Assembly (NCBI RefSeq): GCF_021442325.1
Contig: NZ_CP087879.1
Span: forward strand, 1,240,001 to 1,304,000
From: Agromyces marinus
GTDB lineage: Bacteria; Actinomycetota; Actinomycetes; Actinomycetales; Microbacteriaceae
Direction of reading: 5' to 3'
Length of the DNA stretch: 64,000 nt
In this document: in pieces, positions 1 through 64,000 of the stretch
Numbering within the stretch: the first letter of the stretch is position 1
How the letters are laid out: each line of letters begins with the position of its first letter
The notes under the pieces: model-generated
Databases searched by the model: none
The model's input: only the letters and a program-made list of their open reading frames with translations
Told to the model about the DNA's origin: nothing
Made by a program: the position numbers and the translations under genes

Positions 1-1022
1 ACGTGCGGATGACCGGCCACGCGATCGAGGCGCGCGTCTACGCCGAGAGCCCCGAGCGCGGGTTCCTGCCGTCGACCGGCGACGTGCTCGCCTGGCGTGC
101 GCCGACGGGCGAGGGCGTGCGCGTCGACGCGGGCATCAGCGAGCAGCAGCGGATCACCGCGGACTACGACCCGATGATCGCCAAGGTCATCGCGCACGGC
201 GCCGATCGGGCGGAGGCGGTCGACCGGCTCGACGCGGCGCTCGCCGACACCGTGCTGCTCGGCGTCGAGACGAACGTCGCGTTCCTCCGGACCCTGCTCG
301 CGCACCCCGACGTGCGCGCCGGACGGCTCGACACCGGGCTGATCGACCGGCTGCCGGCGGCAGCGGCGAGCGCGCCTGGCTCGGCGGCAGCGGATGCCCC
401 GGCCGACCCGCTCGCGGGCGCGGCGCACGCCGAACGCGAGCGCATGGCGCGCGCAGCGGCCGACGGCGGGCACGCCTGGGCGCGCGAGCGCGGCTGGCGG
501 ATCGGCGGCGAGCGCGATGGCGAGACGGATGCCGCGGCATCCGCTGCGGGCGACGCCGTCGTCGCGACCGCACCCGACGGCACCGTCTGGGTGCATGCCG
601 ACGGCCGCACCGCGGCCTTCCCGCGGCCGGACCGCCGGGCGGCGCTCGAGGCTCGCCTCGCCCTGCTCGAGCGCGGCGGCAGTGCCGATCCCGACCTGCG
701 CGCGCCCATGCCCGGCAGCGTCACGACGATCCTCGTCGCCGACGGCGACCGGGTCGAGGCCGGAGCACCCGTGCTCGCGATCGAGGCGATGAAGATGGAG
801 CACCGCGTGACCGCGACCGTCGCCGGGCTCGCCCGCATCCGCGTCGCCGTGGGCGACCAGGTCGCCCGCGACCAGGTCGTCGCGCGCGTCGAGCCCGCGC
901 CCGACGCCGCTGACGTCGCTGACGCCGCCGACGCCGCCGGCACCGGCCCCGCGACATCCGAGAACCGACCGCGGGCCGGCGCCCACGACGCCGCCGTCCC
1001 GAACGCATCCCACGAGGAATGA
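1..1022 (+). CDS. Biotin-carboxylase (alpha) subunit of an acyl-CoA carboxylase, C-terminal part
   Basis: The 5' end lies outside the window; about 340 residues remain. What is left is the C-terminal part of the biotin carboxylase domain (HAIEARVYAE near the visible start, then the YDPMIAKVI stretch) followed by a linker and a biotinyl domain. The biotin-attachment motif EAMKMEH is plain, with the target lysine codon at 792-794. The protein carries biotin and carboxylates it from bicarbonate with ATP for a partner carboxyltransferase, presumably encoded upstream. The neighbours (acyl-CoA dehydrogenase, MaoC, CitE) resemble the M. tuberculosis accA1/fadE19/Rv2499c/Rv2498c order, so a 3-methylcrotonyl-CoA-type carboxylase in leucine breakdown is likely but inferred. 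The last 40 residues are an Ala/Asp-rich tail. Its stop overlaps an ATG (ATGA) at 1019. Confidence 0.9.
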   Translation, partial: VRMTGHAIEARVYAESPERGFLPSTGDVLAWRAPTGEGVRVDAGISEQQRITADYDPMIAKVIAHGADRAEAVDRLDAALADTVLLGVETNVAFLRTLLAHPDVRAGRLDTGLIDRLPAAAASAPGSAAADAPADPLAGAAHAERERMARAAADGGHAWARERGWRIGGERDGETDAAASAAGDAVVATAPDGTVWVHADGRTAAFPRPDRRAALEARLALLERGGSADPDLRAPMPGSVTTILVADGDRVEAGAPVLAIEAMKMEHRVTATVAGLARIRVAVGDQVARDQVVARVEPAPDAADVADAADAAGTGPATSENRPRAGAHDAAVPNASHEE

Positions 1023-1030
1023 GGAGCACC

Positions 1031-2194
1031 ATGCACGACCTGACCGACGAGGAACAGCAGCTGTACGACATGGTCTGCGAGTTCGCCGACACCGTCGTCG
1101 CCCCGCAGGCCTACGAGGCCGACCGCACGCACGAGCTCTCGATGGACGTCGTGGCGCAGATGGGCGAGCTGGGCCTGTTCGGCCTGCCGTTCCCCGAGGA
1201 GGTCGGCGGCCAGGGCGGCGACTACCTGGCGCTGTGCCTCGCGATCGAGGCGCTCGCGCGCGTCGACCAGTCGATCGCGATCACGCTCGAGGCCGGCGTC
1301 GGCCTCGGGGCCATGCCGATCTACCGTCACGGCACCGACGAGCAGAAGGCCGAGTACCTGCCCGACCTCACGGCCGGCCGTGCCCTGGGCGGGTTCGGCC
1401 TCACCGAGCCCGAAGCAGGCTCCGACGCGGGCGCGACGCGCACGACGGCCGTGCTCGACGGCGACGAGTGGGTCGTGAACGGCTCGAAGCAGTTCATCAC
1501 CAACTCGGGCACGCCGATCACGAGGTTCGTCACGGTCACGGCGGTCACGGGCGAGCGCACGCGCCCGGATGGCTCCACCTCGAAGGAGCTCTCGACGATC
1601 ATCGTGCCGAACGGCACCCCCGGTTTCACCGTCGGTCCGGGCTACGACAAGTCCGGATGGCGTGCCTCCGACACCCACCCGCTCACCTTCGACGACGTCC
1701 GCGTCCCGGCTGCGAACCTGCTCGGGGAGCGCGGGCGGGGCTTCGCCAACTTCCTCCAGGCGCTCGACGAGGGCCGCATCGCGATCGCCGCCCTCGCGAC
1801 CGGCGCGGCGCAGGGGTGCCTCGACGAGGCCGTGGCCTACGCGAAGACCCGGAACGTGTTCGGCGTGCCCATCGCGAGCCACCAGTACATCGCGTTCACC
1901 ATCGCCGGCATGCAGGCCCGCGTGCACACCGCGCGCCTGGCATGGCACGACGCGGCGCGCCGTGCCGACGCGGGGCTGCCGTTCAAGAAGGAGGCCGCGA
2001 TCGCGAAGCTCGTCTCGAGCGACGCCGCGATGCTGAACGCCCGCGACGCGACGCAGATCTTCGGCGGCATGGGGTTCATGAACGAGACGACCGTGGCCAG
2101 GCACTACCGTGACTCGAAGATCCTGGAGATCGGCGAGGGCACGAACGAGGTGCAGCTCATGGTCATCGCGCGCGAGCTCGGGCTGGCGGCGTAG
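1031..2194 (+). CDS. Acyl-CoA dehydrogenase
   Basis: FAD-dependent acyl-CoA dehydrogenase of 387 residues, the normal family size. It oxidises acyl-CoA to 2-enoyl-CoA and passes electrons to ETF, whose genes follow at 3594-5367. Visible signatures are the FGLTEPEAGSDAG FAD/substrate motif, the TNSG segment, and EIGEGTNEVQ near the C-terminus. In that last motif a glutamate (residue 369) occupies the catalytic-base position of short/medium-chain enzymes; isovaleryl-CoA dehydrogenases usually have a non-acidic residue there, so the substrate is more likely a straight or 2-methyl-branched acyl-CoA. An in-frame ATG at 1019 overlaps the upstream stop, but the ATG at 1031 has a GAGGAG ribosome site at good spacing and is preferred. 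Confidence 0.93.
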   Translation: MHDLTDEEQQLYDMVCEFADTVVAPQAYEADRTHELSMDVVAQMGELGLFGLPFPEEVGGQGGDYLALCLAIEALARVDQSIAITLEAGVGLGAMPIYRHGTDEQKAEYLPDLTAGRALGGFGLTEPEAGSDAGATRTTAVLDGDEWVVNGSKQFITNSGTPITRFVTVTAVTGERTRPDGSTSKELSTIIVPNGTPGFTVGPGYDKSGWRASDTHPLTFDDVRVPAANLLGERGRGFANFLQALDEGRIAIAALATGAAQGCLDEAVAYAKTRNVFGVPIASHQYIAFTIAGMQARVHTARLAWHDAARRADAGLPFKKEAAIAKLVSSDAAMLNARDATQIFGGMGFMNETTVARHYRDSKILEIGEGTNEVQLMVIARELGLAA

Positions 2195-2224
2195 GGCGGC
2201 GCGGCCGCCGGTGAGGAGGATGCC

Positions 2225-2746
2225 ATGACGGATGGCGCGATGCGCGACGTCGTGCAGCGCGGGCTCTGGTTCGAGGAGTTCGAGGAGGGCGTGCGGTACC
2301 TGCACCGCCCCGGGCGCACGGTCACGGAGGCCGACAACGTCCTGTTCACGACGCTCACCATGAACCCGCAGCCGCTGCACCTCGATGCGGCGTGGTCGGC
2401 ACGTCAGCCGTTCGGCCGGGTCCTGGTGAACTCGCTCTTCACCTTGTCGACGCTCGTCGGCCAGTCCGTGGGGCAGCTCACGCAGGGCACGCTCGTCGCC
2501 AACCTCGGCTTCGGGGCGGTCGCGTTCCCGAACCCCGTCTTCGTGGGCGACACCCTCTACGGCGAGAGCGTCGTCGAGTCGAAGCGGCTGTCGTCGTCGC
2601 GTCCCGGCGAGGGCATCGTCGTGCTCGGCCACACCGCGCGCAACCAGGACGACGAGGTGGTCGCGACGGCGTCGCGCACGATGCTCGTGTGGACCCGCGA
2701 GGCGGGCGAACGCCGGTCTCGCGCCGATGGCGAGGTGAGCGGATGA
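2225..2746 (+). CDS. MaoC-family enoyl-CoA hydratase
   Basis: Single hot-dog-fold protein of 173 residues. The MaoC/hydratase-2 signature is seen as [20 protein letters not shown]: an acidic residue followed by the NPxPLH segment that supplies the catalytic Asp/His pair. The family adds water to 2-enoyl-CoA thioesters. Pairing with a CitE-like lyase downstream (ATGA overlap) is the arrangement of itaconyl-/mesaconyl-CoA hydratases next to citramalyl-CoA lyases, so the substrate may be a branched C5 enoyl-CoA; this is inference from context. GAGGAGG lies 6-12 nt before the ATG. Confidence 0.88.
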
Positions 2747-3594
2747 CGCACCCGCCGTTCCGGTTCGGCCCCGCGCTGCTGTTCTGCCCTGCCGACCGGC
2801 CCGACCGGTACGCCAAGGCGGCTGAGCGCGCCGACGCCGTGATCCTCGACCTCGAGGACGCCGTGGCCGAGTCCGCGAAGCCGGCGGCTCGCGAGTCCCT
2901 CGTGGCGAACCCGATCGACCCGGCACGCGTCGTGGTGCGGCTGAACCCGGCATCCACACCCCATCTCGCCGACGACCTCGCGGCGCTCCGGCGCACCGCG
3001 TACCGCACGGTCATGCTCGCCAAGTGCGAGGGCACCGCCGACCTGGTCGCGCTCGAGGACTTCGAGGTGATCGCGCTGTGCGAGACCGCACGCGGCGTGC
3101 TCGCCGCGCCCGACATCGCGTCGGTCCCGATCGTCTCCGCGCTCATGTGGGGCGCGGAGGACCTCGTCGCCTCGCTCGGCGGCGGCTCCAGCCGGACCGC
3201 CGACGGTCGCTACCGCGACGTCGCGCGGCACGCCAGGTCCCAGGTGCTGCTGTCGGCCGGCGCGCACGGCGTGGCGGCGATCGACGCGGTGCACCTCGAC
3301 CTCGCCGACGGGGACGGCCTCCGCGCCGAGGCCGAGGACGCGGCCGCGCTCGGCTTCGCCGCCACGGCGTGCGTGCACCCGGGCCAGGTCGAGATCGTCC
3401 GGTCGGCGTACGCGCCGGGCCCCGAACGGCTCGAGTGGGCGCAGTCGCTGCTCGCCGAGGCGGCCGTGCGCGAACTCGACGGCGTGTTCGCCTTCCGCGG
3501 GCAGATGGTGGACGCACCGCTCCTGCGTCAGGCAGAGTCGGTCGTGCGGCGGGCGCACGCCCGTGGATCGTCGGAGAAAGGGACTGAGCGCTGA
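2743..3594 (+). CDS. CitE-like HpcH/HpaI aldolase/lyase
   Basis: TIM-barrel lyase of the citrate-lyase-beta superfamily, 283 residues. Metal and CoA-binding signatures visible: LDLEDAV near residue 30, a conserved Arg in VVRLN, the acidic residue in ALCETARGV, and [10 protein letters not shown]. These enzymes cleave 3-hydroxy-acyl-CoA esters such as citramalyl-CoA or, in the M. tuberculosis homologue Rv2498c, also HMG-CoA-type substrates. It starts in the ATGA overlap with the MaoC stop and its own TGA overlaps the etfB ATG (TGATG), so the operon is translationally coupled. An upstream in-frame extension into the MaoC gene is rejected. It is not the citrate-lyase subunit itself, since no citD/citF partners are present. 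Confidence 0.88.
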
Positions 3595-4370
3595 TGAAGA
3601 TCGTCGTCCTCGTGAAGGAGGTCCCCGACACCTACGGGGAGCGCCGACTCGACCTCGAGACGGGGCTCGCGGATCGCGCCGCGAGCGAGGCCGTCCTCGA
3701 CGAGATCGGCGAGCGCGCGCTCGAGGTGGCCCTCGCCCACGCCGACGCGCACGAGGGCACCGAGGTGGTCGTCATGTCGATGGCGCCCGAGAGCGCCGCT
3801 GCGACGATCCGCAAGGGCCTGGCGATGGGCGCAGCCTCGGCCGTGCACATCGCCGACCCCGGCCTGGCCGCCGCAGACCTGGGATTGACCGCGCGCGCCC
3901 TCGCCGCTGCGATCCGACGCACCGGGTTCGACCTCGTCATCACGGGCAACCTCTCGACCGACGGCAGCGGCGGCGTGCTCCCCGCCATGCTCGCGGAGCT
4001 GCTCGAGGTCCCGAACGCGACCGCGCTCACGTCCGTCGAGATCACCGACGGCTCGGTGTCGGGAACGCGCGACGTCGACGGCGGCACCATGCGCGTGAGC
4101 GCGCAGCTGCCGGCCGTGATCTCGATCACCGAGGCCCTTCCCGACGCCCGATTCCCGAACTTCAAGGGCATCATGGCCGCGAAGAAGAAGCCGTTCGAGA
4201 CGCTCGCGGCCGCCGACCTCGGCATCGAGCCGGCGGACCTGTCCGCAGCCTGGTCGATCATGACCGCCATCGCCGAGCGGCCACCGCGCACGGCGGGGAC
4301 CAAGATCACCGACGAGGGCGACGGCGGCACGCGGATCGCCGAGTTCCTCATCGAGAACCGGCTGGTGTGA
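3594..4370 (+). CDS. etfB: Electron transfer flavoprotein, beta subunit
   Basis: 258-residue ETF beta subunit. It begins [13 protein letters not shown], the standard ETF-beta N-terminus, and carries the AMP-binding region and the recognition-loop segment with MAAKKKPFE near residue 195. With EtfA it accepts electrons from acyl-CoA dehydrogenases such as the one encoded at 1031-2194 and passes them to the quinone pool through a membrane partner. The ATG overlaps the preceding stop, so it is part of the same operon. Confidence 0.95.
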
Positions 4371-4380
4371 GAGGACGACC

Positions 4381-5367
4381 ATGAGCGACCACCCCGCAGA
4401 CCAGATCCTCGTCGTCCTCGAGACGACGCCGAACGGCGACCTCGCCGCCAGCGCGGCCGGCCTCCTCGCGGCCGCATCCGGCATCGGCACGCCCGTCGCC
4501 CTCGTCGTCACCGCCCCCGGCGGGGCGCAGGCGCTCGCCGAACAGGCCGCGGCGCTCGGTGCCGAACGCGTGCTCGCCGTCGAGACGCCTGCGGCGCAGT
4601 CCGAGCTCACGGTCCCGCACGTCGATGCGCTCGCCGCGGCTGCCGCGGCCGTCGCGCCAAACGCGGTACTCATATCCGAGTCGGTCGACGGCCGCGACAT
4701 CGCGGGCCGCTTCGCCGCCCGCTCGGGTGCGCCGATCGCGGTGGACGCGGTCGGCCTCTCGCGCGACGACGAGGGCGTGGTGGCGCACCACTCCGTGTAC
4801 GGGGGCGCCTACACGCTCGCCTCGGCCGCCACGTTCGGGCCGCTCCTCGTGACCGTGCGGCAGGGCGCCATCGATGCGCGGGCCGAGGCACGACCCGTCG
4901 TGCTCGAATCGCTCGAGGTAGCGGCCTCGGGTGCGTCGTCGGCCGCGATCGAGTCGGTCGAGCCCGTGACCGAGTCCTCGAGCCGCCCCGAACTGCGCGG
5001 CGCGAAGCGGGTCGTGTCCGGTGGTCGCGGCCTCGGCTCGGCCGAGCAGTTCGCGCTCGTCGAGGAACTCGCCGACGCGCTCGGCGCCGCCGTCGGCGCC
5101 TCCCGTGCGGCGGTCGACGCCGGCTACGTCCCGGCGAACCACCAGGTCGGGCAGACCGGCGTCTCGGTCTCCCCGCAGCTCTACATCGCCCTCGGCATCT
5201 CCGGAGCGATCCAGCACAAAGCGGGAATGCAGACGGCCAAGAACATCGTCGCCGTCAACAAGGACCCTGACGCCCCGATCTTCGAGGTCGCCGACTTCGG
5301 CGTCGTCGGCGACGTCTTCACCGTCGTGCCGCAGCTGATCAGCGCGCTCGCCGAGCGGAAGCGCTGA
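4381..5367 (+). CDS. etfA: Electron transfer flavoprotein, alpha subunit
   Basis: 328-residue ETF alpha subunit. The C-terminal FAD domain is unmistakable: [20 protein letters not shown] followed by [24 protein letters not shown] and the GVVGDVF end. It binds FAD and dimerises with EtfB. A GAGAGGACGACC ribosome site lies between etfB and this ATG (10-nt gap). Only 3 nt separate its stop from the next gene, a membrane cytochrome b, which is the natural candidate for a membrane electron acceptor; I see no ETF-quinone oxidoreductase in the window. Confidence 0.95.
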
Positions 5368-5370
5368 CGC

Positions 5371-7050
5371 GTGACCGAAGTTCGCAACCTGCGCAGGGGA
5401 CTGCCACGGAGCCGCGGCGGTGAGCCCTGGCCCCCGGACGCGGCGGCACCGGCCGCGCAGGTGCCGGACGCGCAGGTGCCGGATGCGCAGGTGCCGGATG
5501 CGCAGGCGACGGCGCAGGCCGTGACGCCGCAGGCGGCCCCGGAACCGGCGGCAGCAGCGGCGGCGACGCCGCCCGCCGCGCCATCGGGTCGCCGGCTCCG
5601 AAGCGGCCTGCCGCGGGTGCGCGGAGGGGCGCCGTGGCCCGAGCCCGGCCAGGCGCCCGATGGTGCGATCGCCGAGGCGAGGGATGCCGCGGCCGCACCG
5701 CCACCGGCCACGTCGTCGCCGACCGCATCGTCGCCGGCCGCATCCGTCGATGCCGTGTCCGAGCCGCGTTCCGCGGATGCCGCGGGCGGGGCCGCTGCGG
5801 CGATCGGCACCGGGCTTCGCCGCGGGCTCCCTCGAGTCGCCGGGGGAGAGCCGTGGCCGGCACCCGGGGACGCTCCGGCGTCGACCCCGCCGACGCCGGT
5901 CGCTCGAACCACCGCGCCTCCTGCGACGGCGACCTCCGTGCCCGCGGCATCCGCTCCCGACGCTCCCGCGCCCGCGGCGGCAGCCGCTGCACCGACGAAG
6001 GCCGCCACCGCGCCTGCGGTATCGGCCCCAGAAGACCCGGCCCGGGCAGCAGCCGCGGCAGCCGTGGCATCCGCACCGACCGCGGCACCCCCGGCAGCCG
6101 CGGCGGCCCCGGCCCCCGACGCGCCCGCGCAGCCGGGTCCGATGCTGCGCGGCCCGATGACCGTCAGGCAGTGGGCCGGCGCATCCGTCGTCGGCATCCT
6201 CGCGATCATCGGTGCCGCGACCATCGTCGTCCAGCTCACGAGGTGGTTCCTCGGGCTCGAGTTCATGCAGGACTTCCTTGCGACCTACCCCGGCGAGACG
6301 CACCTGCCCGACGGTGCGCCCGTCGGCCTACCGGCCTGGCTCGGCTGGCAGCACTTCTTCAACGTCTTCCTCATCGTGCTGATCATCCGATCGGGCCTGC
6401 AGGTGCGCACCGAGCGGCGCCCGCCGGCGTCCTGGACGCCGCGCTGGGCGAAGGGCGGCCAGGGGAGGATCAGCCTCACCCTGTGGTTCCACCAGTCGCT
6501 CGACATCCTGTGGCTCGTGAACGGACTCGTCTTCATCGTGCTCCTGTTCGCGACGGGCCAGTGGATGCGCGTCGTGCCGACCAGTTGGGAGGTCCTTCCG
6601 AACGCGGTCTCCGCGGGGCTGCAGTACCTCTCGCTCGACTGGCCGCTCGAGAACGGCTGGGTCAACTACAACAGCCTCCAGGTGCTGGCGTACTTCGCGA
6701 CGATCTTCATCGCCGCGCCGCTCGCCGCGATCACCGGGGTGCGGATGTCGGGGCTGTGGCCGAAGCGCGCCGCGACGCTGAGCCGCCTCTACCCGGTCGA
6801 GTGGGCTCGCGCCGTGCACTTCCCGGTCATGCTGTACTTCGTCGCGTTCATCGTCGTGCACGTGGCACTCGTGTTCCTGACCGGGGCGCTGCGCAACCTC
6901 AACCACATGTACGCGGCGCAGGACGCCGACGGCTGGCTGGGCTTCTGGATCTTCGTCGCCTCGATCGTCGTCATCGCGGCCGCGTGGTTCGCCGCCCGGC
7001 CGTCGGTGCTCGCGCCGATCGCGGGAGTGTTCGGCAAGGTCGGCCGGTAG
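5371..7050 (+). CDS. Cytochrome b561-like membrane protein with repeated RGLPR-GGEPWP N-terminal domain
   Basis: 559 residues, GTG start 3 nt after etfA. Residues 1-262 are a Pro/Ala-rich, probably disordered cytoplasmic region carrying three copies of a 15-residue motif LRRGLPRxxGGEPWP (residues 7-21, 76-90, 149-163; the middle one reads LRSGLPRVRGGAPWP). From residue 263 come hydrophobic helices typical of cytochrome b561/hydrogenase-type cytochrome b. Histidines sit in or beside membrane helices (GWQHFF, LWFHQSL, and HFPVMLYFVAFIVVH with 14-residue spacing), consistent with one or two b haems. The position right after ETF suggests electron transfer between ETF and the quinone pool, but this is inference; such proteins also pair with molybdopterin oxidoreductases. 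The reading frame is continuous. The function of the repeats is unknown to me. Confidence 0.75.
   Translation: MTEVRNLRRGLPRSRGGEPWPPDAAAPAAQVPDAQVPDAQVPDAQATAQAVTPQAAPEPAAAAAATPPAAPSGRRLRSGLPRVRGGAPWPEPGQAPDGAIAEARDAAAAPPPATSSPTASSPAASVDAVSEPRSADAAGGAAAAIGTGLRRGLPRVAGGEPWPAPGDAPASTPPTPVARTTAPPATATSVPAASAPDAPAPAAAAAAPTKAATAPAVSAPEDPARAAAAAAVASAPTAAPPAAAAAPAPDAPAQPGPMLRGPMTVRQWAGASVVGILAIIGAATIVVQLTRWFLGLEFMQDFLATYPGETHLPDGAPVGLPAWLGWQHFFNVFLIVLIIRSGLQVRTERRPPASWTPRWAKGGQGRISLTLWFHQSLDILWLVNGLVFIVLLFATGQWMRVVPTSWEVLPNAVSAGLQYLSLDWPLENGWVNYNSLQVLAYFATIFIAAPLAAITGVRMSGLWPKRAATLSRLYPVEWARAVHFPVMLYFVAFIVVHVALVFLTGALRNLNHMYAAQDADGWLGFWIFVASIVVIAAAWFAARPSVLAPIAGVFGKVGR
5461..5505 (+). repeat. Three tandem copies of a 15-bp unit inside the cytochrome b gene
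   Basis: Three adjacent near-identical copies of gtgccggatgcgcag (first copy has C for T at position 9) encode VPDAQ-VPDAQ-VPDAQ between the first and second RGLPR motif. The near identity suggests recent slippage, so copy number may vary between strains. Confidence 0.85.
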
Positions 7051-7170
7051 CTCCCGAGTCCGATCCAGCCGGTCGCCGGACCGCGGCGCACGGGGCGTTC
7101 GTCTCCTCGGGTTCACAAACGATTCAGTAACGCTTCACCGTCAGGCCCGACGGCGCGTTCGTCCATCACC

Positions 7171-7176
7171 TAGCGT
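7171..7176 (+). promoter_or_regulatory. Putative -10 element of the aldo/keto-reductase-like gene
   Basis: TAGCGT lies 29 nt before the GTG at 7206, predicting a short leader of about 20 nt that contains the strong GGGGAGGAGG ribosome site at 7190-7199. No convincing -35 was found. Confidence 0.4.
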
Positions 7177-7205
7177 CGAAGGCAATCCTGGGGAGGAGGA
7201 CACGC

Positions 7206-8243
7206 GTGGCACGACACGTACTGCAGGGGGCACGCCGCGTCGAGGACGCGGCGGCGACGCGGATGCCGCGCCACGACGCGCACGAGGCGATCGACAGCAA
7301 CGCCGTCTCGGGACCGATCGCGGTTCCACGTCGCGAACCGCTCGGCGACACCGGTTTCGAGATCCACCCGCTCGCGCTCGGCGGGAGCGGGCTGGGCCGG
7401 GCGCTCGGCGACGGCGACGGCGACGCGATCCTGGATCGCTTCGTCGCGCTCGGCGGCAACCTGATCACCGCGATCGGCGACGATGCCGATGGCGGGAGCG
7501 AGCGCCTCATCGGCTCCTGGATGCACGAGCGCGGCACCCGCGACCGCGTCCACGTGATCACCGAGGTCGGTCGCGACCCGCAACGGCCGGGACTGTCTCC
7601 TGCGGCCATCGCCGCGTCGGTCGATGCGTCGCTGACGCGCCTGGCGACCGACCGGATCGACCTGCTCTGCTTCCACGGGGAGGACCCCGACACCCCGCTC
7701 GAGGAGAGCCTCGGCGCCGTCGACGCCCTCGTGCGTTCCGGCAAGGTGCTCGCCCTCGGCGCCTCCCACTTCAGCCCCGAACGGCTCATCGAGGCCCGCG
7801 TCCTCGCGGCCAACGGGCTCCCGCGGTTCAGGGCGATCACGACGCCGTACAACCTCATGCAGCGTCGCGGCTTCGAGGGAGCCACCGAACTGGTCGCCCA
7901 CGCGCAGGCACTGCCCGTCCTGCCGTCCTCGGCGCTCGCGAACGGGTTCCTCGCCGGAGGCATCCGTCGTCGCACCGACGCGTCCCGCGACGCGCACGGC
8001 GCACGGCGCACGGCGCACCTGGGCCGGCGCGGATCGCGCGTGCTCCGGGCGCTCGACGAGGTCGCGGCGGCCCACCGCGCCACGCCCGCGACCGTCGCGA
8101 TCGCGTGGCTGCTGGCCCGACCCACGGTAGCGGCCCCCGTCGCGAGCGTCAGCCGGCCGGAGCAGGTCGATGCGCTGCTCGCCGCGAGTTCGCTCCGACT
8201 CCAGCGCTCCGAACTCGTCGAACTCGACCGCGCCTCGGCCTGA
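7206..8243 (+). CDS. Aldo/keto-reductase-fold protein with degenerate active site
   Basis: 345-residue (beta/alpha)8 protein recognisable as an aldo/keto reductase by GFEIHPLALGGSGLG, the SERLIGSWM segment, DLLCFHGEDPDTPLEESL and the cofactor-end GASHFSPERL. The catalytic tetrad is mostly gone: where the family has Asp in NFIDTA this protein has Thr88, the Tyr of the YG motif is Asp93, and the Lys of TKVG is Glu120; only His157 remains. It may be a non-catalytic member or use different chemistry. A 30-residue N-terminal extension precedes the fold. GGGGAGGAGG supports the GTG start. It stands alone between the etf operon and the M16 peptidase. Confidence 0.75.
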   Translation: MARHVLQGARRVEDAAATRMPRHDAHEAIDSNAVSGPIAVPRREPLGDTGFEIHPLALGGSGLGRALGDGDGDAILDRFVALGGNLITAIGDDADGGSERLIGSWMHERGTRDRVHVITEVGRDPQRPGLSPAAIAASVDASLTRLATDRIDLLCFHGEDPDTPLEESLGAVDALVRSGKVLALGASHFSPERLIEARVLAANGLPRFRAITTPYNLMQRRGFEGATELVAHAQALPVLPSSALANGFLAGGIRRRTDASRDAHGARRTAHLGRRGSRVLRALDEVAAAHRATPATVAIAWLLARPTVAAPVASVSRPEQVDALLAASSLRLQRSELVELDRASA

Positions 8244-8274
8244 CACGCGAGACGTCGGCGTCCGGAGCGTGGCA

Positions 8275-8280
8275 TAGGCT
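8275..8280 (+). promoter_or_regulatory. Putative -10 for leaderless peptidase M16 gene
   Basis: TAGGCT with a 6-nt spacer to the GTG at 8287; transcription would start at or beside the start codon. No ribosome site is present, which fits leaderless translation. Confidence 0.55.
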
Positions 8281-8286
8281 GGACGG

Positions 8287-9669
8287 GTGAACGGCGCCGT
8301 CGACCTCCAGCTCGGTGAGCCCGACCTCACCTTCCGCGCCGCAGGCGACACGCTCGTTCGCAGGACCGTGCTCCCGTCCGGCATCCGCGTGCTCACCGAG
8401 CAGGTGCCCGGAAGCCGGAGCGCGACCATCGGCTTCTGGGTCGCGGTCGGCTCGCGAGACGAGCACCCCGCAGACAGCGGCCACCCCGCGACCTTCGGTT
8501 CGACGCACTTCCTCGAGCACCTCCTGTTCAAGGGCACCGGCACGCGCAGCGCCCTCGACATCGCGGTCGCCGTCGACGCGGTCGGCGGCGAGCACAACGC
8601 CGTGACGGCGAAGGAGTACACGTGCTACTACGCCAAGGTGCAGGACCGCGACCTGCCCATGGCCGTCGACGTGCTCGCAGACATGTTCACCTCGTCGGTG
8701 CTCGACGTCGACGACTTCGAGTCCGAGCGCGGGGTCATCCTCGAGGAACTCGCGATGGCCGGCGACGACCCGGCGGATGTCGCGAACGAACGCTTCTTCG
8801 AGGCGGTGCTCGGCTCGCACCCGCTCGCGCGCCCCATCGGCGGCGACGCCCACACGATCGGCGCCGCCACCCGCGACGCGGTCCGGGAGCACTACCGTGC
8901 GTGCTACCGGGCGCCCGACCTCGTCGTGACGGCCGCGGGCGCCGTCGACCACGACGAACTCGTCGCCGGCCTGTCCGCCGCGCTCGTCGCCGCAGGCTGG
9001 GACCTCGAGGCGGTCGCGCCGCCGGTCGACCGCCGCGCGACGGAGGTCGCGCTCCTCGAGGGGCGCGCACCGCTGACCGTCGTCGAACGACCCGGCGAGC
9101 AGGCCCACCTCGTGCTCGGCGTGCCGGGCCTCGTGGCCACCGACGAACGACGCAGCGTGCTCAGCGTGCTCAGCACCATCTTCGGCGGCGGCATGTCGTC
9201 GCGACTCTTCCAGCAGATCCGCGAGCAGCGCGGGCTCGCCTACGCGGTGTACTCGTTCGCGCCCGGCTACTCGGATGCGGGCGTGTTCGGCATGTACGCG
9301 GGGTGCGCGCCGAAGAACGCCGCGACCGTCGCCGCGCTCATGCGCACCGAGCTCGAACGTCTCGCCCACCACGGCGTGACCGACGAGGAACTCGCGCGCG
9401 CGACCGGGTACCTCGGGGGAGCGTCCGCGCTCGCGCTCGAGGACTCCGACACGCGCATGTCGAGGCTCGGCCGCGCCGAGCTCGCCCTGGGGGAGTTCTC
9501 CGACCTCGACGAGGCGTTGCGCCGCGTCGGGCGCGTCACCGCCGACGACGTCCGGGCGCTCGCCACGGAACTGGCCGCCAGGCCGTTCTCACTCGCCGCG
9601 GTCGGCCCCGTCGACGAATGGATGTTCCGATCCGTCGTCGACTCGCCCGAAGCCCGACCCGTCGCCTGA
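8287..9669 (+). CDS. Zinc protease of the M16 (insulinase/MPP) family
   Basis: 460 residues, one M16 unit pair. The inverted zinc motif HxxEH is at residues 74-78 (HFLEH), with the third zinc-ligand region FESERGVILEEL further on. The C-terminal half has the glycine-rich GGGMSSRLFQQIREQRGLAY segment that closes over substrate. In actinobacteria this gene (often called pepR) lies between pnp and dapB, and dapB does follow two genes later here. Substrate unknown; probably a cytosolic oligopeptidase, as no signal peptide is seen. The GTG start is chosen because of the adjacent -10 element and because it opens right before the conserved domain. Confidence 0.92.
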   Translation: MNGAVDLQLGEPDLTFRAAGDTLVRRTVLPSGIRVLTEQVPGSRSATIGFWVAVGSRDEHPADSGHPATFGSTHFLEHLLFKGTGTRSALDIAVAVDAVGGEHNAVTAKEYTCYYAKVQDRDLPMAVDVLADMFTSSVLDVDDFESERGVILEELAMAGDDPADVANERFFEAVLGSHPLARPIGGDAHTIGAATRDAVREHYRACYRAPDLVVTAAGAVDHDELVAGLSAALVAAGWDLEAVAPPVDRRATEVALLEGRAPLTVVERPGEQAHLVLGVPGLVATDERRSVLSVLSTIFGGGMSSRLFQQIREQRGLAYAVYSFAPGYSDAGVFGMYAGCAPKNAATVAALMRTELERLAHHGVTDEELARATGYLGGASALALEDSDTRMSRLGRAELALGEFSDLDEALRRVGRVTADDVRALATELAARPFSLAAVGPVDEWMFRSVVDSPEARPVA

Positions 9670-9694
9670 CGACGCCCGACCACAGGACCCGAAC

Positions 9695-10300
9695 GTGCCC
9701 CACCACCTCTACCTCGTCCGACACGGCGAACAGCTCGACGCCGAGCACGGCATGCCCGACGGGCCGCTGTCGCCGCGCGGGCGACGCCAGGCCGAGCTGC
9801 TCGCCGAGCGGCTCGGCGGCATCCCCTTCGACGCCGCCTACCATTCGCCGCTGCAGCGTGCGGCGGAGACCGCCGGGATCATCGCGGAGAAGCTGCCGTC
9901 GCTGACGCCGGAGCCCTCGCCGCTGCTGTTCGACTGCGTCCCCTCGGGGCCCGCACCCGAGACGCCGGCCGCGTACGCCCCGTTCTTCGGCTCCTTCACC
10001 GAACTCGACTTCGAGGCCGGGCGAGCGCAGATGGCCGACGCCAACGCCGAGTTCCTGCGCTCGCACCGCGAGGACCGGCACGACCTGCTGATCACGCACA
10101 ACTTCGTCATCGGCTGGTTCGTTCGCGAGGTGCTCGGGTCGCCCGAATGGCGGTGGGCGACCATCAACCAGGCGAACTGCGGGCTGACGGTGCTCACGCA
10201 GCGCGCGCCCGGACGGCCGTGGACGCTCGTCGTCCACAACGACCTCGCGCACCTGCCGCCCGAACTGCGCACGGGCCTGCCGGAGCCCTACGCGATCTGA
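9695..10300 (+). CDS. Histidine phosphatase (phosphoglycerate-mutase-like) family protein
   Basis: 201 residues. The catalytic RHG motif occurs at once (YLVRHGEQLDAEHG), followed by LSPRGRRQAELLAERL, SPLQRAAETA and the second catalytic histidine in LLITHNFVIGWFV. The family performs phosphoryl hydrolysis or mutase reactions through a phosphohistidine; the substrate cannot be told from sequence. It follows the peptidase by 25 nt and converges on the GNAT gene, with both stop codons in one palindrome. Confidence 0.9.
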   Translation: MPHHLYLVRHGEQLDAEHGMPDGPLSPRGRRQAELLAERLGGIPFDAAYHSPLQRAAETAGIIAEKLPSLTPEPSPLLFDCVPSGPAPETPAAYAPFFGSFTELDFEAGRAQMADANAEFLRSHREDRHDLLITHNFVIGWFVREVLGSPEWRWATINQANCGLTVLTQRAPGRPWTLVVHNDLAHLPPELRTGLPEPYAI

Positions 10301-10313
10301 GCGGGCCCGCTCA
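10298..10313. terminator. Perfect 16-bp palindrome joining two convergent stop codons
   Basis: TGAGCGGGCCCGCTCA is a perfect palindrome whose ends are the TGA of the histidine phosphatase gene (plus strand) and the TGA of the GNAT gene (minus strand). It could act as a short bidirectional terminator stem, though the loop would be tight and there is no U-run. Confidence 0.4.
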
Positions 10314-10799
10314 CGGGCGCGGCCGCACGAGCTTGCCGTACCAGTTCGTGGCGTTCGGGTTGTCGTTGTAGGGCTCGATGGGCTCGTATCCGCTCGACGC
10401 GTACAGCCCGCCGGCCGCGGAGAGGCTCGCGTTGGTGTCGAGCACGAGCTCCTGGGCGCCGAACCCGATCGCGCGCGCCTCGAGCTCCTCGAGCAGGCGG
10501 CGCCCGCCGCCCCGGCCGCGCGCGGGCGGCGCGAGCCAGAGGTGCTTGACCTCGTACCGCACGAGCCCGTCGGTCGACGGGTCGATCCGCCGGATGCCGC
10601 CGCACCCGACCGCGGTCCCGGACTCGTCCTCGATGACGACGAACAGCCCTGCGGGCGGCGTGAACTGCGCGGCATCCGGCCACGTCGGGCGGTACGCACC
10701 CTGCTCGGGCGGGAATCCCGCGGCCCGCTCGGCGAAGTAGTCGCCGAGCAGCCCCTGCGCGTCGGGTGCGGTCACGGCGGCGTCGCGGAAGCGGAGCAT
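10311..10799 (-). CDS. GNAT-family N-acetyltransferase
   Basis: 162 residues. The acetyl-CoA binding loop is visible as RGRGGGRRLLEELEARA (motif A, Q/RxxGxG/A type), with VKHLWLAPPARG strand before it and the ASSGYEPIEPYND end (motif B). It transfers an acetyl group from acetyl-CoA to an unknown amine. It is divergent from dapB with only 33 nt between starts, and a TAGGCT -10 sits 6 nt before the ATG, suggesting a leaderless transcript. Confidence 0.88.
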   Translation of the reverse strand: MLRFRDAAVTAPDAQGLLGDYFAERAAGFPPEQGAYRPTWPDAAQFTPPAGLFVVIEDESGTAVGCGGIRRIDPSTDGLVRYEVKHLWLAPPARGRGGGRRLLEELEARAIGFGAQELVLDTNASLSAAGGLYASSGYEPIEPYNDNPNATNWYGKLVRPRP

Positions 10800-10805
10800 G
10801 ACGCC

Positions 10806-10811
10806 AGCCTA
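10806..10811 (-). promoter_or_regulatory. Putative -10 for leaderless GNAT gene
   Basis: On the minus strand TAGGCT precedes the ATG (10799) by 6 nt. It lies only 8 bp from the divergent dapB -10, so the two promoters must overlap. Confidence 0.5.
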
Positions 10812-10819
10812 CGGGCGGG

Positions 10820-10825
10820 TAGGGT
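10820..10825 (+). promoter_or_regulatory. Putative -10 for leaderless dapB
   Basis: TAGGGT with a 7-nt spacer to the GTG at 10833. The spacing and lack of a ribosome site fit a leaderless dapB mRNA. Confidence 0.5.
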
Positions 10826-10832
10826 GAAGCCC

Positions 10833-11591
10833 GTGACGATCACGGTGGCGGTCGCTGGCGCGACCGGGAAGATGGGGCGCTTGGCGACCCGGCTCATCGA
10901 CGAGGCCGACGACCTCGACCTGCACGCGGGGCTCGACTCGTCGTCGAGCCTCGACGAACTCGCGGGCGCCGACGTCGTCTTCGACGTGACGCACCCGTCG
11001 GCGAGCCCGGCGATCGTCGAGGCCGCGATCGCCGCGGGTGCCGCGGTCGTCGTCGGCACGTCCGGGTGGTCGCGCGAGCGCATCGCCGAGGTCGAGTCGA
11101 GGCTCCGCCGCGAGGAGTCGCCGCGCGGGGTGATCTTCGTGCCGAACTTCTCGGTCGGCAGCGTGCTCGGCTCGGCGTTCGCCGCGATCGCAGCCCGGCA
11201 CTTCGACTCCGTCGAGATCGTCGAGGCGCACCACGCGGGGAAGGTGGACTCGCCCTCGGGCACCGCGGTCCGCACGGCCGAACTCGTCGCCGCGTCCCGC
11301 GGCGACCTCGGCCCCGTCGCCGCCCCGCACGCCGACCAGCGGGCGCGCGGCCAGCTCGTCTCGGGTGTCCCGATCCACAGCCTCCGCATGGACGGCATCC
11401 TCGCCGACCAGCGGGTGCTCCTCGGCGGTCCGGGGGAGAGCCTGCAGATCACGCACTCGACGATCGCGTCCTCGGCGTACGAGGCGGGCATCCTGCTCGC
11501 GGTGCGCCGGGCTGCGACCGCGGACGGCGTCACGGTCGGCCTGGACGCGCTGCTCGGACTCGACACGCTCCTCGACGCGCCCGCCGCATGA
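10833..11591 (+). CDS. dapB: 4-hydroxy-tetrahydrodipicolinate reductase
   Basis: 252 residues. Reduces hydroxy-tetrahydrodipicolinate with NAD(P)H in the lysine/diaminopimelate pathway. The nucleotide-binding motif VAGATGKMGR is at the N-terminus, the cofactor loop GTSGW in the middle, and the catalytic/substrate segments EAHHAGKVDSPSGTA follow. The frame is open far upstream, into the opposite-strand GNAT gene, but the GTG at 10833 directly before the Rossmann strand and 7 nt after a -10 hexamer is the sensible start. dapA (15920) and dapF (28911) are elsewhere in the window. Confidence 0.95.
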   Translation: MTITVAVAGATGKMGRLATRLIDEADDLDLHAGLDSSSSLDELAGADVVFDVTHPSASPAIVEAAIAAGAAVVVGTSGWSRERIAEVESRLRREESPRGVIFVPNFSVGSVLGSAFAAIAARHFDSVEIVEAHHAGKVDSPSGTAVRTAELVAASRGDLGPVAAPHADQRARGQLVSGVPIHSLRMDGILADQRVLLGGPGESLQITHSTIASSAYEAGILLAVRRAATADGVTVGLDALLGLDTLLDAPAA

Positions 11592-12043
11592 GCGGAGCCA
11601 AGCTCGGCGCGATCGTCATGACCGCGCTGCTCGCCCTGTACGTGGTGCTGGTCGGCGCTCGCGCCATCCAGTTCGTGCAGACCGGCGAGCCGGTCGCGAT
11701 CGCGATGGGCGTCGCCCTCATCGTGCTGCCGGTCATCGCCGTGTGGGCGATCTGGCGTGAACTGTCGTTCGGCATCCGCTCGCAGCGTCTCGTGCGCCGC
11801 CTCGAGGGCGAGGGCGCGCTCGACCTCGGCATCCCGGCGCGCCCGAGCGGCCGGGCGGATCGCGATGCGGCGGATGCCGCGTTCGGGCGGTTCCGCGCGG
11901 AGGTCGAAGCCGAACCGGACTCGTGGCGCGCCTGGCTCCGGCTCGGGCTCGCCTACGACGCCGCAGGCGACCGCCGGCGTGCGCGACGGGCGGTGCGCCG
12001 CGCTATCGAGCTGGACCGTTCGGGCGAGCCGGATCAGCACTGA
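11588..12043 (+). CDS. Small membrane protein with a C-terminal TPR-like segment
   Basis: 151 residues starting in the ATGA overlap with the dapB stop. Two hydrophobic helices (about residues 6-24 and 35-55) precede a soluble part with one tetratricopeptide-like unit (WRAWLRLGLAYDAAGDRRRARRAVRRAIEL). Annotated homologues in this dapB-neighbouring position are usually just called TPR or membrane proteins; no function is known to me. Its last 41 nt overlap, tail to tail, the end of the minus-strand epimerase gene. Confidence 0.75.
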   Translation: MSGAKLGAIVMTALLALYVVLVGARAIQFVQTGEPVAIAMGVALIVLPVIAVWAIWRELSFGIRSQRLVRRLEGEGALDLGIPARPSGRADRDAADAAFGRFRAEVEAEPDSWRAWLRLGLAYDAAGDRRRARRAVRRAIELDRSGEPDQH

Positions 12044-12920
12044 GCATCGCGTCGAGGGCCGACTCGATGCTCGGGTGCGCGAACCGGTACCCGTCGTCGA
12101 TGAGCCGCTGCGGGCGCACCTTCTGGCTCGAGAGGATCAGGTCGTCGGCTGCGCGGCCGATGGCGAGCTCGAGGACCCGTTCGGGGACGGGGATCGCGTA
12201 GGGCCGATGCAGCCGTTCGGCGAGCGCCGCCATGACGCGGTCGGCGGTCGCGGGGGTCGGCCCGACCAGGTTCACCGGGCCCGACGCATGCGAGTCGAGC
12301 AGTCGCACGATCGCCCCGACCTCGTCGTCGAGCGAGATCCACGGCCAGTGCTGGCCGCCCGTGCCGAGCCGCCCGGACACGCCGAGCGTGGAGAGCAGTC
12401 GGAGCCGTCGCATCACGCCGCCCGGGCCGATGACGATGCCGCTGCGCAGCAGCACGGTGCGGGTCTGCTCGGGGGCCAGGCGCGCCGCGGCCTCCCATCG
12501 GGCGACGACCTCGGCGAGGAACCCGGTGCCCGCGCTCGAATGCTCCGTCAGCAGTTCGCCGGGCCGGTCGCCGTAGTACCCGACGGCCGAGCCGCTGAGG
12601 AACACGGCGGGCGGGGTTCGCGCCTTGCGCATGGCGTCCGCGAGCGTTCGGGTCGCGCGCACGCGCGACTCGAGGATCTCGTTTCGGTAGCGGCGGGTCC
12701 AGGGGAGCCGCTGAAGTGAGGCGCCCGCGAGGTTCAGCACCGCGTCGACGCGGTCCATGATCGTGAAGTCGATGATCCCCGAACCGGGCGACCACGACAC
12801 CTCGTCGTCGGACTGCGCTCGTCGCCGGACGAGCCGCACCACGTCGTGCCCGTCGCCGGCGAGTCGCTCGCGGACGGCAGAGCCGATGAAGCCGGACGCT
12901 CCGGCGACGAGGACGCGCAC
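12003..12920 (-). CDS. TIGR01777-type epimerase (extended SDR fold, DUF1731 C-terminus)
   Basis: 305 residues. N-terminal Rossmann motif VAGASGFIGSAV, then NLAGASL, the active-site segment SGSAVGYYGDRP (Ser plus YYG) and the C-terminal DUF1731-type end with RPYAIPVPERVLELAIG and VRPQRLIDDGYRFAHP. This family is related to nucleotide-sugar epimerases (YfcH/SulA-like); its substrate is unknown. GTG start at 12920 is 2 nt after the OsmC stop, so both genes form one minus-strand operon. The long same-frame extension upstream is antisense to osmC/thyA and rejected. Its 3' end overlaps the TPR gene by 41 nt. Confidence 0.88.
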   Translation of the reverse strand: MRVLVAGASGFIGSAVRERLAGDGHDVVRLVRRRAQSDDEVSWSPGSGIIDFTIMDRVDAVLNLAGASLQRLPWTRRYRNEILESRVRATRTLADAMRKARTPPAVFLSGSAVGYYGDRPGELLTEHSSAGTGFLAEVVARWEAAARLAPEQTRTVLLRSGIVIGPGGVMRRLRLLSTLGVSGRLGTGGQHWPWISLDDEVGAIVRLLDSHASGPVNLVGPTPATADRVMAALAERLHRPYAIPVPERVLELAIGRAADDLILSSQKVRPQRLIDDGYRFAHPSIESALDAMLSADPARPNGPAR

Positions 12921-12922
12921 CG

Positions 12923-13348
12923 CTACGCGAGTTCCGCCTCGATGGTGATGGTCGTGCCGGCGAGGGCCTTCGAGATCGGGCAGTTCACCTTCGCGTCCTC
13001 GGCGAACGCCTCGAACTCCGCCTCGGTGACCCCCGGCACGCGTGCGCTCACGAGCAGGTGGCTGCCCGTGACGCCTTCGCCCGGCTGGAAGGTCACGGCG
13101 GCGGTCGTCTGGATGCTCTCGGGTGCGTGTCCGGCCTTGGTGAGGATGTTCGACAGCGCCATCGAGAAGCAGGCCGAGTGCGCCGCACCGAGCAGTTCCT
13201 CGGGGTTGGTCGTGCCGGCCTCGCCCTCGGCGCGTGCCGTCCAGTTCACGGCGAACTCGGCGACCTTCGACGAATCGAGTCGCGTCGTGCCCGAACCCTC
13301 GAAGAGGGTTCCCGTCCAGACCGTGGTCGCTTCGCTCGTCAGTGCCAT
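12923..13348 (-). CDS. OsmC/Ohr-family peroxide-reducing protein
   Basis: 141 residues with the two redox cysteines of the family, in GAAHSACFSMAL and KVNCPISKALAG. OsmC/Ohr proteins reduce organic hydroperoxides with the paired cysteines as a thiol peroxidase. The segment NPEELLGAAHSACF is the classic OsmC signature. The ATG has GAGGAGGA at ideal spacing. First gene of the two-gene minus-strand operon with the TIGR01777 epimerase; divergent from thyA. Confidence 0.93.
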   Translation of the reverse strand: MALTSEATTVWTGTLFEGSGTTRLDSSKVAEFAVNWTARAEGEAGTTNPEELLGAAHSACFSMALSNILTKAGHAPESIQTTAAVTFQPGEGVTGSHLLVSARVPGVTEAEFEAFAEDAKVNCPISKALAGTTITIEAELA

Positions 13349-13374
13349 GGGTCCTCCTCGTCGAATGGGTTCCC

Positions 13375-13380
13375 AGCCTA
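13375..13380 (-). promoter_or_regulatory. Putative -10 for the osmC operon
   Basis: Minus-strand TAGGCT 26 nt before the ATG at 13348, predicting a leader of about 19 nt that contains the GAGGAGGA ribosome site. It is 26 bp from the divergent thyA -10. Confidence 0.45.
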
Positions 13381-13406
13381 TCGAGCGGATGCCGCGCCGT
13401 CGGCGT

Positions 13407-13412
13407 TAGCCT
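13407..13412 (+). promoter_or_regulatory. Putative -10 for leaderless thyA
   Basis: TAGCCT with a 6-nt spacer to the GTG at 13419; no ribosome site. Leaderless transcription is inferred. Confidence 0.5.
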
Positions 13413-13418
13413 TGGGCC

Positions 13419-14225
13419 GTGGCCAGCGCGATTCCGACTCCGTACGAAGACCTCCTCCGCGATGTGCTCGAGCACGGCACGCCGAAGGCGGACCGCACCG
13501 GCACCGGAACGCGCAGCGTCTTCGGCCGTCAGCTGCGCTTCGACCTCGCGCAGGGGTTCCCGCTCATCACGACCAAGCGCGTCCACTTCAAGTCCGTCGC
13601 GCTCGAGCTGCTGTGGTTCCTGCGGGGCGATTCGAACGTGCGGTGGCTCCAGGAACGCGGCGTGAGCATCTGGGACGAGTGGGCGGATGCCGCGGGCGAG
13701 CTCGGCCCGGTCTACGGCGTGCAGTGGCGCAGCTGGCCTACCCCGTCGGGCGAGCAGGTCGACCAGATCGCTCAGGTGATCGACGAGATCCGCCGCAACC
13801 CCGACTCGCGTCGGCTCGTCGTGTCGGCCTGGAACCCGGCCGACATCCCCGACATGGCGCTCGCGCCGTGTCATGCGCTGTTCCAGTTCCATGTCGCCGA
13901 CGGCCGCCTCTCGTGCCAGCTCTACCAGCGCAGCGCGGACCTGTTCCTCGGCGTGCCGTTCAACATCGCCTCGTACGCGCTGCTCACGCACCTGATCGCG
14001 CAGCAGACCGGGCTCGAGGTCGGCGACTTCGTGTGGACCGGCGGCGACTGCCACATCTACGACAACCACGTCGAGCAGGTGCGCACGCAGCTCGAGCGCG
14101 ACCCGTACCCGTATCCGACCCTGCGCGTGGCCCCGCGCGCGTCGATCGACGAGTACGAGTTCGCCGACTTCGAGGTCGTCGGATACGAGCACCACCCCGC
14201 GATCCGCGCGGCCGTCGCGGTATGA
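13419..14225 (+). CDS. thyA: Thymidylate synthase (ThyA)
   Basis: 268 residues, typical for ThyA. It methylates dUMP to dTMP with methylene-tetrahydrofolate, releasing dihydrofolate. The catalytic cysteine is residue 151 in [10 protein letters not shown], and [31 protein letters not shown] and [12 protein letters not shown] are the other conserved blocks. dfrA follows with an ATGA overlap, so the enzyme that recycles the dihydrofolate product is co-translated. Confidence 0.97.
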
Positions 14226-14752
14226 GCGGTGACGGCGGCGTGAGCCGAATCGGACTCATCTGGGCGGAGGCGCGCGGGGGAGTCATCGGCGCGGGCGGCG
14301 GCATGCCCTGGCACGTGCCCGAAGACCTGGCGCACTTCAAGCGCACGACCGCCGGATCGCCCGTGATCATGGGCCGGCGAACCTGGGACTCGCTCCCGCC
14401 GAGGTTCCGTCCGTTGCCGGGCCGGGCGAACATCGTCGTGACGCGCCGGGCCGACTGGCACGTCGACGGCGCCGAGCGCGCGGCATCCGTCGGCGAGGCG
14501 ATCGAGCTCGCGAACTCGCACGCGTCGGCCGCAGCGGACGGCCGCATCTGGGTCATCGGCGGCGCCGAGATCTTCGCGCGCACGATCGGCCTGGCCGACC
14601 GCCTCGTCGTCACCGAACTCGACGTCGACGTCGACGGGGACACGTTCGCACCCGACCGCTCGGGCTGGCCGGTCGTGTCGTCCGACCCCGTCGAGGGATG
14701 GCACGACTCGAGCTCCGGCATCCGCTACCGCTTCCTCACCCTCGAGCGCTGA
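14222..14752 (+). CDS. dfrA: Dihydrofolate reductase
   Basis: 176 residues. Reduces dihydrofolate to tetrahydrofolate with NADPH. Conserved parts: [33 protein letters not shown] (with the active-site Glu in PED), [12 protein letters not shown], and [10 protein letters not shown]. Start is the ATG overlapping the thyA stop; a longer open frame running through thyA is rejected. The target of trimethoprim-type inhibitors. A 70-bp palindromic element begins 8 nt after its stop. Confidence 0.96.
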
Positions 14753-14760
14753 CCCGTCGA

Positions 14761-14830
14761 CCGGTCGTCGGACGATCGGGCCGACACGCCGCCCGGTCCC
14801 GGCGCGTCGAACGAATCCTCCGACGACCGG
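14761..14830. repeat. 70-bp palindromic element A (after dfrA)
   Basis: Two 31-nt arms separated by an 8-nt loop (14792-14799); 25 of 31 arm positions pair, the outer 12 perfectly (ccggtcgtcgga). It has the same arm and loop lengths as element B at 15771-15840 and similar sequence, with the shared core GGAKGATTCG. It could be a long-stem terminator of thyA-dfrA or a member of a REP/MITE-like family. No U-run follows. Confidence 0.7.
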
Positions 14831-14921
14831 CCAACCGACCCTGCCTCCACACGCGCGGGCGTGAGGGAGTTGCGCACTGGGGGAAGGTGGGGTGGGCGGA
14901 AACGGCTGCGCGGCGCGCAGC

Positions 14922-15785
14922 ATGTGGGTCATGCCCATCGATCCCGTTCGCGCATGCGCCGCGCTGGGCGGCATCGCCAGCAGGGCCGAACTGCTTCGCG
15001 CGGGTGCGTCGCGCTCGACGATGCACCGGGCGGTGCGGGCGAACGACCTGCTGCGACTGCGCCAGGGGGTGTACGCCGTCGCGGACCTCCCCGACGAAGT
15101 GAGGGCGGCCGCCGCGCACGGCGGCGCGCTCACCTGCGCCCCGCGGCTCCGGTTCGCAGGTCTCTGGCTGCTCGCCGAGCAGCACGGCGTGCACGTCGCG
15201 ATCCCCGGTCGCGGCCGGATGTTCGAGCACGTGGGTTGCGTGTGCGTCACCCACCGGGCCGACGCTCCCGCCAGGGGAGGTATGGTGCCCGTGGTCCATG
15301 CCCTGGCGCATCTGCGGCGTTGCGCGGGCGCGGAGGATTTCGTCGTGGCGCTCGAGTCCGCGTTGCGGCTCGGCGTGCTCGAAGAGCCCGGGCGGGCGGC
15401 GTTGCGCGCGTTGGTCCCGAAGCATGCATGGGCACTCGTCGACGATGCGAGAACGGATGCCGACAGCGGACTCGAGTCGCTGCTGCGCCACCGGCTGAAC
15501 CGTCTGGGAATCTCGCTGCAGTCGCAGGTGAGCATCCCCGGGGTCGGTCGGGTCGACTTCGTCCTGGGAGACCGGCTCATCCTCGAGGTCGACGGGCGCG
15601 ACAACCACGACGGACCGTCGAAACGGCACCGCGACCTGGTGCGGGATTCGGTCGCAGCGGCGCACGGCTTCGACACCCTGCGCTTCGACTACGCCATGGT
15701 CGTCCACGACTGGCCGGTCGTCGAGGCCGCGATCCTCGGCAAGGTCGAGCGGAACCTTCACCTTCGTCGGCCGTACGTCGGATGA
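14922..15785 (+). CDS. AbiEi-like / DUF559 nuclease-domain protein
   Basis: About 287 residues. N-terminal winged-helix-like part (ALGGIASRAELLRAGASRSTMHRAV, then LLRLRQGVYAV) resembles the antitoxin-type domain named AbiEi; the C-terminal part is a DUF559/Vsr-like restriction-nuclease fold with the metal-site pattern VDFVLGDRLILEVDG (Asp...Glu-x-Asp). Many actinobacteria carry such solitary proteins; their role is unknown and no AbiEii toxin lies next to it. It separates dfrA from dapA and is bracketed by palindromes A and B, B overlapping its last codons, so it may be an acquired cassette. Start could be ATG 14922 or 14931; neither has a strong ribosome site. Confidence 0.75.
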   Translation: MWVMPIDPVRACAALGGIASRAELLRAGASRSTMHRAVRANDLLRLRQGVYAVADLPDEVRAAAAHGGALTCAPRLRFAGLWLLAEQHGVHVAIPGRGRMFEHVGCVCVTHRADAPARGGMVPVVHALAHLRRCAGAEDFVVALESALRLGVLEEPGRAALRALVPKHAWALVDDARTDADSGLESLLRHRLNRLGISLQSQVSIPGVGRVDFVLGDRLILEVDGRDNHDGPSKRHRDLVRDSVAAAHGFDTLRFDYAMVVHDWPVVEAAILGKVERNLHLRRPYVG

Positions 15786-15840
15786 TTCGGATGCCGCGCC
15801 GACCTCCCCCGGCGCGCCGCACGAATCATCCGACGATCGG
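15771..15840. repeat. 70-bp palindromic element B (3' end of DUF559 gene)
   Basis: 31-nt arms with an 8-nt loop (15802-15809), 25 of 31 positions paired including cgtcggatgattcg and cgcgccg blocks. It begins 12 nt inside the coding region, so the last codons and stop of the DUF559 gene are part of its left arm. Same architecture as element A about 1 kb upstream. Probably a 3'-end hairpin; a mobile palindrome is the alternative. Confidence 0.7.
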
Positions 15841-15906
15841 CACGTGAGACGGCGGGAGGACGGGGGAGTCGGGCGGCTGGAGGCGAGGCGGGAGGGCGAG
15901 CCGCGA

Positions 15907-15912
15907 TAGCCT
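15907..15912 (+). promoter_or_regulatory. Putative -10 for leaderless dapA
   Basis: TAGCCT followed by 7 nt and the GTG at 15920; no ribosome site upstream. Confidence 0.5.
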
Positions 15913-15919
15913 GTAGGGC

Positions 15920-16894
15920 GTGAGTGCAGTCAATCCCTTCGGTCAGGTGCTCGTCGCGCTCGTCACGCCCATGACGGCGGACGGCGAGGTCGCGTGGGAC
16001 GACGTCGAGAAGCACATCGACGACGTCATCAGCGCCGGCGCCGACGGGATCGTGGTCACGGGCACGACCGGTGAGACCTCGACGCTCACCGATGCCGAGA
16101 AGCTGCGCCTCGTCGAGGTCGGCAAGGACGTCGCCGCGGGCCGCGCGAAGATCATCACGGGCGGCGGGTCGAACGAGACCGCGCACGCCATCGAGCTCTA
16201 CAAGGCCAGCGAGAAGGCCGGCGCCGACGGCATCATGATCGTCACGCCCTACTACAACAAGCCCACCCAGGCCGGAATCCTCACGCACTTCCGCCTCGTC
16301 GCGGATGCGACCGACCTGCCCGTGATCCTCTACGACATCCCCGGCCGGACCGGCGTGCCCATCGCGTACGAGACCATCCTGCGCCTGGCCAAGCACCCGA
16401 ACATCCTGGCTGTGAAAGACGCCAAGGGCGACTTCAGCCAGGTGAGCCGCGTGCTCAACCAGACCGACCTCATGTACTTCTCGGGCGACGACGCCAACGT
16501 GCTGCCGCACCTCTCGATCGGCGCGACCGGCCTCATCGGCGTGACCGCGAACATCGCGCCCGCGCCGTACCGCGCCATCGTGGACGCCGTCAATCGGGGC
16601 GACCTCGCGGCCGCGACCGCCGAGCACCGTCGGCTCGAACCGCTCGTGCGAGCCGCGATGACGCACGTGCCAGGCACCGTCGCGTCGAAGTACATCCTCC
16701 ACGGACTCGGCCGGATCGGCAGCCCGCGCGTGCGCCTTCCGCTCGTCGGCCCCGAGGAATGGGAGGCTGCCCTCATCGAGGACGAGCTCGACCTCGTCCA
16801 GGGCGTGCCCGGCGTCGACTTCCACAACTTCCGGCCCGACCGCAACGCCGCCGCCGGCGGCGCACTGCCGAAGGTGGCCGGCACCACGCGCTGA
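15920..16894 (+). CDS. dapA: 4-hydroxy-tetrahydrodipicolinate synthase
   Basis: 324 residues, slightly longer than usual (about 295-300). Condenses pyruvate with aspartate semialdehyde. Conserved blocks: GTTGETSTLT (the Thr-Thr of the catalytic triad), PYYNKPTQAG with the triad Tyr region, YDIPGRTG, and the Schiff-base lysine in LAVKDAKGD. The extra length is a C-terminal tail ending PKVAGTTR. GTG start is placed 7 nt after a -10 hexamer. rnj follows after 76 nt, as in other actinobacteria. Confidence 0.96.
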   Translation: MSAVNPFGQVLVALVTPMTADGEVAWDDVEKHIDDVISAGADGIVVTGTTGETSTLTDAEKLRLVEVGKDVAAGRAKIITGGGSNETAHAIELYKASEKAGADGIMIVTPYYNKPTQAGILTHFRLVADATDLPVILYDIPGRTGVPIAYETILRLAKHPNILAVKDAKGDFSQVSRVLNQTDLMYFSGDDANVLPHLSIGATGLIGVTANIAPAPYRAIVDAVNRGDLAAATAEHRRLEPLVRAAMTHVPGTVASKYILHGLGRIGSPRVRLPLVGPEEWEAALIEDELDLVQGVPGVDFHNFRPDRNAAAGGALPKVAGTTR

Positions 16895-16970
16895 CGCGCG
16901 CCCCACGAGACATCCGCTGCGGCACGCGCCACAGCACCAACTGAACACTGCGAGAGAGTAAGGAGGGCGC

Positions 16971-18647
16971 ATGCCCGACGAGATCTTCGACCCCCAGCCG
17001 CTCCAGCCCGGAACGCTGCGGGTCACCCCCATCGGCGGCCTCGGCGAGGTCGGCCGCAACATGACGTGCTTCGAGATCGACGGCAAGCTGCTGATCGTCG
17101 ACTGCGGCGTGCTCTTCCCCGAGGAGCACCAGCCCGGCGTCGACCTGATCCTGCCCGACTTCGGCTTCCTCGAGGAGCGCATCGACGACATCGTCGCGGT
17201 CGTGCTCACCCACGGCCACGAGGACCACATCGGCGCCGTGCCCTACCTGCTGCGCCTGCGACGCGACATCCCCCTCGTGGGCTCCACGCTCACGCTCGCG
17301 CTCGTCGAGGCCAAGCTCAAGGAGCACCGCATCGCGCCCTACAGCCTCACCGTCAAGGAGGGGCAGGTCGAGGAACTCGGGCCGTTCGAGCTCGAGTTCG
17401 TCGCGGTCAACCACTCGATCCCCGACGCACTCGCCGTCGCGATCCACACCGACGCGGGCACCGTGCTCGCGACGGGCGACTTCAAGATGGACCAGCTCCC
17501 GCTCGACGGGCGCCTGACCGACCTGCGCGAGTTCGCCCGCCTCGGAGAAGAGGGCGTCGACCTCTTCCTCGTCGACTCGACGAACGCCGACGTGCCCGGC
17601 TTCACCCCGCTCGAGCGCGCGATCGGCCCCGTGCTCGACGAGGTCATCGCCCGGTCGCCGCGTCGCGTGATCGTCGCGAGCTTCTCCAGCCACGTGCACC
17701 GCGTACAGCAGGTGCTCGACGCAGCCCACGCGAACGGACGCCGTGTCGCACTGCTCGGGCGCTCGATGGTGCGCAACATGACCATCGCCGCCGACCTCGG
17801 CTACCTCAAGGTTCCCGAGGGCGTGCTCGTGGACTACAAGAAGGCCGGCGACATCCCCGACGACGAGATCGTCTACATGTCGACGGGCTCGCAGGGCGAG
17901 CCGATGGCGGTCCTCAGCCGCATGGCCAACCGCGACCACCAGATCGAGGTCGGCGAGGGCGACACCGTGATCCTCGCGTCGAGCCTGATCCCGGGCAACG
18001 AGAACGCGGTCTACCGCGTGATCGACGGACTCACCAAGCTCGGCGCGAACGTCGTGCACAAGGGCAACGCGAAGGTGCACGTCTCTGGGCACGCCGCCGC
18101 GGGTGAACTGCTGTACTGCTACAACATCCTGCAGCCGAGGAACGTCCTGCCGGTCCACGGCGAGTACCGCCACCTCGTCGCGAACGCGCGCCTCGCGCAG
18201 GACACCGGCATCCCCGCCGAGCGCACCTTCATCGCCGAGAACGGCACCGTGCTCGACCTGCGCGACGGCGAGGTCACCGTCGCCGGCCAGCTCGACCTCG
18301 GATTCGTGTACGTCGACGGTTCGACGGTCGGCGAGATCACCGACGCCGACCTGAAGGACCGCCGCATCCTCGGCGAGGAGGGGTTCATCTCGATCATCGT
18401 CGTCGTGGACGCCTCGACCGGGCGCGTGATCGTGGGCCCCGAGATCCACGCGCGCGGCTTCGCCGAGGACGACGCGGTCTTCGAGGACGTCAAGCCCAAG
18501 ATCGTGGCTGCGCTGGCGGATGCCGCCCAGCACGGCGTCCACGACCCGCACGCGTTGCAGCAGACGCTGCGTCGCACGGTCGGCACCTGGGTGAACCGCC
18601 GCCTGCGTCGCCGCCCGATGCTCGTGCCGCTCGTCATCGAGGCGTAG
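16971..18647 (+). CDS. rnj: Ribonuclease J
   Basis: 558 residues. Metallo-beta-lactamase/beta-CASP ribonuclease with endo- and 5'-exonuclease activity in mRNA turnover and rRNA maturation. The zinc motif HGHEDH is at residues 81-86; further motifs are ATGDFKMD, SFSSHVHRVQQ and the STGSQGEPM and VSGHAAAGEL segments of the beta-CASP domain. The C-terminal RNase J domain is present. AAGGAGGG lies 4-11 nt before the ATG, the strongest ribosome site of the region. dapA-rnj-ftsK order is typical. Confidence 0.96.
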   Translation: MPDEIFDPQPLQPGTLRVTPIGGLGEVGRNMTCFEIDGKLLIVDCGVLFPEEHQPGVDLILPDFGFLEERIDDIVAVVLTHGHEDHIGAVPYLLRLRRDIPLVGSTLTLALVEAKLKEHRIAPYSLTVKEGQVEELGPFELEFVAVNHSIPDALAVAIHTDAGTVLATGDFKMDQLPLDGRLTDLREFARLGEEGVDLFLVDSTNADVPGFTPLERAIGPVLDEVIARSPRRVIVASFSSHVHRVQQVLDAAHANGRRVALLGRSMVRNMTIAADLGYLKVPEGVLVDYKKAGDIPDDEIVYMSTGSQGEPMAVLSRMANRDHQIEVGEGDTVILASSLIPGNENAVYRVIDGLTKLGANVVHKGNAKVHVSGHAAAGELLYCYNILQPRNVLPVHGEYRHLVANARLAQDTGIPAERTFIAENGTVLDLRDGEVTVAGQLDLGFVYVDGSTVGEITDADLKDRRILGEEGFISIIVVVDASTGRVIVGPEIHARGFAEDDAVFEDVKPKIVAALADAAQHGVHDPHALQQTLRRTVGTWVNRRLRRRPMLVPLVIEA

Positions 18648-18712
18648 CCGCGCCCCCTTCCCTCCCTGCCCGACACTCGCCGCCGCTGCGCGTCGGCGTC
18701 GTCGGCTGGCCG

Positions 18713-18718
18713 TAACGT
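18713..18718 (+). promoter_or_regulatory. Putative -10 for leaderless ftsK
   Basis: TAACGT with 7 nt to the ATG at 18726. This favours the ATG over the in-frame GTG at 18717, which would lie inside the hexamer. Confidence 0.45.
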
Positions 18719-18725
18719 GGAACCC

Positions 18726-21620
18726 ATGGCTCCGAGCACCAAGTCGAACGGCCGCGCGTCGCGCGCGTCCGGGCGCGGCTCGTCGGCGCGCACGGCACCT
18801 ACGAAGAAGCTGCCGGCCCAGCGCGCGTCGACGAGTTCCCGCAGCGCCGCGAAGCCCGATCAACCCGGGCTGCTCGTGCGCGCCTGGATGGGACTCGCGC
18901 ACATGACGGGTGGTGCGGCGCGCGCGCTCGGCCCCGAGACGCTCGCGAAGGAGGAGCGCCGCGACGGCCTGCCCTTCTTCCTGGTGCTCATGGCGATCAC
19001 CGGAGCGGTCGTCGAGTGGTTCTTCATCAACGACGAGGTCGCGCGCTCGCTCGACGCGTACACGTTCGGCGGGCTGTTCGGGCGGGTGGCGTTCGCGCTT
19101 CCGGTCGTGATGCTCATGTTCGCGGTGTGGCTGTTCCGGCACCCGAGTTCGGTGCACGACAACACGCGCATCGGCATCGGGCTGGGCATGCTGCTCATCA
19201 CCGTCTCCGGCCTGTGCCACCTGTTCGGCGGGCAGCCCGAGCCGAGCGAGGGCATGCCCTCGCTCGCGCAGGCGGGCGGCATCCTCGGCTGGATGCTCGC
19301 GGCGCCGCTCATCTTCCTCATCACCGAGGTGGGCGCGGGCATCGTCCTCGTCGTCCTCGTGCTGCTCTCCCTGCTGATCCTGACCAAGACGCCGCCGACG
19401 CGGGTGCCCCAGCGGTTCCGCGAACTGTACGAGTGGCTCTTCGGTGCACTGGAGGGAGCGGATGCCGAGGCTGGGGAGCCCGCGACGTCCGAGTCCAAGC
19501 CCAAGCGCCGCTCGAAGGCGGACCGCACCGAGCAGGTCGAGCTCGACGGGGTCGACGACGACGAGACCCCCTCGGGCGGCCTGCTGCCGTGGTGGCGCCG
19601 CAACGCGTCGAACCGCGAGGAGGATCCGGACTTCACCGGCTCCGGTGCCGAGGGCCTCACCGAGGTGTTCGGCGAGGGTTCGGCCGCCGGCAGCTTCGAG
19701 ACTCCGCTCGAGGGCGTTCGTCCCGCAGATCCGTACGGTGCCGGGGTCATCGACGACCTCGAGCGCGCCGAGTCGGCGCTGCAGCGCTTCACGGGCGAGG
19801 TCGCGCCCGGCGGCACGGGCCTGCTCGGCGACGACCCGGGCGCGACCCAGGTGCTCGCACCTGCGGGCGCGGGTGCGCCGGCCGGCACCGCCGGCGCGAC
19901 GACGGCGGATGCCGCGGCCGGAGCAGATGCCGCACCCGACCTCGATCCCGAGGACCACCACCCGGATCGGCCGTACCACCTGCCCGCGTCGTCGACGCTG
20001 GCGGCGGGTGCGCCGGGCAAGACCCGTTCGGCGGTCAACGACGAGGTCGTGCGCCAGATCACGGGCGTCCTCGAGCAGTTCAACGTCGACGCGAAGGTGA
20101 CCGGGTTCTCACGCGGTCCGACGGTCACGCAGTACGAGATCGAACTCGGTCCCGGGGTCAAGGTCGAACGCGTGACCGCGCTGTCGAAGAACCTCTCGTA
20201 CGCGGTCGCGTCGAACGAGGTGCGCATCCTCTCGCCGATCCCCGGCAAGTCCGCCATCGGCGTCGAGATCCCGAACGCCGACCGCGAGACGGTCACGCTC
20301 GGCGACGTGCTCCGCTCGGGCGCTGCGGTCAACGCCAAGCACCCGATGACGATCGGCGTCGGAAAAGACGTCGGCGGCGGGTACGTCGTGGCGAACCTCG
20401 CGAAGATGCCGCACCTGCTCGTGGCCGGCTCCACCGGTTCGGGCAAGTCGAGCTTCGTGAACTCGATGATCACGAGCCTGCTCATGCGCGCGAAGCCCGC
20501 CGAGGTGCGGATGGTGCTCATCGACCCCAAGCGCGTCGAGCTCGCGCCGTACGCGGGGGTGCCGCACCTCATCACGCCGATCATCACGAACCCGAAGAAG
20601 GCGGCGGAGGCGCTGCAGTGGGTCGTGAAGGAGATGGACATGCGCTACGACGACCTCGCGTCGTTCGGGTTCCGTCACATCGACGACTTCAACGCGGCCG
20701 TGGTGGGCGATGAGATCAAGCTGCCCGCCGGCAGCGAGCGCAAGCTCAAGCCGTACCCGTACCTGCTCGTCGTGGTCGACGAGCTCGCCGACCTCATGAT
20801 GGTCGCCCCGCGCGACGTCGAGGACTCGATCGTTCGCATCACGCAGCTCGCCCGCGCGTCGGGCATCCACCTCGTGCTGGCCACGCAGCGGCCGTCGGTC
20901 GACGTCGTGACCGGCCTGATCAAGGCCAACGTGCCGTCGCGCCTCGCGTTCGCGGTGACGAGCGTCACCGATTCCCGGGTCATCCTCGACCAGCCGGGCG
21001 CCGACAAGCTCATCGGCCAGGGCGACGCGCTGTTCCTGCCGATGGGGGCCTCGAAGCCGATCCGCGTGCAGGGTGCGTGGGTCACCGAGACCGAGATCGA
21101 CCGCGTGGTGAAGCACGTCACTCGTCAGGCGCGCCCCGAGTACCGAAAGGACGTCGAGGCCGCGGTCGAGCGGAAGGAGATCGACTCCGACATCGGCGAC
21201 GACCTCGAGCTGCTGCTCGCCGCCGCGGAACTCGTCGTCTCGACCCAGTTCGGGTCGACGTCGATGCTGCAGCGCAAGCTCCGCGTCGGGTTCGCCAAGG
21301 CGGGCCGCCTCATGGACCTCCTCGAGTCGCGCGAGATCGTCGGGCCGTCCGAGGGTTCGAAGGCGCGCGACGTGCTCGTGACGCCCGAGCAGCTCCCCGG
21401 GGTGCTCGCGAGGCTGCGCGGCGAGGAACCGTCGACGCCGGCCGCGCCCGCGGCATCCGCTTCGCCCGAGCAACCGCCGGCCGCAGCGCCGGCGACGCAG
21501 CCCGGGCCGAGCGAGGTCGACGACCGCTACGACGACCCGGTCGGCCGGATCCCCGAGGGCCTCGAAGAGGTCGAGGCCGGCCCCGACGAGGATGCCTGGG
21601 GGCTCACCGGACGGGACTGA
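18726..21620 (+). CDS. ftsK: DNA translocase FtsK
   Basis: 964 residues. Septal DNA pump that clears chromosomes and activates dimer resolution. N-terminal basic region, then four hydrophobic helices ([68 protein letters not shown]), an acidic Pro/Ala-rich linker, and the RecA-like motor with Walker A GSTGSGKS at residues 568-575, DELADLMM and [12 protein letters not shown]. The winged-helix gamma domain that reads polar sequences is at the end ([20 protein letters not shown]), followed by an acidic tail. The whole is one intact frame. Confidence 0.96.
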
Positions 21621-21653
21621 CGGGCCGCGACGGGGCTGGCCGCGAGCGGCCGT

Positions 21654-21659
21654 TAGGCT
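21654..21659 (+). promoter_or_regulatory. Putative -10 for leaderless pgsA
   Basis: TAGGCT, 6-nt spacer to the ATG at 21666; no ribosome site. Confidence 0.5.
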
Positions 21660-21665
21660 GGGCGC

Positions 21666-22268
21666 ATGACCGCTCCCGAGGGCCGTGCACGCGTCTCGAA
21701 CTGGAACCTGCCGAACGCGATCACGGTCGTCCGGATCGTCATGGCGCCCGTGTTCTTCTGGCTGCTGCTCGCCGATGCAGGCGCCGACGGGCCGATGCGC
21801 TGGTGGGCAGCGGCCATCTTCGTCGTCGCGATCTCGACCGACTGGGTCGACGGCCATCTGGCGCGCTCCCGGGGGCTCGTGACCGACCTCGGCAAGCTGC
21901 TGGATCCGATCGCCGACAAGCTGCTCACGAGCGGCGCGCTCGTGTGCCTGTCGATCCTCGGCGAGCTGTGGTGGTGGGTCACGATCCTCATCGTCGTGCG
22001 CGAGGTCGGCATCACGGTCTGGCGGCTCGTCGAGGTGAGCCGGGGCACGGTGGTCCCGGCATCGTCGGGGGGCAAGGCGAAGACGTTCACGCAGGCGATC
22101 GCGATCTCGCTCCTCCTGACGCCGCTGTGGCTGTTCCTCGGCGACTGGTACCTGTGGCTGGGCTGGGCGTGCATGGCGGCCGCGCTCGTGCTCACGGTCT
22201 GGTCGGGCCTGCTGTACGTGCGCGACGCGATCCGCCTCGGGCGCGAGCACCGGGCCGGCGCGCAGTGA
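21666..22268 (+). CDS. pgsA: CDP-diacylglycerol-glycerol-3-phosphate 3-phosphatidyltransferase
   Basis: 200 residues, polytopic membrane enzyme. The CDP-alcohol phosphotransferase signature DGx2ARx8Gx3Dx3D is complete: DGHLARSRGLVTDLGKLLDP followed by IAD. It makes phosphatidylglycerol phosphate from CDP-diacylglycerol. Several hydrophobic helices follow (WWWVTILIVVREVGITVW; ISLLLTPLWLFLG). The stop overlaps the GTG of the cinA-type gene, and clgR follows, the usual actinobacterial trio. Confidence 0.93.
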   Translation: MTAPEGRARVSNWNLPNAITVVRIVMAPVFFWLLLADAGADGPMRWWAAAIFVVAISTDWVDGHLARSRGLVTDLGKLLDPIADKLLTSGALVCLSILGELWWWVTILIVVREVGITVWRLVEVSRGTVVPASSGGKAKTFTQAIAISLLLTPLWLFLGDWYLWLGWACMAAALVLTVWSGLLYVRDAIRLGREHRAGAQ

Positions 22269-22768
22269 GCGACGCGGCGGAACTCGTCGCGCGGCTTCGG
22301 GAGCGCGGGCGCACGGTGGCGTGCGCCGAATCGCTCACGGGCGGGCTGCTGTCCGCGACCATCGTCGACGTGCCCGGCGCCTCGGAGGTGCTCCTCGGCG
22401 GGGTCGTCGCCTATGCGACCGAGCTCAAGAGGGCGCTCGTCGGCGTCGACGAGCGGCTGCTCGCCGAACGGGGACCCGTCGACCCGGAGGTCGCCGAACA
22501 ACTGGCCGAGCGGATCCGCGCGCTCTGCGCGGTCGCCGGCCGTGCGGCCGATCTCGGGCTCGCGACCACCGGCGTCGCCGGGCCCGACCCCCAGGGCGGA
22601 TTCCCCCCGGGGCGGGTCCACCTCGGCATCGCCTCACCGCGCGGCGTCCGCTCGGTCGAGCTGGACCTGCCGGGCGATCGTGCGGCCGTTCGCCGCGGGA
22701 GCGTCGACCGGGCGCTCGCCGAGGCGCTCGTCGAGCTCGACGCGCTGGACGCGGCATCCGTCGGGTGA
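22265..22768 (+). CDS. CinA C-terminal-domain protein (nicotinamide-nucleotide amidohydrolase type)
   Basis: 167 residues: only the CinA C-terminal (PncC) domain, without the N-terminal molybdopterin-binding-like part. Motifs: TVACAESLTGGLLSATIVDVPGAS with the active-site Ser, GGVVAYATELKRALVGV, and ATTGVAGPDPQGG. PncC enzymes deamidate NMN to recycle pyridine nucleotides. GTG start in the GTGA overlap with pgsA; a longer upstream frame inside ftsK/pgsA is rejected. Confidence 0.9.
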   Translation: MSDAAELVARLRERGRTVACAESLTGGLLSATIVDVPGASEVLLGGVVAYATELKRALVGVDERLLAERGPVDPEVAEQLAERIRALCAVAGRAADLGLATTGVAGPDPQGGFPPGRVHLGIASPRGVRSVELDLPGDRAAVRRGSVDRALAEALVELDALDAASVG

Positions 22769-22885
22769 GGTACGCGACCGCGTCCGGGCCCGGGGAATAG
22801 GGCAGATGACGACTCGGTTACACGTCTGCAGTTCACAAGAAAACACCAGTGACCCCCGCTAGGCTCGGGTGACGGGATGAGGCGC

Positions 22886-22891
22886 TAGACT
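22886..22891 (+). promoter_or_regulatory. Putative -10 of the clgR-type regulator gene
   Basis: TAGACT 55 nt before the ATG at 22947, predicting a leader near 48 nt that includes GAGGGAGG. A second candidate, TAGGCT, is at 22860-22865. Unlike its neighbours this gene has a leader and a clear ribosome site. Confidence 0.4.
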
Positions 22892-22946
22892 GACCTCCCC
22901 GAAACCGGCTCCGGTGAGGGTCGCAGGGTAGACGAGGGAGGTTCCG

Positions 22947-23261
22947 ATGGTTCTGGTCCGACAGGAGATCGGCGACGTGCTGAGGGACTTCCGCCTGCAG
23001 AAGGGGCGCACCCTCCGTCAGGTCGCCAGCAAGGCGAGCGTCGCGCTGGGCTACCTCTCCGAGGTGGAGCGCGGCCAGAAGGAGGCGTCGAGCGAGATCC
23101 TCGCCTCGGTGGCAGACGCGCTCGACACGCCCATCTCCGTGATCATGCACGAGGTCGGAGACCGCATCGCGGTGCTCGAGGGGCTCTCGACGCCGTCGGT
23201 GCCCGACAGCCTTCCCGACGAGCTGGTCGCGGAGTTCGACGCGGACATGATGGTCCGCTGA
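22947..23261 (+). CDS. clgR: XRE-family helix-turn-helix regulator, ClgR type
   Basis: 104 residues. Helix-turn-helix from about residue 9 to 66 with LRQVASKASVALGYLSEVERGQKEASSEIL, the pattern of ClgR, the actinobacterial activator of clp protease and stress genes. The C-terminal tail after the HTH (PSVPDSLPDELVAEFDADMMVR) is the short tail seen in ClgR proteins, which are themselves Clp substrates. Location behind pgsA-cinA supports the assignment. GAGGGAGG ribosome site; strong hairpin terminator 18 nt after the stop. Confidence 0.87.
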   Translation: MVLVRQEIGDVLRDFRLQKGRTLRQVASKASVALGYLSEVERGQKEASSEILASVADALDTPISVIMHEVGDRIAVLEGLSTPSVPDSLPDELVAEFDADMMVR

Positions 23262-23278
23262 TCCATTCGATCGTGATG

Positions 23279-23304
23279 AACGGCCGGTCTGCGGACCGGC
23301 CGTT
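23279..23304 (+). terminator. Hairpin terminator after clgR
   Basis: Perfect 11-bp stem (aacggccggtc / gaccggccgtt) with the 4-nt loop tgcg, followed by a weak U content (cgc). Lies just after the clgR stop. Confidence 0.7.
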
Positions 23305-23325
23305 CGCATGTGCGAGAGGCACGAC

Positions 23326-23547
23326 GTGAAGCGCAGCGAGTTCGCCCGGGCGGTCGAGCAGGAGTTCGGTCCCGGCTACGGCGACGTGGTGGTGCGCGAC
23401 CTCGTGCTCGTCGAGCTCGGCAATCGCACCGCGCATGAGGCGCTCGCGGCGGGGGTGGCGCCTCGCGACGTGTGGTTCGCGCTGTGCGCGGCGACGGATG
23501 TCCCGGAGCAACGTCGTCACGGCGCCGGACTGCCCGAGCCTCGCTGA
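23326..23547 (+). CDS. DUF3046 family protein
   Basis: 73 residues. Matches the pattern of DUF3046: SEFARAVEQEFG, then LVLVELGNRTAHEALAAGV and PRDVWFALCAATDVPEQRR. These small proteins are found next to recA throughout actinobacteria; function unknown. The GTG at 23326 (with GAGAGG upstream) gives the family's usual length; an ATG at 23308 would add six residues and lies against the terminator stem. Confidence 0.82.
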   Translation: MKRSEFARAVEQEFGPGYGDVVVRDLVLVELGNRTAHEALAAGVAPRDVWFALCAATDVPEQRRHGAGLPEPR

Positions 23548-23573
23548 CGCGGACTGCGCCGACCAGGGCTGGA

Positions 23574-23579
23574 TAGGGT
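23574..23579 (+). promoter_or_regulatory. Putative -10 for the leaderless gene at 23586
   Basis: TAGGGT followed by 6 nt and GTG; no ribosome site. Confidence 0.45.
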
Positions 23580-23585
23580 GGGGCC

Positions 23586-24245
23586 GTGCCCGACTACGTG
23601 CGACCTGTGCTCCCCGGGCGGGTGTTCGTCGATGAGCACGGTGCGCCGATCGAGTACGGCCGGCGGTGGGGCGACGATTCGCCGCCTGACGAGGCGTACT
23701 CGCGCACCGGGAACCTCGAGCGCTTCGCCGGCCTGCACACCGTCGCGCTCGCCCTCATCGAGTGGTTGCGTGCCTCGTTCGACGTCGAAGTCGACGAGGG
23801 TGCGGATGCCGAGGCCGACCTGCTCCTGCAGCCGACGGACATGGTGCGCGCGGTGCGCCTGACGCCCGCGTCCGCCCAGTGCGCGCCGCTGACCTTCGTG
23901 CTGACCGGGTTCCCCGGCGTGTTCCTGCACGCTGGGATGCTGCACGACTTCCACTTCCCGGCGTGCGGGTGCGACGCGTGCGACGAGGACCCGAGCGCTC
24001 TCGTGGATGACTTCGAGTGGACCGTGCGCATGGTCGTCGCCGGGCACTACCACGAGACGGCGGGGTCGCCTCGGGGCGGATGGCACGGGTTCCGGCTCGA
24101 CGAGCCCGGCGTGGGTTCGCGCGCCGGACAGGGGCAGACGATCGAACTGCCTCCCGGGGTGCTCGAGGCCGCGCTCGAGCGGATGCCGGCGGGCGGGAGG
24201 TGGCGCGCGTGGCCCGAGCGGACCGAGTCCGCGCCGGGCGGGTGA
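23586..24245 (+). CDS. Uncharacterised protein with a CGCDACDED motif
   Basis: 219 residues, soluble, no signal peptide. It resembles a family I remember as DUF6226, unverified. Visible features: an N-terminal segment [19 protein letters not shown], a central region rich in hydrophobic strands, and the cysteine cluster [12 protein letters not shown] near residue 125, which could bind metal. No catalytic motif is recognised. It is transcribed from its own promoter between DUF3046 and recA and probably not part of either unit. Confidence 0.75.
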
Positions 24246-24292
24246 CCCGCGGACCCTCTCCGAAGACGCGTTCGACACGCCGACGCGCGGTT

Positions 24293-24306
24293 CGAACATC
24301 CGTTCG
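24293..24306. promoter_or_regulatory. SOS box (LexA site) of recA
   Basis: CGAACATCCGTTCG is an exact match to the actinobacterial/Gram-positive SOS consensus CGAAC-N4-GTTCG. It covers the expected -35 position of the -10 at 24317, so LexA binding would block RNA polymerase. Confidence 0.85.
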
Positions 24307-24316
24307 GGAGCTGCGC

Positions 24317-24322
24317 TAGGCT
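24317..24322 (+). promoter_or_regulatory. recA: Putative -10 of recA
   Basis: TAGGCT 10 bp after the SOS box. Transcription would begin near 24330, leaving a leader of about 180 nt. Confidence 0.55.
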
Positions 24323-24329
24323 CCTCACC

Positions 24330-24510
24330 AGCGGGAGGGATGACGCATCCATCCACAGTCGGCGGCCTTCGGGCGACGGATGTCGGTGGTCGGCCATACG
24401 GTCGATGCGTCGGAACACCCCGCCACCGCCTTGTCGCGAGACGTGCCGGTCACGGCCTGGCACGCGGACGACAGCCTAGAGGCAGCCGCCGAACCCACGA
24501 AGGAGCACCG
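24330..24510 (+). other. Long recA 5' leader
   Basis: About 180 nt without a convincing gene between the predicted start of transcription and the recA ATG. An 8-bp inverted repeat (gacgcatc 24342-24349 with gatgcgtc 24404-24411) could close a large stem-loop. AAGGAG at 24500-24505 is the recA ribosome site. A second promoter close to the gene cannot be excluded. Confidence 0.5.
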
Positions 24511-25575
<1,065 letters not shown>

Positions 25576-25586
25576 CGGGCACCACG

Positions 25587-26300
25587 ATGAGCGAGCAGGG
25601 AACCGAGCGTCTCGCACCGGTCACCTACCTGCCGTGGGTGTCGTCGTCGGCAGGACGGGCCGACGACGACACCGCTCCGCTCGACCGGGCGGTCGCATCG
25701 CACCCGGCCGGATCCGCCGTACGTCGCGGGGGGCAGGGGGGCACGCAGCGTTCGTCCTCCGCACGGGTCGGCGCTGCGGTGCCCGACCCGGAGGAGACCG
25801 GAACCGAACGCGACGATCGCATCGACCGGCTCATCGTCTCGCGGCTGCGGCGATCATCGCTCTCGGTCGCCGAGGTGCGAGCCATCCTCGTCGAACACGG
25901 GCTCGACGACGCCGAGGTCGAGGAGTGGCTCGAGCGATACGAGCGTCTCGGGTACCTCGACGACCGACGGCTCGCCGAACAGCTCGTGCACGCCCATGAG
26001 CGACGGGGGCGCGGCAGCGGCGCGCTCGTGCACGAACTCGGCCGACGCGGCATCGCCGACGAGCTCGCGCGCGAGGCCGCCGACGCCCTCGACCCCGAGA
26101 TCGAGTTCGAGCACGCCCTCGCCGTCGCCGAACGCCGCGCGAGACAGCTCGGTGGACTCGAGCGCACCGTCGCCGAGCGGCGGCTCTCGGCGTTCCTCAT
26201 GCGTCGCGGGTACGGCAGCCAGCTCGTCCGACGGGCGGTGGCGATCGCGCTCGATGGCGCGGCCGACGGCGGAGGCGGAGCCGACACGCGCGGATCGTAG
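25587..26300 (+). CDS. recX: RecX regulatory protein
   Basis: 237 residues. RecX binds and inhibits RecA filaments. The three-helix RecX repeats occupy about residues 78-228 (LRRSSLSVAEVRAILVEHGL; GYLDDRRLAEQLVHAHERRG; LSAFLMRRGYGSQLVRRAV). The first 75 residues are a low-complexity extension containing VTYLPWV, absent from the shorter E. coli type. Co-transcribed with recA. Its TAG stop is also the first three bases of the miaB -10 hexamer. Confidence 0.92.
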   Translation: MSEQGTERLAPVTYLPWVSSSAGRADDDTAPLDRAVASHPAGSAVRRGGQGGTQRSSSARVGAAVPDPEETGTERDDRIDRLIVSRLRRSSLSVAEVRAILVEHGLDDAEVEEWLERYERLGYLDDRRLAEQLVHAHERRGRGSGALVHELGRRGIADELAREAADALDPEIEFEHALAVAERRARQLGGLERTVAERRLSAFLMRRGYGSQLVRRAVAIALDGAADGGGGADTRGS

Positions 26301-26303
26301 ACT
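26298..26303 (+). promoter_or_regulatory. Putative -10 of miaB, overlapping the recX stop
   Basis: TAGACT, 9 nt before the ATG at 26313; its TAG is the recX stop codon. Confidence 0.45.
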
Positions 26304-26312
26304 GGTTCGACC

Positions 26313-27887
26313 ATGAGCACCATTCACGAGGCGATGCCCGCTGCAGCGGAATCCATCGCCGCAGACGAAGCCGCGCCCCGCACCTACGAGGTCCGAACCT
26401 ACGGGTGCCAGATGAACGTGCACGACTCCGAGCGGCTCAGCGGCTCGCTCGAAGCGGCCGGGTACGTGCCGGCCGACGGGGTCGAACCCGACATCGTGGT
26501 GATCAACACGTGCGCGGTGCGCGAGAACGCCGACAACAAGCTCTACGGCAACCTCGGGCACCTCGCGGGGGTCAAGCGACGCCATGCGGGCATGCAGATC
26601 GCCGTCGGCGGCTGCCTCGCCCAGAAGGACAAGAGCGTCATCCTCGAGAAGGCGCCATGGGTCGACGTCGTGTTCGGAACCCACAACATGGGCTCGCTGC
26701 CGAGCCTGCTCGAGCGCGCCCGCCACAACGACGAGGCGCAGCTCGAGATCCTCGACGCCCTCGAGGTGTTCCCCTCGACGTTGCCCACCAAGCGGGACTC
26801 GACCTACTCCGGGTGGGTCTCGATCTCCGTCGGCTGCAACAACACGTGCACGTTCTGCATCGTGCCCGCCCTCCGCGGCAAGGAGAAGGACCGCCGCCCG
26901 GGCGAAATCCTCGCCGAGGTCCAGGCGCTCGTCGACGACGGCGCCATCGAGGTGACGCTGCTCGGCCAGAACGTCAACTCCTACGGGGTCGAGTTCGGCG
27001 ACCGGCAGGCGTTCGGCAAGCTGCTCCGCGCCACGGGCGCGATCGACGGCCTCGAGCGCATCCGCTTCACGAGCCCCCACCCGGCCGCCTTCACCGACGA
27101 CGTCATCGACGCCATGGCCGAGACGCCGAACGTCATGCCGCAGCTGCACATGCCGCTCCAGTCGGGCTCCGACCGCATCCTCAAGGCCATGCGTCGCTCG
27201 TACCGTTCCGAGAAGTTCCTCGGCATCCTCGATCGGGTCCGCGCGAAGATCCCGAACGCCGCGATCTCGACCGACATCATCGTCGGCTTCCCCGGCGAGA
27301 CCGAGGAGGACTTCCAGGAGACCCTGCGCGTGGTCGAGGCCGCCCGGTTCGCGTCCGCGTTCACGTTCCAGTACTCGATCCGGCCCGGCACGCCCGCCGC
27401 GACGATGGCCGACCAGGTGCCCAAGGAGGTCGTGCAGGAACGCTACGAGCGCCTCGTGGCGCTCCAGGAGCGCATCTCCTGGGAGGAGAACCAGAAGCTC
27501 GTCGGCGCTCCCGTCGAGGTGCTGGTCGCGACCGGCGAAGGCAAGAAGGATGCCGAGACCCATCGCCTCACCGGTCGTGCCGAAGACAGCCGGCTCGTGC
27601 ACTTCGAGGTCCCCGCGGGTTCCGAGCTCCCGCGCCCCGGCGACGTCGTCTCCGTCGTGATCACCCAGGCCGCGCCCTTCCACCTCATCGCCGACTCCAC
27701 CGACGATGCGCCCCTGCGGGTCCGCCGCACACGCGCCGGCGACGCATGGGATCGCGCGCAGGCCGAGAGCTGCGGCGTTCCCGCCGCGCCGGGCGCGGCA
27801 TCCGCTCCCGGACGCGTGTCGCTCGGGCTGCCGGGCCTGCGGGTCGCCACCACCCCGATCTACGACCCGACCGACGGCCAGCGCTGA
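26313..27887 (+). CDS. miaB: tRNA-2-methylthio-N6-dimethylallyladenosine synthase
   Basis: 524 residues. Radical-SAM methylthiotransferase that adds the 2-methylthio group to isopentenyl-A37 of tRNA. N-terminal UPF0004 domain with [13 protein letters not shown] and TCAVREN; radical-SAM cysteines C175, C179 and C182 in CNNTCTFC; C-terminal TRAM domain around [12 protein letters not shown]. About 60 residues beyond TRAM are a family-atypical Ala/Pro-rich tail. The partner gene miaA, which makes its substrate, follows directly. Confidence 0.96.
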
Positions 27888-27903
27888 GGTGGCCTGCGCG
27901 CAG

Positions 27904-28839
27904 GTGACCAGCACTGACGTGAGCCTCATCGCGGTCGTCGGCGCGACGGGAACCGGCAAGTCCCGCTTCGCGCTCGACCTCGCCCACGCGATCGCCGCGA
28001 CCGGCCGACCCGCCGAGGTCGTCAACGCCGACGCGATGCAGCTCTACCGCGGCATGGACATCGGCACCGCGAAGCTGCCGGAGGCCGAGCGCGAGGGCGT
28101 GCCGCACCACCTGCTCGACGTGCTCGAGGTCACCGACGAGGCATCCGTCGCCGCCTACCAACGAGACGCCCGACGCGCGATCGAGGCGATCGCCGGGCGC
28201 GGCGGCGTCGCGCTGCTCACGGGCGGGTCGGGCCTGTACGTCTCGAGCGTCATCCACGACCTGCGGTTCCCCGGAACGGATGCCGCGATCCGCGCCCGGC
28301 TCGAGGCCGAGCTCGACCGGGTCGGACCGGGGATCCTGCACCGCCGCCTGCGCGAGATCGACCCCGAGACGGCCGCGAGCACCGACCCGCAGAACGGCCG
28401 TCGCATCGTGCGTGCCCTCGAGGTCATCGAACTCACGGGCGAGTCCAAGGCCGCACGCCTGCCCGACGAGCCCGTGCCCTGGCGCCCGCACCGCATCGTG
28501 CACCTGCGCGCCGAGCGCGCCGACCTCGTCGCCCGGCTCGATGCGCGCGCGGCGGGCATGTGGGCGGAGGGCCTGGTCGACGAGGTCCGCGGCCTCGTGC
28601 CTGCCGGCATCGAACGCGGTGTGACCGCGCGCAAGGCCATCGGCTACGCGCAGGCGCTGGGCCAGATCCACGAGCGGATGCCGGAGGCCGACGCGATCGC
28701 CGAGACGCAGGCGCTGACCCGCACCTACGCGCGCAGGCAGGTCGGATGGTTCCGGCGGTACGCCGCGGCATCCGTCGTCGACGCCCTCGACCCGGCCGCC
28801 GTCGCGGCCGAGGTGGCACGGCAGGCGAGCGTCGCCTGA
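27904..28839 (+). CDS. miaA: tRNA dimethylallyltransferase
   Basis: About 311 residues. Transfers dimethylallyl from DMAPP to A37 of UNN-reading tRNAs. P-loop [11 protein letters not shown] at the N-terminus, [25 protein letters not shown], and the tRNA-binding [11 protein letters not shown] and [15 protein letters not shown]-type segments (here [15 protein letters not shown]). The start is uncertain: GTG at 27889, 27904 or 27919 are all in frame within 32 nt of the miaB stop; 27904 has GAGGTGG some 10 nt upstream. Coupled to miaB. Confidence 0.92.
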
Positions 28840-28861
28840 ACGCAGCCTGAGCGTCGCCTGA
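28827..28861 (+). repeat. 13-bp direct repeat at the miaA stop
   Basis: GAGCGTCGCCTGA occurs at 28827-28839, ending with the miaA stop, and again at 28849-28861, a 22-bp period. Probably a small duplication; no function proposed. Confidence 0.6.
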
Positions 28862-28898
28862 GCGCCGGAGGCGGTCCGACGGGCCCTCGGCCGCTGCC

Positions 28899-28904
28899 TA
28901 GACT
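28899..28904 (+). promoter_or_regulatory. Putative -10 for leaderless dapF
   Basis: TAGACT, 6-nt spacer to the ATG at 28911; no ribosome site. Confidence 0.5.
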
Positions 28905-28910
28905 GGTGCG

Positions 28911-29792
28911 ATGGCGTTCGATCTGCGCTTCACCAAGGGCCAGGGCACGGGCAACGACTTCGTGCTGACCAGCGACCCCGACGGGGAGCACCCGCTCGAC
29001 CCCACGCGGATCGCGGCCGTGTGCGATCGCCGGTTCGGCGTCGGCGCCGACGGGTTCATCCGGGCGGTGCGCTCCGAGCGACTGCCCGAGGGCGAAGCCG
29101 CACTCGCGGAGGATCCGGGCGCGACGTGGTTCATGGACTACTGGAACGCCGACGGCAGCCCGTCCGAGATGTGCGGCAACGGCATCCGCGTGTTCCTGCG
29201 CTTCCTCATCGACCAGGGGCTCATCGCACCCGTCGACGGCGAATGGGTCGCGATCGGCACGCGTGCCGGGGTGCGCCGGGTGCGCACGTCGCCCGGAGGC
29301 TTCGAGGCCGACCTGGGCCTCTGGCGCCTCGACGGCGGCGAGCCGCTCGTGCGCGCGAAGAACCTGCCCGTCGCGCGCCCCGGGATCGGCATCGACGTGG
29401 GCAATCCGCACGTCGTGGTCGCCCTCGCCGACGACGACGAGCTCGACGGACTCGACCTGTCGTACGTCCCCGTGGTCGAACCGGCGCCCGACACCGGCGC
29501 GAACATCGAGTTCGTCGTGCCGGCCGACCCGCTCGTCGACGGCGGCCGCGGCCGCATCCGCATGCGCGTGCACGAGCGCGGGTCGGGGGAGACCCTCTCG
29601 TGCGGCACGGGAGCGGTCGCCTCGGCGCTCGCGGTGCGGTACTGGGCGGGCGCGGGCGCCCCGGACGAGTGGATCGTGCAGGTGCCCGGCGGCGTCGTCG
29701 GCGTGCGCATGCAGGTGCAGGGCGACGGCGAGCACGTGCTGCTCTCGGGCCCGGGCGAACTCGTCTTCGACGGGGTGCTCAGCCTGGGCTGA
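28911..29792 (+). CDS. dapF: Diaminopimelate epimerase
   Basis: 293 residues. Interconverts LL- and meso-diaminopimelate for lysine and peptidoglycan. Both catalytic cysteines are present, in [10 protein letters not shown] and [23 protein letters not shown] and NPHVVV complete the signature. Independent leaderless promoter; convergent with the methyltransferase gene, whose end it overlaps by 14 nt. Confidence 0.96.
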
Positions 29793-30408
29793 GCAGGCCT
29801 CGTTCGCGGCCCACCGCGAGCACCCGGAACCCCTTCGAGGACCCGGCGCGCTCGACGCGCCACCCCTCGCCGAACTCCTCGGCGATCCAACGGGCGAGCG
29901 AATCGGCGCCGAGGTTCTTCTGCACGACCAGCCACGCGGTCGCGTCGTCGTCGAGCCGCGGCAGCCAGCGGCGAAGCAGGGCGTGCAGCTCGGCCTTGCC
30001 GATGCGGATCGGCGGATTCGACCAGATCGTGGCGAACCGGACCTCCTCGGGGACGTCGTCGGGCAGCGCGGCCGAGACATTGCGCACGCCCAGGCTCCGG
30101 GCGTTGCGGCGCACGAGGTCGAGCGCTCGTTCGTTGACGTCGACGGCCCACACCGTGGCATCCGGTGATTCGAGGCCCAGGGTGAGCGCGATCGGCCCCC
30201 ATCCCGCCCCGAGATCGAGCAGGTGCCCGGTCGACGGCGGCGACGGCACCTCCTCGAACAGGACGCGCGTGCCGACGTCGACGTGGTCGGGGCTGAAGAC
30301 GCCGCCCGCGGTCCGCACCTCGACGTCACGGCCCGCCAGCTTCACGGAAACGGTCCGCAGGGAGGCCGGATCGGCGGGCTTGGACGAGAAATAGTGCTCC
30401 TGCGGCAT
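29779..30408 (-). CDS. Class I SAM methyltransferase, RsmC/16S rRNA (guanine) type
   Basis: 209 residues. SAM motif [14 protein letters not shown], acidic motif [12 protein letters not shown], and the NPPI catalytic motif ([10 protein letters not shown]) of N2-guanine methyltransferases. The family contains RsmC, RsmD-like and uncharacterised members; rRNA G modification is the likely role but is inferred. ATG start with TAGGTT 7 nt upstream suggests a leaderless mRNA. A same-frame extension into hflX is antisense and rejected. Confidence 0.88.
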
Positions 30409-30415
30409 ACAGGGG

Positions 30416-30421
30416 AACCTA
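30416..30421 (-). promoter_or_regulatory. Putative -10 of the methyltransferase gene
   Basis: Minus-strand TAGGTT, 7 nt before the ATG at 30408. It occupies exactly the -35 position (17-bp spacer) of the divergent hflX promoter. Confidence 0.45.
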
Positions 30422-30438
30422 TCGCAGCACACCCCAAG

Positions 30439-30444
30439 TAGGCT
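30439..30444 (+). promoter_or_regulatory. Putative -10 for leaderless hflX
   Basis: TAGGCT, 7 nt before the ATG at 30452; no ribosome site. Confidence 0.5.
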
Positions 30445-30451
30445 TGATCGG

Positions 30452-31978
30452 ATGAACGAGCAGGAACCCGGCACCCACGACGATGCGGTCGACCGCGTCC
30501 TGCGCAGCGCGGACGCGCACGCCGGCGTGTCCAGGTTCGGCGGAGCGGACGCCACGTCGATCCAGCGTGCGGGCCTGGACGCGACCGGCGGCGACGGGTT
30601 CGACGGCGACCAGTACGACCGCGAGGAACGTGCGGCGCTGCGCCGCGTCGGCGGACTCTCCACCGAGCTCGAGGACGTCACCGAGGTCGAGTACCGGCAG
30701 CTGCGGCTCGAGAACGTCGTGCTCATCGGCGTCTACGCGCAGGGCTCGCTCGAGGACGCCGAGAACTCGATGCGCGAGCTCTCGGCGCTCGCCGAGACCG
30801 CGGGGGCACGCGTGCTCGACGGGGTCCTGCAGCGGCGCCCGCATCCGGACCCGTCCACCTACCTCGGCCGGGGCAAGACCGAGGAACTCCGGCACCTCGT
30901 CGCCGCACTCGGCGCCGACACGGTCGTCGCCGACACCGAACTCGCGCCGAGCCAGCGGCGCGCCCTGGAGGACGCGGTCAAGGTCAAGGTCATCGACCGG
31001 ACGGCCGTCATCCTCGACATCTTCAGCCAGCACGCCAAGAGCCGCGAGGGCAAGGCGCAGGTCGAGCTCGCGCAGCTCGAGTACCTCCTGCCGCGCCTGC
31101 GCGGCTGGGGCGAGTCGATGTCGCGTCAGGCCGGTGGCCAGGTCGGCGGCGCCGGTGCGGGCATGGGCTCGCGCGGTCCGGGTGAGACCAAGATCGAACT
31201 CGACCGCCGACGCATCCACTCGCGCATGGCGAAGCTGCGCCGCCAGATCGCGGGCATGAAGCCCGCACGCGACGCCAAGCGGGCCAACCGCAAGCGCAAC
31301 GCGGTGCCGTCGGTCGCGATCGCCGGCTACACCAACGCGGGCAAGTCGAGCCTGCTCAACCGCATCACGGGTGCGGGCGTGCTCGTCGAGAACGCGCTGT
31401 TCGCCACGCTCGACGCGACCGTGCGCCGCAACACCACCGCCGATGGGCGCGTCTACACGATCGCCGACACCGTCGGGTTCGTGCGCAACCTCCCGCATCA
31501 GCTCGTCGAGGCGTTCCGTTCGACGCTCGAGGAGGTCGCCGACGCCGACCTCGTCGTGCACGTCGTCGACGCCGCCCACCCCGACCCCGCCCAGCAGATC
31601 GCCACGGTCCGCGACGTGATCGGCGAGGTCGGTGCACGCGACATCCCCGAACTCGTGGTCTTCAACAAGGCCGACCTCGTCTCCGCCGAGGACCGCCTCG
31701 TGCTGCAGGGCCTCGTGCCGGGCGCCGTGTTCGCGTCCGCGCGCACGGGCGAGGGCGTGCCCGACGTGCTCGCCGCGATCGGCCGCATGCTGCCCGACCC
31801 CGCCGTCGAACTCGACCTGCTCGTGCCCTACGACCGCGGCGACATCGTCTCCGCGCTGCATGAGGGCGGTCGGGTCCTCTCGACCGAGTACGTCGAGGAC
31901 GGCACGCGCATCCGCGCGCTCGCCTCACCCGAGCAGGCCGCGCAGCTCGAGTCGTTCCGGGCGGCCGCGAGCGCGTAG
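30452..31978 (+). CDS. hflX: GTPase HflX
   Basis: 508 residues. Ribosome-associated GTPase that splits or rescues stalled ribosomes under stress. N-terminal HflX domain with DPSTYLGRGKTEEL and GETKIELDRRRI, then the G domain with P-loop GYTNAGKSS from residue 292, switch region DTVGFVRNLPHQLVEAFRSTLEE and NKAD. The first 70 residues are an Ala/Gly/Asp-rich extension usual in actinobacterial HflX. Leaderless promoter overlapping that of the divergent methyltransferase. Confidence 0.95.
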   Translation: MNEQEPGTHDDAVDRVLRSADAHAGVSRFGGADATSIQRAGLDATGGDGFDGDQYDREERAALRRVGGLSTELEDVTEVEYRQLRLENVVLIGVYAQGSLEDAENSMRELSALAETAGARVLDGVLQRRPHPDPSTYLGRGKTEELRHLVAALGADTVVADTELAPSQRRALEDAVKVKVIDRTAVILDIFSQHAKSREGKAQVELAQLEYLLPRLRGWGESMSRQAGGQVGGAGAGMGSRGPGETKIELDRRRIHSRMAKLRRQIAGMKPARDAKRANRKRNAVPSVAIAGYTNAGKSSLLNRITGAGVLVENALFATLDATVRRNTTADGRVYTIADTVGFVRNLPHQLVEAFRSTLEEVADADLVVHVVDAAHPDPAQQIATVRDVIGEVGARDIPELVVFNKADLVSAEDRLVLQGLVPGAVFASARTGEGVPDVLAAIGRMLPDPAVELDLLVPYDRGDIVSALHEGGRVLSTEYVEDGTRIRALASPEQAAQLESFRAAASA

Positions 31979-32010
31979 CATCCGCTGCCCGAGTCACTCG
32001 TCGTAACAAC

Positions 32011-32035
32011 CGCCGCGCCGCCGGATCGCGCGGCG
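32011..32035 (+). terminator. Hairpin after hflX
   Basis: Perfect 8-bp GC stem (cgccgcgc / gcgcggcg) with a 9-nt loop, 33 nt after the hflX stop. No U-run. Immediately followed by a TATCGT hexamer (32036-32041) that could be the metF -10. Confidence 0.45.
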
Positions 32036-32048
32036 TATCGTCGCAGCA

Positions 32049-32193
32049 GATCGTGACGAACGGCCCGACGCCGATCGTCTGGAGCGACAGCCGAGCCCGG
32101 CACCCGCCCGCGAGACCCACCTGCCGTGACGGCCGGTCGGGCGCGGCGTGCCGTGCATCCGACCATCCGGTCGCGGGCGTCCCCTGGAGCGAG
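32049..32193 (+). other. Probable metF leader
   Basis: About 145 nt between a TATCGT hexamer at 32036-32041 and the metF ATG. It is GC-rich and open in the metF frame from a GTG at 32053, but that extension (rich in Arg, Pro, Ser) does not look like MetF. It could hold regulation for the metF-metE unit; I cannot match it to a known methionine or cobalamin riboswitch. Confidence 0.35.
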
Positions 32194-33222
32194 ATGAGCG
32201 GACCGGAACCCGACGACGCAGTGACCGCGCCGCTCCCGCCGATCTCGTTCGAGCTCTTCCCGCCGAGAACGGATGCCGCGGCGATCGCCCTCGGCCGCAC
32301 GATCGACCGGCTCGCCGACGTCGATCCGGCGTTCATCTCCGTGACCTTCGGTGCCGGTGGGTCGAGCCGCGACCGGTCGCTCACCGTGCTGCGCTACATG
32401 CTCGAGCACACGCGCGTGGAACCCATGGCGCACCTCACGTGCGTCGGATCCAGCCACGCCGAGGCGAACCGGCTCGTGCGCGAATTCCTCGACGCGGGAG
32501 TGACGAGCTTCCTCGCGCTGCGCGGCGACCCGCCCGCGGGCGCCGCGGACGCGGACGACGCGATCGGCGACCTGCGCAGCGCCGCCGAGCTCGTGCAGCT
32601 CATCCACCGCGTCCAGGAGGAGCGCGAGCCCTTCGGGCAGTCGCGCATCCCGGGCATCCCCGGCGCGACCGCGATCGGTGCACGCCCGCGCCCCGAGCGG
32701 GTCGCCGTCGCGGCCTTCCCGACCGGACACCCGCGTTCGCGCGGGACGAGCCAGGACGTCGACGTGCTGCTGGCGAAGGAGATCGCGGGCGCGACGCTCG
32801 CGATCACGCAGCTCTTCTGGCACGCCGACGACTACCTCGGCTTCGTCCAGCGCGCGCGCGCAGGCGGAGTGGGCATCCCGATCCTCCCGGGGATCATGCC
32901 CGTCACCAACCCCGCCCGCCTGAGCCGCCTCGAGCAGCTCACCGGGGTGCCGGCGCCCGCGAGCCTGTCGATCGGCCTCGAGATCGAACCCGACGCCGAC
33001 GAGCAGTTCGCCATCGGCGTCGAGTACGCCTCGAACCTGTCCGCCGAGGTGCTCGCGGGCGGTGCGCCCGGCCTGCACCTGTACACCTTCAACCGGCACG
33101 AGGCCGTCCTGGCCGTCCTCGGCCGGCTCGACCGCGCCGACGACCCCGCACCCGTCCCCGCCAGGATCCCCGCACCCACTCCCGCCACCGCGGGCACCGA
33201 GAGGAACACGAGAGAACGATGA
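32194..33222 (+). CDS. metF: Methylenetetrahydrofolate reductase
   Basis: 342 residues from the preferred ATG (GGAGCGAG upstream). Reduces methylene-THF to methyl-THF with FAD, feeding MetE. Conserved blocks: [62 protein letters not shown] and PGIMPVTN. The C-terminal tail after about residue 305 is Pro/Ala-rich. The stop overlaps the metE ATG, so the methyl donor and methionine synthase are coupled. Confidence 0.92.
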
Positions 33223-35555
33223 CCGCACCGACCTTCCCCACCGGAACGATCCTGGGCTACCCCCGCATCGGGCGACGCCGCGAGCTCAAGCGCGCGGTCG
33301 AGGCGTTCTGGGCCGGACGCATCGACGCCGCCGAGCTCGAGACGACCGCCGCCGAGCTGCGTGCGGCGACGCGCGAACGCCTCGCCGCACTCGGCCTCGG
33401 CCGCACCGACTCGGCGATCCCCGAGAGCTTCTCGTACTACGACCAGGTGCTCGACGCCGCGGTCGCGGTCGGAGCGATCCCCGCCCGCTTCGAGCGGCTG
33501 CGGGGCGCGGACGGCCGGCTCGACCTCGCCGGCTACTTCACCGTCGCGCGCGGCGAGGGTGCCGACGCCCCGCTCGAGATGACGAAGTGGTTCGACTCGA
33601 ACTACCACTACCTCGTTCCCGAGATCGGCCCCGACACCGCGTTCGCCGCGAACGCCGACGCGCTCGTCGCCCAGGTGCGCGAAGCGCGTGCGGCGGGCTT
33701 CGTCACGCGCCCCGTGCTCGTCGGGCCGGTCACCTTCCTGCTCCTGTCGAAGGCAGCGGATGGCGCACCCGACGGGTTCCGCCCCATCGACCGCCTCGCC
33801 GACCTCGTGCCGGTCTACGCGCGACTGCTCGCCGAACTCGCCGCCGCCGGGGCCGAATGGGTGCAGCTCGACGAGCCCGGGCTCGTCAGCGAGAGCATCG
33901 ACGAACCGCGTGAGCGCGTGATCGCCGCCGTGTCGGCCGCATACGACGCGCTCGGCGCTGCCGTGGAGCGCCCCGCCATCCTCGTCGCGGCCCCGTACGG
34001 CGGTCTCGACGACGCACTGCCCGCGCTCGCGGCGACTTCCGTCGAGGCGCTCGCCCTCGACCTCGTGCGCGGCGACGTCCCGACCGGGCTCGACGCCGCG
34101 ACGACCGAGGCGCTCGCGGCGAAGACCCTCGTCGCGGGCGTGGTCGACGGGCACAACATCTGGCGGGGCGACCTCGCGCACGCCTTCGCGCTCGCCGATT
34201 CGCTGCGCGAGCTGTCGGGCGCGGTGGCCGTGTCGACCTCGACCTCGCTGCTGCACGTTCCGCACGACGTCGACGACGAGACCGCGCTCGACGCCCGGCT
34301 GGCGAGCTGGCTGGCGTTCGCCGACCAGAAGGTCGCGCAGGTGGCTGTGCTCGCCCGCGGCCTCGCCGAGGGGCGCGACGCGATCGCGGACGAGCTCGCC
34401 GCGGCATCCGCTGCCCTGGTGGACCGCGCCGGCGCACCCGGCGTGCAGGTTCCCGCCGTGCGCGACCGGCTCGACGCGCTCGGCGCGTCGGCGTTCGCGC
34501 GCGTCGACTACGACACCCGCGTCGCCGCCCAGGACGACCTCGCGCTGCCGGCGCTGCCGACCACGACGATCGGGTCGTTCCCGCAGACCGCCGACATCCG
34601 TCGCGCGCGAGCCCGCCTGGTCGCGGGCGAGCTCACCGACGCCGAGTACCGCGAGCTCATGCGGGAGGAGATCGCCCGGGTCATCCGCCTCCAGGAGGAC
34701 CTGGGCCTGGACGTGCTCGTGCACGGCGAACCCGAGCGCAACGACATGGTGCAGTACTTCGCCGAACTGCTCGACGGGTTCGCGGTCACGCAGCACGGCT
34801 GGGTGCAGTCCTACGGTTCGCGATGCACGCGCCCGTCGATCCTGTGGGGCGACGTCTCCCGCCCGGCGGCCATGACCGTCGACTGGTCGACCTACGCGCA
34901 GTCGCTCTCCGACAAGCCCGTCAAGGGCATGCTCACGGGCCCCGTGACGATCCTCGCGTGGTCGTTCGTGCGCGACGACCAGCCGCTCGGCGACACCGCC
35001 CGGCAGGTCGCGCTCGCGCTGCGCGACGAGATCGGCGACCTCGAGCGGGCCGGCATCCGCATCATCCAGGTCGACGAGCCCGCGCTGCGCGAGCTGCTGC
35101 CGCTCAAGCGCGCCGACCAGCCCGCCTACCTCGACTGGTCGGTCGGTTCGTTCCGCCTCGCGACCGCGGGGGCGGCGCCGGCCACCCAGGTGCACACCCA
35201 CCTGTGCTACTCGGAGTTCGGCGTCGTCATCGACGCGATCCGCGCGCTCGACGCCGACGTCACCTCGATCGAGGCGGCGCGCAGCCGCATGGAGGTCGTC
35301 GGCGACCTCGCCGCGAGCGGCTTCGACCACGGCGTCGGACCCGGCCTCTACGACATCCACTCGCCGCGCGTTCCGAGCGTCGAGGAGGTGCGGGCGCTGC
35401 TCGAGACCGCCGTCGCCGGCGTTCCGGCCGGCCGGCTCTGGGTGAACCCGGACTGCGGCCTGAAGACGCGCGGCTACGACGAGACCGTCGCGTCGCTGGC
35501 CAACATCGTCGCCGCGACCCGTGCCGTGCGCGAGGGCGTGACCGTCGGGGCCTGA
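33219..35555 (+). CDS. metE: Cobalamin-independent methionine synthase
   Basis: 778 residues, two-barrel enzyme. Transfers methyl from methyl-THF-polyglutamate to homocysteine. N-terminal barrel starts [20 protein letters not shown]; catalytic zinc ligands lie in the C-terminal barrel: His and Cys in THLCYSEF and the second Cys in [10 protein letters not shown]. The substrate loop [10 protein letters not shown] begins the second half. Start is the ATGA overlap with metF; an extended frame through metF is rejected. A long bidirectional hairpin follows. Confidence 0.97.
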
Positions 35556-35588
35556 TCGGCCCGGTCGGCCCGGGTCGCCCTGATCCAC

Positions 35589-35628
35589 GAGAGCGGATGC
35601 CGCGGCGCGAGCCGTGGCATCCGCTCTC
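35589..35628. terminator. Bidirectional terminator between metE and lexA
   Basis: 18-bp stem with one mismatch (arms 35589-35606 and 35611-35628, gagagcggatgccgcggc paired with gccgtggcatccgctctc) and a 4-nt loop, between convergent metE and lexA. It is built from the GGATGCC/GGCATCC words common in this genome. Confidence 0.8.
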
Positions 35629-35667
35629 GCCCGTCTCCCGCCCGCGCGGCGAGGCGGTTCGCGCGCG

Positions 35668-36357
35668 TCAGACCGTGCGGAGGACCGCGACGACCTTGCC
35701 GAGCACCTCGGCGTGGTCGCCGAGGATCGGCTCGAACGCCGTGTTGCGGGGGAGCAGCCAGGTGTGGCCGTCGCGCTGGCGGAATACCTTGACGGTCGCC
35801 TCGCCGTCGAGCATGGCTGCGACGATCTCGCCGTTCTCGGCGGTGGGCTGCGACCGCACCACGACCCAGTCGCCGTCGCAGATCGCCGCATCGACCATCG
35901 AGTCGCCGACGACCTTGAGGATGAACAGCTCGCCCTTGCCCACGAGCTGGCGCGGGAGCGGGAAGACCTCCTCGACCTGCTGCTCGGCCGTGATCGGGAT
36001 GCCGGCGGCGATGCGCCCGACGAGCGGGACCATGGCCGCGTCGCCGACCGGTGCGGGATCGGCGGCGCCTGCCGGGCGTTCGGTGCCGGGCACGTCGATG
36101 AGGATCTCGAGCGCGCGCGGCCGGTTCGGATCGCGTCGGAGGTAGCCGGACAGCTCGAGCTGGTTGAGCTGGTGCGTGACGCTCGAGAGGGAGGAGAGCC
36201 CGACGGCGTCGCCGATCTCGCGCATGCTCGGCGGGTAGCCGCGATCGGCCACCGAGGAGCGGATGGCGTCGAGGATCGCGAGCTGCTTGGCGCTCAGCGT
36301 CTTGCGCCGACGGGACCGGCCGCCCGTGCCGCGCGCCTGGTCGATGTCGGTGCTCAC
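35668..36357 (-). CDS. lexA: SOS repressor LexA
   Basis: 229 residues from the GTG at 36357 (GAGGCGAGG upstream). Winged-helix DNA-binding domain with [15 protein letters not shown] and [21 protein letters not shown], then the peptidase domain: cleavage dipeptide Ala-Gly in GRIAAGIPI, nucleophile Ser in [11 protein letters not shown], and the Lys in GEATVKVF. A longer in-frame ATG at 36453 would start inside its own -35 element and is rejected. Divergent from the LysM gene, with LexA-type sites in the shared region. Confidence 0.96.
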
Positions 36358-36424
36358 GGGCCTCGCCTCCGGTTCGGCGTTCGGATGTCGGTGGTCGGTG
36401 TTCGACTGTCGTCGGACATTCGAA

Positions 36425-36453
36425 ACTGTATCCGCCTCGCACGCGCACGACAA
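36425..36453 (-). promoter_or_regulatory. lexA promoter
   Basis: Minus strand: -35 TTGTCG (36448-36453), 17-bp spacer, -10 TACAGT (36425-36430). The SOS-box-like site at 36451-36464 overlaps the -35, consistent with autoregulation. Confidence 0.65.
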
Positions 36454-36464
36454 ACATCCGTTCG
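36451..36464. promoter_or_regulatory. SOS box of lexA (one mismatch)
   Basis: CAAACATCCGTTCG differs from CGAAC-N4-GTTCG at one position and has the same centre (ATCC) as the recA box. It overlaps the lexA -35. Confidence 0.7.
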
Positions 36465-36507
36465 AGTGTGTCGCGGAAACGGCGGCGGGAATCCCACCTC
36501 CCGACGC

Positions 36508-36536
36508 TTGCGGGTTCGAATGTTCGAAGATATATT
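36508..36536 (+). promoter_or_regulatory. Promoter of the LysM gene
   Basis: -35 TTGCGG (36508-36513), 17-bp spacer, -10 TATATT (36531-36536): the best sigma-70-like promoter in the window. A start near 36544 gives an 80-nt leader with a strong 5' hairpin. Confidence 0.6.
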
Positions 36537-36538
36537 CG
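36525..36538. promoter_or_regulatory. Imperfect LexA-type palindrome over the LysM -10
   Basis: CGAAGATATATTCG keeps CGAA-N6-TTCG and differs from the SOS consensus at two inner positions. It covers the -10, with a TTCGAA-TG-TTCGAA repeat (36515-36528) just upstream. Confidence 0.45.
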
Positions 36539-36550
36539 GAACACAGGTTC

Positions 36551-36582
36551 GCATCCGGCCTTCCCGGCCGAAGGCCGGATGC
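36551..36582 (+). other. 13-bp hairpin in the LysM leader
   Basis: Perfect stem gcatccggccttc / gaaggccggatgc with a 6-nt loop, within the first tens of nt of the predicted leader. Could protect the 5' end or attenuate transcription. Confidence 0.55.
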
Positions 36583-36623
36583 GAGACCGACTCGGATCGG
36601 GCGGTGTCTCGGGAGGTGCGCAG

Positions 36624-37010
36624 ATGAGTGCAGTGGTGATCAGGGCTGCCGGAGCGATGTCGGTGATGCCCGGCTTCCCGTCGCAGTCGCGTTCGCCGAA
36701 GCGTCGCCTCCGGTTGACGCGGCGTGGGCGCGCGGTGTTCACGACCCTGGCGGCGCTGCCGCTCGTGGCGGGCGTGCTCACGGGGGCACTGGCCTCCGGC
36801 GGCGCGGTCGCCGGCATCGACGACGGGCGTGCGCCCGCCGTGCTCGAGACGTTCGAGGTCGGCGCGGGCGACACCCTGTGGGCCATCGCCGAGTCGATCG
36901 CGCCGTCCGCCGATCCGCGCGACGTGATCTACGAGATCATGCGACTGAACGGTCTGCGCGACGCGGTCGTGCAGCCCGGCCAGCAACTCGTGCTTCCCGC
37001 CGCTCCGTGA
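36624..37010 (+). CDS. LysM protein, probable SOS-linked division inhibitor/cell-wall protein
   Basis: 128 residues from the ATG with GGGAGGTG. Basic N-terminus, one membrane helix ([20 protein letters not shown], about residues 38-58), and a C-terminal LysM domain ([18 protein letters not shown] ... [20 protein letters not shown]). The single-pass plus LysM layout divergent from lexA equals M. tuberculosis Rv2719c and functionally B. subtilis YneA, both damage-induced septation brakes. LexA-type sites in the shared region support SOS control. In other actinobacteria nrdR follows; here hisC does. Confidence 0.8.
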
Positions 37011-37046
37011 GTGCGGACCCCGCCGAAACAGGCGCAACCGCGCGGA

Positions 37047-37052
37047 TAGCAT
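37047..37052 (+). promoter_or_regulatory. Putative -10 for leaderless hisC
   Basis: TAGCAT, 6 nt before the GTG at 37059; no ribosome site. Confidence 0.5.
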
Positions 37053-37058
37053 TGATCG

Positions 37059-38159
37059 GTGACGAGTCTCGACGATCTGCCCATCCGTGACGACCTGCGT
37101 GGCAAGGCGCCGTACGGTGCGCCGCAGAAGCACGTGCCGGTCGCGTTGAACGTCAACGAGAACACGCATCCGATCCCGGAGGACGTGGCGCACGACATCG
37201 TCGCGCGCGTCGCTGCGGCGATCATCGGCCTGAACCGGTACCCCGACCGGGAGTTCACCGATCTGCGCACGGCGCTCGCGGACTACCTCGGCCACGACCT
37301 CGCCCCCGAGCACATCTGGGCGGCCAACGGCTCGAACGAGGTCCTCCAGCACGTGCTGCAGGCGTTCGGCGGTCCGGGGCGGACCGCGCTCGGCTTCGGT
37401 CCGACCTACTCGATGTACGGGCTCATCGCCGACGGCACGGGCACCGCGTGGATCGCGGCGGACCGCGACGCCGACTTCGAACTCGCGCCCGAGACGGCCG
37501 TCGCCGCGATCCGTCGACACGACCCCGACATCGTGCTGCTCTGCTCGCCGAACAATCCGACCGGCACCCCGCTCCCGCCCGAGACCGTCGCGGCCGTCGC
37601 GGATGCGGCGCGCGGCGTCGTGGTCGTCGACGAGGCCTACCACGAGTTCGCCGCCCCCGGGACGCCGAGCGCGCTCGAACTGCTCCGCGGTCGACCGCGT
37701 CTGCTCGTCTCGCGCACGATGAGCAAGGCCTTCGCGTTCGCCGGCGCGCGCGTCGGCTACCTCGCAGCCGATCCGGCCGTCGTCGACGCCCTGCGCCTCG
37801 TCCGGCTCCCGTACCACCTGTCGGCGCTCACCCAGGCCGCCGCCCTCGGCGCGCTCGCCCACGCCGACGAGATGCTCGCGATGGTCGACGAGATCCGCGG
37901 CCAGCGCGACCGCATCACGCGCGAGCTCGCGGGCATGGGCTTCACCCCGTACCGCAGCGGCTCGAACTTCGTCCTCTTCGGCGGGGTCGCCGACCCGCCC
38001 GCCGTCTTCGCGGCGCTCCTCGAGCGCGGCATCCTGATCCGCGAGATCGGACTGCCCGGATGCCTTCGGGTGACCGCCGGAACCGAGGCCGAGACCACCG
38101 CGTTCCTCGAGGCGATCGCGCTGTTCGCGCCGAACGACCCGTCGACGACCCCCGAATAG
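37059..38159 (+). CDS. hisC: Histidinol-phosphate aminotransferase
   Basis: 366 residues. PLP aminotransferase of histidine synthesis. NVNENTHP and NRYPDREFTDLR at the N-terminus, ANGSNEVLQHVLQAF, CSPNNPTGTPL, VVVDEAYHEF, and the PLP-lysine in SRTMSKAFAFAGARVGYL. hisD, usually immediately upstream in actinobacteria, is absent here; the gene has its own leaderless start. The TAG stop is part of the hisB -10 hexamer. Confidence 0.95.
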   Translation: MTSLDDLPIRDDLRGKAPYGAPQKHVPVALNVNENTHPIPEDVAHDIVARVAAAIIGLNRYPDREFTDLRTALADYLGHDLAPEHIWAANGSNEVLQHVLQAFGGPGRTALGFGPTYSMYGLIADGTGTAWIAADRDADFELAPETAVAAIRRHDPDIVLLCSPNNPTGTPLPPETVAAVADAARGVVVVDEAYHEFAAPGTPSALELLRGRPRLLVSRTMSKAFAFAGARVGYLAADPAVVDALRLVRLPYHLSALTQAAALGALAHADEMLAMVDEIRGQRDRITRELAGMGFTPYRSGSNFVLFGGVADPPAVFAALLERGILIREIGLPGCLRVTAGTEAETTAFLEAIALFAPNDPSTTPE

Positions 38160-38162
38160 GAT
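38157..38162 (+). promoter_or_regulatory. Putative -10 of hisB, overlapping the hisC stop
   Basis: TAGGAT, 6 nt before the ATG at 38169; its TAG is the hisC stop codon. Confidence 0.45.
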
Positions 38163-38168
38163 GACCGC

Positions 38169-38786
38169 ATGAGCACCACCGAACGCCCATCGCGCACCGC
38201 GCGCGTCCAGCGCGAGACCAGCGAATCGAGCATCGACCTGTCGATCGACCTCGACGGCACGGGCGCGAGCGACATCGAGACGAGCGTGCCGTTCTACGAC
38301 CACCTCCTCACCGCGTTCGCGAAGCACTCGCTCACCGACCTCACCGTGCGCGCGCGCGGCGACATCGAGATCGACGTGCACCACACCGTCGAGGACGTCG
38401 GCATCGTCCTCGGCACGGCGATCCGACAGGCGCTCGGCGACAAGCGCGGCATCTCGCGCTACGGCGACGCGCTCGTGCCGCTCGACGAGGCGCTCGCGCA
38501 GGCCGTGGTCGACATCTCCGGGCGCCCCTACCTCGTGCACACGGGCGAGCCGGCCGGGTTCGAGTTCCACCTCATCGGCGGCCACTTCACCGGATCGATG
38601 GTGCGGCACGTGTTCGAGGCGATCACCCACAACGCCGGGCTCACGGTCCACATCGACGTGCGCGGCGGCCGCGACCCGCACCACATCGCCGAAGCCGAGT
38701 TCAAGGCGTTCGCCCGGGCCTTCCGCCAGGCGAAGGCGTTCGATCCGCTCGTGCGCGGCGTTCCGTCGACCAAGGGCGCGCTGTGA
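38169..38786 (+). CDS. hisB: Imidazoleglycerol-phosphate dehydratase
   Basis: 205 residues, monofunctional (no phosphatase domain). Mn-binding motifs [12 protein letters not shown] and the second [27 protein letters not shown]-type region (read as [11 protein letters not shown]), plus [17 protein letters not shown]. Dehydrates imidazole-glycerol phosphate. Stop overlaps the hisH GTG. Confidence 0.96.
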
Positions 38787-39421
38787 GCGGTGCGCGCCGA
38801 GTCGCCGTGCTCGACTACGGTTCGGGCAACGTCCACTCGGCCGTCAAGGCGCTCGAACGCGCCGGCGCCGAGGTCGAACTGACCGCGGACCGCCGAACGA
38901 TCTTGGAGGCCGACGGGCTCCTCGTGCCCGGTGTCGGCGCCTTCGCTGCTGTCATGGAGGGCCTTCGCTCGGTGCGCGGCGATGAACTCGTCGACCGGCG
39001 CCTCGCCGGAGGGCGGCCGGTGCTCGGCATCTGCGTGGGCATGCAGGTCATGTTCGAGCACGGGGTCGAGCGCGGCGTCGACACCGAGGGTCTCGGCGAG
39101 TGGCCGGGATCGGTCACCGAGCTGCCGGCCGACGTGCTGCCGCACATGGGCTGGAACACCGTGCAGCCGGATGCCGGTTCGGTCCTGTTCGACGGGCTCG
39201 CCGACGAGCGGTTCTACTTCGTGCACTCCTACGCGGCCCGGGAATGGCACCTCGACGTCATCCCGCCGTTCCCGCAGCCCGCGCTGACCTGGTCCGAGCA
39301 CGGCGGCCGGTTCCTCGCAGCCGTCGAGAACGGCCCGCTGTCGGCGACCCAGTTCCACCCCGAGAAGTCGGGGGATGCCGGCATCCGCCTGCTCGCGAAC
39401 TGGATCCGTTCGCTCGGGTGA
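38783..39421 (+). CDS. hisH: Imidazole glycerol phosphate synthase, glutamine amidotransferase subunit
   Basis: 212 residues. Class I amidotransferase: nucleophile Cys in [11 protein letters not shown] and His/Glu in QFHPEKSG. Supplies ammonia to HisF, which is not encoded in the window. N-terminal [16 protein letters not shown] is typical. GTG start in the GTGA overlap with hisB. Confidence 0.95.
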
Positions 39422-39451
39422 GGCAGGAGCGCGCCCCGCGTACCATCGCGC

Positions 39452-39502
39452 ATGACGGCGCGATTCGTCATCGACGGCATGGTGCGGACTAGGATTCTGT
39501 GA
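39452..39502 (+). CDS. Possible 16-residue leaderless ORF between hisH and hisA
   Basis: ATG at 39452 follows a TACCAT hexamer by 5 nt and opens a 17-codon frame ([16 protein letters not shown]) that ends just before the hisA leader. No family, no histidine codons. Coding is doubtful. Confidence 0.2.
39490..39495 (+). promoter_or_regulatory. Putative -10 of hisA
   Basis: TAGGAT about 54 nt before the hisA ATG; start of transcription near 39503. Weak call. Confidence 0.35.
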
Positions 39503-39548
39503 CTGTGCCGAGGCCGCGCCCCGCGGCTGCTCCGATCCGAGGACAGTG

Positions 39549-40295
39549 ATGAGTGAGTTCAACAAGACCCCCCGTCTGGTGCTGCTTCCGGCAGTCGACG
39601 TGGCGGGCGGCAAGGCGGTCCGCCTGACCCAGGGCGAAGCCGGCACCGAGACGAACTACGGCGACCCGGTCGACGCGGCCGCCGACTGGGCCGACCAGGG
39701 CGCGGAGTGGATCCACCTCGTCGACCTCGACGCGGCGTTCGGCCGTGGGTCGAACGCGGGGATCCTGAAGAAGGTCATCCGGCAGGTGCGGGGTGTGAAC
39801 GTCGAGCTCTCCGGCGGCATCCGCGACGATGCGTCGCTCGAGAACGCCCTCGAGATCGGCGCGAAGCGCATCAACCTCGGCACGGCCGCCCTCGAGAACC
39901 CGGAGTGGGCGGCATCCGTCATCGCCCAGTACGGCGAGGCGATCGCCATCGGCCTCGACGTGCGCGGCACGACGCTCGCCGCGCGCGGCTGGACGAAGGA
40001 CGGCGGCGACCTCTGGCAGGTCATGGACCGGCTCGAGGAGGCGGGCGCTGCGCGCTACGTCGTCACCGACGTGACGAAGGACGGCACGCTGCAGGGGCCG
40101 AACATCGAGCTGTTGCAGCGCATCATGGAGCGCACGCGCCGCCCGGTGATCGCCTCGGGCGGCGTCGCGAGCCTCGACGACATCGCGGCGCTGCGCGAGC
40201 TCGTTCCGCACGGCCTCGAGGGCGCGATCATCGGCAAGGCCCTGTACGCGGGTGCGTTCACGCTGCCCGAGGCGCTGGATGTCGCTTCCCACTGA
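39549..40295 (+). CDS. hisA: ProFAR isomerase HisA, probably the bifunctional PriA type
   Basis: 248 residues, (beta/alpha)8 barrel. Catalytic Asp in [18 protein letters not shown] and the second acid in [24 protein letters not shown] and SGGVASLDD bind the two phosphates. In many actinobacteria this protein (PriA) also replaces TrpF; that role is inferred from lineage, not seen. ATG at 39549 preferred (an overlapping GTG at 39546 is possible). SseB gene overlaps its end by 17 nt. Confidence 0.94.
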
Positions 40296-41067
40296 CCCTA
40301 CGGCCGACTCGGCCGGCCGCCCGTGGGCGGGCCGGTCGTTCCAGCCCAACCCGCACGCAGCCGACGACGGGCTCATGCCCTCCGGGCTCGGTGACGCGCT
40401 CGCCCGCTTCCGGGCGGGCGAGTCCGGCCAGGCCGACGTCGTGGCCGCGTTCGGCCCGGCGCGCCTGCTGATCCCGCTGCTCGCCGAACTCGGCGACGGC
40501 GGCACCGAGGTCGGTGCGCACGGGCACGCGATCGAGAAGAGCCAGGAGCTCTCGATCGTCACGGTCGAAGGACCGGACGGGCGCCGCGTGCTGCCCGTGT
40601 TCGGCTCGGTCGAGGCGATGACGGCCTGGAACCCCGCCGCCCGCCCGGTGCCCGCGGACGGCGTGCGCGTCGCGCTCGCCGCGGCGGACGACGCGACCGA
40701 GCTCGTCGTGCTCGATCCCGGATCGGCGACCGAGTTCGTGCTGCGCAGGCCCGCGGTGTGGGCGGTGGCGCAGTCCAGGCCGTGGCATCCGCCGTTCGAG
40801 TCCGAAGCCGTTCGGGCCGCGTTCGAACGTTCGATCGGCGGCGAACTCGCGGTGCTCGGCGTCGAACTGGCACCGGGGGACCCCACCGCACGACTGCGGG
40901 GCCCGGAGCTCGTCGTGCGGCTGACGCTCGTGGCGGGACTGACCCGGCAGGAACTCGACGCCACGACCGCGCGCCTCGCGCGGCGCTGGGCCGCCGATGA
41001 CGTGATCGCGACCGGGGTGGACTCGCTCGCGGTCAAGCTCGTCGGAGGCGACCGGGAGCCGGCCTGA
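40279..41067 (+). CDS. SseB-family protein
   Basis: 262 residues, overlapping the hisA end. Contains an SseB N-terminal-type domain: [45 protein letters not shown] and [18 protein letters not shown]. SseB-like proteins are widespread beside hisA in actinobacteria; function unknown (the enteric SseB name concerns serine-sensitivity). A C-terminal domain of unknown function follows. Probably cotranscribed with hisA. Confidence 0.83.
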
Positions 41068-41147
41068 CGCGTTGACGCCGTCCCCGCCCGGGTGGAGGAT
41101 CGGGGTGCGCGTCGGTGCGTGCCGGGGCGCTGAGGCGGGTGGGGGCC

Positions 41148-42530
41148 ATGACCTACGACGAGTCGCTGCTGGACGTTGCGCACCGCAGCGCGGCGGACTG
41201 GCTGCGGGGTGTGGCCGAACGACCGATTCCGCCGCGCGCGGACGTCGACGAGCTGGCCGACTCGCTCGGCAGGGACCTGCCAGAGCGCGGCGAGCCGGCG
41301 CCGGAGGTCGTCGCCCGGCTCGCCGAGCGCGCCGAGCCCGGCCTCATCGCGATCGGCTCGCCGCGGTTCTACGGATGGGTGATCGGCGGAACCCAGCCCG
41401 TCGCGCTCGCGGCCGACTGGCTGGTCTCGGCGTGGGATCAGAACGCGGGGCTGCGCAAGATCACGCCCGCCGTCGCGGCGCTCGAGGAGATCGCCGGCGC
41501 CTGGCTCCTCGACCTGCTCGGGCTGCCCGCGGGAGCCGACGTCGGCTTCGCGACCGGCGCGACGACGGCGCAGACCGCGTGTCTCGCGGCCGCGCGCGAC
41601 GAGGTCCTGCGGCGCGTCGGCTGGGATGCCCTGCAGGAGGGCCTCGCGGGCGGTCCGCGCATCCGTTGGATCGTGGGGGAGGAGCGGCACGGGACGATGG
41701 ACCTCGCCGCCCGCTACCTCGGGCTCGGTGCGCCGACGGCCGTCGCGTGCGACGACCAGGGGCGGCTGTGCGCGGACGCGCTCGAGGCCGAGCTCGCGCG
41801 CGGTGACGGGCCCGCGATCGTCGCGCTGCAGGCGGGCAACATCCACTCGGGCGCGTTCGACCCGTTCGCCGACGCGTGCCGCATCGCGCACGAGGCCGGC
41901 GCGTGGGTGCACGTCGACGGGGCGTTCGGGCTGTGGGCCGCGGCATCCCCTCGGCTGGCCCACCTGACGGCCGGGATGGCCGCCGCGGACTCGTGGTCGA
42001 CCGACGCGCACAAGACGCTCAGCGTGCCGTACGACTGCGGCATCGCGATCGTGCGCGATCCCGCGGCGATGCGCCGCGCGCTCAGCATGCACGCCAGCTA
42101 CCTCCAGGCGACCGAGGTCGGCGCCGACCCTCACGAGAAGGTGCTCGAACTCTCGCGGCGGGCGCGCGGCGTGCCGACGTGGGCGGTGCTGCGGCATCTC
42201 GGTCGCTCCGGGGTCGCAGATCTCGTGGACCGGCTCGCCGGTTCGGCGCGGATCATCGCCGACGGGCTCGCACGGCTGCCCGGCGTCGAGGTGCTCAACG
42301 ACGTGGTCTTCACGCAGGTGTGCATCGCGCTGCCCGACGACGCGGCGACCGAGGCGCTGAGCTCGGCGCTGTGGGCGGACGGCGAGGTGCTCGCGATGAC
42401 CTCCCGCTGGCGCGGGCGCGCGGTCGTGCGGTTCTCGGTGAGCAACTGGGGAACGGATGCCGCGCAGGCGCGCCGCACGGTCGACGCCGTCGCCCGGGTG
42501 CTGGCGGGACTGTCGGCGGCATCCGGTTGA
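41148..42530 (+). CDS. PLP-dependent group II decarboxylase-like protein
   Basis: 460 residues, fold type I. PLP-binding blocks: GFATGATTAQTACLAAARDEVL, WVHVDGAFGLWAA (Asp that holds the pyridine nitrogen) and the Schiff-base lysine in STDAHKTLSVPYDCG. It resembles the aromatic-L-amino-acid/glutamate/tyrosine decarboxylase superfamily; the substrate cannot be read, and some relatives are aldolases or lyases. A GTG at 41115 would add 11 residues; the ATG at 41148 after GAGGCGGGTGGGGG is preferred. Only 8 nt from lhr. Confidence 0.85.
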   Translation: MTYDESLLDVAHRSAADWLRGVAERPIPPRADVDELADSLGRDLPERGEPAPEVVARLAERAEPGLIAIGSPRFYGWVIGGTQPVALAADWLVSAWDQNAGLRKITPAVAALEEIAGAWLLDLLGLPAGADVGFATGATTAQTACLAAARDEVLRRVGWDALQEGLAGGPRIRWIVGEERHGTMDLAARYLGLGAPTAVACDDQGRLCADALEAELARGDGPAIVALQAGNIHSGAFDPFADACRIAHEAGAWVHVDGAFGLWAAASPRLAHLTAGMAAADSWSTDAHKTLSVPYDCGIAIVRDPAAMRRALSMHASYLQATEVGADPHEKVLELSRRARGVPTWAVLRHLGRSGVADLVDRLAGSARIIADGLARLPGVEVLNDVVFTQVCIALPDDAATEALSSALWADGEVLAMTSRWRGRAVVRFSVSNWGTDAAQARRTVDAVARVLAGLSAASG

Positions 42531-42538
42531 ATGGCAGG

Positions 42539-45500
42539 GTGACCGGGGCGCTGGATTCGTTCGCGCCCGCGACGCGGGCGTGGTTCACCGAGTCGTTCCG
42601 TGCGCCGACCTCCGTTCAGGAGGCTGCGTGGCGGGCGATCGCGGCGGGCGAGCATGCGCTGGTGGTCGCGCCGACCGGGTCGGGCAAGACGCTCGCGGCG
42701 TTCCTGTCGGCGATCGACCGGTTGCACCACGCCGAACCCGCCGAGCAGCGGCGCACCCGCGTGGTCTACCTCTCGCCGCTCAAGGCCCTCGGCGTCGACG
42801 TGGAACGCAACCTCCGGGCGCCGCTCGTGGGGATCGCCCGAACCGCCGCGGCGCTCGGGGTTGCGGTGCCCGAGGTCTCCGTCGGCGTGCGCTCGGGCGA
42901 CACGACGCCCGCCGACCGGCGCGCGCTCGTGACGCGGCCGCCCGACATCCTCATCACGACGCCCGAGTCGCTGTTCCTCATGCTGACCTCCCAGGCGCGC
43001 GAGACGCTCGCGGGCGTCGAGACCGTCATCGTCGACGAGATCCACGCGCTCGCCGGCACCAAGCGCGGGGCGCACCTCGCGCTCTCGCTCGAGCGGCTCG
43101 ACGAGCTCGCCGCGGCACCCGTGCAGCGCATCGGACTCTCGGCGACCGTGCGACCGCACGACGAGGTCGCGCGATTCCTGGCGGGCACCCGCCCCGTGTC
43201 GGTCGTCGCGCCCCCGTCGGGCAAGCGATTCGACCTGCGCGTGACCGTGCCGGTCGACGACCTGGCCGACCTCTCGGGCGGACCGGACGGATCGGGCGAA
43301 CCCGGCGGCTCGGTCTGGCCGCACGTCGAGGGGGCGATCCTCGACGAGGTGCTCGCACACCGTTCGACGATCGTGTTCGCCAACTCGCGCAGGCTCGCCG
43401 AACGACTCACGGCGCGGCTGAACGAACTGTGGGCGGAGCGGACCGCCGAAGCCACCGGGCTCGAGCCGACGGGCCCCGGAGCGGTCGCGCGCCGGCCGGC
43501 GGGGCTCGCGCCCGTCGCGATCGGGCCGGCCGCGGCATCCGCCCAGGGCTCGCCGCCCCGCCGTCCGCCCGCGGAACTTCCCGGGGCGTCCGGGCTGACC
43601 ACGGGCGCCGCCGCGGTCATCGCGCGCTCGCACCACGGCTCGGTCAGCAAGGAGGAGCGCGCGCTCGTCGAGTCCGACCTGAAGGCCGGGCGACTGCGGT
43701 GCGTCGTGGCGACGTCGAGTCTCGAGCTCGGGATCGACATGGGCGCGGTCGACCTGGTCATGCAGGTCGAGTCGCCGCCGTCGGTCGCGAGCGGGCTGCA
43801 GCGCATCGGGCGGGCCGGGCACCAGGTCGGCGAGGTCTCCAAGGGGCTGCTGTTCCCCAAGCACCGGGCCGACCTGCTGCACTCGGCGGTCGTCGCGGAG
43901 CGCATGGTCGCGGGCGGCATCGAGCCGCTGCGGATCCCCGCGAACCCGATCGACGTGCTCGCACAGCACACGGTCGCGGCCGCGGCGGTCGACGAATGGG
44001 AGGTCGAGCACTGGTTCGACCTCGTGCGCCGCGCGGCGCCGTTCGCGACGCTCCCGCGCTCGGTGTTCGACGCGATCCTCGACCTGCTCGCCGGGCGCTA
44101 CCCGTCCGACCGGTTCGGCGAGCTGCGACCGCGCATCGTGTGGGACCGCGACACCGGCACGATCACGGGCCGGCGAGGCGCGCAGCGACTCGCCGTCACG
44201 AGCGGCGGCACGATCCCGGACCGGGGCATGTTCGGCGTGTTCATGGTCGGCGAGGCCGGTCCCGGCCGGCGCGTCGGCGAGCTCGACGAAGAGATGGTGT
44301 ACGAGTCGAGGGTGGGCGACGTGTTCGCGCTCGGTGCCACGAGCTGGCGCATCCAGGAGATCACCCACGATCGGGTGATCGTCTCGCCGGCGTTCGGCGA
44401 GCCCGGCCGCCTGCCCTTCTGGAAGGGCGACGGCATCGGCCGCCCGGCCGAGCTCGGCGCCGCCATCGGCGCGTTCATCGGCGAGCTCTCGGCAGCCGAC
44501 CAACCGGCCGCGCTCGCGCGAGTGGCCGCCGCGGGCCTCGACGAGCGCGCGGGCGCGAACCTGGTGCGCTTCATCGCCGACCAGCGCGAGGCGACGAACG
44601 TCGTGCCCGACCACGAGCACCTGGTCGTCGAGCGGTTCCGCGACGAGCTCGGCGACTGGCGCATCGTGCTGCACTCGCCCTACGGCCTGCGCGTGCACGC
44701 GCCGTGGGCGCTCGCGGTCGACGCGCGCGTGCACGAACGCCTCGGCGTCGAGGCGCACGCCGTCGCCAGCGACGACGGCATCGTGCTGCGCATCCCCGAT
44801 GCGGCAGACGAGCCGCCCGGCAGCGAGCTGTTCGACTTCGAACCCGACGAGCTCGCGCAGATCGCGACCGAACGGGTCGGCGACTCGGCCCTGTTCGCCT
44901 CGCGGTTCCGGGAATGCGCGGCGCGCGCGCTGCTGCTGCCGCGGCAGAACCCCGGCCGCCGGTCGCCGCTCTGGCAGCAGCGGCAGAAGGCGTCGCAGCT
45001 GCTCGAGGTCGCGCGCGACTATCCGGAGTTCCCGATCGTGCTCGAAGCCGTGCGCGAGTGCCTCCAGGACGTGTACGACCTGCCCGCCCTCCGCAGCCTC
45101 GCCGAGCGCATCCGCGGGCGGAAGGTGCGCTTCGTCGACGTCGCGACCGAGACCGCGAGCCCGTTCGCCGCGAGCCTGCTCTTCGGATACGTCGGGGCGT
45201 TCATGTACGAGGGCGACGCGCCGCTCGCCGAACGCCGCGCGGCGGCGCTCTCGCTCGATCCCGGCATGCTCGCCGAACTGCTGGGCACGGTCGAACTGCG
45301 CGAACTGCTCGATCCGGGTGTCGTGGAGGAGACCGAGCGGATGCTCCAGCGCCGGCATCCCGACCGGCTCGCGCGCGGCGAGGAGGGGGTCGCCGACCTG
45401 CTGCGCGAGCTCGGCCCGCTCACGGGCGCCGAGATCGCCGAGCGGGTCGACGAGACGACGGATGCCGCGGCATCCGTCACCGCGCTCGTCGCCGCCCGCC

Positions 45501-47152
45501 GCGCGGCCCTCGTCCGGTTCGCCGGCACCGAATGGGTCGCCGCGGTCGAAGACGTCAGCCGCCTCCGGGACGCGCTCGGCGTGCCGATCCCGCCCGGGCT
45601 GCCCGACGCGTTCGGCGAGCCCGTCCGCGACCCCCTCGGCGACCTCGTCAGCCGGTTCGCGCGCACGCGCGGGCCGTTCACGGCATCCGCCGTCGCGGAG
45701 CGCTTCGGCGTCGGCACCGCCATCGCGCACACCGCGCTCGCGCGGCTCGCGGGCGAGCGTCGCGTGGTCGAAGGGGCCTTCCTTCCGCACGGCGGCGGCA
45801 CGGAATGGTGCGATGCCGAGGTGCTGCGCAGGCTGCGGCGGCGTTCGCTCGCGGCGCTGCGAGCTGAGGTCGAACCCGTCGCACCGCGCGACTTCGCGAG
45901 GTTCCTGCCCGACTGGCAGCACGTCGGCGGGCGCTTGCGGGGCGTCGACGGCGTCGCCGCGGTCGTCGAGCAACTCGAGGGCGTGCCCATCCCGGCCTCC
46001 GCGTGGGAGACGCTCGTGCTTCCGGCGCGGGTCGCGGACTACCGGCCCGAGTTCCTCGACGAACTCAGCTCGTCGGGCGAGGTGCTGTGGGTCGGGCGCG
46101 GCGCCCTCTCAGGAGACGACGGTCGGGTGAGCCTGCACCTGGCCGACACCGTGCACGTGACGATGCCGCCGCCGGTGGATCAGCCGCTCGACGCGATCGA
46201 GACGGAACTGCTCGCCGCGCTCGGCGGCGGCGGGGCGTACTTCTTCCGGCAGCTCTCCGAGGCGGTCGGGCAGACCGAGGATGCTCCGCTCATCGACGCC
46301 CTCTGGCGACTCGTGTGGGCGGGCATGCTCACCAATGACACGTTCGCACCCGTCCGCGGCCTCCTCGGGGGCGGCGGCGCGCATCGCGCGCGCGCGACGA
46401 CGCCGCGCGCACGGGTCGGCGGACGCACCGTGTCGCGGCGCGTGCTCGCCTCGGCGGCGGCGGCCGCGCAGGGTGCGCGCACGCCCAGGTCCGCGCCGCC
46501 GCGCGCAGCCGGCCGGTGGTCGGTGCTCCCGGTCGCGAGCGACGTCGCGACGCCGCGCGCCCACGCGCTCGGCGAGACCCTGCTGGAGCGCTACGGCGTC
46601 GTCACGCGCGGATCCGTCGTCGCCGAAGACCACCTCGGCGGATTCGCGCTCGCCTACCGCACCCTCGCCGGGTTCGAGGAGAGCGGTCGCGTGCGGCGCG
46701 GGTACTTCATCGACGGCCAGGGCGGCGCCCAGTTCGCCACGAGCGCCGCCGTCGACCGACTCCGGCAGGCGCCGCGCGGCGGTGTGCACGTGCTCGCCGC
46801 GACCGACCCCGCGAACCCCTTCGGGGCTGCGCTCGACTGGCCCGAACCCACGGTCGAGCTCGCCCACCGCCCAGCCCGCAAGGCGGGCGCCGTCGTCGCG
46901 ATCGTCGACGGCGAGGCCGCGTTCTACCTCGAACGCGGCGGCCGCACCGCACTCGTGTTCACCGACGACGACGAGGTGCTCGCCCAGGGTGCCGCGGCGC
47001 TCGCCGAGACGCTCGCCCGCGCGCGCGGCGCGCGCTTCCGCGTCGAGACGGTCAACGGCGCGCGCGTGTTCGGCTCGGTGCTCGACGCGCCCCTGCGTGC
47101 CGCAGGGTTCCGTGAGAGCCCTCAGGGGTTGCGGTTCGAGGCGCGGAGCTGA
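42539..47152 (+). CDS. lhr: Large helicase-related protein Lhr
   Basis: 1537 residues. Superfamily 2 3'-5' helicase linked to DNA repair. Walker A APTGSGKT at residues 44-51, DEIH box at 166-169, GLSATVR, TTPESL, and the second RecA domain with VATSSLELGIDMG and QRIGRAGHQVGE. The very long C-terminal part (winged helix plus the Lhr-core domain) is complete. A Pro/Ala-rich insert sits near residues 300-355 between the two helicase domains. GTG start, 8 nt after the previous stop. The Nei glycosylase gene follows by 1 nt, as in M. tuberculosis. Confidence 0.95.
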   Translation: MTGALDSFAPATRAWFTESFRAPTSVQEAAWRAIAAGEHALVVAPTGSGKTLAAFLSAIDRLHHAEPAEQRRTRVVYLSPLKALGVDVERNLRAPLVGIARTAAALGVAVPEVSVGVRSGDTTPADRRALVTRPPDILITTPESLFLMLTSQARETLAGVETVIVDEIHALAGTKRGAHLALSLERLDELAAAPVQRIGLSATVRPHDEVARFLAGTRPVSVVAPPSGKRFDLRVTVPVDDLADLSGGPDGSGEPGGSVWPHVEGAILDEVLAHRSTIVFANSRRLAERLTARLNELWAERTAEATGLEPTGPGAVARRPAGLAPVAIGPAAASAQGSPPRRPPAELPGASGLTTGAAAVIARSHHGSVSKEERALVESDLKAGRLRCVVATSSLELGIDMGAVDLVMQVESPPSVASGLQRIGRAGHQVGEVSKGLLFPKHRADLLHSAVVAERMVAGGIEPLRIPANPIDVLAQHTVAAAAVDEWEVEHWFDLVRRAAPFATLPRSVFDAILDLLAGRYPSDRFGELRPRIVWDRDTGTITGRRGAQRLAVTSGGTIPDRGMFGVFMVGEAGPGRRVGELDEEMVYESRVGDVFALGATSWRIQEITHDRVIVSPAFGEPGRLPFWKGDGIGRPAELGAAIGAFIGELSAADQPAALARVAAAGLDERAGANLVRFIADQREATNVVPDHEHLVVERFRDELGDWRIVLHSPYGLRVHAPWALAVDARVHERLGVEAHAVASDDGIVLRIPDAADEPPGSELFDFEPDELAQIATERVGDSALFASRFRECAARALLLPRQNPGRRSPLWQQRQKASQLLEVARDYPEFPIVLEAVRECLQDVYDLPALRSLAERIRGRKVRFVDVATETASPFAASLLFGYVGAFMYEGDAPLAERRAAALSLDPGMLAELLGTVELRELLDPGVVEETERMLQRRHPDRLARGEEGVADLLRELGPLTGAEIAERVDETTDAAASVTALVAARRAALVRFAGTEWVAAVEDVSRLRDALGVPIPPGLPDAFGEPVRDPLGDLVSRFARTRGPFTASAVAERFGVGTAIAHTALARLAGERRVVEGAFLPHGGGTEWCDAEVLRRLRRRSLAALRAEVEPVAPRDFARFLPDWQHVGGRLRGVDGVAAVVEQLEGVPIPASAWETLVLPARVADYRPEFLDELSSSGEVLWVGRGALSGDDGRVSLHLADTVHVTMPPPVDQPLDAIETELLAALGGGGAYFFRQLSEAVGQTEDAPLIDALWRLVWAGMLTNDTFAPVRGLLGGGGAHRARATTPRARVGGRTVSRRVLASAAAAAQGARTPRSAPPRAAGRWSVLPVASDVATPRAHALGETLLERYGVVTRGSVVAEDHLGGFALAYRTLAGFEESGRVRRGYFIDGQGGAQFATSAAVDRLRQAPRGGVHVLAATDPANPFGAALDWPEPTVELAHRPARKAGAVVAIVDGEAAFYLERGGRTALVFTDDDEVLAQGAAALAETLARARGARFRVETVNGARVFGSVLDAPLRAAGFRESPQGLRFEARS

Positions 47153-47153
47153 G

Positions 47154-47930
47154 ATGCCCGAGGGAGACACGGTCTTCCGCGCCGCTCGACGACTCGACGC
47201 CGCGCTCGCCGGGTCGACGGTCGTGCGCAGCGACCTCCGCGTCCCGGCGTTCGCGACCGTGTCCTTCGCGGGCGAGGCGGTCGGCTCGGTCGGCAGCCGC
47301 GGGAAGCACCTGCTCATGCGCATCGGCGACCGGGTGCTGCACACGCACCTGAAGATGGAGGGGGAGTGGCGCGTGCTCCGGCCCGGTCAGCGGTGGCCGC
47401 GCCCGGCGCACCGCGCCCGGGCGATCCTCGAGACGACGGATGCCACGGCCATCGGGTTCGACCTCGGACTCGTCGAGGTCTTCCCCGCTGCCGAGGAGGA
47501 CGAGCGGCTCGCCTACCTCGGGCCGGACCTGCTCGGCCCGGACTGGGACGGGGCCGAAGCCGTCCGTCGGCTCGCGGCCGCACCCCACGCGCAGATCGTG
47601 GTCGCCCTCGCCGACCAGCGCAACCTCGCCGGGCTCGGCAACGTGCTCGTGAACGAGGTGTGCTTCCTGCGCGGCATCCGCCCCGATCGTCCGGCCGGCG
47701 AGGTCGACCTCGCAGCGGCCGTCGACCTCGCCAGACGCGTCATCCATGCCAATCGGGACCGGGTCGAACGCACGACGACGGGCGACACTCGGCCGGGCCG
47801 GCGCCTGTGGGTGTACGGCCGGGCGGGCGAGTCGTGCCGCCGGTGCGGAGCGCGCATCGAGCACGGCAGGTACGGTCCGAACGCCGTGGAGCTCCGCGAG
47901 ACCTACTGGTGCCCGAACTGCCAACGGTGA
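47154..47930 (+). CDS. nei: Fpg/Nei-type DNA glycosylase (Nei2-like)
   Basis: 258 residues. Starts MPEGDTVFRAARRLDAALAG: Pro2 is the Schiff-base nucleophile and Glu3 the catalytic acid; PEGDT rather than PELPE marks the Nei branch. H2TH region NLAGLGNVLVNEVCFLRGI and a C-terminal zinc finger with two CxxC pairs (CRRCG, CPNC). Excises oxidised pyrimidines and nicks the abasic site. Coupled to lhr, pointing to a joint repair task. Confidence 0.94.
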   Translation: MPEGDTVFRAARRLDAALAGSTVVRSDLRVPAFATVSFAGEAVGSVGSRGKHLLMRIGDRVLHTHLKMEGEWRVLRPGQRWPRPAHRARAILETTDATAIGFDLGLVEVFPAAEEDERLAYLGPDLLGPDWDGAEAVRRLAAAPHAQIVVALADQRNLAGLGNVLVNEVCFLRGIRPDRPAGEVDLAAAVDLARRVIHANRDRVERTTTGDTRPGRRLWVYGRAGESCRRCGARIEHGRYGPNAVELRETYWCPNCQR

Positions 47931-47971
47931 GCCGGGGCCGCCCCGCCGTGAACGTGCGGCATCTCCTCGTG

Positions 47972-48054
47972 CCGCGATTCAGGAGGATTCGCGCTCGCGT
48001 CGGCGTGTCGCGCACCGACACGCCGGCGAGCGGGGAATTCCTCCTGAATCGCGG
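47972..48054. repeat. 83-bp palindromic element C (after nei)
   Basis: 39-nt arms (47972-48010 and 48016-48054) with a 5-nt loop; 32 of 39 positions pair, the outer 16 perfectly (ccgcgattcaggagga). Shares the core GGAGGATTCG with elements A and B at 14761 and 15771. Lies between convergent nei and the DUF1844 gene, so it can serve both as terminator. Confidence 0.7.
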
Positions 48055-48109
48055 GAGGGCGTGAGGGCGTGAAGGGGTGGGGGAGGGGACGCGCGGGAGC
48101 GCCCGAACC

Positions 48110-48505
48110 TCAGGTGACGGGGCCGGTGTACTTCTCGCCCGGGCCCTGCCCGATCGGGTCGGGGATCGCGGACGCCTCGCGGAACGCCAGTTGCAGCGAG
48201 CGCAGCCCGTCGCGCAGCGAGCGCGCGTGCATGTCGCTGATCTCGGGCGCGCCCGCGGTGATGAGCCCGGCGAGGGCGTTGATGAGCTTGCGGGCCTCGT
48301 CGAGGTCGGTCTGCGACTCGGGGTCGTCGGCCAGGCCGACCTTGACGGCTGCGGCGCTCATGAGGTGAACGGATGCCGTGGTGATGACCTCGACCGCGGG
48401 CACCTCGGAGATGTCGCGCGTGGCGTCGGCGACGCCCTGGTCGGTGCCGGATTCGGCATGGTCGTGCTCGGGCGCACGCGTGGACTCGGCCGGAATGTTG
48501 CTCAC
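48110..48505 (-). CDS. DUF1844 family protein
   Basis: 131 residues, GTG start. The DUF1844 core is ITTASVHLMSAAAVKVGL and DLDEARKLINALAGLI; acidic N-terminus. These small, probably membrane-associated proteins lie divergent from infC in most actinobacteria; function unknown. GAGGAT precedes the GTG and the -10 is shared with infC on the other strand. Confidence 0.85.
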   Translation of the reverse strand: MSNIPAESTRAPEHDHAESGTDQGVADATRDISEVPAVEVITTASVHLMSAAAVKVGLADDPESQTDLDEARKLINALAGLITAGAPEISDMHARSLRDGLRSLQLAFREASAIPDPIGQGPGEKYTGPVT

Positions 48506-48518
48506 GGGGATCCTCTGC

Positions 48519-48525
48519 TAGACTA
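48519..48525. promoter_or_regulatory. Shared bidirectional -10 element of infC and the DUF1844 gene
   Basis: TAGACTA reads as TAGACT on the plus strand (48519-48524) and TAGTCT on the minus strand (48525-48520). The minus transcript would start about 6 nt before the DUF1844 GTG; the plus transcript about 240 nt before infC. Confidence 0.55.
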
Positions 48526-48660
48526 CTGCGGGCTCCGGGGCCAGTCCCCGGTACGAAAGTGGAGAGACTCCCACCCGCGCATACCGCTTCAACAAGGTTA
48601 CCGGGTCGTTCGCACTCCGCTTCCCCGCTCCGGCGGGGGAGTAGTCAGGGTGCCGCATGA

Positions 48661-48683
48661 GCCCGCGGTGAGATTCCGCGGGC
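48661..48683 (+). other. Hairpin in the infC leader
   Basis: 8-bp perfect stem gcccgcgg / ccgcgggc, 7-nt loop. The following T-containing stretch (ttggattt) is too weak for a classical terminator; an attenuator is possible. Confidence 0.4.
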
Positions 48684-48758
48684 GTCATCGCGTTGGATTT
48701 CCGCTCTCGTCGTCGGGCGGCATCCGTTTCCCGACGAGCTGGAACACCAGTTCGAGTA

Positions 48759-48764
48759 GAGGAG
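48759..48764 (+). promoter_or_regulatory. Ribosome site that fixes the infC AUC start
   Basis: GAGGAG ends 6 nt before ATC at 48771. No ATG or GTG occurs in frame between here and a TTG at 48693, so ATC is the start. Confidence 0.75.
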
Positions 48765-48770
48765 ACACGC

Positions 48771-49388
48771 ATCAGCGATCCGCGTACCAATGACCGTATC
48801 CGCGTCCCCGAGGTCCGCCTCGTGGGCCCTGGCGGAGAGCAGGTCGGCGTCGTGAAGATCGAGGTGGCACTGCGGCTCGCGCAGGAGGCCGACCTCGATC
48901 TCGTCGAAGTCGCGCCGAACTCCCGTCCGCCGGTCGTCAAGATCATGGACTACGGCAAGTACAAGTACGAGGCTGCGCAGAAGGCGAAGGAAGCCCGGCG
49001 CAACCAGGCGAACACGATCCTCAAGGAGGTTCGGTTCCGTCTCAAGATCGACAAGCACGACTACGAGACCAAGATGAAGCGCGCCGTCGGCTTCCTGAAG
49101 TCCGGCGACAAGGTCAAGGCCATGATCCTGTTCCGCGGTCGCGAGCAGTCGCGCCCCGAGATGGGCGTGCGCCTCCTGCAGCGCTTCGCGGAGGATGTCG
49201 CCGAGTTCGGCACCGTCGAGCACAACCCCACGATCGACGGCCGCAACATGGTCATGGTCATCGCCCCCCTCAAGAACAAGTCCGAGGCCAAGGCCGAGGC
49301 GAATGCACAGCGTGCTGCGGCCAAGCAGCGCCCGGCGGCGGATGCCACGGGCGACGGGTCGCAGACGGCCGAGGCCACCGAGGCCTAG
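48771..49388 (+). CDS. infC: Translation initiation factor IF-3
   Basis: 205 residues, initiated at ATC (read as Met), the non-canonical start used by infC for autoregulation: IF-3 rejects non-AUG starts and so represses itself. The protein then runs [40 protein letters not shown] and the C-domain [18 protein letters not shown] confirm the family. A tail of about 25 residues rich in Ala extends beyond the usual end. First gene of infC-rpmI-rplT. Confidence 0.93.
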
Positions 49389-49442
49389 GCCAGCACCACG
49401 TCCGCCACCGCGGTGGCGGCAGAACCAAGGAGAAGACGAGAG

Positions 49443-49637
49443 ATGCCGAAGCAGAAGACCCACTCCGGGTCCAAGAAGCGCTTCAAGGTCACCGGCAGCG
49501 GCAAGATCAAGAAGCAGCAGGCCGGTATGCGCCACAACCTCGAGGTCAAGTCCTCGTCGCGCAAGGCCCGCCTGAACCAGGACAAGGTCGTGTCGGCCCC
49601 CGACGCCAAGGTCATCAAGAAGCTGCTCGGTCGCTGA
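49443..49637 (+). CDS. rpmI: 50S ribosomal protein L35
   Basis: 64 residues, the standard size: [20 protein letters not shown], then [12 protein letters not shown] and KKLLGR. GGAGAAGACGAG precedes the ATG. Confidence 0.97.
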
Positions 49638-49669
49638 GCGCGCCGAACCCGTAAGGAAGTAACAGAGCA

Positions 49670-50056
49670 ATGGCAAGAGTCAAGCGCGCAGTCAACGCGC
49701 ACAAGAAGCGTCGGGTCATCCTCGAGCGTGCCGAGGGCTACCGCGGTCAGCGGTCGCGCCTCTACCGCAAGGCGAAGGAGCAGGTCACCCACTCGCTCGT
49801 CTACTCGTACAACGACCGCCGCAAGAAGAAGGGCGACTTCCGTCGCCTCTGGATCCAGCGGATCAACGCGGCCGCCCGCCAGAACGGCATCACGTACAAC
49901 CGCCTCATCCAGGGCCTCGGCCTCGCGGGCATCGAGGTCGACCGTCGCATCCTCGCCGAGCTCGCCGTGAACGAGCCCGCGGTCTTCGCCGGTCTCGTCG
50001 AGAGCGCCAAGCAGGCCCTCCCGAAGGACGTGAACGCTCCGAAGGACGCTGCGTAA
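49670..50056 (+). CDS. rplT: 50S ribosomal protein L20
   Basis: 128 residues: [60 protein letters not shown]. Needed early in 50S assembly; in some bacteria it represses this operon through the leader. Short Ala/Lys tail. A strong terminator follows. Confidence 0.97.
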
Positions 50057-50073
50057 GCCGGCATCCCGCGCCT

Positions 50074-50109
50074 GAACGGCCCGGCACCCGTGTGGGTGCC
50101 GGGCCGTTC
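50074..50109 (+). terminator. Terminator of infC-rpmI-rplT
   Basis: Perfect 16-bp stem gaacggcccggcaccc / gggtgccgggccgttc with a gtgt loop, 18 nt after the rplT stop. The strongest hairpin of its kind in the window. Confidence 0.85.
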
Positions 50110-50139
50110 GCGTTCCCGGCGCCCCGTGGCATCCCTCGG

Positions 50140-50145
50140 TAGGCT
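50140..50145 (+). promoter_or_regulatory. Putative -10 for the leaderless rRNA methylase gene
   Basis: TAGGCT, 6 nt before the GTG at 50152. Confidence 0.5.
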
Positions 50146-50151
50146 GGCCGT

Positions 50152-50952
50152 GTGCTCGAGAATCCGAGGTCGCCGCGCGTCCGTGCCGTCGCCAAGCTCG
50201 CGAAGAAGTCCGCGCGCCAGGAGACCGGCATGTTCCTGCTCGAGGGGCCGCAGGCGGTCGCCGAGGCGCTGACGTTCCGGCCCCAGCTGGTGGTCGAGCT
50301 GTACGCCACGCCCACCGCGGTCGAACGGTACTCCGACATCGGCGACACCGCGATCGACGCGGGCGTCGACCTCGAGTACGTCACCGAAGAGGTCCTCGAC
50401 GCGATGGCCGACACGGTCACGCCGCAGGGCTTCGTCGCGGTGTGCCACCAGTTCCCGACCGCCGTGAAGGACGTGTTCGCCGCGAAGCCCACGCTGGTCG
50501 CCATCCTCGAGGAGGTGCGCGACCCGGGGAACGCGGGAACGATCGTGCGGGCAGCGGATGCCGCCGGTGCCGACGCCGTCGTCTTCACCGGCCGTGCGGT
50601 CGACCTGTACAACCCGAAGGTCGTGCGCTCGTCGACGGGGTCGATCTTCCACCTGCCGGTCGCGGTCGGCGCCGACCTCGAGGACGTGCTCGCACGCGCC
50701 CGCGAGGCGGGACTCACGGTGCTCGCAGCGGACGTCAAGGGCGACGACCTGCTCGAGGTCCGGCGCGAGGGGCTGCTCGCCGGGCCGACGGCCTGGCTCT
50801 TCGGAAACGAGGCGCGCGGGCTCCCGGACGACCAGCTCGCGATGGCCGACCGGACGGTCACCGTGCCGATCTACGGGCATGCCGAGTCGATGAACCTCGC
50901 GACCGCGGCGTCCGTGTGCCTCTACGAGAGCGCGTTCGCCCAGCGCGACTGA
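50152..50952 (+). CDS. SpoU/TrmH-family RNA 2'-O-methyltransferase
   Basis: 266 residues. N-terminal substrate-binding part ([18 protein letters not shown]) and C-terminal SPOUT knot: motif 1 [22 protein letters not shown], motif 2 [13 protein letters not shown], motif 3 [21 protein letters not shown]. It methylates a ribose in rRNA or tRNA. The gene occupies the same place (between rplT and pheS) as M. tuberculosis Rv1644/tsnR; here the glutamate transporter is inserted before pheS. Confidence 0.9.
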
Positions 50953-50960
50953 TCGCGCGA

Positions 50961-50991
50961 GACGTCGGGGTCGGATCCGGTCGCCGACGTC
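50961..50991 (+). terminator. Possible hairpin after the rRNA methylase gene
   Basis: 8-bp stem gacgtcgg / ccgacgtc with a 15-nt loop, just downstream of the stop. Modest support. Confidence 0.35.
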
Positions 50992-51044
50992 ACGGTTCGG
51001 TAAATCCCCCGTTCGGGCGGTGGCCGTCGACGCCCCGAGGGCCC

Positions 51045-51050
51045 TATTTT
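51045..51050 (+). promoter_or_regulatory. Putative -10 for the leaderless gluA operon
   Basis: TATTTT, an AT-rich exception in this DNA, 7 nt before the ATG at 51058. Confidence 0.5.
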
Positions 51051-51057
51051 TGGGGGT

Positions 51058-51843
51058 ATGCCCACCGACAGCGCCGCCCGCACGTCGAACATCTCGGTCC
51101 GTCGCGGTGAACCGCTCGTCGTGATCGACCACGTCGACAAGCACTTCGGCGAGCTCCACGTGCTCAACGACATCAACACCGTGGTCAACCGCGGCGAGGT
51201 CGTCGTCGTCATCGGGCCGTCGGGTTCGGGCAAGTCGACCCTGTGCCGGGCGATCAACCGGCTCGAGACCATCGACTCGGGCACGATCACGATCGACGGC
51301 AACGTGCTGCCGGAGGAGGGCGCGGCGCTCGCGAAGCTCCGGGCCGACGTCGGGATGGTCTTCCAGTCGTTCAACCTCTTCGCCCACAAGACGGTGCTCG
51401 AGAACGTCACCCTCGCGCCGATCCGGGTCAAGAAGACCTCCCGCAAGGAGGCCGACGCCAAGGCGATGGAGCTCCTGGAACGCGTGGGCGTCGCCAATCA
51501 GGCCAAGAAGATGCCGGCGCAGCTCTCGGGCGGGCAGCAGCAGCGTGTCGCGATCGCTCGCTCGCTCGCGATGAACCCGAAGCTGATCCTCATGGACGAG
51601 CCGACGAGCGCCCTCGACCCCGAGATGATCAACGAGGTCCTCGACGTCATGATCGGCCTCGCCGAGCAGGGCATGACGATGATCGTCGTCACGCACGAGA
51701 TGGGCTTCGCCCGGAAGGCGGCCGACCGCGTGCTGTTCATGTCGGACGGCGCCATCGTCGAGGAGGCGACTCCGTCGGACTTCTTCGACAACCCCCAGAC
51801 CGACCGCGCGAAGGACTTCCTTTCGAAGATCCTCGAGCACTGA
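51058..51843 (+). CDS. gluA: Glutamate-type amino-acid ABC transporter, ATP-binding protein
   Basis: 261 residues. Walker [11 protein letters not shown]-loop [14 protein letters not shown] signature [12 protein letters not shown], Walker [15 protein letters not shown] and the switch His in [16 protein letters not shown]. Polar amino-acid uptake subfamily (GlnQ/GluA). With the following three genes it makes a complete importer of the GluABCD type; glutamate as substrate is by homology. A 15-residue N-terminal extension precedes the domain. Confidence 0.92.
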
Positions 51844-51846
51844 GAC

Positions 51847-51869
51847 CTCCGCGGCCACGAGCCGCGGAG
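51847..51869 (+). other. Intercistronic hairpin gluA-gluB
   Basis: Perfect 9-bp stem ctccgcggc / gccgcggag with a 5-nt loop right after the gluA stop. May terminate partially or stabilise the gluB part of the mRNA. Confidence 0.55.
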
Positions 51870-51902
51870 AACCTGATCGAACCACGAGAGATGAGGCACG
51901 AC

Positions 51903-52769
51903 ATGAGACGCAACAGAATCGCCCTGGTCGCCGCCGCGGCCGCCACCGCGCTCCTGTTCAGCGCGTGCGCCAGCGACGGAGGCGACACCGCCGATGAGCC
52001 CACCGTCGAGGAGTCGCCGGAGTTCGAGGAGGGCACGACGATGGCCGAACTCGCCGAGGCGGGCTCGGTCACGGTCGGCACCAAGTTCGACCAGCCGCTG
52101 TTCGGCCTGGTCGGCCCGGACGGGATCCCCGTCGGCTTCGACGTCGAGATCGCGAAGATCATCGCGGGCGAGCTGGGCATCGCACCCGAGAACATCGAGT
52201 GGGTCGAGACGGTCTCGGCCAACCGGGAGCCGTTCATCGAGAACGGCCAGGTCGACTTCGTGGTCGCGACGTACACGATCAACGACGAGCGCAAGGAGGT
52301 CGTCGACTTCGCCGGGCCGTACTTCGAGGCCGGTCAGTCGATCCTCGTGCTCGCCGACAACGAGGACATCATGAGCGAGGACGACCTGGTCGGCCAGCCG
52401 GTGTGCTCGGTGAGCGGGTCGACGCCCGCGGCGAACCTGCGCGACCTGGGCGCCGAGGTCATCGAGACCGACACCTACAGCAACTGCCTCGAGCCGCTGC
52501 GCAGCGGTCAGGCCGTCGCGGTGTCGACCGACAACGTGATCCTCGCGGGTCTGGTGGACCAGAACCCCGGCGAGTTCAAGGTCGTCGGCGAGCCGTTCAC
52601 GCAGGAGCCCTACGGCATCGGCGTGATGCTCGGTGACGACGACTTCCGGTCGTTCATCAACGACGTCCTCGAGCAGTCCTACGAGGACGGCTCGTACGAG
52701 GCGGCATGGGATGCGACCGCGGGCACGGTGCTCGAGTTCCGCGACCCGCCGGCCGTCGACCGGTACTGA
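51903..52769 (+). CDS. gluB: Glutamate-type ABC transporter, substrate-binding lipoprotein
   Basis: 288 residues. Lipoprotein signal peptide: MRRNRIALVAAAAATALLFS then AC, lipobox Cys at residue 22. The periplasmic-binding fold family SBP_bac_3 is seen in GSVTVGTKFDQPLFGLV, GFDVEIAKIIAGELG, VDFVVATYTINDERKEVVDF and PYGIGVML. ATG at 51903 (GAGG 7 nt upstream) is preferred over the one at 51891. It is bracketed by two strong hairpins, often a sign of higher expression of the binding protein. Confidence 0.92.
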   Translation: MRRNRIALVAAAAATALLFSACASDGGDTADEPTVEESPEFEEGTTMAELAEAGSVTVGTKFDQPLFGLVGPDGIPVGFDVEIAKIIAGELGIAPENIEWVETVSANREPFIENGQVDFVVATYTINDERKEVVDFAGPYFEAGQSILVLADNEDIMSEDDLVGQPVCSVSGSTPAANLRDLGAEVIETDTYSNCLEPLRSGQAVAVSTDNVILAGLVDQNPGEFKVVGEPFTQEPYGIGVMLGDDDFRSFINDVLEQSYEDGSYEAAWDATAGTVLEFRDPPAVDRY

Positions 52770-52779
52770 TCCGCACGTG

Positions 52780-52808
52780 AGGTCCGGGCGCCGCGGGCGC
52801 CCGGACCT
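52780..52808 (+). other. Intercistronic hairpin gluB-gluC
   Basis: Perfect 13-bp stem aggtccgggcgcc / ggcgcccggacct, 3-nt loop, 11 nt after the gluB stop. Suited to block 3' exonucleases and reduce read-through into the permeases. Confidence 0.65.
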
Positions 52809-52852
52809 CCCGGGTCGGTTCGTCCGGCCCGCCCCGTACAGGAAGGAAGCGC

Positions 52853-53500
52853 GTGGACGCCGTCATCGACAACCTCCCGTTCTACCTCGAGGGCTTCGGC
52901 ATGACGCTGCTGCTGCTCGTGGTGTCCGGAATCGCGGCGCTCGTGATCGGCACGCTCATCGCGGCCATGCGCATCTCGCCCGTGCCGTCGCTGCGCTGGT
53001 TCGCGACGGGCTATACCGAGATCGTCCGGAACACCCCGCTCACGCTCGTCCTGTTCTTCTGCGCGTTCGTGCTCCCGGTGCTGGGCTCGCGACTCGACTA
53101 CGCGACGGCCGCGATCATCGGCCTGTCGGTGTACACCTCGCCGTTCGTCGCCGAGGCGCTGCGCTCGGGTGTGAACGGCGTCCCGGTCGGCCAGGCCGAG
53201 GCCGCCCGCAGCGTCGGATTCGGCTTCTCGCAGACGGTGGGGCTCATCGTCCTGCCGCAGGCGTTCCGGATGACGATTCCGCCGCTGATCAACGTCTTCA
53301 TCGCACTGACGAAGAACACCTCGGTCGCCGGCGGGTTCTTCGTGGTCGAGCTCTTCGCGGTCGGCCGCATCGTGGCGAACGCGCGCGGTGACCAGGTCAT
53401 CGCGATCCTGCTCGCGGTCGCCACCTTCTACCTGCTCATCACCGTGCCGCTCGGTCTGCTCGCGGCGCGCCTCGAACGACGTTGGGTGGTGCAGCGATGA
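52853..53500 (+). CDS. gluC: Glutamate-type ABC transporter permease 1
   Basis: 215 residues, HisMQ-type permease with about five membrane helices and the EAA loop EAARSVGFGFSQTVGLIVLPQA. FYLEGFGMTLLLLVVSGIAALVIG begins helix 1. GTG start with AAGGAAG upstream. ATGA overlap with the next permease. Confidence 0.9.
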   Translation: MDAVIDNLPFYLEGFGMTLLLLVVSGIAALVIGTLIAAMRISPVPSLRWFATGYTEIVRNTPLTLVLFFCAFVLPVLGSRLDYATAAIIGLSVYTSPFVAEALRSGVNGVPVGQAEAARSVGFGFSQTVGLIVLPQAFRMTIPPLINVFIALTKNTSVAGGFFVVELFAVGRIVANARGDQVIAILLAVATFYLLITVPLGLLAARLERRWVVQR

Positions 53501-54402
53501 CGAGCGTGCTCTTCGACGCGCCGGGCCCCGTGGCCCGCCGCAATTCCCTGATCGCGTCCGTCGTCGGCGCTGTCGCGATCCTCGCCGGCATCGCCTGGCT
53601 CTACTTCGTGCTGAACGCACCCCGCGGCGACCTCCCCGGCTACTTCGACCCGAGCCGGTGGGAGCCGTTCACCGAACCCCTGGTCTGGCAGCGCCTCATC
53701 ACGGTCGGCGTGTGGGGCACGTTGAGCGCCGCGCTCACGGCATCCGTCTTCGCGATCGCCCTCGGCATCGTCTTCTCGCTCCTCCGCAGCGCCCAGACCG
53801 CCTGGATCCGCATCCCCACGGCGATCGTGCTCGAGTTCGTGCGCGGCATGCCCGTGCTGCTCATGATGCTGTTCATCCTGCTCGTGCTCAACACGGGCTC
53901 GTTCTGGGCGGTCGTGGCGGCGCTCACGCTGTACAACGGCGCGCTCATCGGCGAGGCGCTGCGCGCCGGGCTCGCAGCGCTGCCGAAGGGGCAACGCGAG
54001 GCGGGCCTCAGCCTCGGCATGCGGCCCATGCAGTCGAAGATGCTCATCGAGTTCCCGCAGGCGTTCCGGCAGATGCTGCCGATCATCATCGCCCAGCTCG
54101 TCGTACTGCTCAAGGACACCTCGCTCGGCTACATCGTCGGGTACGTCGAACTGCTCCGCGTCAGCATGAACCAGCTCGCGAGCTTCTACGGCAACTACTA
54201 CCTGTTCTCGTTCTTCATCGTCGCGCTCGTGCTGTACCTCACGATGAACCTCACCCTGTCGTGGTTCGCGCGGTGGGTCGCACGGCGCACCCAGCGTCGT
54301 ACCGGCATGAAGGCGCCGAACCCCGACGAGGAGAACGAGGAGCTGCTGCGGGCGAAGGCGATCGCGGAGTCGAAGCAGACACCGCAGGGCGGCATCCTGT
54401 AG
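53497..54402 (+). CDS. gluD: Glutamate-type ABC transporter permease 2
   Basis: 301 residues. HisMQ-type permease; EAA loop REAGLSLGMRPMQSKMLIEFPQA. Longer N-terminus with an extra hydrophobic segment (SLIASVVGAVAILAGIAWLY) and a charged C-terminal tail. ATG in the overlap with gluC; an in-frame ATG at 53482 inside gluC is rejected. Confidence 0.9.
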   Translation: MTSVLFDAPGPVARRNSLIASVVGAVAILAGIAWLYFVLNAPRGDLPGYFDPSRWEPFTEPLVWQRLITVGVWGTLSAALTASVFAIALGIVFSLLRSAQTAWIRIPTAIVLEFVRGMPVLLMMLFILLVLNTGSFWAVVAALTLYNGALIGEALRAGLAALPKGQREAGLSLGMRPMQSKMLIEFPQAFRQMLPIIIAQLVVLLKDTSLGYIVGYVELLRVSMNQLASFYGNYYLFSFFIVALVLYLTMNLTLSWFARWVARRTQRRTGMKAPNPDEENEELLRAKAIAESKQTPQGGIL

Positions 54403-54427
54403 GTCGGTGCGCGTCCGGCCGGACGAC

Positions 54428-54433
54428 TAGACT
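54428..54433 (+). promoter_or_regulatory. Putative -10 for leaderless pheS
   Basis: TAGACT, 8 nt before the GTG at 54442; no ribosome site and no leader peptide, so no classical pheST attenuation. Confidence 0.5.
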
Positions 54434-54441
54434 CGACTCTC

Positions 54442-55482
54442 GTGTCCGAGCCCCTCCAGATCACCGAACCGGCCGTCGCCGCCGCGGTCGACGCGGCCCT
54501 CGTCGCGATCGCCTCAGCGAGCGACTCCGCTGCGCTCAAGGCCGTCCGAGCCGAGCACACCGGCGAGAAGTCGACCCTCGCACGACTGAACGCGTCGCTC
54601 CGCGACGTCCCGGGCGACCAGAAGGCCGCCCTCGGCAAGCTCGTGGGCGGTGCCCGCGGCCGGGTGAACCAGGCCTTCTCGGCCCGCGAGGCCGAGATCC
54701 TCGCGGCCGAGGCCGAGGCGCAGCTCGCCGCCGAGGCGGTGGATGTCACGGCGTTGCCGTCGCGGTTCAGCGCCGGGGCGCGGCATCCGCTCGCCCTGCT
54801 CGAAGACCGCGTGTGCGACGTCTTCACCGGCATGGGCTGGGAGATCGCCGAAGGTCCGGAGGTCGAGAGCGAGTGGTTCAACTTCGACGCGCTCAACTTC
54901 GACGCCGACCACCCGGCTCGGGCCATGCAGGACACGTTCTTCGTCGACCCGCCCGAGTCGCACCTCGTCATGCGCACGCACACGAGCCCGGTGCAGATCC
55001 GCTCGCTGCTCGAGCGCGAGGTTCCGGTCTACGTGCTGGCTCCCGGACGCGTCTACCGCACCGACGAGTTCGACGCGACCCACCTGCCGGTGTTCATGCA
55101 GTTCGAGGGCGTCGCGGTCGACAAGGGCCTGACCATGGCCCACCTCCGTGGAACCCTCGACCACTTCGTGAAGTCGATCTTCGGCGAGGAGGCGAAGGTG
55201 CGCCTGCGCCCGAGCTACTTCCCGTTCACCGAACCGTCGGCCGAGCTCGACTTCTGGCATCCGACCTTCAAGGACGGCCCGCGCTGGATCGAGTGGGGCG
55301 GGTGCGGCATGATGCACCCGAACGTGCTCCGCGCGGCCGGCATCGACCCCGAGGTCTACACGGGCTTCGCCTTCGGCATGGGCATCGAGCGAGGGCTCAT
55401 GCTCCGCAACGGCGTCCAGGACATGCGCGACATGGCCGAGGGCGACATCCGCTTCTCACAGCAGTTCGGAATGGTGGTCTGA
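54442..55482 (+). CDS. pheS: Phenylalanine-tRNA ligase, alpha subunit
   Basis: 346 residues. N-terminal coiled coil (ALKAVRAEHTGEKSTLARLN), class II core with HPLALLEDRVCDVF, FNFDALNFDADHPARAMQDT, RTHTSPVQIR, RPSYFPFTEPSAELDF and motif 3 GFAFGMGIERGLML. The Ala/Gly specificity position is in the last region. pheT follows directly. Confidence 0.97.
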   Translation: MSEPLQITEPAVAAAVDAALVAIASASDSAALKAVRAEHTGEKSTLARLNASLRDVPGDQKAALGKLVGGARGRVNQAFSAREAEILAAEAEAQLAAEAVDVTALPSRFSAGARHPLALLEDRVCDVFTGMGWEIAEGPEVESEWFNFDALNFDADHPARAMQDTFFVDPPESHLVMRTHTSPVQIRSLLEREVPVYVLAPGRVYRTDEFDATHLPVFMQFEGVAVDKGLTMAHLRGTLDHFVKSIFGEEAKVRLRPSYFPFTEPSAELDFWHPTFKDGPRWIEWGGCGMMHPNVLRAAGIDPEVYTGFAFGMGIERGLMLRNGVQDMRDMAEGDIRFSQQFGMVV

Positions 55483-58008
55483 ATGCGAGTGCCGCTCAGC
55501 TGGCTCGCCGAATACGTCGACCTCGCGCCGGGGGCCTCCCTCGAGGACGTCCATGCCGCGCTCGTGCGCGTCGGACTCGAAGAGGAGGACGTGCACACGT
55601 TCGACCTCCAGGGGCCGATCGTCGTGGGCGAGGTCCTCGAGTTCGTCGAGGAGCCGCAATCCAACGGCAAGACCATCCGCTGGTGCCAGGTGCGCGTCGC
55701 GCCCGACGGCGAGCAGGCCGCCGATGGCGGGGACGCCGTGCACGGCATCGTGTGCGGGGCGCGCAACTTCTTCGTGGGCGACAAGGTCGTGGTGACCCTT
55801 CCCGGCTCGGTGCTGCCCGGACCGTTCCCCATCGCGGCCCGCAAGACCTACGGGCACGTGTCCGACGGCATGATCGCGTCGGCGCGCGAGCTCGGCCTCG
55901 GCGAGGACCATGACGGCATCCTGCGCCTGTCGACGCTCGGCGTCGACGCGCCGGTCGGCACCGACGCGCTCGAGCTGCTCGGCCTGAACGACGCGGCCGT
56001 CGAGATCAACGTCACGCCCGACCGCGGCTACGCGTTCTCGATCCGCGGCGTGGCCCGTGAGTACGCGCACGCGACGGGCGCCGTCTACCGCGACCCCGCG
56101 GCGCAGCACGAGACGGCGGATGCCGCGGCCGACGCGTTCCCCGTCGAGGTCCGTGACGACGCCCCCATCCGGGGCCGTGTCGGCGCGAGCGTCTTCGCGA
56201 CGCGCATCGTCCGCGGCATCGACGCGACCCGGCCCACGCCGGCGTGGATGGTCGCGCGCCTGAAGCTCGCCGGCATCCGCTCGCTGTCGCTGCCCGTCGA
56301 TATCACGAACTACGTGATGCTCGAACTCGGGCAGCCGATCCACGGCTACGACCTCGACGCGCTGCAGGGCGGCATCGTGGTCCGTCGCGCGGCGGCGGGG
56401 GAGACCCTCGAGACGCTCGACGGCAAGGTCCGCACGCTCCACGCGGAAGACCTGCTGATCACCGACGATCGCGGCCCGATCGGGCTCGCGGGCGTCATGG
56501 GCGGCGCAGAGACCGAGATCGGCGACGAGACCGCCAACGTGCTCATCGAGGCGGCGAACTTCGATCCCGTCTCGATCGCGCGCACCGCTCGGCGGCACAA
56601 GCTTCCCAGCGAGGCGTCCAAGCGCTTCGAGCGGGGCGTCGACCCGGCGATCGCCGGGGCCGCGGCCGCGCGCGTCGCGCAGCTGCTCGTCGACCTCGCG
56701 GGCGGCACGGCGGATGCCGCGGGCGGCCTGCTGCACGACGCGCCGGCGCGCGAGGCGATCCACCTGCCCGACGGGTTCGTCTCGGAGCGGATCGGCGTCG
56801 AGTACACGGCCGACGAGGTCCATGACGCCCTCGCCGAGGTCGGCGGGGTCGTGACGCGGGTCGACGGCGGATTCGACGTCGTGCCGCCGTCGTGGCGGCC
56901 CGACCTGACCGCGAACGTCGATCTCGTCGAGGAGGTCGCGCGCCTGCTCGGGTACGACCGCATCCCGTCGGTGCTCCCCGTCGCCCCGCCGGGGCGCGGC
57001 CTCACTCGAGCGCAGCGGATCCGCCGCGGCGTGGCCGACGCGCTCGCGGCCGCGGGCTCGACCGAGGTGCTCGCGTTCCCGTTCACGACCGACGCCGACA
57101 ACGCCCTGTACGGCTCGGCCGACGGTGCGCCGGTCGCGGGCGTCAGGCTCGCGAACGCGCTCGACGCGTCGGCGCCGTTCCTGCGGCGCTCGCTGCTGCC
57201 CGGGCTGGTCCAGGTCGCCCGGCGCAACCTCTCGCGCGGCTTCACCGACCTCGACGTGTACGAACTCGGGCTCGTGTTCCTGCCCGAGGCCGGCCGCACG
57301 TACGGCACCTCCGAGCTCCCGGTCGGCTGGAAGCGCCCGGCCGCCGAGGTGCTCGACACGCTGAACGAGGGCATTCCGGCGCAGCCGCGCCACGCGGCCG
57401 TGCTGCTCGTGGGCGACCGCGTCGCCAAGCAGCCTGGTGTCGCGGCCGAGGCGGTCGGCATCGCCGACGCGCTCGACGCGGTGCGGCGCATCGCGCGGGC
57501 CGCGGGCGCCGAGGTGGAGTTCGTGCAGGGATCGCACCAGGCGATGCACCCGGGGCGCACCGCCGAGGTCCGCGTCGCCGGGCAGTCCGTCGGGTTCGCG
57601 GGCGAACTGCACCCGAGGCTCACCGCCGACGCCGACCTGCCGCGCGTGGTCGCGGTCGCCGAGGTCGACCTCGACCGGATCATCGAGCTCGCGGACGAGG
57701 TCGTCGAGGCCGCTCCGATCGGCACGCTGCCGGCTGCGACGCAGGACCTCTCGCTCCTGGTCGACGCGGGCGTGCCAGCCGCGGCCGTCGCACAGGCCGT
57801 GCGCGAGGGTGCCGGCGAGTTGCTCGAGCACGTGCGACTCGTCGACGACTACCGCGGTGCGGGCGTTCCCGACGGGGCGAAGAGCCTGACGTTCGCCCTG
57901 CGCTTCCGTGCGTCCGACCGCACCCTGACCGCGGCCGAGGCGAGCGAGGCCAAGCTCGCGGGTGCCGCGCTCGCGGGCGAGCGCACCGGGGCCGTGATCC
58001 GCGACTGA
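55483..58008 (+). CDS. pheT: Phenylalanine-tRNA ligase, beta subunit
   Basis: 841 residues, ATG immediately after the pheS stop. tRNA-binding domain at the N-terminus (GPIVVGEVLEFVEE, GARNFFVGDKVVVTLPG), B3/B4 editing domain (GVMGGAETEIGDET), B5 (RIGVEYTADEVHDALAEVGG), class-II-like core, and the C-terminal anticodon-binding (FDX-ACB) domain ending FRASDRTLTAAEA. Complete. Confidence 0.97.
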   Translation: MRVPLSWLAEYVDLAPGASLEDVHAALVRVGLEEEDVHTFDLQGPIVVGEVLEFVEEPQSNGKTIRWCQVRVAPDGEQAADGGDAVHGIVCGARNFFVGDKVVVTLPGSVLPGPFPIAARKTYGHVSDGMIASARELGLGEDHDGILRLSTLGVDAPVGTDALELLGLNDAAVEINVTPDRGYAFSIRGVAREYAHATGAVYRDPAAQHETADAAADAFPVEVRDDAPIRGRVGASVFATRIVRGIDATRPTPAWMVARLKLAGIRSLSLPVDITNYVMLELGQPIHGYDLDALQGGIVVRRAAAGETLETLDGKVRTLHAEDLLITDDRGPIGLAGVMGGAETEIGDETANVLIEAANFDPVSIARTARRHKLPSEASKRFERGVDPAIAGAAAARVAQLLVDLAGGTADAAGGLLHDAPAREAIHLPDGFVSERIGVEYTADEVHDALAEVGGVVTRVDGGFDVVPPSWRPDLTANVDLVEEVARLLGYDRIPSVLPVAPPGRGLTRAQRIRRGVADALAAAGSTEVLAFPFTTDADNALYGSADGAPVAGVRLANALDASAPFLRRSLLPGLVQVARRNLSRGFTDLDVYELGLVFLPEAGRTYGTSELPVGWKRPAAEVLDTLNEGIPAQPRHAAVLLVGDRVAKQPGVAAEAVGIADALDAVRRIARAAGAEVEFVQGSHQAMHPGRTAEVRVAGQSVGFAGELHPRLTADADLPRVVAVAEVDLDRIIELADEVVEAAPIGTLPAATQDLSLLVDAGVPAAAVAQAVREGAGELLEHVRLVDDYRGAGVPDGAKSLTFALRFRASDRTLTAAEASEAKLAGAALAGERTGAVIRD

Positions 58009-58064
58009 CCCGACACGCGGCGGGGCCGGCCGGCGAAGACCTCGCAGACGGGCCCCGACGGCGG

Positions 58065-58070
58065 TACCGT
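58065..58070 (+). promoter_or_regulatory. Putative -10 for the leaderless gene at 58077
   Basis: TACCGT, 6 nt before the ATG. Confidence 0.4.
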
Positions 58071-58076
58071 GTCGGC

Positions 58077-58490
58077 ATGGCCGAAGCGAAGACCGTGCCG
58101 ACCGGGGCGAGCGTGTCGGAGTTCCTCGATCGCGTCGAGCCCGCAGGGCGACGCGCCGACGGGTTCGAGTTGCGCGAGCTGTTCGACCGCGTGACGGACA
58201 CCGACGCGGTGATGTGGGGGCCGTCGATCGTCGGCTACGGTCTGCACCACTACCGGTACGAGTCCGGCCGCGAGGGCGACTCGATGGTCGTCGGCTTCTC
58301 GCCTCGGAAGGCGTCGGTCTCGCTCTACGGGCTGCAGACCCCGGGCGCCGAGGAGCTCATCGACCGGCTCGGCAAGGTCAAGGTCGGGGCCGGATGCCTC
58401 TGGGTCGGCCGGCTCGAAACCATCGACCGTGCGGTGCTCGAGTCGCTGGTCGACCGGGCCTGGGTGCGCACGCGCGGCGACGACGTCTGA
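58077..58490 (+). CDS. DUF1801-domain protein
   Basis: 137 residues. Pattern of the DUF1801 (YdhG-like) family: VSEFLDRVEPAGRRADGFEL, MWGPSIVGYGLHHYRYESGREGD, VVGFSPRKASVSLYGL, GCLWVGRLETID. Small soluble proteins of unknown role, sometimes iron-binding-frataxin-like in fold. Monocistronic with its own leaderless promoter. Confidence 0.85.
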   Translation: MAEAKTVPTGASVSEFLDRVEPAGRRADGFELRELFDRVTDTDAVMWGPSIVGYGLHHYRYESGREGDSMVVGFSPRKASVSLYGLQTPGAEELIDRLGKVKVGAGCLWVGRLETIDRAVLESLVDRAWVRTRGDDV

Positions 58491-58552
58491 GCCGAGTCGT
58501 CCGTCGGCGGTCGGGACGCCTGCCCGGTTTGCCGTTCCTCGCGAGTGCCCGC

Positions 58553-58558
58553 TAGTCT
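58553..58558 (+). promoter_or_regulatory. Putative -10 for the argC leader ORF
   Basis: TAGTCT, 7 nt before the ATG at 58566, the same spacing as the proven-gene examples in this window. Confidence 0.45.
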
Positions 58559-58565
58559 CGCTGGC

Positions 58566-58673
58566 ATGTCCACCTCGCGCCCCGCCGTCGACGCACCCGT
58601 CGCGCGCGCCGCGGCGCTGCGTGGCCGACGTCGTGTCGGGCGCCGAATCGAGGCGACCCCCGCGACGGCCTGA
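58566..58673 (+). CDS. Putative Arg-rich leader peptide upstream of argC
   Basis: 35-residue ORF starting [18 protein letters not shown] and containing RGRRRVGRR, six Arg codons in nine, eight in total. It has a leaderless-type promoter and ends 65 nt before argC. Arg codons clustered just upstream of an arginine biosynthetic operon are what an attenuation peptide would show. Against this, random frames in DNA this GC-rich are also Arg-rich, and no clear terminator/antiterminator pair was found. TCCACCT at 58569-58575 is complementary to the argC ribosome site. Confidence 0.4.
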
Positions 58674-58725
58674 GTCCGCCGTCCCGGGCGTCGCCGGAGC
58701 CGCAGCCCCCCGACCGATCAGCCCT

Positions 58726-58734
58726 TAAGGTGGA
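58726..58734 (+). promoter_or_regulatory. argC ribosome site and/or -10 element
   Basis: TAAGGTGGA can be read as a -10 (TAAGGT, 7 nt before the ATG at 58739) for a leaderless argC, or as a Shine-Dalgarno (AAGGTGG, 5 nt before the ATG) on a longer transcript from 58553. The sequence does not decide. Confidence 0.5.
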
Positions 58735-58738
58735 TCCC

Positions 58739-59782
58739 ATGACGTTTACCGTCGCCGTCTCCGGCGCGTCCGGGTATGCGGGCGGCGAGTTGCTGCGCCT
58801 GCTCGCCGACCATCCCGATCTCGAGGTGCGCACGGTGACCGCGCACTCCAACGCGGGGCAACCGCTCACCGCGGTGCAACCGCATCTGCGCAGCTACACG
58901 CACCTCACCCTGAAGGAGACCACGGCTGAGACGCTCGCCGGCCACGACGTGGTCTTCCTCGCGCTGCCGCACGGCGCCTCCGGCGCGATCGCGGCGGAGC
59001 TGCCCGACGACACGCTCGTGATCGACTGCGGCGCCGACCACCGGTTGGAGGATGCGGGCGACTGGTCCGCGTTCTACGGCGGCGACTTCCACGGCGCCTG
59101 GGAGTACGGCGTCCCCGAGCTGCCGCGGCTCTCGGGCACGCAGCGCACCCGGCTCGCGGGAACGCGCCGCATCGCGGCGCCCGGCTGCAACGCCTCGACC
59201 GTCGCGATCTCGCTCGCCCCCGGCATCCGCGCGGGCGTCATCGAAGACGCCGACCTCGTCTCGGTCCTCGCGGTCGGACCGTCGGGTGCGGGCCGGGCAC
59301 TGAAGGCCCACCTGCTCGGTTCCGAGATCCTGGGCTCGGCGAGCCCATATGCCGTCGGGGGCACGCACCGCCACATCCCCGAGATCCAGCAGGCGCTGCG
59401 CTGGGCCGGGGCCGCGGCGCCGACCATCTCGTTCACGCCGACGATCGTGCCCATGGCCCGCGGCATCCTCGCGACCTCGACCGCGAGGGTCGTACCCGGA
59501 ACGAGCGCACGCGACGTGCGCGCCGCCTGGGAGGACGCGTACGCGAGCGAGCGCTTCGTGCAGCTCCTGCCGGAGGGGCAGTTCCCGCGGACGGCCGACG
59601 TTCTCGGCGCCAACACCGCGCTCCTCGGCCTCGCCGTCGACGAGGCGGCCGGCCGGGTCGTCGTGGTCGCTGCCGTCGACAACCTCGTCAAGGGCACCGC
59701 GGGCGCCGCGATCCAGTCGACGAACATCGCACTCGGCCTCGCCGAGGCGACCGGCCTTCCCGTGAACGGAGTCGCACCGTGA
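58739..59782 (+). CDS. argC: N-acetyl-gamma-glutamyl-phosphate reductase
   Basis: 347 residues. Third enzyme of arginine synthesis, NADPH-dependent. Rossmann motif [16 protein letters not shown], active-site Cys in [26 protein letters not shown], and [17 protein letters not shown] at 58739 is chosen over the GTG at 58730, which lies inside the AAGGTGG/TAAGGT element. Heads the argCJBDF operon, each next gene overlapping or within 40 nt. Confidence 0.95.
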
Positions 59783-60936
59783 CCGTCACCGCACCCGGCG
59801 GGTTCGACGCCGCCGGCATCGCCGCCGGCATCAAGCGCTCCGGCGCGCTCGACCTCGCGGTCGTGGTCAACCGCGGCCCGCTCGCGAACGCCGCGGCGGT
59901 CTTCACCACGAACCGCGCCAAGGCCAACCCGATCCTCTGGTCCGAGCAGGTCGTCCAGGACGGCACGGTCTCGGCGATCGTGCTGAACTCGGGCGGCGCG
60001 AACTGCTTCACGGGCCCCGAGGGGTTCCAGGTCACCCACCGGACGGCTGAGGCAGCGGCATCCGCTCTCGGCATCTCGGCCGGCGACGTGCTCGTCTGCT
60101 CGACCGGGCTCATCGGCGAGCAGCTCGACGGCGAGGTGCTCGAGGAGGGCGTGCTGTCGGCCGTGAACCGGCTCGCCGCGGACGCCACGGCCGGTGCCGA
60201 TGCGGCCCGCGCCATCATGACGACCGACTCGCGACCCAAGACCGTCGAGGTCGTCGTCGACGGCTGGCGCATCGGCGGCATGGCCAAGGGCGCGGGCATG
60301 CTCGCCCCGGGACTGGCGACGATGCTCGTGGTGCTCACGACCGACGCGGTCGTCGACGCCGCCGGGCTCGATGCCGCACTGCGGAGCGCGACGCGCGTCA
60401 GCTTCGACCGGCTCGACTCCGACGGGTGCATGTCGACCAACGACCAGGTGACCCTCATGGCGTCGGGGGCGTCGGGCGTCGAGCCCGACCCCGAGACGTT
60501 CGCCGACGCGCTCGCGACCGCGTGCCGCGACCTCGCGTTGCAGCTGCAGGGCGACGCCGAGGGCGCGAGCCATGACATCGCGATCGAGGTGCGGGGCGCG
60601 GCGAGCGAGGACGACGCGGTCGAGGTGGGCCGCTCAGTGGCCCGCAACAACCTCTTCAAGGCGGCCATCTACGGCAACGACCCGAACTGGGGCCGCGTCC
60701 TCGCCGCGATCGGCACGACGCAGGCACCGTTCGACCCGTACCTCGTCGACGTCACGATGAACGGCGTCCGGGTCTGCCATGCGGGCCGACCCGATCGCCC
60801 GCGCGAGGACGTGGACCTCACGCCGCGCGCGACGCACGTCGTCGTCGAACTGCATGCGGGCGAGGCATCCGCGACGATCTGGACCAACGACCTCACGCAC
60901 GAGTACGTGCACGAGAACAGCGCGTACTCGAGCTGA
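59779..60936 (+). CDS. argJ: Glutamate N-acetyltransferase / amino-acid acetyltransferase
   Basis: 385 residues. Recycles the acetyl group from acetylornithine to glutamate. The precursor self-cleaves before a Thr: the site is in [15 protein letters not shown] (Ala-Thr). [14 protein letters not shown] and [14 protein letters not shown] are further signatures, and the protein ends [13 protein letters not shown] start in the overlap with argC. Whether it is bifunctional (also making N-acetylglutamate from acetyl-CoA) cannot be told. Confidence 0.96.
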
Positions 60937-60937
60937 C

Positions 60938-61894
60938 ATGGACGAGGAGCAGATGACGCCCGAAGACGCCCGAGCGGATGCCGCCGACGCGACCCGCAAG
61001 GCCGGAACCCTGATCGAGGCGCTGCCCTGGCTCAAGCGCTTCCACGGCGAGACGATCGTCGTGAAGTTCGGCGGCAACGCGATGGTCAGCCCCGAACTGC
61101 AGCGCGCGTTCGCCGAGGACATGGTCTACCTCCGCTATGCGGGCATCCGGCCGGTCGTCGTGCACGGCGGCGGCCCGCAGATCTCGGCGATGCTCGACCG
61201 GCTCGGCATCGCGAGCGAGTTCCGCGGCGGCTACCGGGTCACGACCCCCGAGACGATGGACGTCGTGCGGATGGTGCTCTCCGGGCAGGTCACCCGCGAG
61301 CTCGTGAGCCTCATCAACGAGCACGGCCCGCTCGCGTCTGGCGTGTCCGGTGAGGATGCCGGGCTGTTCACCGGGCGTCGTCGCGGCGCGCTCGTCGACG
61401 GCGTCGAGGTCGACCTCGGCCAGGTCGGCGACGTCGTCGCGGTCGACCCGACCGCGGTCGTCGCGCACCTCGAGGCGGGACGCATCCCGGTCGTGTCCTC
61501 GATCGCGCCGGACCTCGATCAGCCCGGCCAGTCCCTCAACGTCAACGCCGACTCGGCGGCGGCCTCGCTCGCCGTCGCGCTCGGCGCGGCGAAGCTCGTG
61601 ATCCTCACCGACGTGGCCGGCCTCTACCGCGACTGGCCGAACCGCGACTCGCTCGTGTCGATGATCGACGTGCCCGAACTGCAGTCGCTGCTGCCCTCGC
61701 TCGAATCCGGGATGATCCCGAAGATGACGGCGTGCCTCGACGCCGTCGCAGGCGGCGTGCCGAAGGCGGCGATCATCGACGGCCGTCTGCCGCACTCGAT
61801 CCTGCTGGAGATCTTCACGCAGCAGGGCATCGGCACCGAGGTCGTCCCCGCTCCGGCGATGACGGCGACGGATGCCGCGGGGGAGCGCTCGTGA
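60938..61894 (+). CDS. argB: Acetylglutamate kinase
   Basis: 318 residues with an approximately 25-residue N-terminal extension, the type found in arginine-sensitive hexameric enzymes. [25 protein letters not shown], and [17 protein letters not shown]-type segment (read as [17 protein letters not shown]), then [13 protein letters not shown]. Phosphorylates N-acetylglutamate. ATG at 60938, 1 nt after the argJ stop; an alternative ATG at 60953 is possible. Confidence 0.95.
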
Positions 61895-63087
61895 GCGGTG
61901 TCGACTGGCGCGAGCACTACTCGCGCCGCATGATGCGCACGCTCGGGATGCCGCTCGCGAAGCTGGAGCGCGGCGAGGGCGCCTGGGTCTTCGACGACGA
62001 GGGCACCCGCTACCTCGACTTCCTCGCGGGGATCGCGGTGAACTCGCTCGGCCACGCCCACCCCGTCTTCGTCGACGCCGTGTCGACGCAGGCGGCGAGG
62101 CTCGCGCACGTGTCGAACTACTTCGCGACCCAGCCCGCGCTCGATCTCGCCGACCGGCTGACCCGGCTCGCGGGTGCGGGCGAGCGGGGCCGCGTCTGGT
62201 TCGGCAACTCGGGCGCGGAGGCGAACGAGGCGGCGTTCAAGCTCGCACGGCTGAACAACTCCGGCGGGGCCCGGACCCGCGTGCTCGCACTCGTCGACGC
62301 GTTCCACGGGCGCACGATGGGCTCGCTCGCGCTGACCGGCAAGCCAGCGATGCGCGATGCGTTCGAGCCGTTGCCGGGCGGCGTCACGCACCTGCCCTCG
62401 ACGATCGAGGCGCTCGAGGGCGCGCTCGACGACTCGGTCGCCGCCCTCGTCCTCGAACCCGTCAAGGGCGAGGCGGGTGTACTCGAACTGCCCGACGGCT
62501 ACCTCCAGGCGGCCCGCGAGCTCACGCGACGACACGGCGCGCTGCTCATCATCGACGAGGTGCAGACCGGGGCCGGTCGCACGGGCGAGTGGTTCGCCTT
62601 CCAGCACGCCGGCATCGTGCCCGACGCGATCACGGTCGCCAAGGGCATCGGCGGCGGCATCCCGATCGGCGGCCTGATCACGTTCGACGGCGCATCCGAG
62701 CTGTACGCCAAGGGCCAGCACGGCTCGACCTTCGGCGGCAATCCGCTGGCGACCGCGGTCGCCGACGCCGTGCTCGCCGAGATCGAGCGCGCCGACCTCG
62801 TCGGCAACGCCGAGCGCCGCGGTGCCGAGCTCCGCGATCGCATCGACCGGATCGGGTCGCCGCTCGTCGCCGGCACGCGCGGACTGGGCCTGCTCGCGGG
62901 CGTCGCGCTCACCGAGCCCGTTGCGGCGCAGGTGTCGGCGGCCGCGCTCGAGGCCGGCCTCATCGTCAACGCCGCGAACGACTCCACGATCCGGCTCGCG
63001 CCGCCGCTCATCATCGGCGACACCGAACTCGACGTGTTCGAGGAGCGCTTCGCCGGCGCCCTCGCAACCGTCGCCGCGTCCCTCTGA
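61891..63087 (+). CDS. argD: Acetylornithine aminotransferase
   Basis: 398 residues. Class III PLP transaminase: [70 protein letters not shown], and the PLP-lysine in [18 protein letters not shown] start in the overlap with argB. Confidence 0.96.
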
Positions 63088-63122
63088 CCACCCCGTCCGC
63101 CGAAGCGCAGAACGGAGCACCC

Positions 63123-64000
63123 ATGACCCGCCACTTCCTCCGGGACGATGACATCACGCCCGCCGAGCAGGCCGAGATCCTCGACCTCGCGGAACGCCTC
63201 AAGGCCGACCGCTGGTCCGAGACGCCGCTCGCCGGACCGCAGACCGTCGCCGTCATCTTCGACAAGTCCTCGACGCGCACGCGCGTCTCGTTCGCGGTCG
63301 GCATCGCCGACCTCGGCGGCTCGCCCCTGATCATCTCGACCGCCAACAGCCAGCTCGGCGGCAAGGAGACCCCGTCCGACACGGCACGCGTGCTCGAGCG
63401 GATGGTGTCGGCGATCGTCTGGCGCACCTACGCGCAGGCGGGCCTCGACGAGATGGCCTCCGGAACGAGCGTGCCCGTCGTCAACGCGCTCTCCGACGAC
63501 TTCCACCCCTGCCAGCTGCTCGCCGACCTGCTCACGATCCGCGAGCACAAGGGCGACCTGGCCGGCCTCACGGTCACGTTCCTCGGCGACGGGGCATCGA
63601 ACATGGCCCAGTCGTACGTGCTCGCCGGGGCGACCGCGGGCATGCACGTGCGGATCGCGTCGCCCGAGGAGTTCGCCCCCGCGGCATCCGTCGTCGCCGA
63701 CGGCGACCGCATCGCGGCGGCGACCGGGGGATCGGTCACGCTGTACACCGACGCGGCCGAAGCCGCCGCGGGCGCCGACGTGATCGTCACCGACACGTGG
63801 GTGTCGATGGGCAAGGAGGACGAGAAGGCGCACCGCGTGGCGACGTTCGGCGGGTACAAGGTCGACGCCGAACTGATGTCGCTCGCGAAGCCCGACGCCG
63901 TGTTCATGCACTGCCTGCCCGCCGATCGCGGGTACGAGGTCGAGGCCGACGTCATCGACGGGGAGCAGTCGATCATCTGGGACGAAGCGGAGAACCGCCT
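63123..64000 (+). CDS. argF: Ornithine carbamoyltransferase (3' end outside window)
   Basis: 292 residues are visible; the last few lie beyond the window. Carbamoyl-phosphate motif STRTR at residues 50-54, preceded by the FDKS lead-in; DDFHPCQLLADLLT and the ornithine-binding HCLPADRGYEV are present. ATG start after GGAGCACCC. Joins argCJBD as the fifth gene; argR and argGH would be expected next. Confidence 0.95.
   Translation, partial: MTRHFLRDDDITPAEQAEILDLAERLKADRWSETPLAGPQTVAVIFDKSSTRTRVSFAVGIADLGGSPLIISTANSQLGGKETPSDTARVLERMVSAIVWRTYAQAGLDEMASGTSVPVVNALSDDFHPCQLLADLLTIREHKGDLAGLTVTFLGDGASNMAQSYVLAGATAGMHVRIASPEEFAPAASVVADGDRIAAATGGSVTLYTDAAEAAAGADVIVTDTWVSMGKEDEKAHRVATFGGYKVDAELMSLAKPDAVFMHCLPADRGYEVEADVIDGEQSIIWDEAENR

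Follow-up and report, generated by a model that had tools for sequence, protein, structure and literature searches.

We have found that an AbiEi-DUF559 gene between dfrA and dapA of Agromyces marinus is bracketed by two long palindromes that match each other. With other palindromes, the same bracketing is seen around paralogues that lie at unrelated loci, in Microbacterium and in further families of actinobacteria. The evidence consists of the anatomy of the locus, the matched palindrome pairs, their dispersed copies, the boundaries of cassette exchange, and the predicted folds and conserved acidic and histidine residues of the protein. These observations suggest a kind of genetic element, mobile or selfish, that has not been described.

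The window referred to below is the whole stretch of DNA that was analysed, 64,000 nucleotides in length. The following features of it are used here:

14222..14752, + strand: dfrA (dihydrofolate reductase), upstream neighbour, outside the unit; Pfam DHFR_1, E 4.9e-46
14756..14835, unstranded: palindrome A, upstream; two 36-nt arms, 8-bp spacer at 14792-14799; outer stem CCGGTCGTCGGACGATC, inner core CGACACGCCG / CGGCGCGTCG; R1 covariance model, 72.9 bits
14931..15785, + strand: AbiEi-DUF559 gene; ATG at 14931, stop at 15785, 284 aa; Pfam, conservation, AlphaFold2 model and PDB fold matches
15770..15841, unstranded: palindrome B, downstream; two 32-nt arms, 8-bp spacer at 15802-15809; R1 covariance model, 72.6 bits
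15920..16894, + strand: dapA, downstream neighbour; Pfam DHDPS
47972..48054 (span 47977-48049), unstranded: solo palindrome of another family (ATTCAGGA...TCCTGAAT); R1 E 3.4e-6 and pattern match

An earlier note on this DNA had placed two related palindromes at 14761-14830 and 15771-15840, on either side of a gene lying between dfrA and dapA. Both palindromes are real, and the two intervals are the cores of larger elements. The arms of A (14756-14791 and 14800-14835, 36 nt) are 78% complementary and those of B (15770-15801 and 15810-15841, 32 nt) 81% complementary, with 8 nt between the arms in each case. The similarity of A to B amounts to 77% identity over an alignment of 77 nt in the same register, and the folding of each beats 200 of 200 dinucleotide shuffles (z -3.7 for A, -5.9 for B). 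B starts at 15770 and therefore provides the last codons and the stop of the gene, an overlap that had also been claimed. The placement of the gene was upheld by Pfam, which identifies a DHFR upstream and a DHDPS (dapA) downstream. The solo palindrome at 47977-48049 has the stem of the pair around a paralogue, G000:C1:779505-780482.

The window protein is predicted to join an AbiEi-type DNA-binding part to a nuclease of the Vsr/EDxHD type. An AbiEi-like helix-turn-helix and a nuclease-fold pattern had been read from its sequence, and Pfam agrees on both, with AbiEi_4 at 32.7 bits (cut-off 25) and DUF559 at 27.8 bits (cut-off 20.6); an NCBIfam search gave no family for the protein. The AbiEi-type DNA-binding region occupies residues 1-175 and the Vsr/EDxHD-like DUF559 nuclease domain residues 177-280. 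An AlphaFold2 model built from 70 sequences has a mean pLDDT of 95.5 and a pTM of 0.90. Residues 1-175 of the model match the winged-HTH fold of the AbiEi antitoxin 6y8q_A (173 aligned, rmsd 4.6 A) at Z 7.5, a value that is modest alone and is backed by Pfam AbiEi_4 and by rank 1 in Foldseek (E 2.1e-4). Residues 179-278 match the catalytic domain of the homing endonuclease I-Bth0305I (3r3p_A; Z 13.0, rmsd 2.6, 96 aligned), nearly the same C-terminal stretch matches 3hrl (Z 11.9), and residues 177-277 match Vsr (1cw0_A; Z 10.7). The candidate catalytic residues are E182, D209, D221, H226 and D235, invariant in the 70 sequences, and E219, conserved in at least 90% of them. The complete or near invariance of D209, E219, D221, H226 and D235 makes the nuclease site look constrained. 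In the middle region, residues 100-108 form an H-x2-C-x-C-x2-H motif, a possible metal site, which is invariant in 16 orthologues; C105 and H108 are what is still conserved of it in a wider sequence set.

No AbiEii (DUF1814) toxin gene is adjacent, the neighbours being dfrA and dapA, and the locus is therefore not an AbiE toxin-antitoxin operon. A defence or addiction role is possible, with no partner toxin or antitoxin gene adjacent. Relatives of the protein numbered one partial match in phages and six in plasmids, three of which have a coverage of at least 80%, at about 32% identity, and none was found among IMG/VR viral contigs. The best Foldseek matches to viral models were mostly nucleases and DUF559 proteins.

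A homologue of the gene is present in 55 of 60 Agromyces genomes, and it lies directly upstream of dapA at all 30 loci of clear Agromyces orthologues. Elements at these 30 loci were called by a strict test that requires at least 13 of 23 outer pairs and at least 15 of 18 core letters. By this test 43 of 60 flanks hold an element, on both sides at 19 loci, on one side at 5 and on neither at 6; G056, G030, G015 and G038, which form one close group, are among the weakly bracketed orthologues. As controls, shuffled flanks passed in 7 of 1200 cases and 400-bp windows from the nadB locus in 12 of 283, some of the latter being real nadB elements. Spacers measure 7-8 bp (18 elements) or 18-19 bp (25 elements) with none between, a step of one helical turn, and at 19 of 19 loci the spacer length is the same on both sides.

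The match between the two palindromes of a locus was scored as the agreement of two upstream and two downstream arms over 12 nt at equal span, with a maximum of 48. This four-arm score and its controls superseded a scan of the flanks for the inner core with weak outer pairing, which was dropped as too noisy (153 matches vs 116 on reversed sequence). A score of at least 44 was reached at 19 of 32 Agromyces orthologue loci, at 29 of 50 paralogue loci elsewhere in the genomes, and in 2 of 188 control windows taken from Agromyces loci that lack the gene; palindromes thus do not stand at most gene ends irrespective of family. At a score of at least 45, 50 of 80 Agromyces and Microbacterium loci passed vs 11 of 690 mixed flanks, in which the upstream side of one locus was paired with the downstream side of another. 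A class-wide sample of 38 loci, with Agromyces windows as its controls, gave scores of at least 44 at 17 of 32 loci from other families and, within the same family, at 2 of 6 from another genus. Of 118 Actinomycetes genomes sampled, 53 had a match to the family profile.

The outer stem is common to both palindromes of a gene and differs from gene to gene; stems found include GCGGATATACGATC, GAAGGAGAT, GAGTTGCACGA, GTCGTCGGACGATC, GCATGAGAATCC, ATTCAGGA and GCACAACTTCGG. In the seven genomes whose dfrA-dapA gene carries the GCGGATATACGATC stem, compared through the gene (21 pairs each), the outer stems are 98% identical upstream and 96% downstream, the spacers are 34% and 28% identical, and the 30-nt flanks are 34% identical. 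The stem also follows the protein. The mean best 12-nt stem match is 8.9 where the helix-turn-helix regions are less than 30% identical and at least 11.2 above 60% identity (Mantel p 0.002, 99 loci). The nuclease domain tracks the stem about as well as the helix-turn-helix, with partial correlations of 0.09 each.

Solo copies of the palindromes are dispersed through the genomes, and their dispersal goes with the gene. Strand matches to the 14-mer GCGGATATACGATC number 140 in the seven genomes with this stem at their dfrA-dapA gene (G047 56, G045 22, G007 19, G021 17, G009 11, G014 11, G043 4). Elsewhere the 14-mer has 24 matches in 6 further genomes and none in 47, and its reversed control has none in 60. 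Some genomes retain palindromic elements without the matching gene. The A. marinus genome itself holds three AbiEi-DUF559 genes, three palindrome families and solo copies of each. Copies resembling palindrome A were found elsewhere in this genome, and the solo copies of the window gene lie in what we take, from the translations, to be nadB and the interval between a dsbA-like gene and ybaK. The gene at G000:C1:779505-780482, which has ATTCAGGA palindromes, is accompanied by exact solo copies at 731676, 1287977 (inside the window), 2111497 and 2397140 and by changed ones at 730479, 2396087 and 309536; the reversed control of this pattern gave 0 in 60 genomes. The gene at 394364-395272 has GCATGAG palindromes, two flanking it and nine exact copies standing alone, vs two control matches. 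Across genomes the reversed control of the GCATGAG pattern reaches up to 6 in one genome, so that low counts of this pattern mean little.

One palindrome of A. marinus is translated in frame within the interdomain linker of NadB. Across Agromyces species (loci L314-L343) this linker carries in-frame peptides from different palindrome families, with the pattern RHA...GVS, and it is shorter in some species, e.g. G001, G032 and G051. Many solo copies are common to species at orthologous places, and their spread may therefore be old or slow rather than a matter of rapid movement. Conservation of solo elements at orthologous sites is 0.97 in the outer stem, 0.42 in the spacer and 0.58 in the near flank, figures that are biased because the loci were fetched by exact motif; the claim that stems are conserved relies on the gene-started comparison of seven genomes. 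Different species were also seen to carry different palindrome families at the same orthologous intergenic place (L101/L104/L349/L372 vs L036/L051; L117/L377 vs L166; L365/L378 vs L047; L380 vs L059), which may reflect turnover in place, repeated insertion or site preference. G010 is left out of one such comparison, since its sequence comes from a different intergenic interval.

Two arrangements of copies stand apart. At G000:C1:730479-730561 and 731671-731753, near-identical ATTCAGGA-family palindromes in the same orientation flank an alpha/beta-hydrolase-like frame without a DUF559 gene, a pair that resembles a compound element. At G018:C1:2662581-2662847, three tandem GCATGAG palindromes about 105 bp apart adjoin their cognate gene and are reminiscent of tandem REPIN clusters.

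The gene and its palindromes are exchanged together. Sister species whose DapA proteins are 98-99.7% identical can carry AbiEi-DUF559 proteins that are 51-58% identical and have different stems. The pairs, with the identity of DapA followed by that of the gene's protein, are G034/G014 (99.4%, 55.6%), G034/G045 (99.1%, 58.1%), G027/G024 (99.4%, 58.4%), G054/G043 (99.1%, 51.3%), G052/G021 (98.5%, 52.6%) and G020/G013 (98.1%, 58.5%). The allele was kept in G045/G014 (99.7%, 87.6%) and G028/G023 (98.1%, 99.0%). In G034/G045, upstream identity of 90% ends 210 bp before the gene and identity of 96% is back 75 bp after it, which puts the breakpoints at most about 40 bp from the outer ends of the two palindromes. 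Breakpoints are alike in G034/G014, nearly so in G054/G043 and less sharp in G052/G021 and G020/G013, and in G027/G024 identity is regained inside the gene.

Genomes without the gene give the same outline. Compared with G033, what the gene-less G042 lacks is no more than the segment that runs from the first palindrome to the last, and 26 bp stay unaligned; G032 shows a similar gap with 62 bp unaligned. This sharp comparison is limited to G042 and G032, the other gene-less genomes being too diverged, and no target-site duplication was callable in the alignments of G033 with these two, where the junctions are too diverged. Between sister species, and between gene-bearing and gene-less genomes, it is the palindrome-gene-palindrome block that is exchanged or absent. 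This favours the second of two options in the earlier note, a cassette carried by palindromic elements, and a gene that is swapped or absent among close relatives has not followed ordinary vertical descent. The same note expected an empty site with a single palindrome. The short dfrA-dapA intervals (40-192 bp) of 18 gene-less genomes held no such palindrome, with one weak possible relic in G006, and classical homing into an existing site was therefore not seen. Eight Agromyces genomes retain nothing but gene remnants before dapA (L124, L129, L130, L132, L135, L136, L138, L143), so the cassette decays as well as exchanges.

We consider it probable that a dimer of the protein recognises the cognate palindromes and that the nuclease domain makes them spread and brings about the exchange of the cassette, much as has been suggested for RAYTs and REPINs but here with an unrelated enzyme; binding, cutting and mobilisation are proposed as follows. 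The unit would be palindrome, gene and palindrome. A dimer of the protein would hold, through its AbiEi-type region, both inverted half-sites of the cognate palindrome, each about 30 bp long, and the gene-specific outer stem would determine the pairing of paralogues with palindromes. A common frame, made of the inner core and a spacer of 8 or 18 bp, would keep the half-sites on the same face of the helix. The C-terminal nuclease would then nick or cut at or beside the palindrome, and repair of the break from another copy would spread palindromes to new sites and also exchange the whole cassette between chromosomes. AbiEi and Rv2827c are described as binding 23-bp inverted repeats spaced 3 or 13 bp, a 10-bp step (PMC7319586), and I-Bth0305I as dimerising on a target of nearly 60 bp (PMC3943268). 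A dimer on one palindrome is the simplest model because the 8- and 18-bp spacers repeat the ten-base step reported for AbiEi and Rv2827c, and because the I-Bth0305I dimer is reported to sit on nearly 60 bp.

One alternative, which we regard as unlikely, is that the protein is an AbiEi-like autorepressor whose operator is the upstream palindrome, the dispersed palindromes being further operators or chromosome-organising sites and the nuclease domain now structural. An upstream palindrome is indeed usual, and AbiEi and Rv2827c are reported to repress their own promoters through inverted repeats (PMC7319586). Against this, there is a matching copy on the downstream side too, the swapping of cassettes involves the whole block, and the nuclease site looks constrained at D209, E219, D221, H226 and D235. 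The setting of the solo copies also speaks against operators: by a rough gene caller, 49 solo group-I elements comprise 16 with convergent neighbours, 19 with tandem neighbours, only 2 with divergent neighbours and 12 apparently inside reading frames.

A defence function is likewise doubtful. Here the protein would be a nuclease of fast-changing specificity aimed at foreign DNA or rival cassettes, and the palindromes would be self-marks, decoys or recombination boundaries for allele exchange. The 51-58% identical alleles between nearly identical neighbours in sister species fit this idea, and PADLOC AbiEi models do match the helix-turn-helix part, but they match weakly (best E 7.7e-6) and are almost all confined to that segment. 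There is no adjacent partner gene, and the idea leaves unexplained why solo copies follow the gene.

It is improbable that the palindromes are MITE-like repeats moved by another enzyme, with the gene caught between two copies. The elements are small, palindromic and dispersed, and both intergenic DNA and the NadB linker tolerate them; however, this leaves unexplained why there is one palindrome family per gene, with three families in one genome, and why the same bracketing recurs across actinobacterial families. It is very improbable that the stems act at the RNA level, as terminators or as structured RNAs that the protein processes, since, stable hairpins and common convergent sites notwithstanding, there is no T-run, an Rfam search of the window gave no match, spacer length is fixed in 10-bp steps, and non-Watson-Crick pairs in the stems are near balance (G-T 75 vs A-C 64), with little excess and no clear sign of selection on RNA. 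The other option in the earlier note, long-stem terminators of one family, finds no support: that same balance speaks against it, as do the missing T-run of an intrinsic terminator after a GC-rich stem (0 found in 14200-16200), stems that match within a gene and not between genes, and copies inside reading frames, e.g. nadB.

We return to the proposed dimeric nuclease acting on its own palindromes. Tentatively, and as a serious possibility, the AbiEi-DUF559 genes of Actinobacteria may form a so far undescribed class of selfish genes. Each would encode an endonuclease that acts as a dimer on a long palindromic target of its own, would be bracketed by two copies of that target, would seed solo copies (also in frame inside genes) and would be exchanged between species as a cassette, and a genome could house several orthogonal families. 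If so, the turnover of palindromes at orthologous sites would be competition between families. No known function was found for AbiEi-DUF559 fusions, and the palindrome that belongs to each gene offers a testable substrate. The tie between gene and palindrome would account for one type of dispersed repeat in high-GC actinobacteria, and the naturally varied pairs of protein and long palindromic target would be a ready data set for learning DNA recognition.

Several known systems share features with this one. Rickettsia palindromic elements are palindromic repeats that lie in frame within coding sequence, like the element in the NadB linker. We know of no cognate gene for them, whereas the AbiEi-DUF559 system has one per family. 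AbiE type IV toxin-antitoxin systems (AbiEi/Rv2827c) share the AbiEi fold with residues 1-175, and AbiEi proteins are reported to bind spaced inverted repeats (PMC7319586); the Agromyces locus differs in having no adjacent AbiEii nucleotidyltransferase, a fused nuclease, and a repeat that is also downstream and dispersed. EDxHD homing endonucleases such as I-Bth0305I share the fold of the catalytic domain (Z 13.0), and the dimer on a target of nearly 60 bp reported for I-Bth0305I (PMC3943268) is what we propose here for the fusion protein. In contrast to those enzymes, the DNA-binding part of the Agromyces protein is AbiEi-like, there is no intron or interrupted target, and the gene stands between two whole palindromes while gene-less sites have none.

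REPIN-RAYT systems come with a REP family for each RAYT, beside the gene and dispersed in the genome, and with several gene-repeat families per genome (PMC3116915). On that description, the likeness lies in a single-copy gene adjoined by family-specific palindromic repeats, with further copies of the family dispersed in the same genome. The enzymes differ, RAYT being a Y1 (HUH) tyrosine transposase and the Agromyces protein a combination of AbiEi_4 and DUF559 (Vsr/EDxHD-type), and so do the repeats, each Agromyces-type element being a single long palindrome whose spacer measures 8 or 18 bp. We judge the AbiEi-DUF559 system to be a new kind because each known kind considered fails at least one tested defining feature and because the open-licence literature yielded no account linking DUF559 or AbiEi-DUF559 to palindromic repeats. 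On the best reading, its mode of working is that of a REPIN-RAYT pair or of a homing element, although the enzyme is unrelated, and a REPIN-RAYT-like partnership may have arisen with this enzyme.
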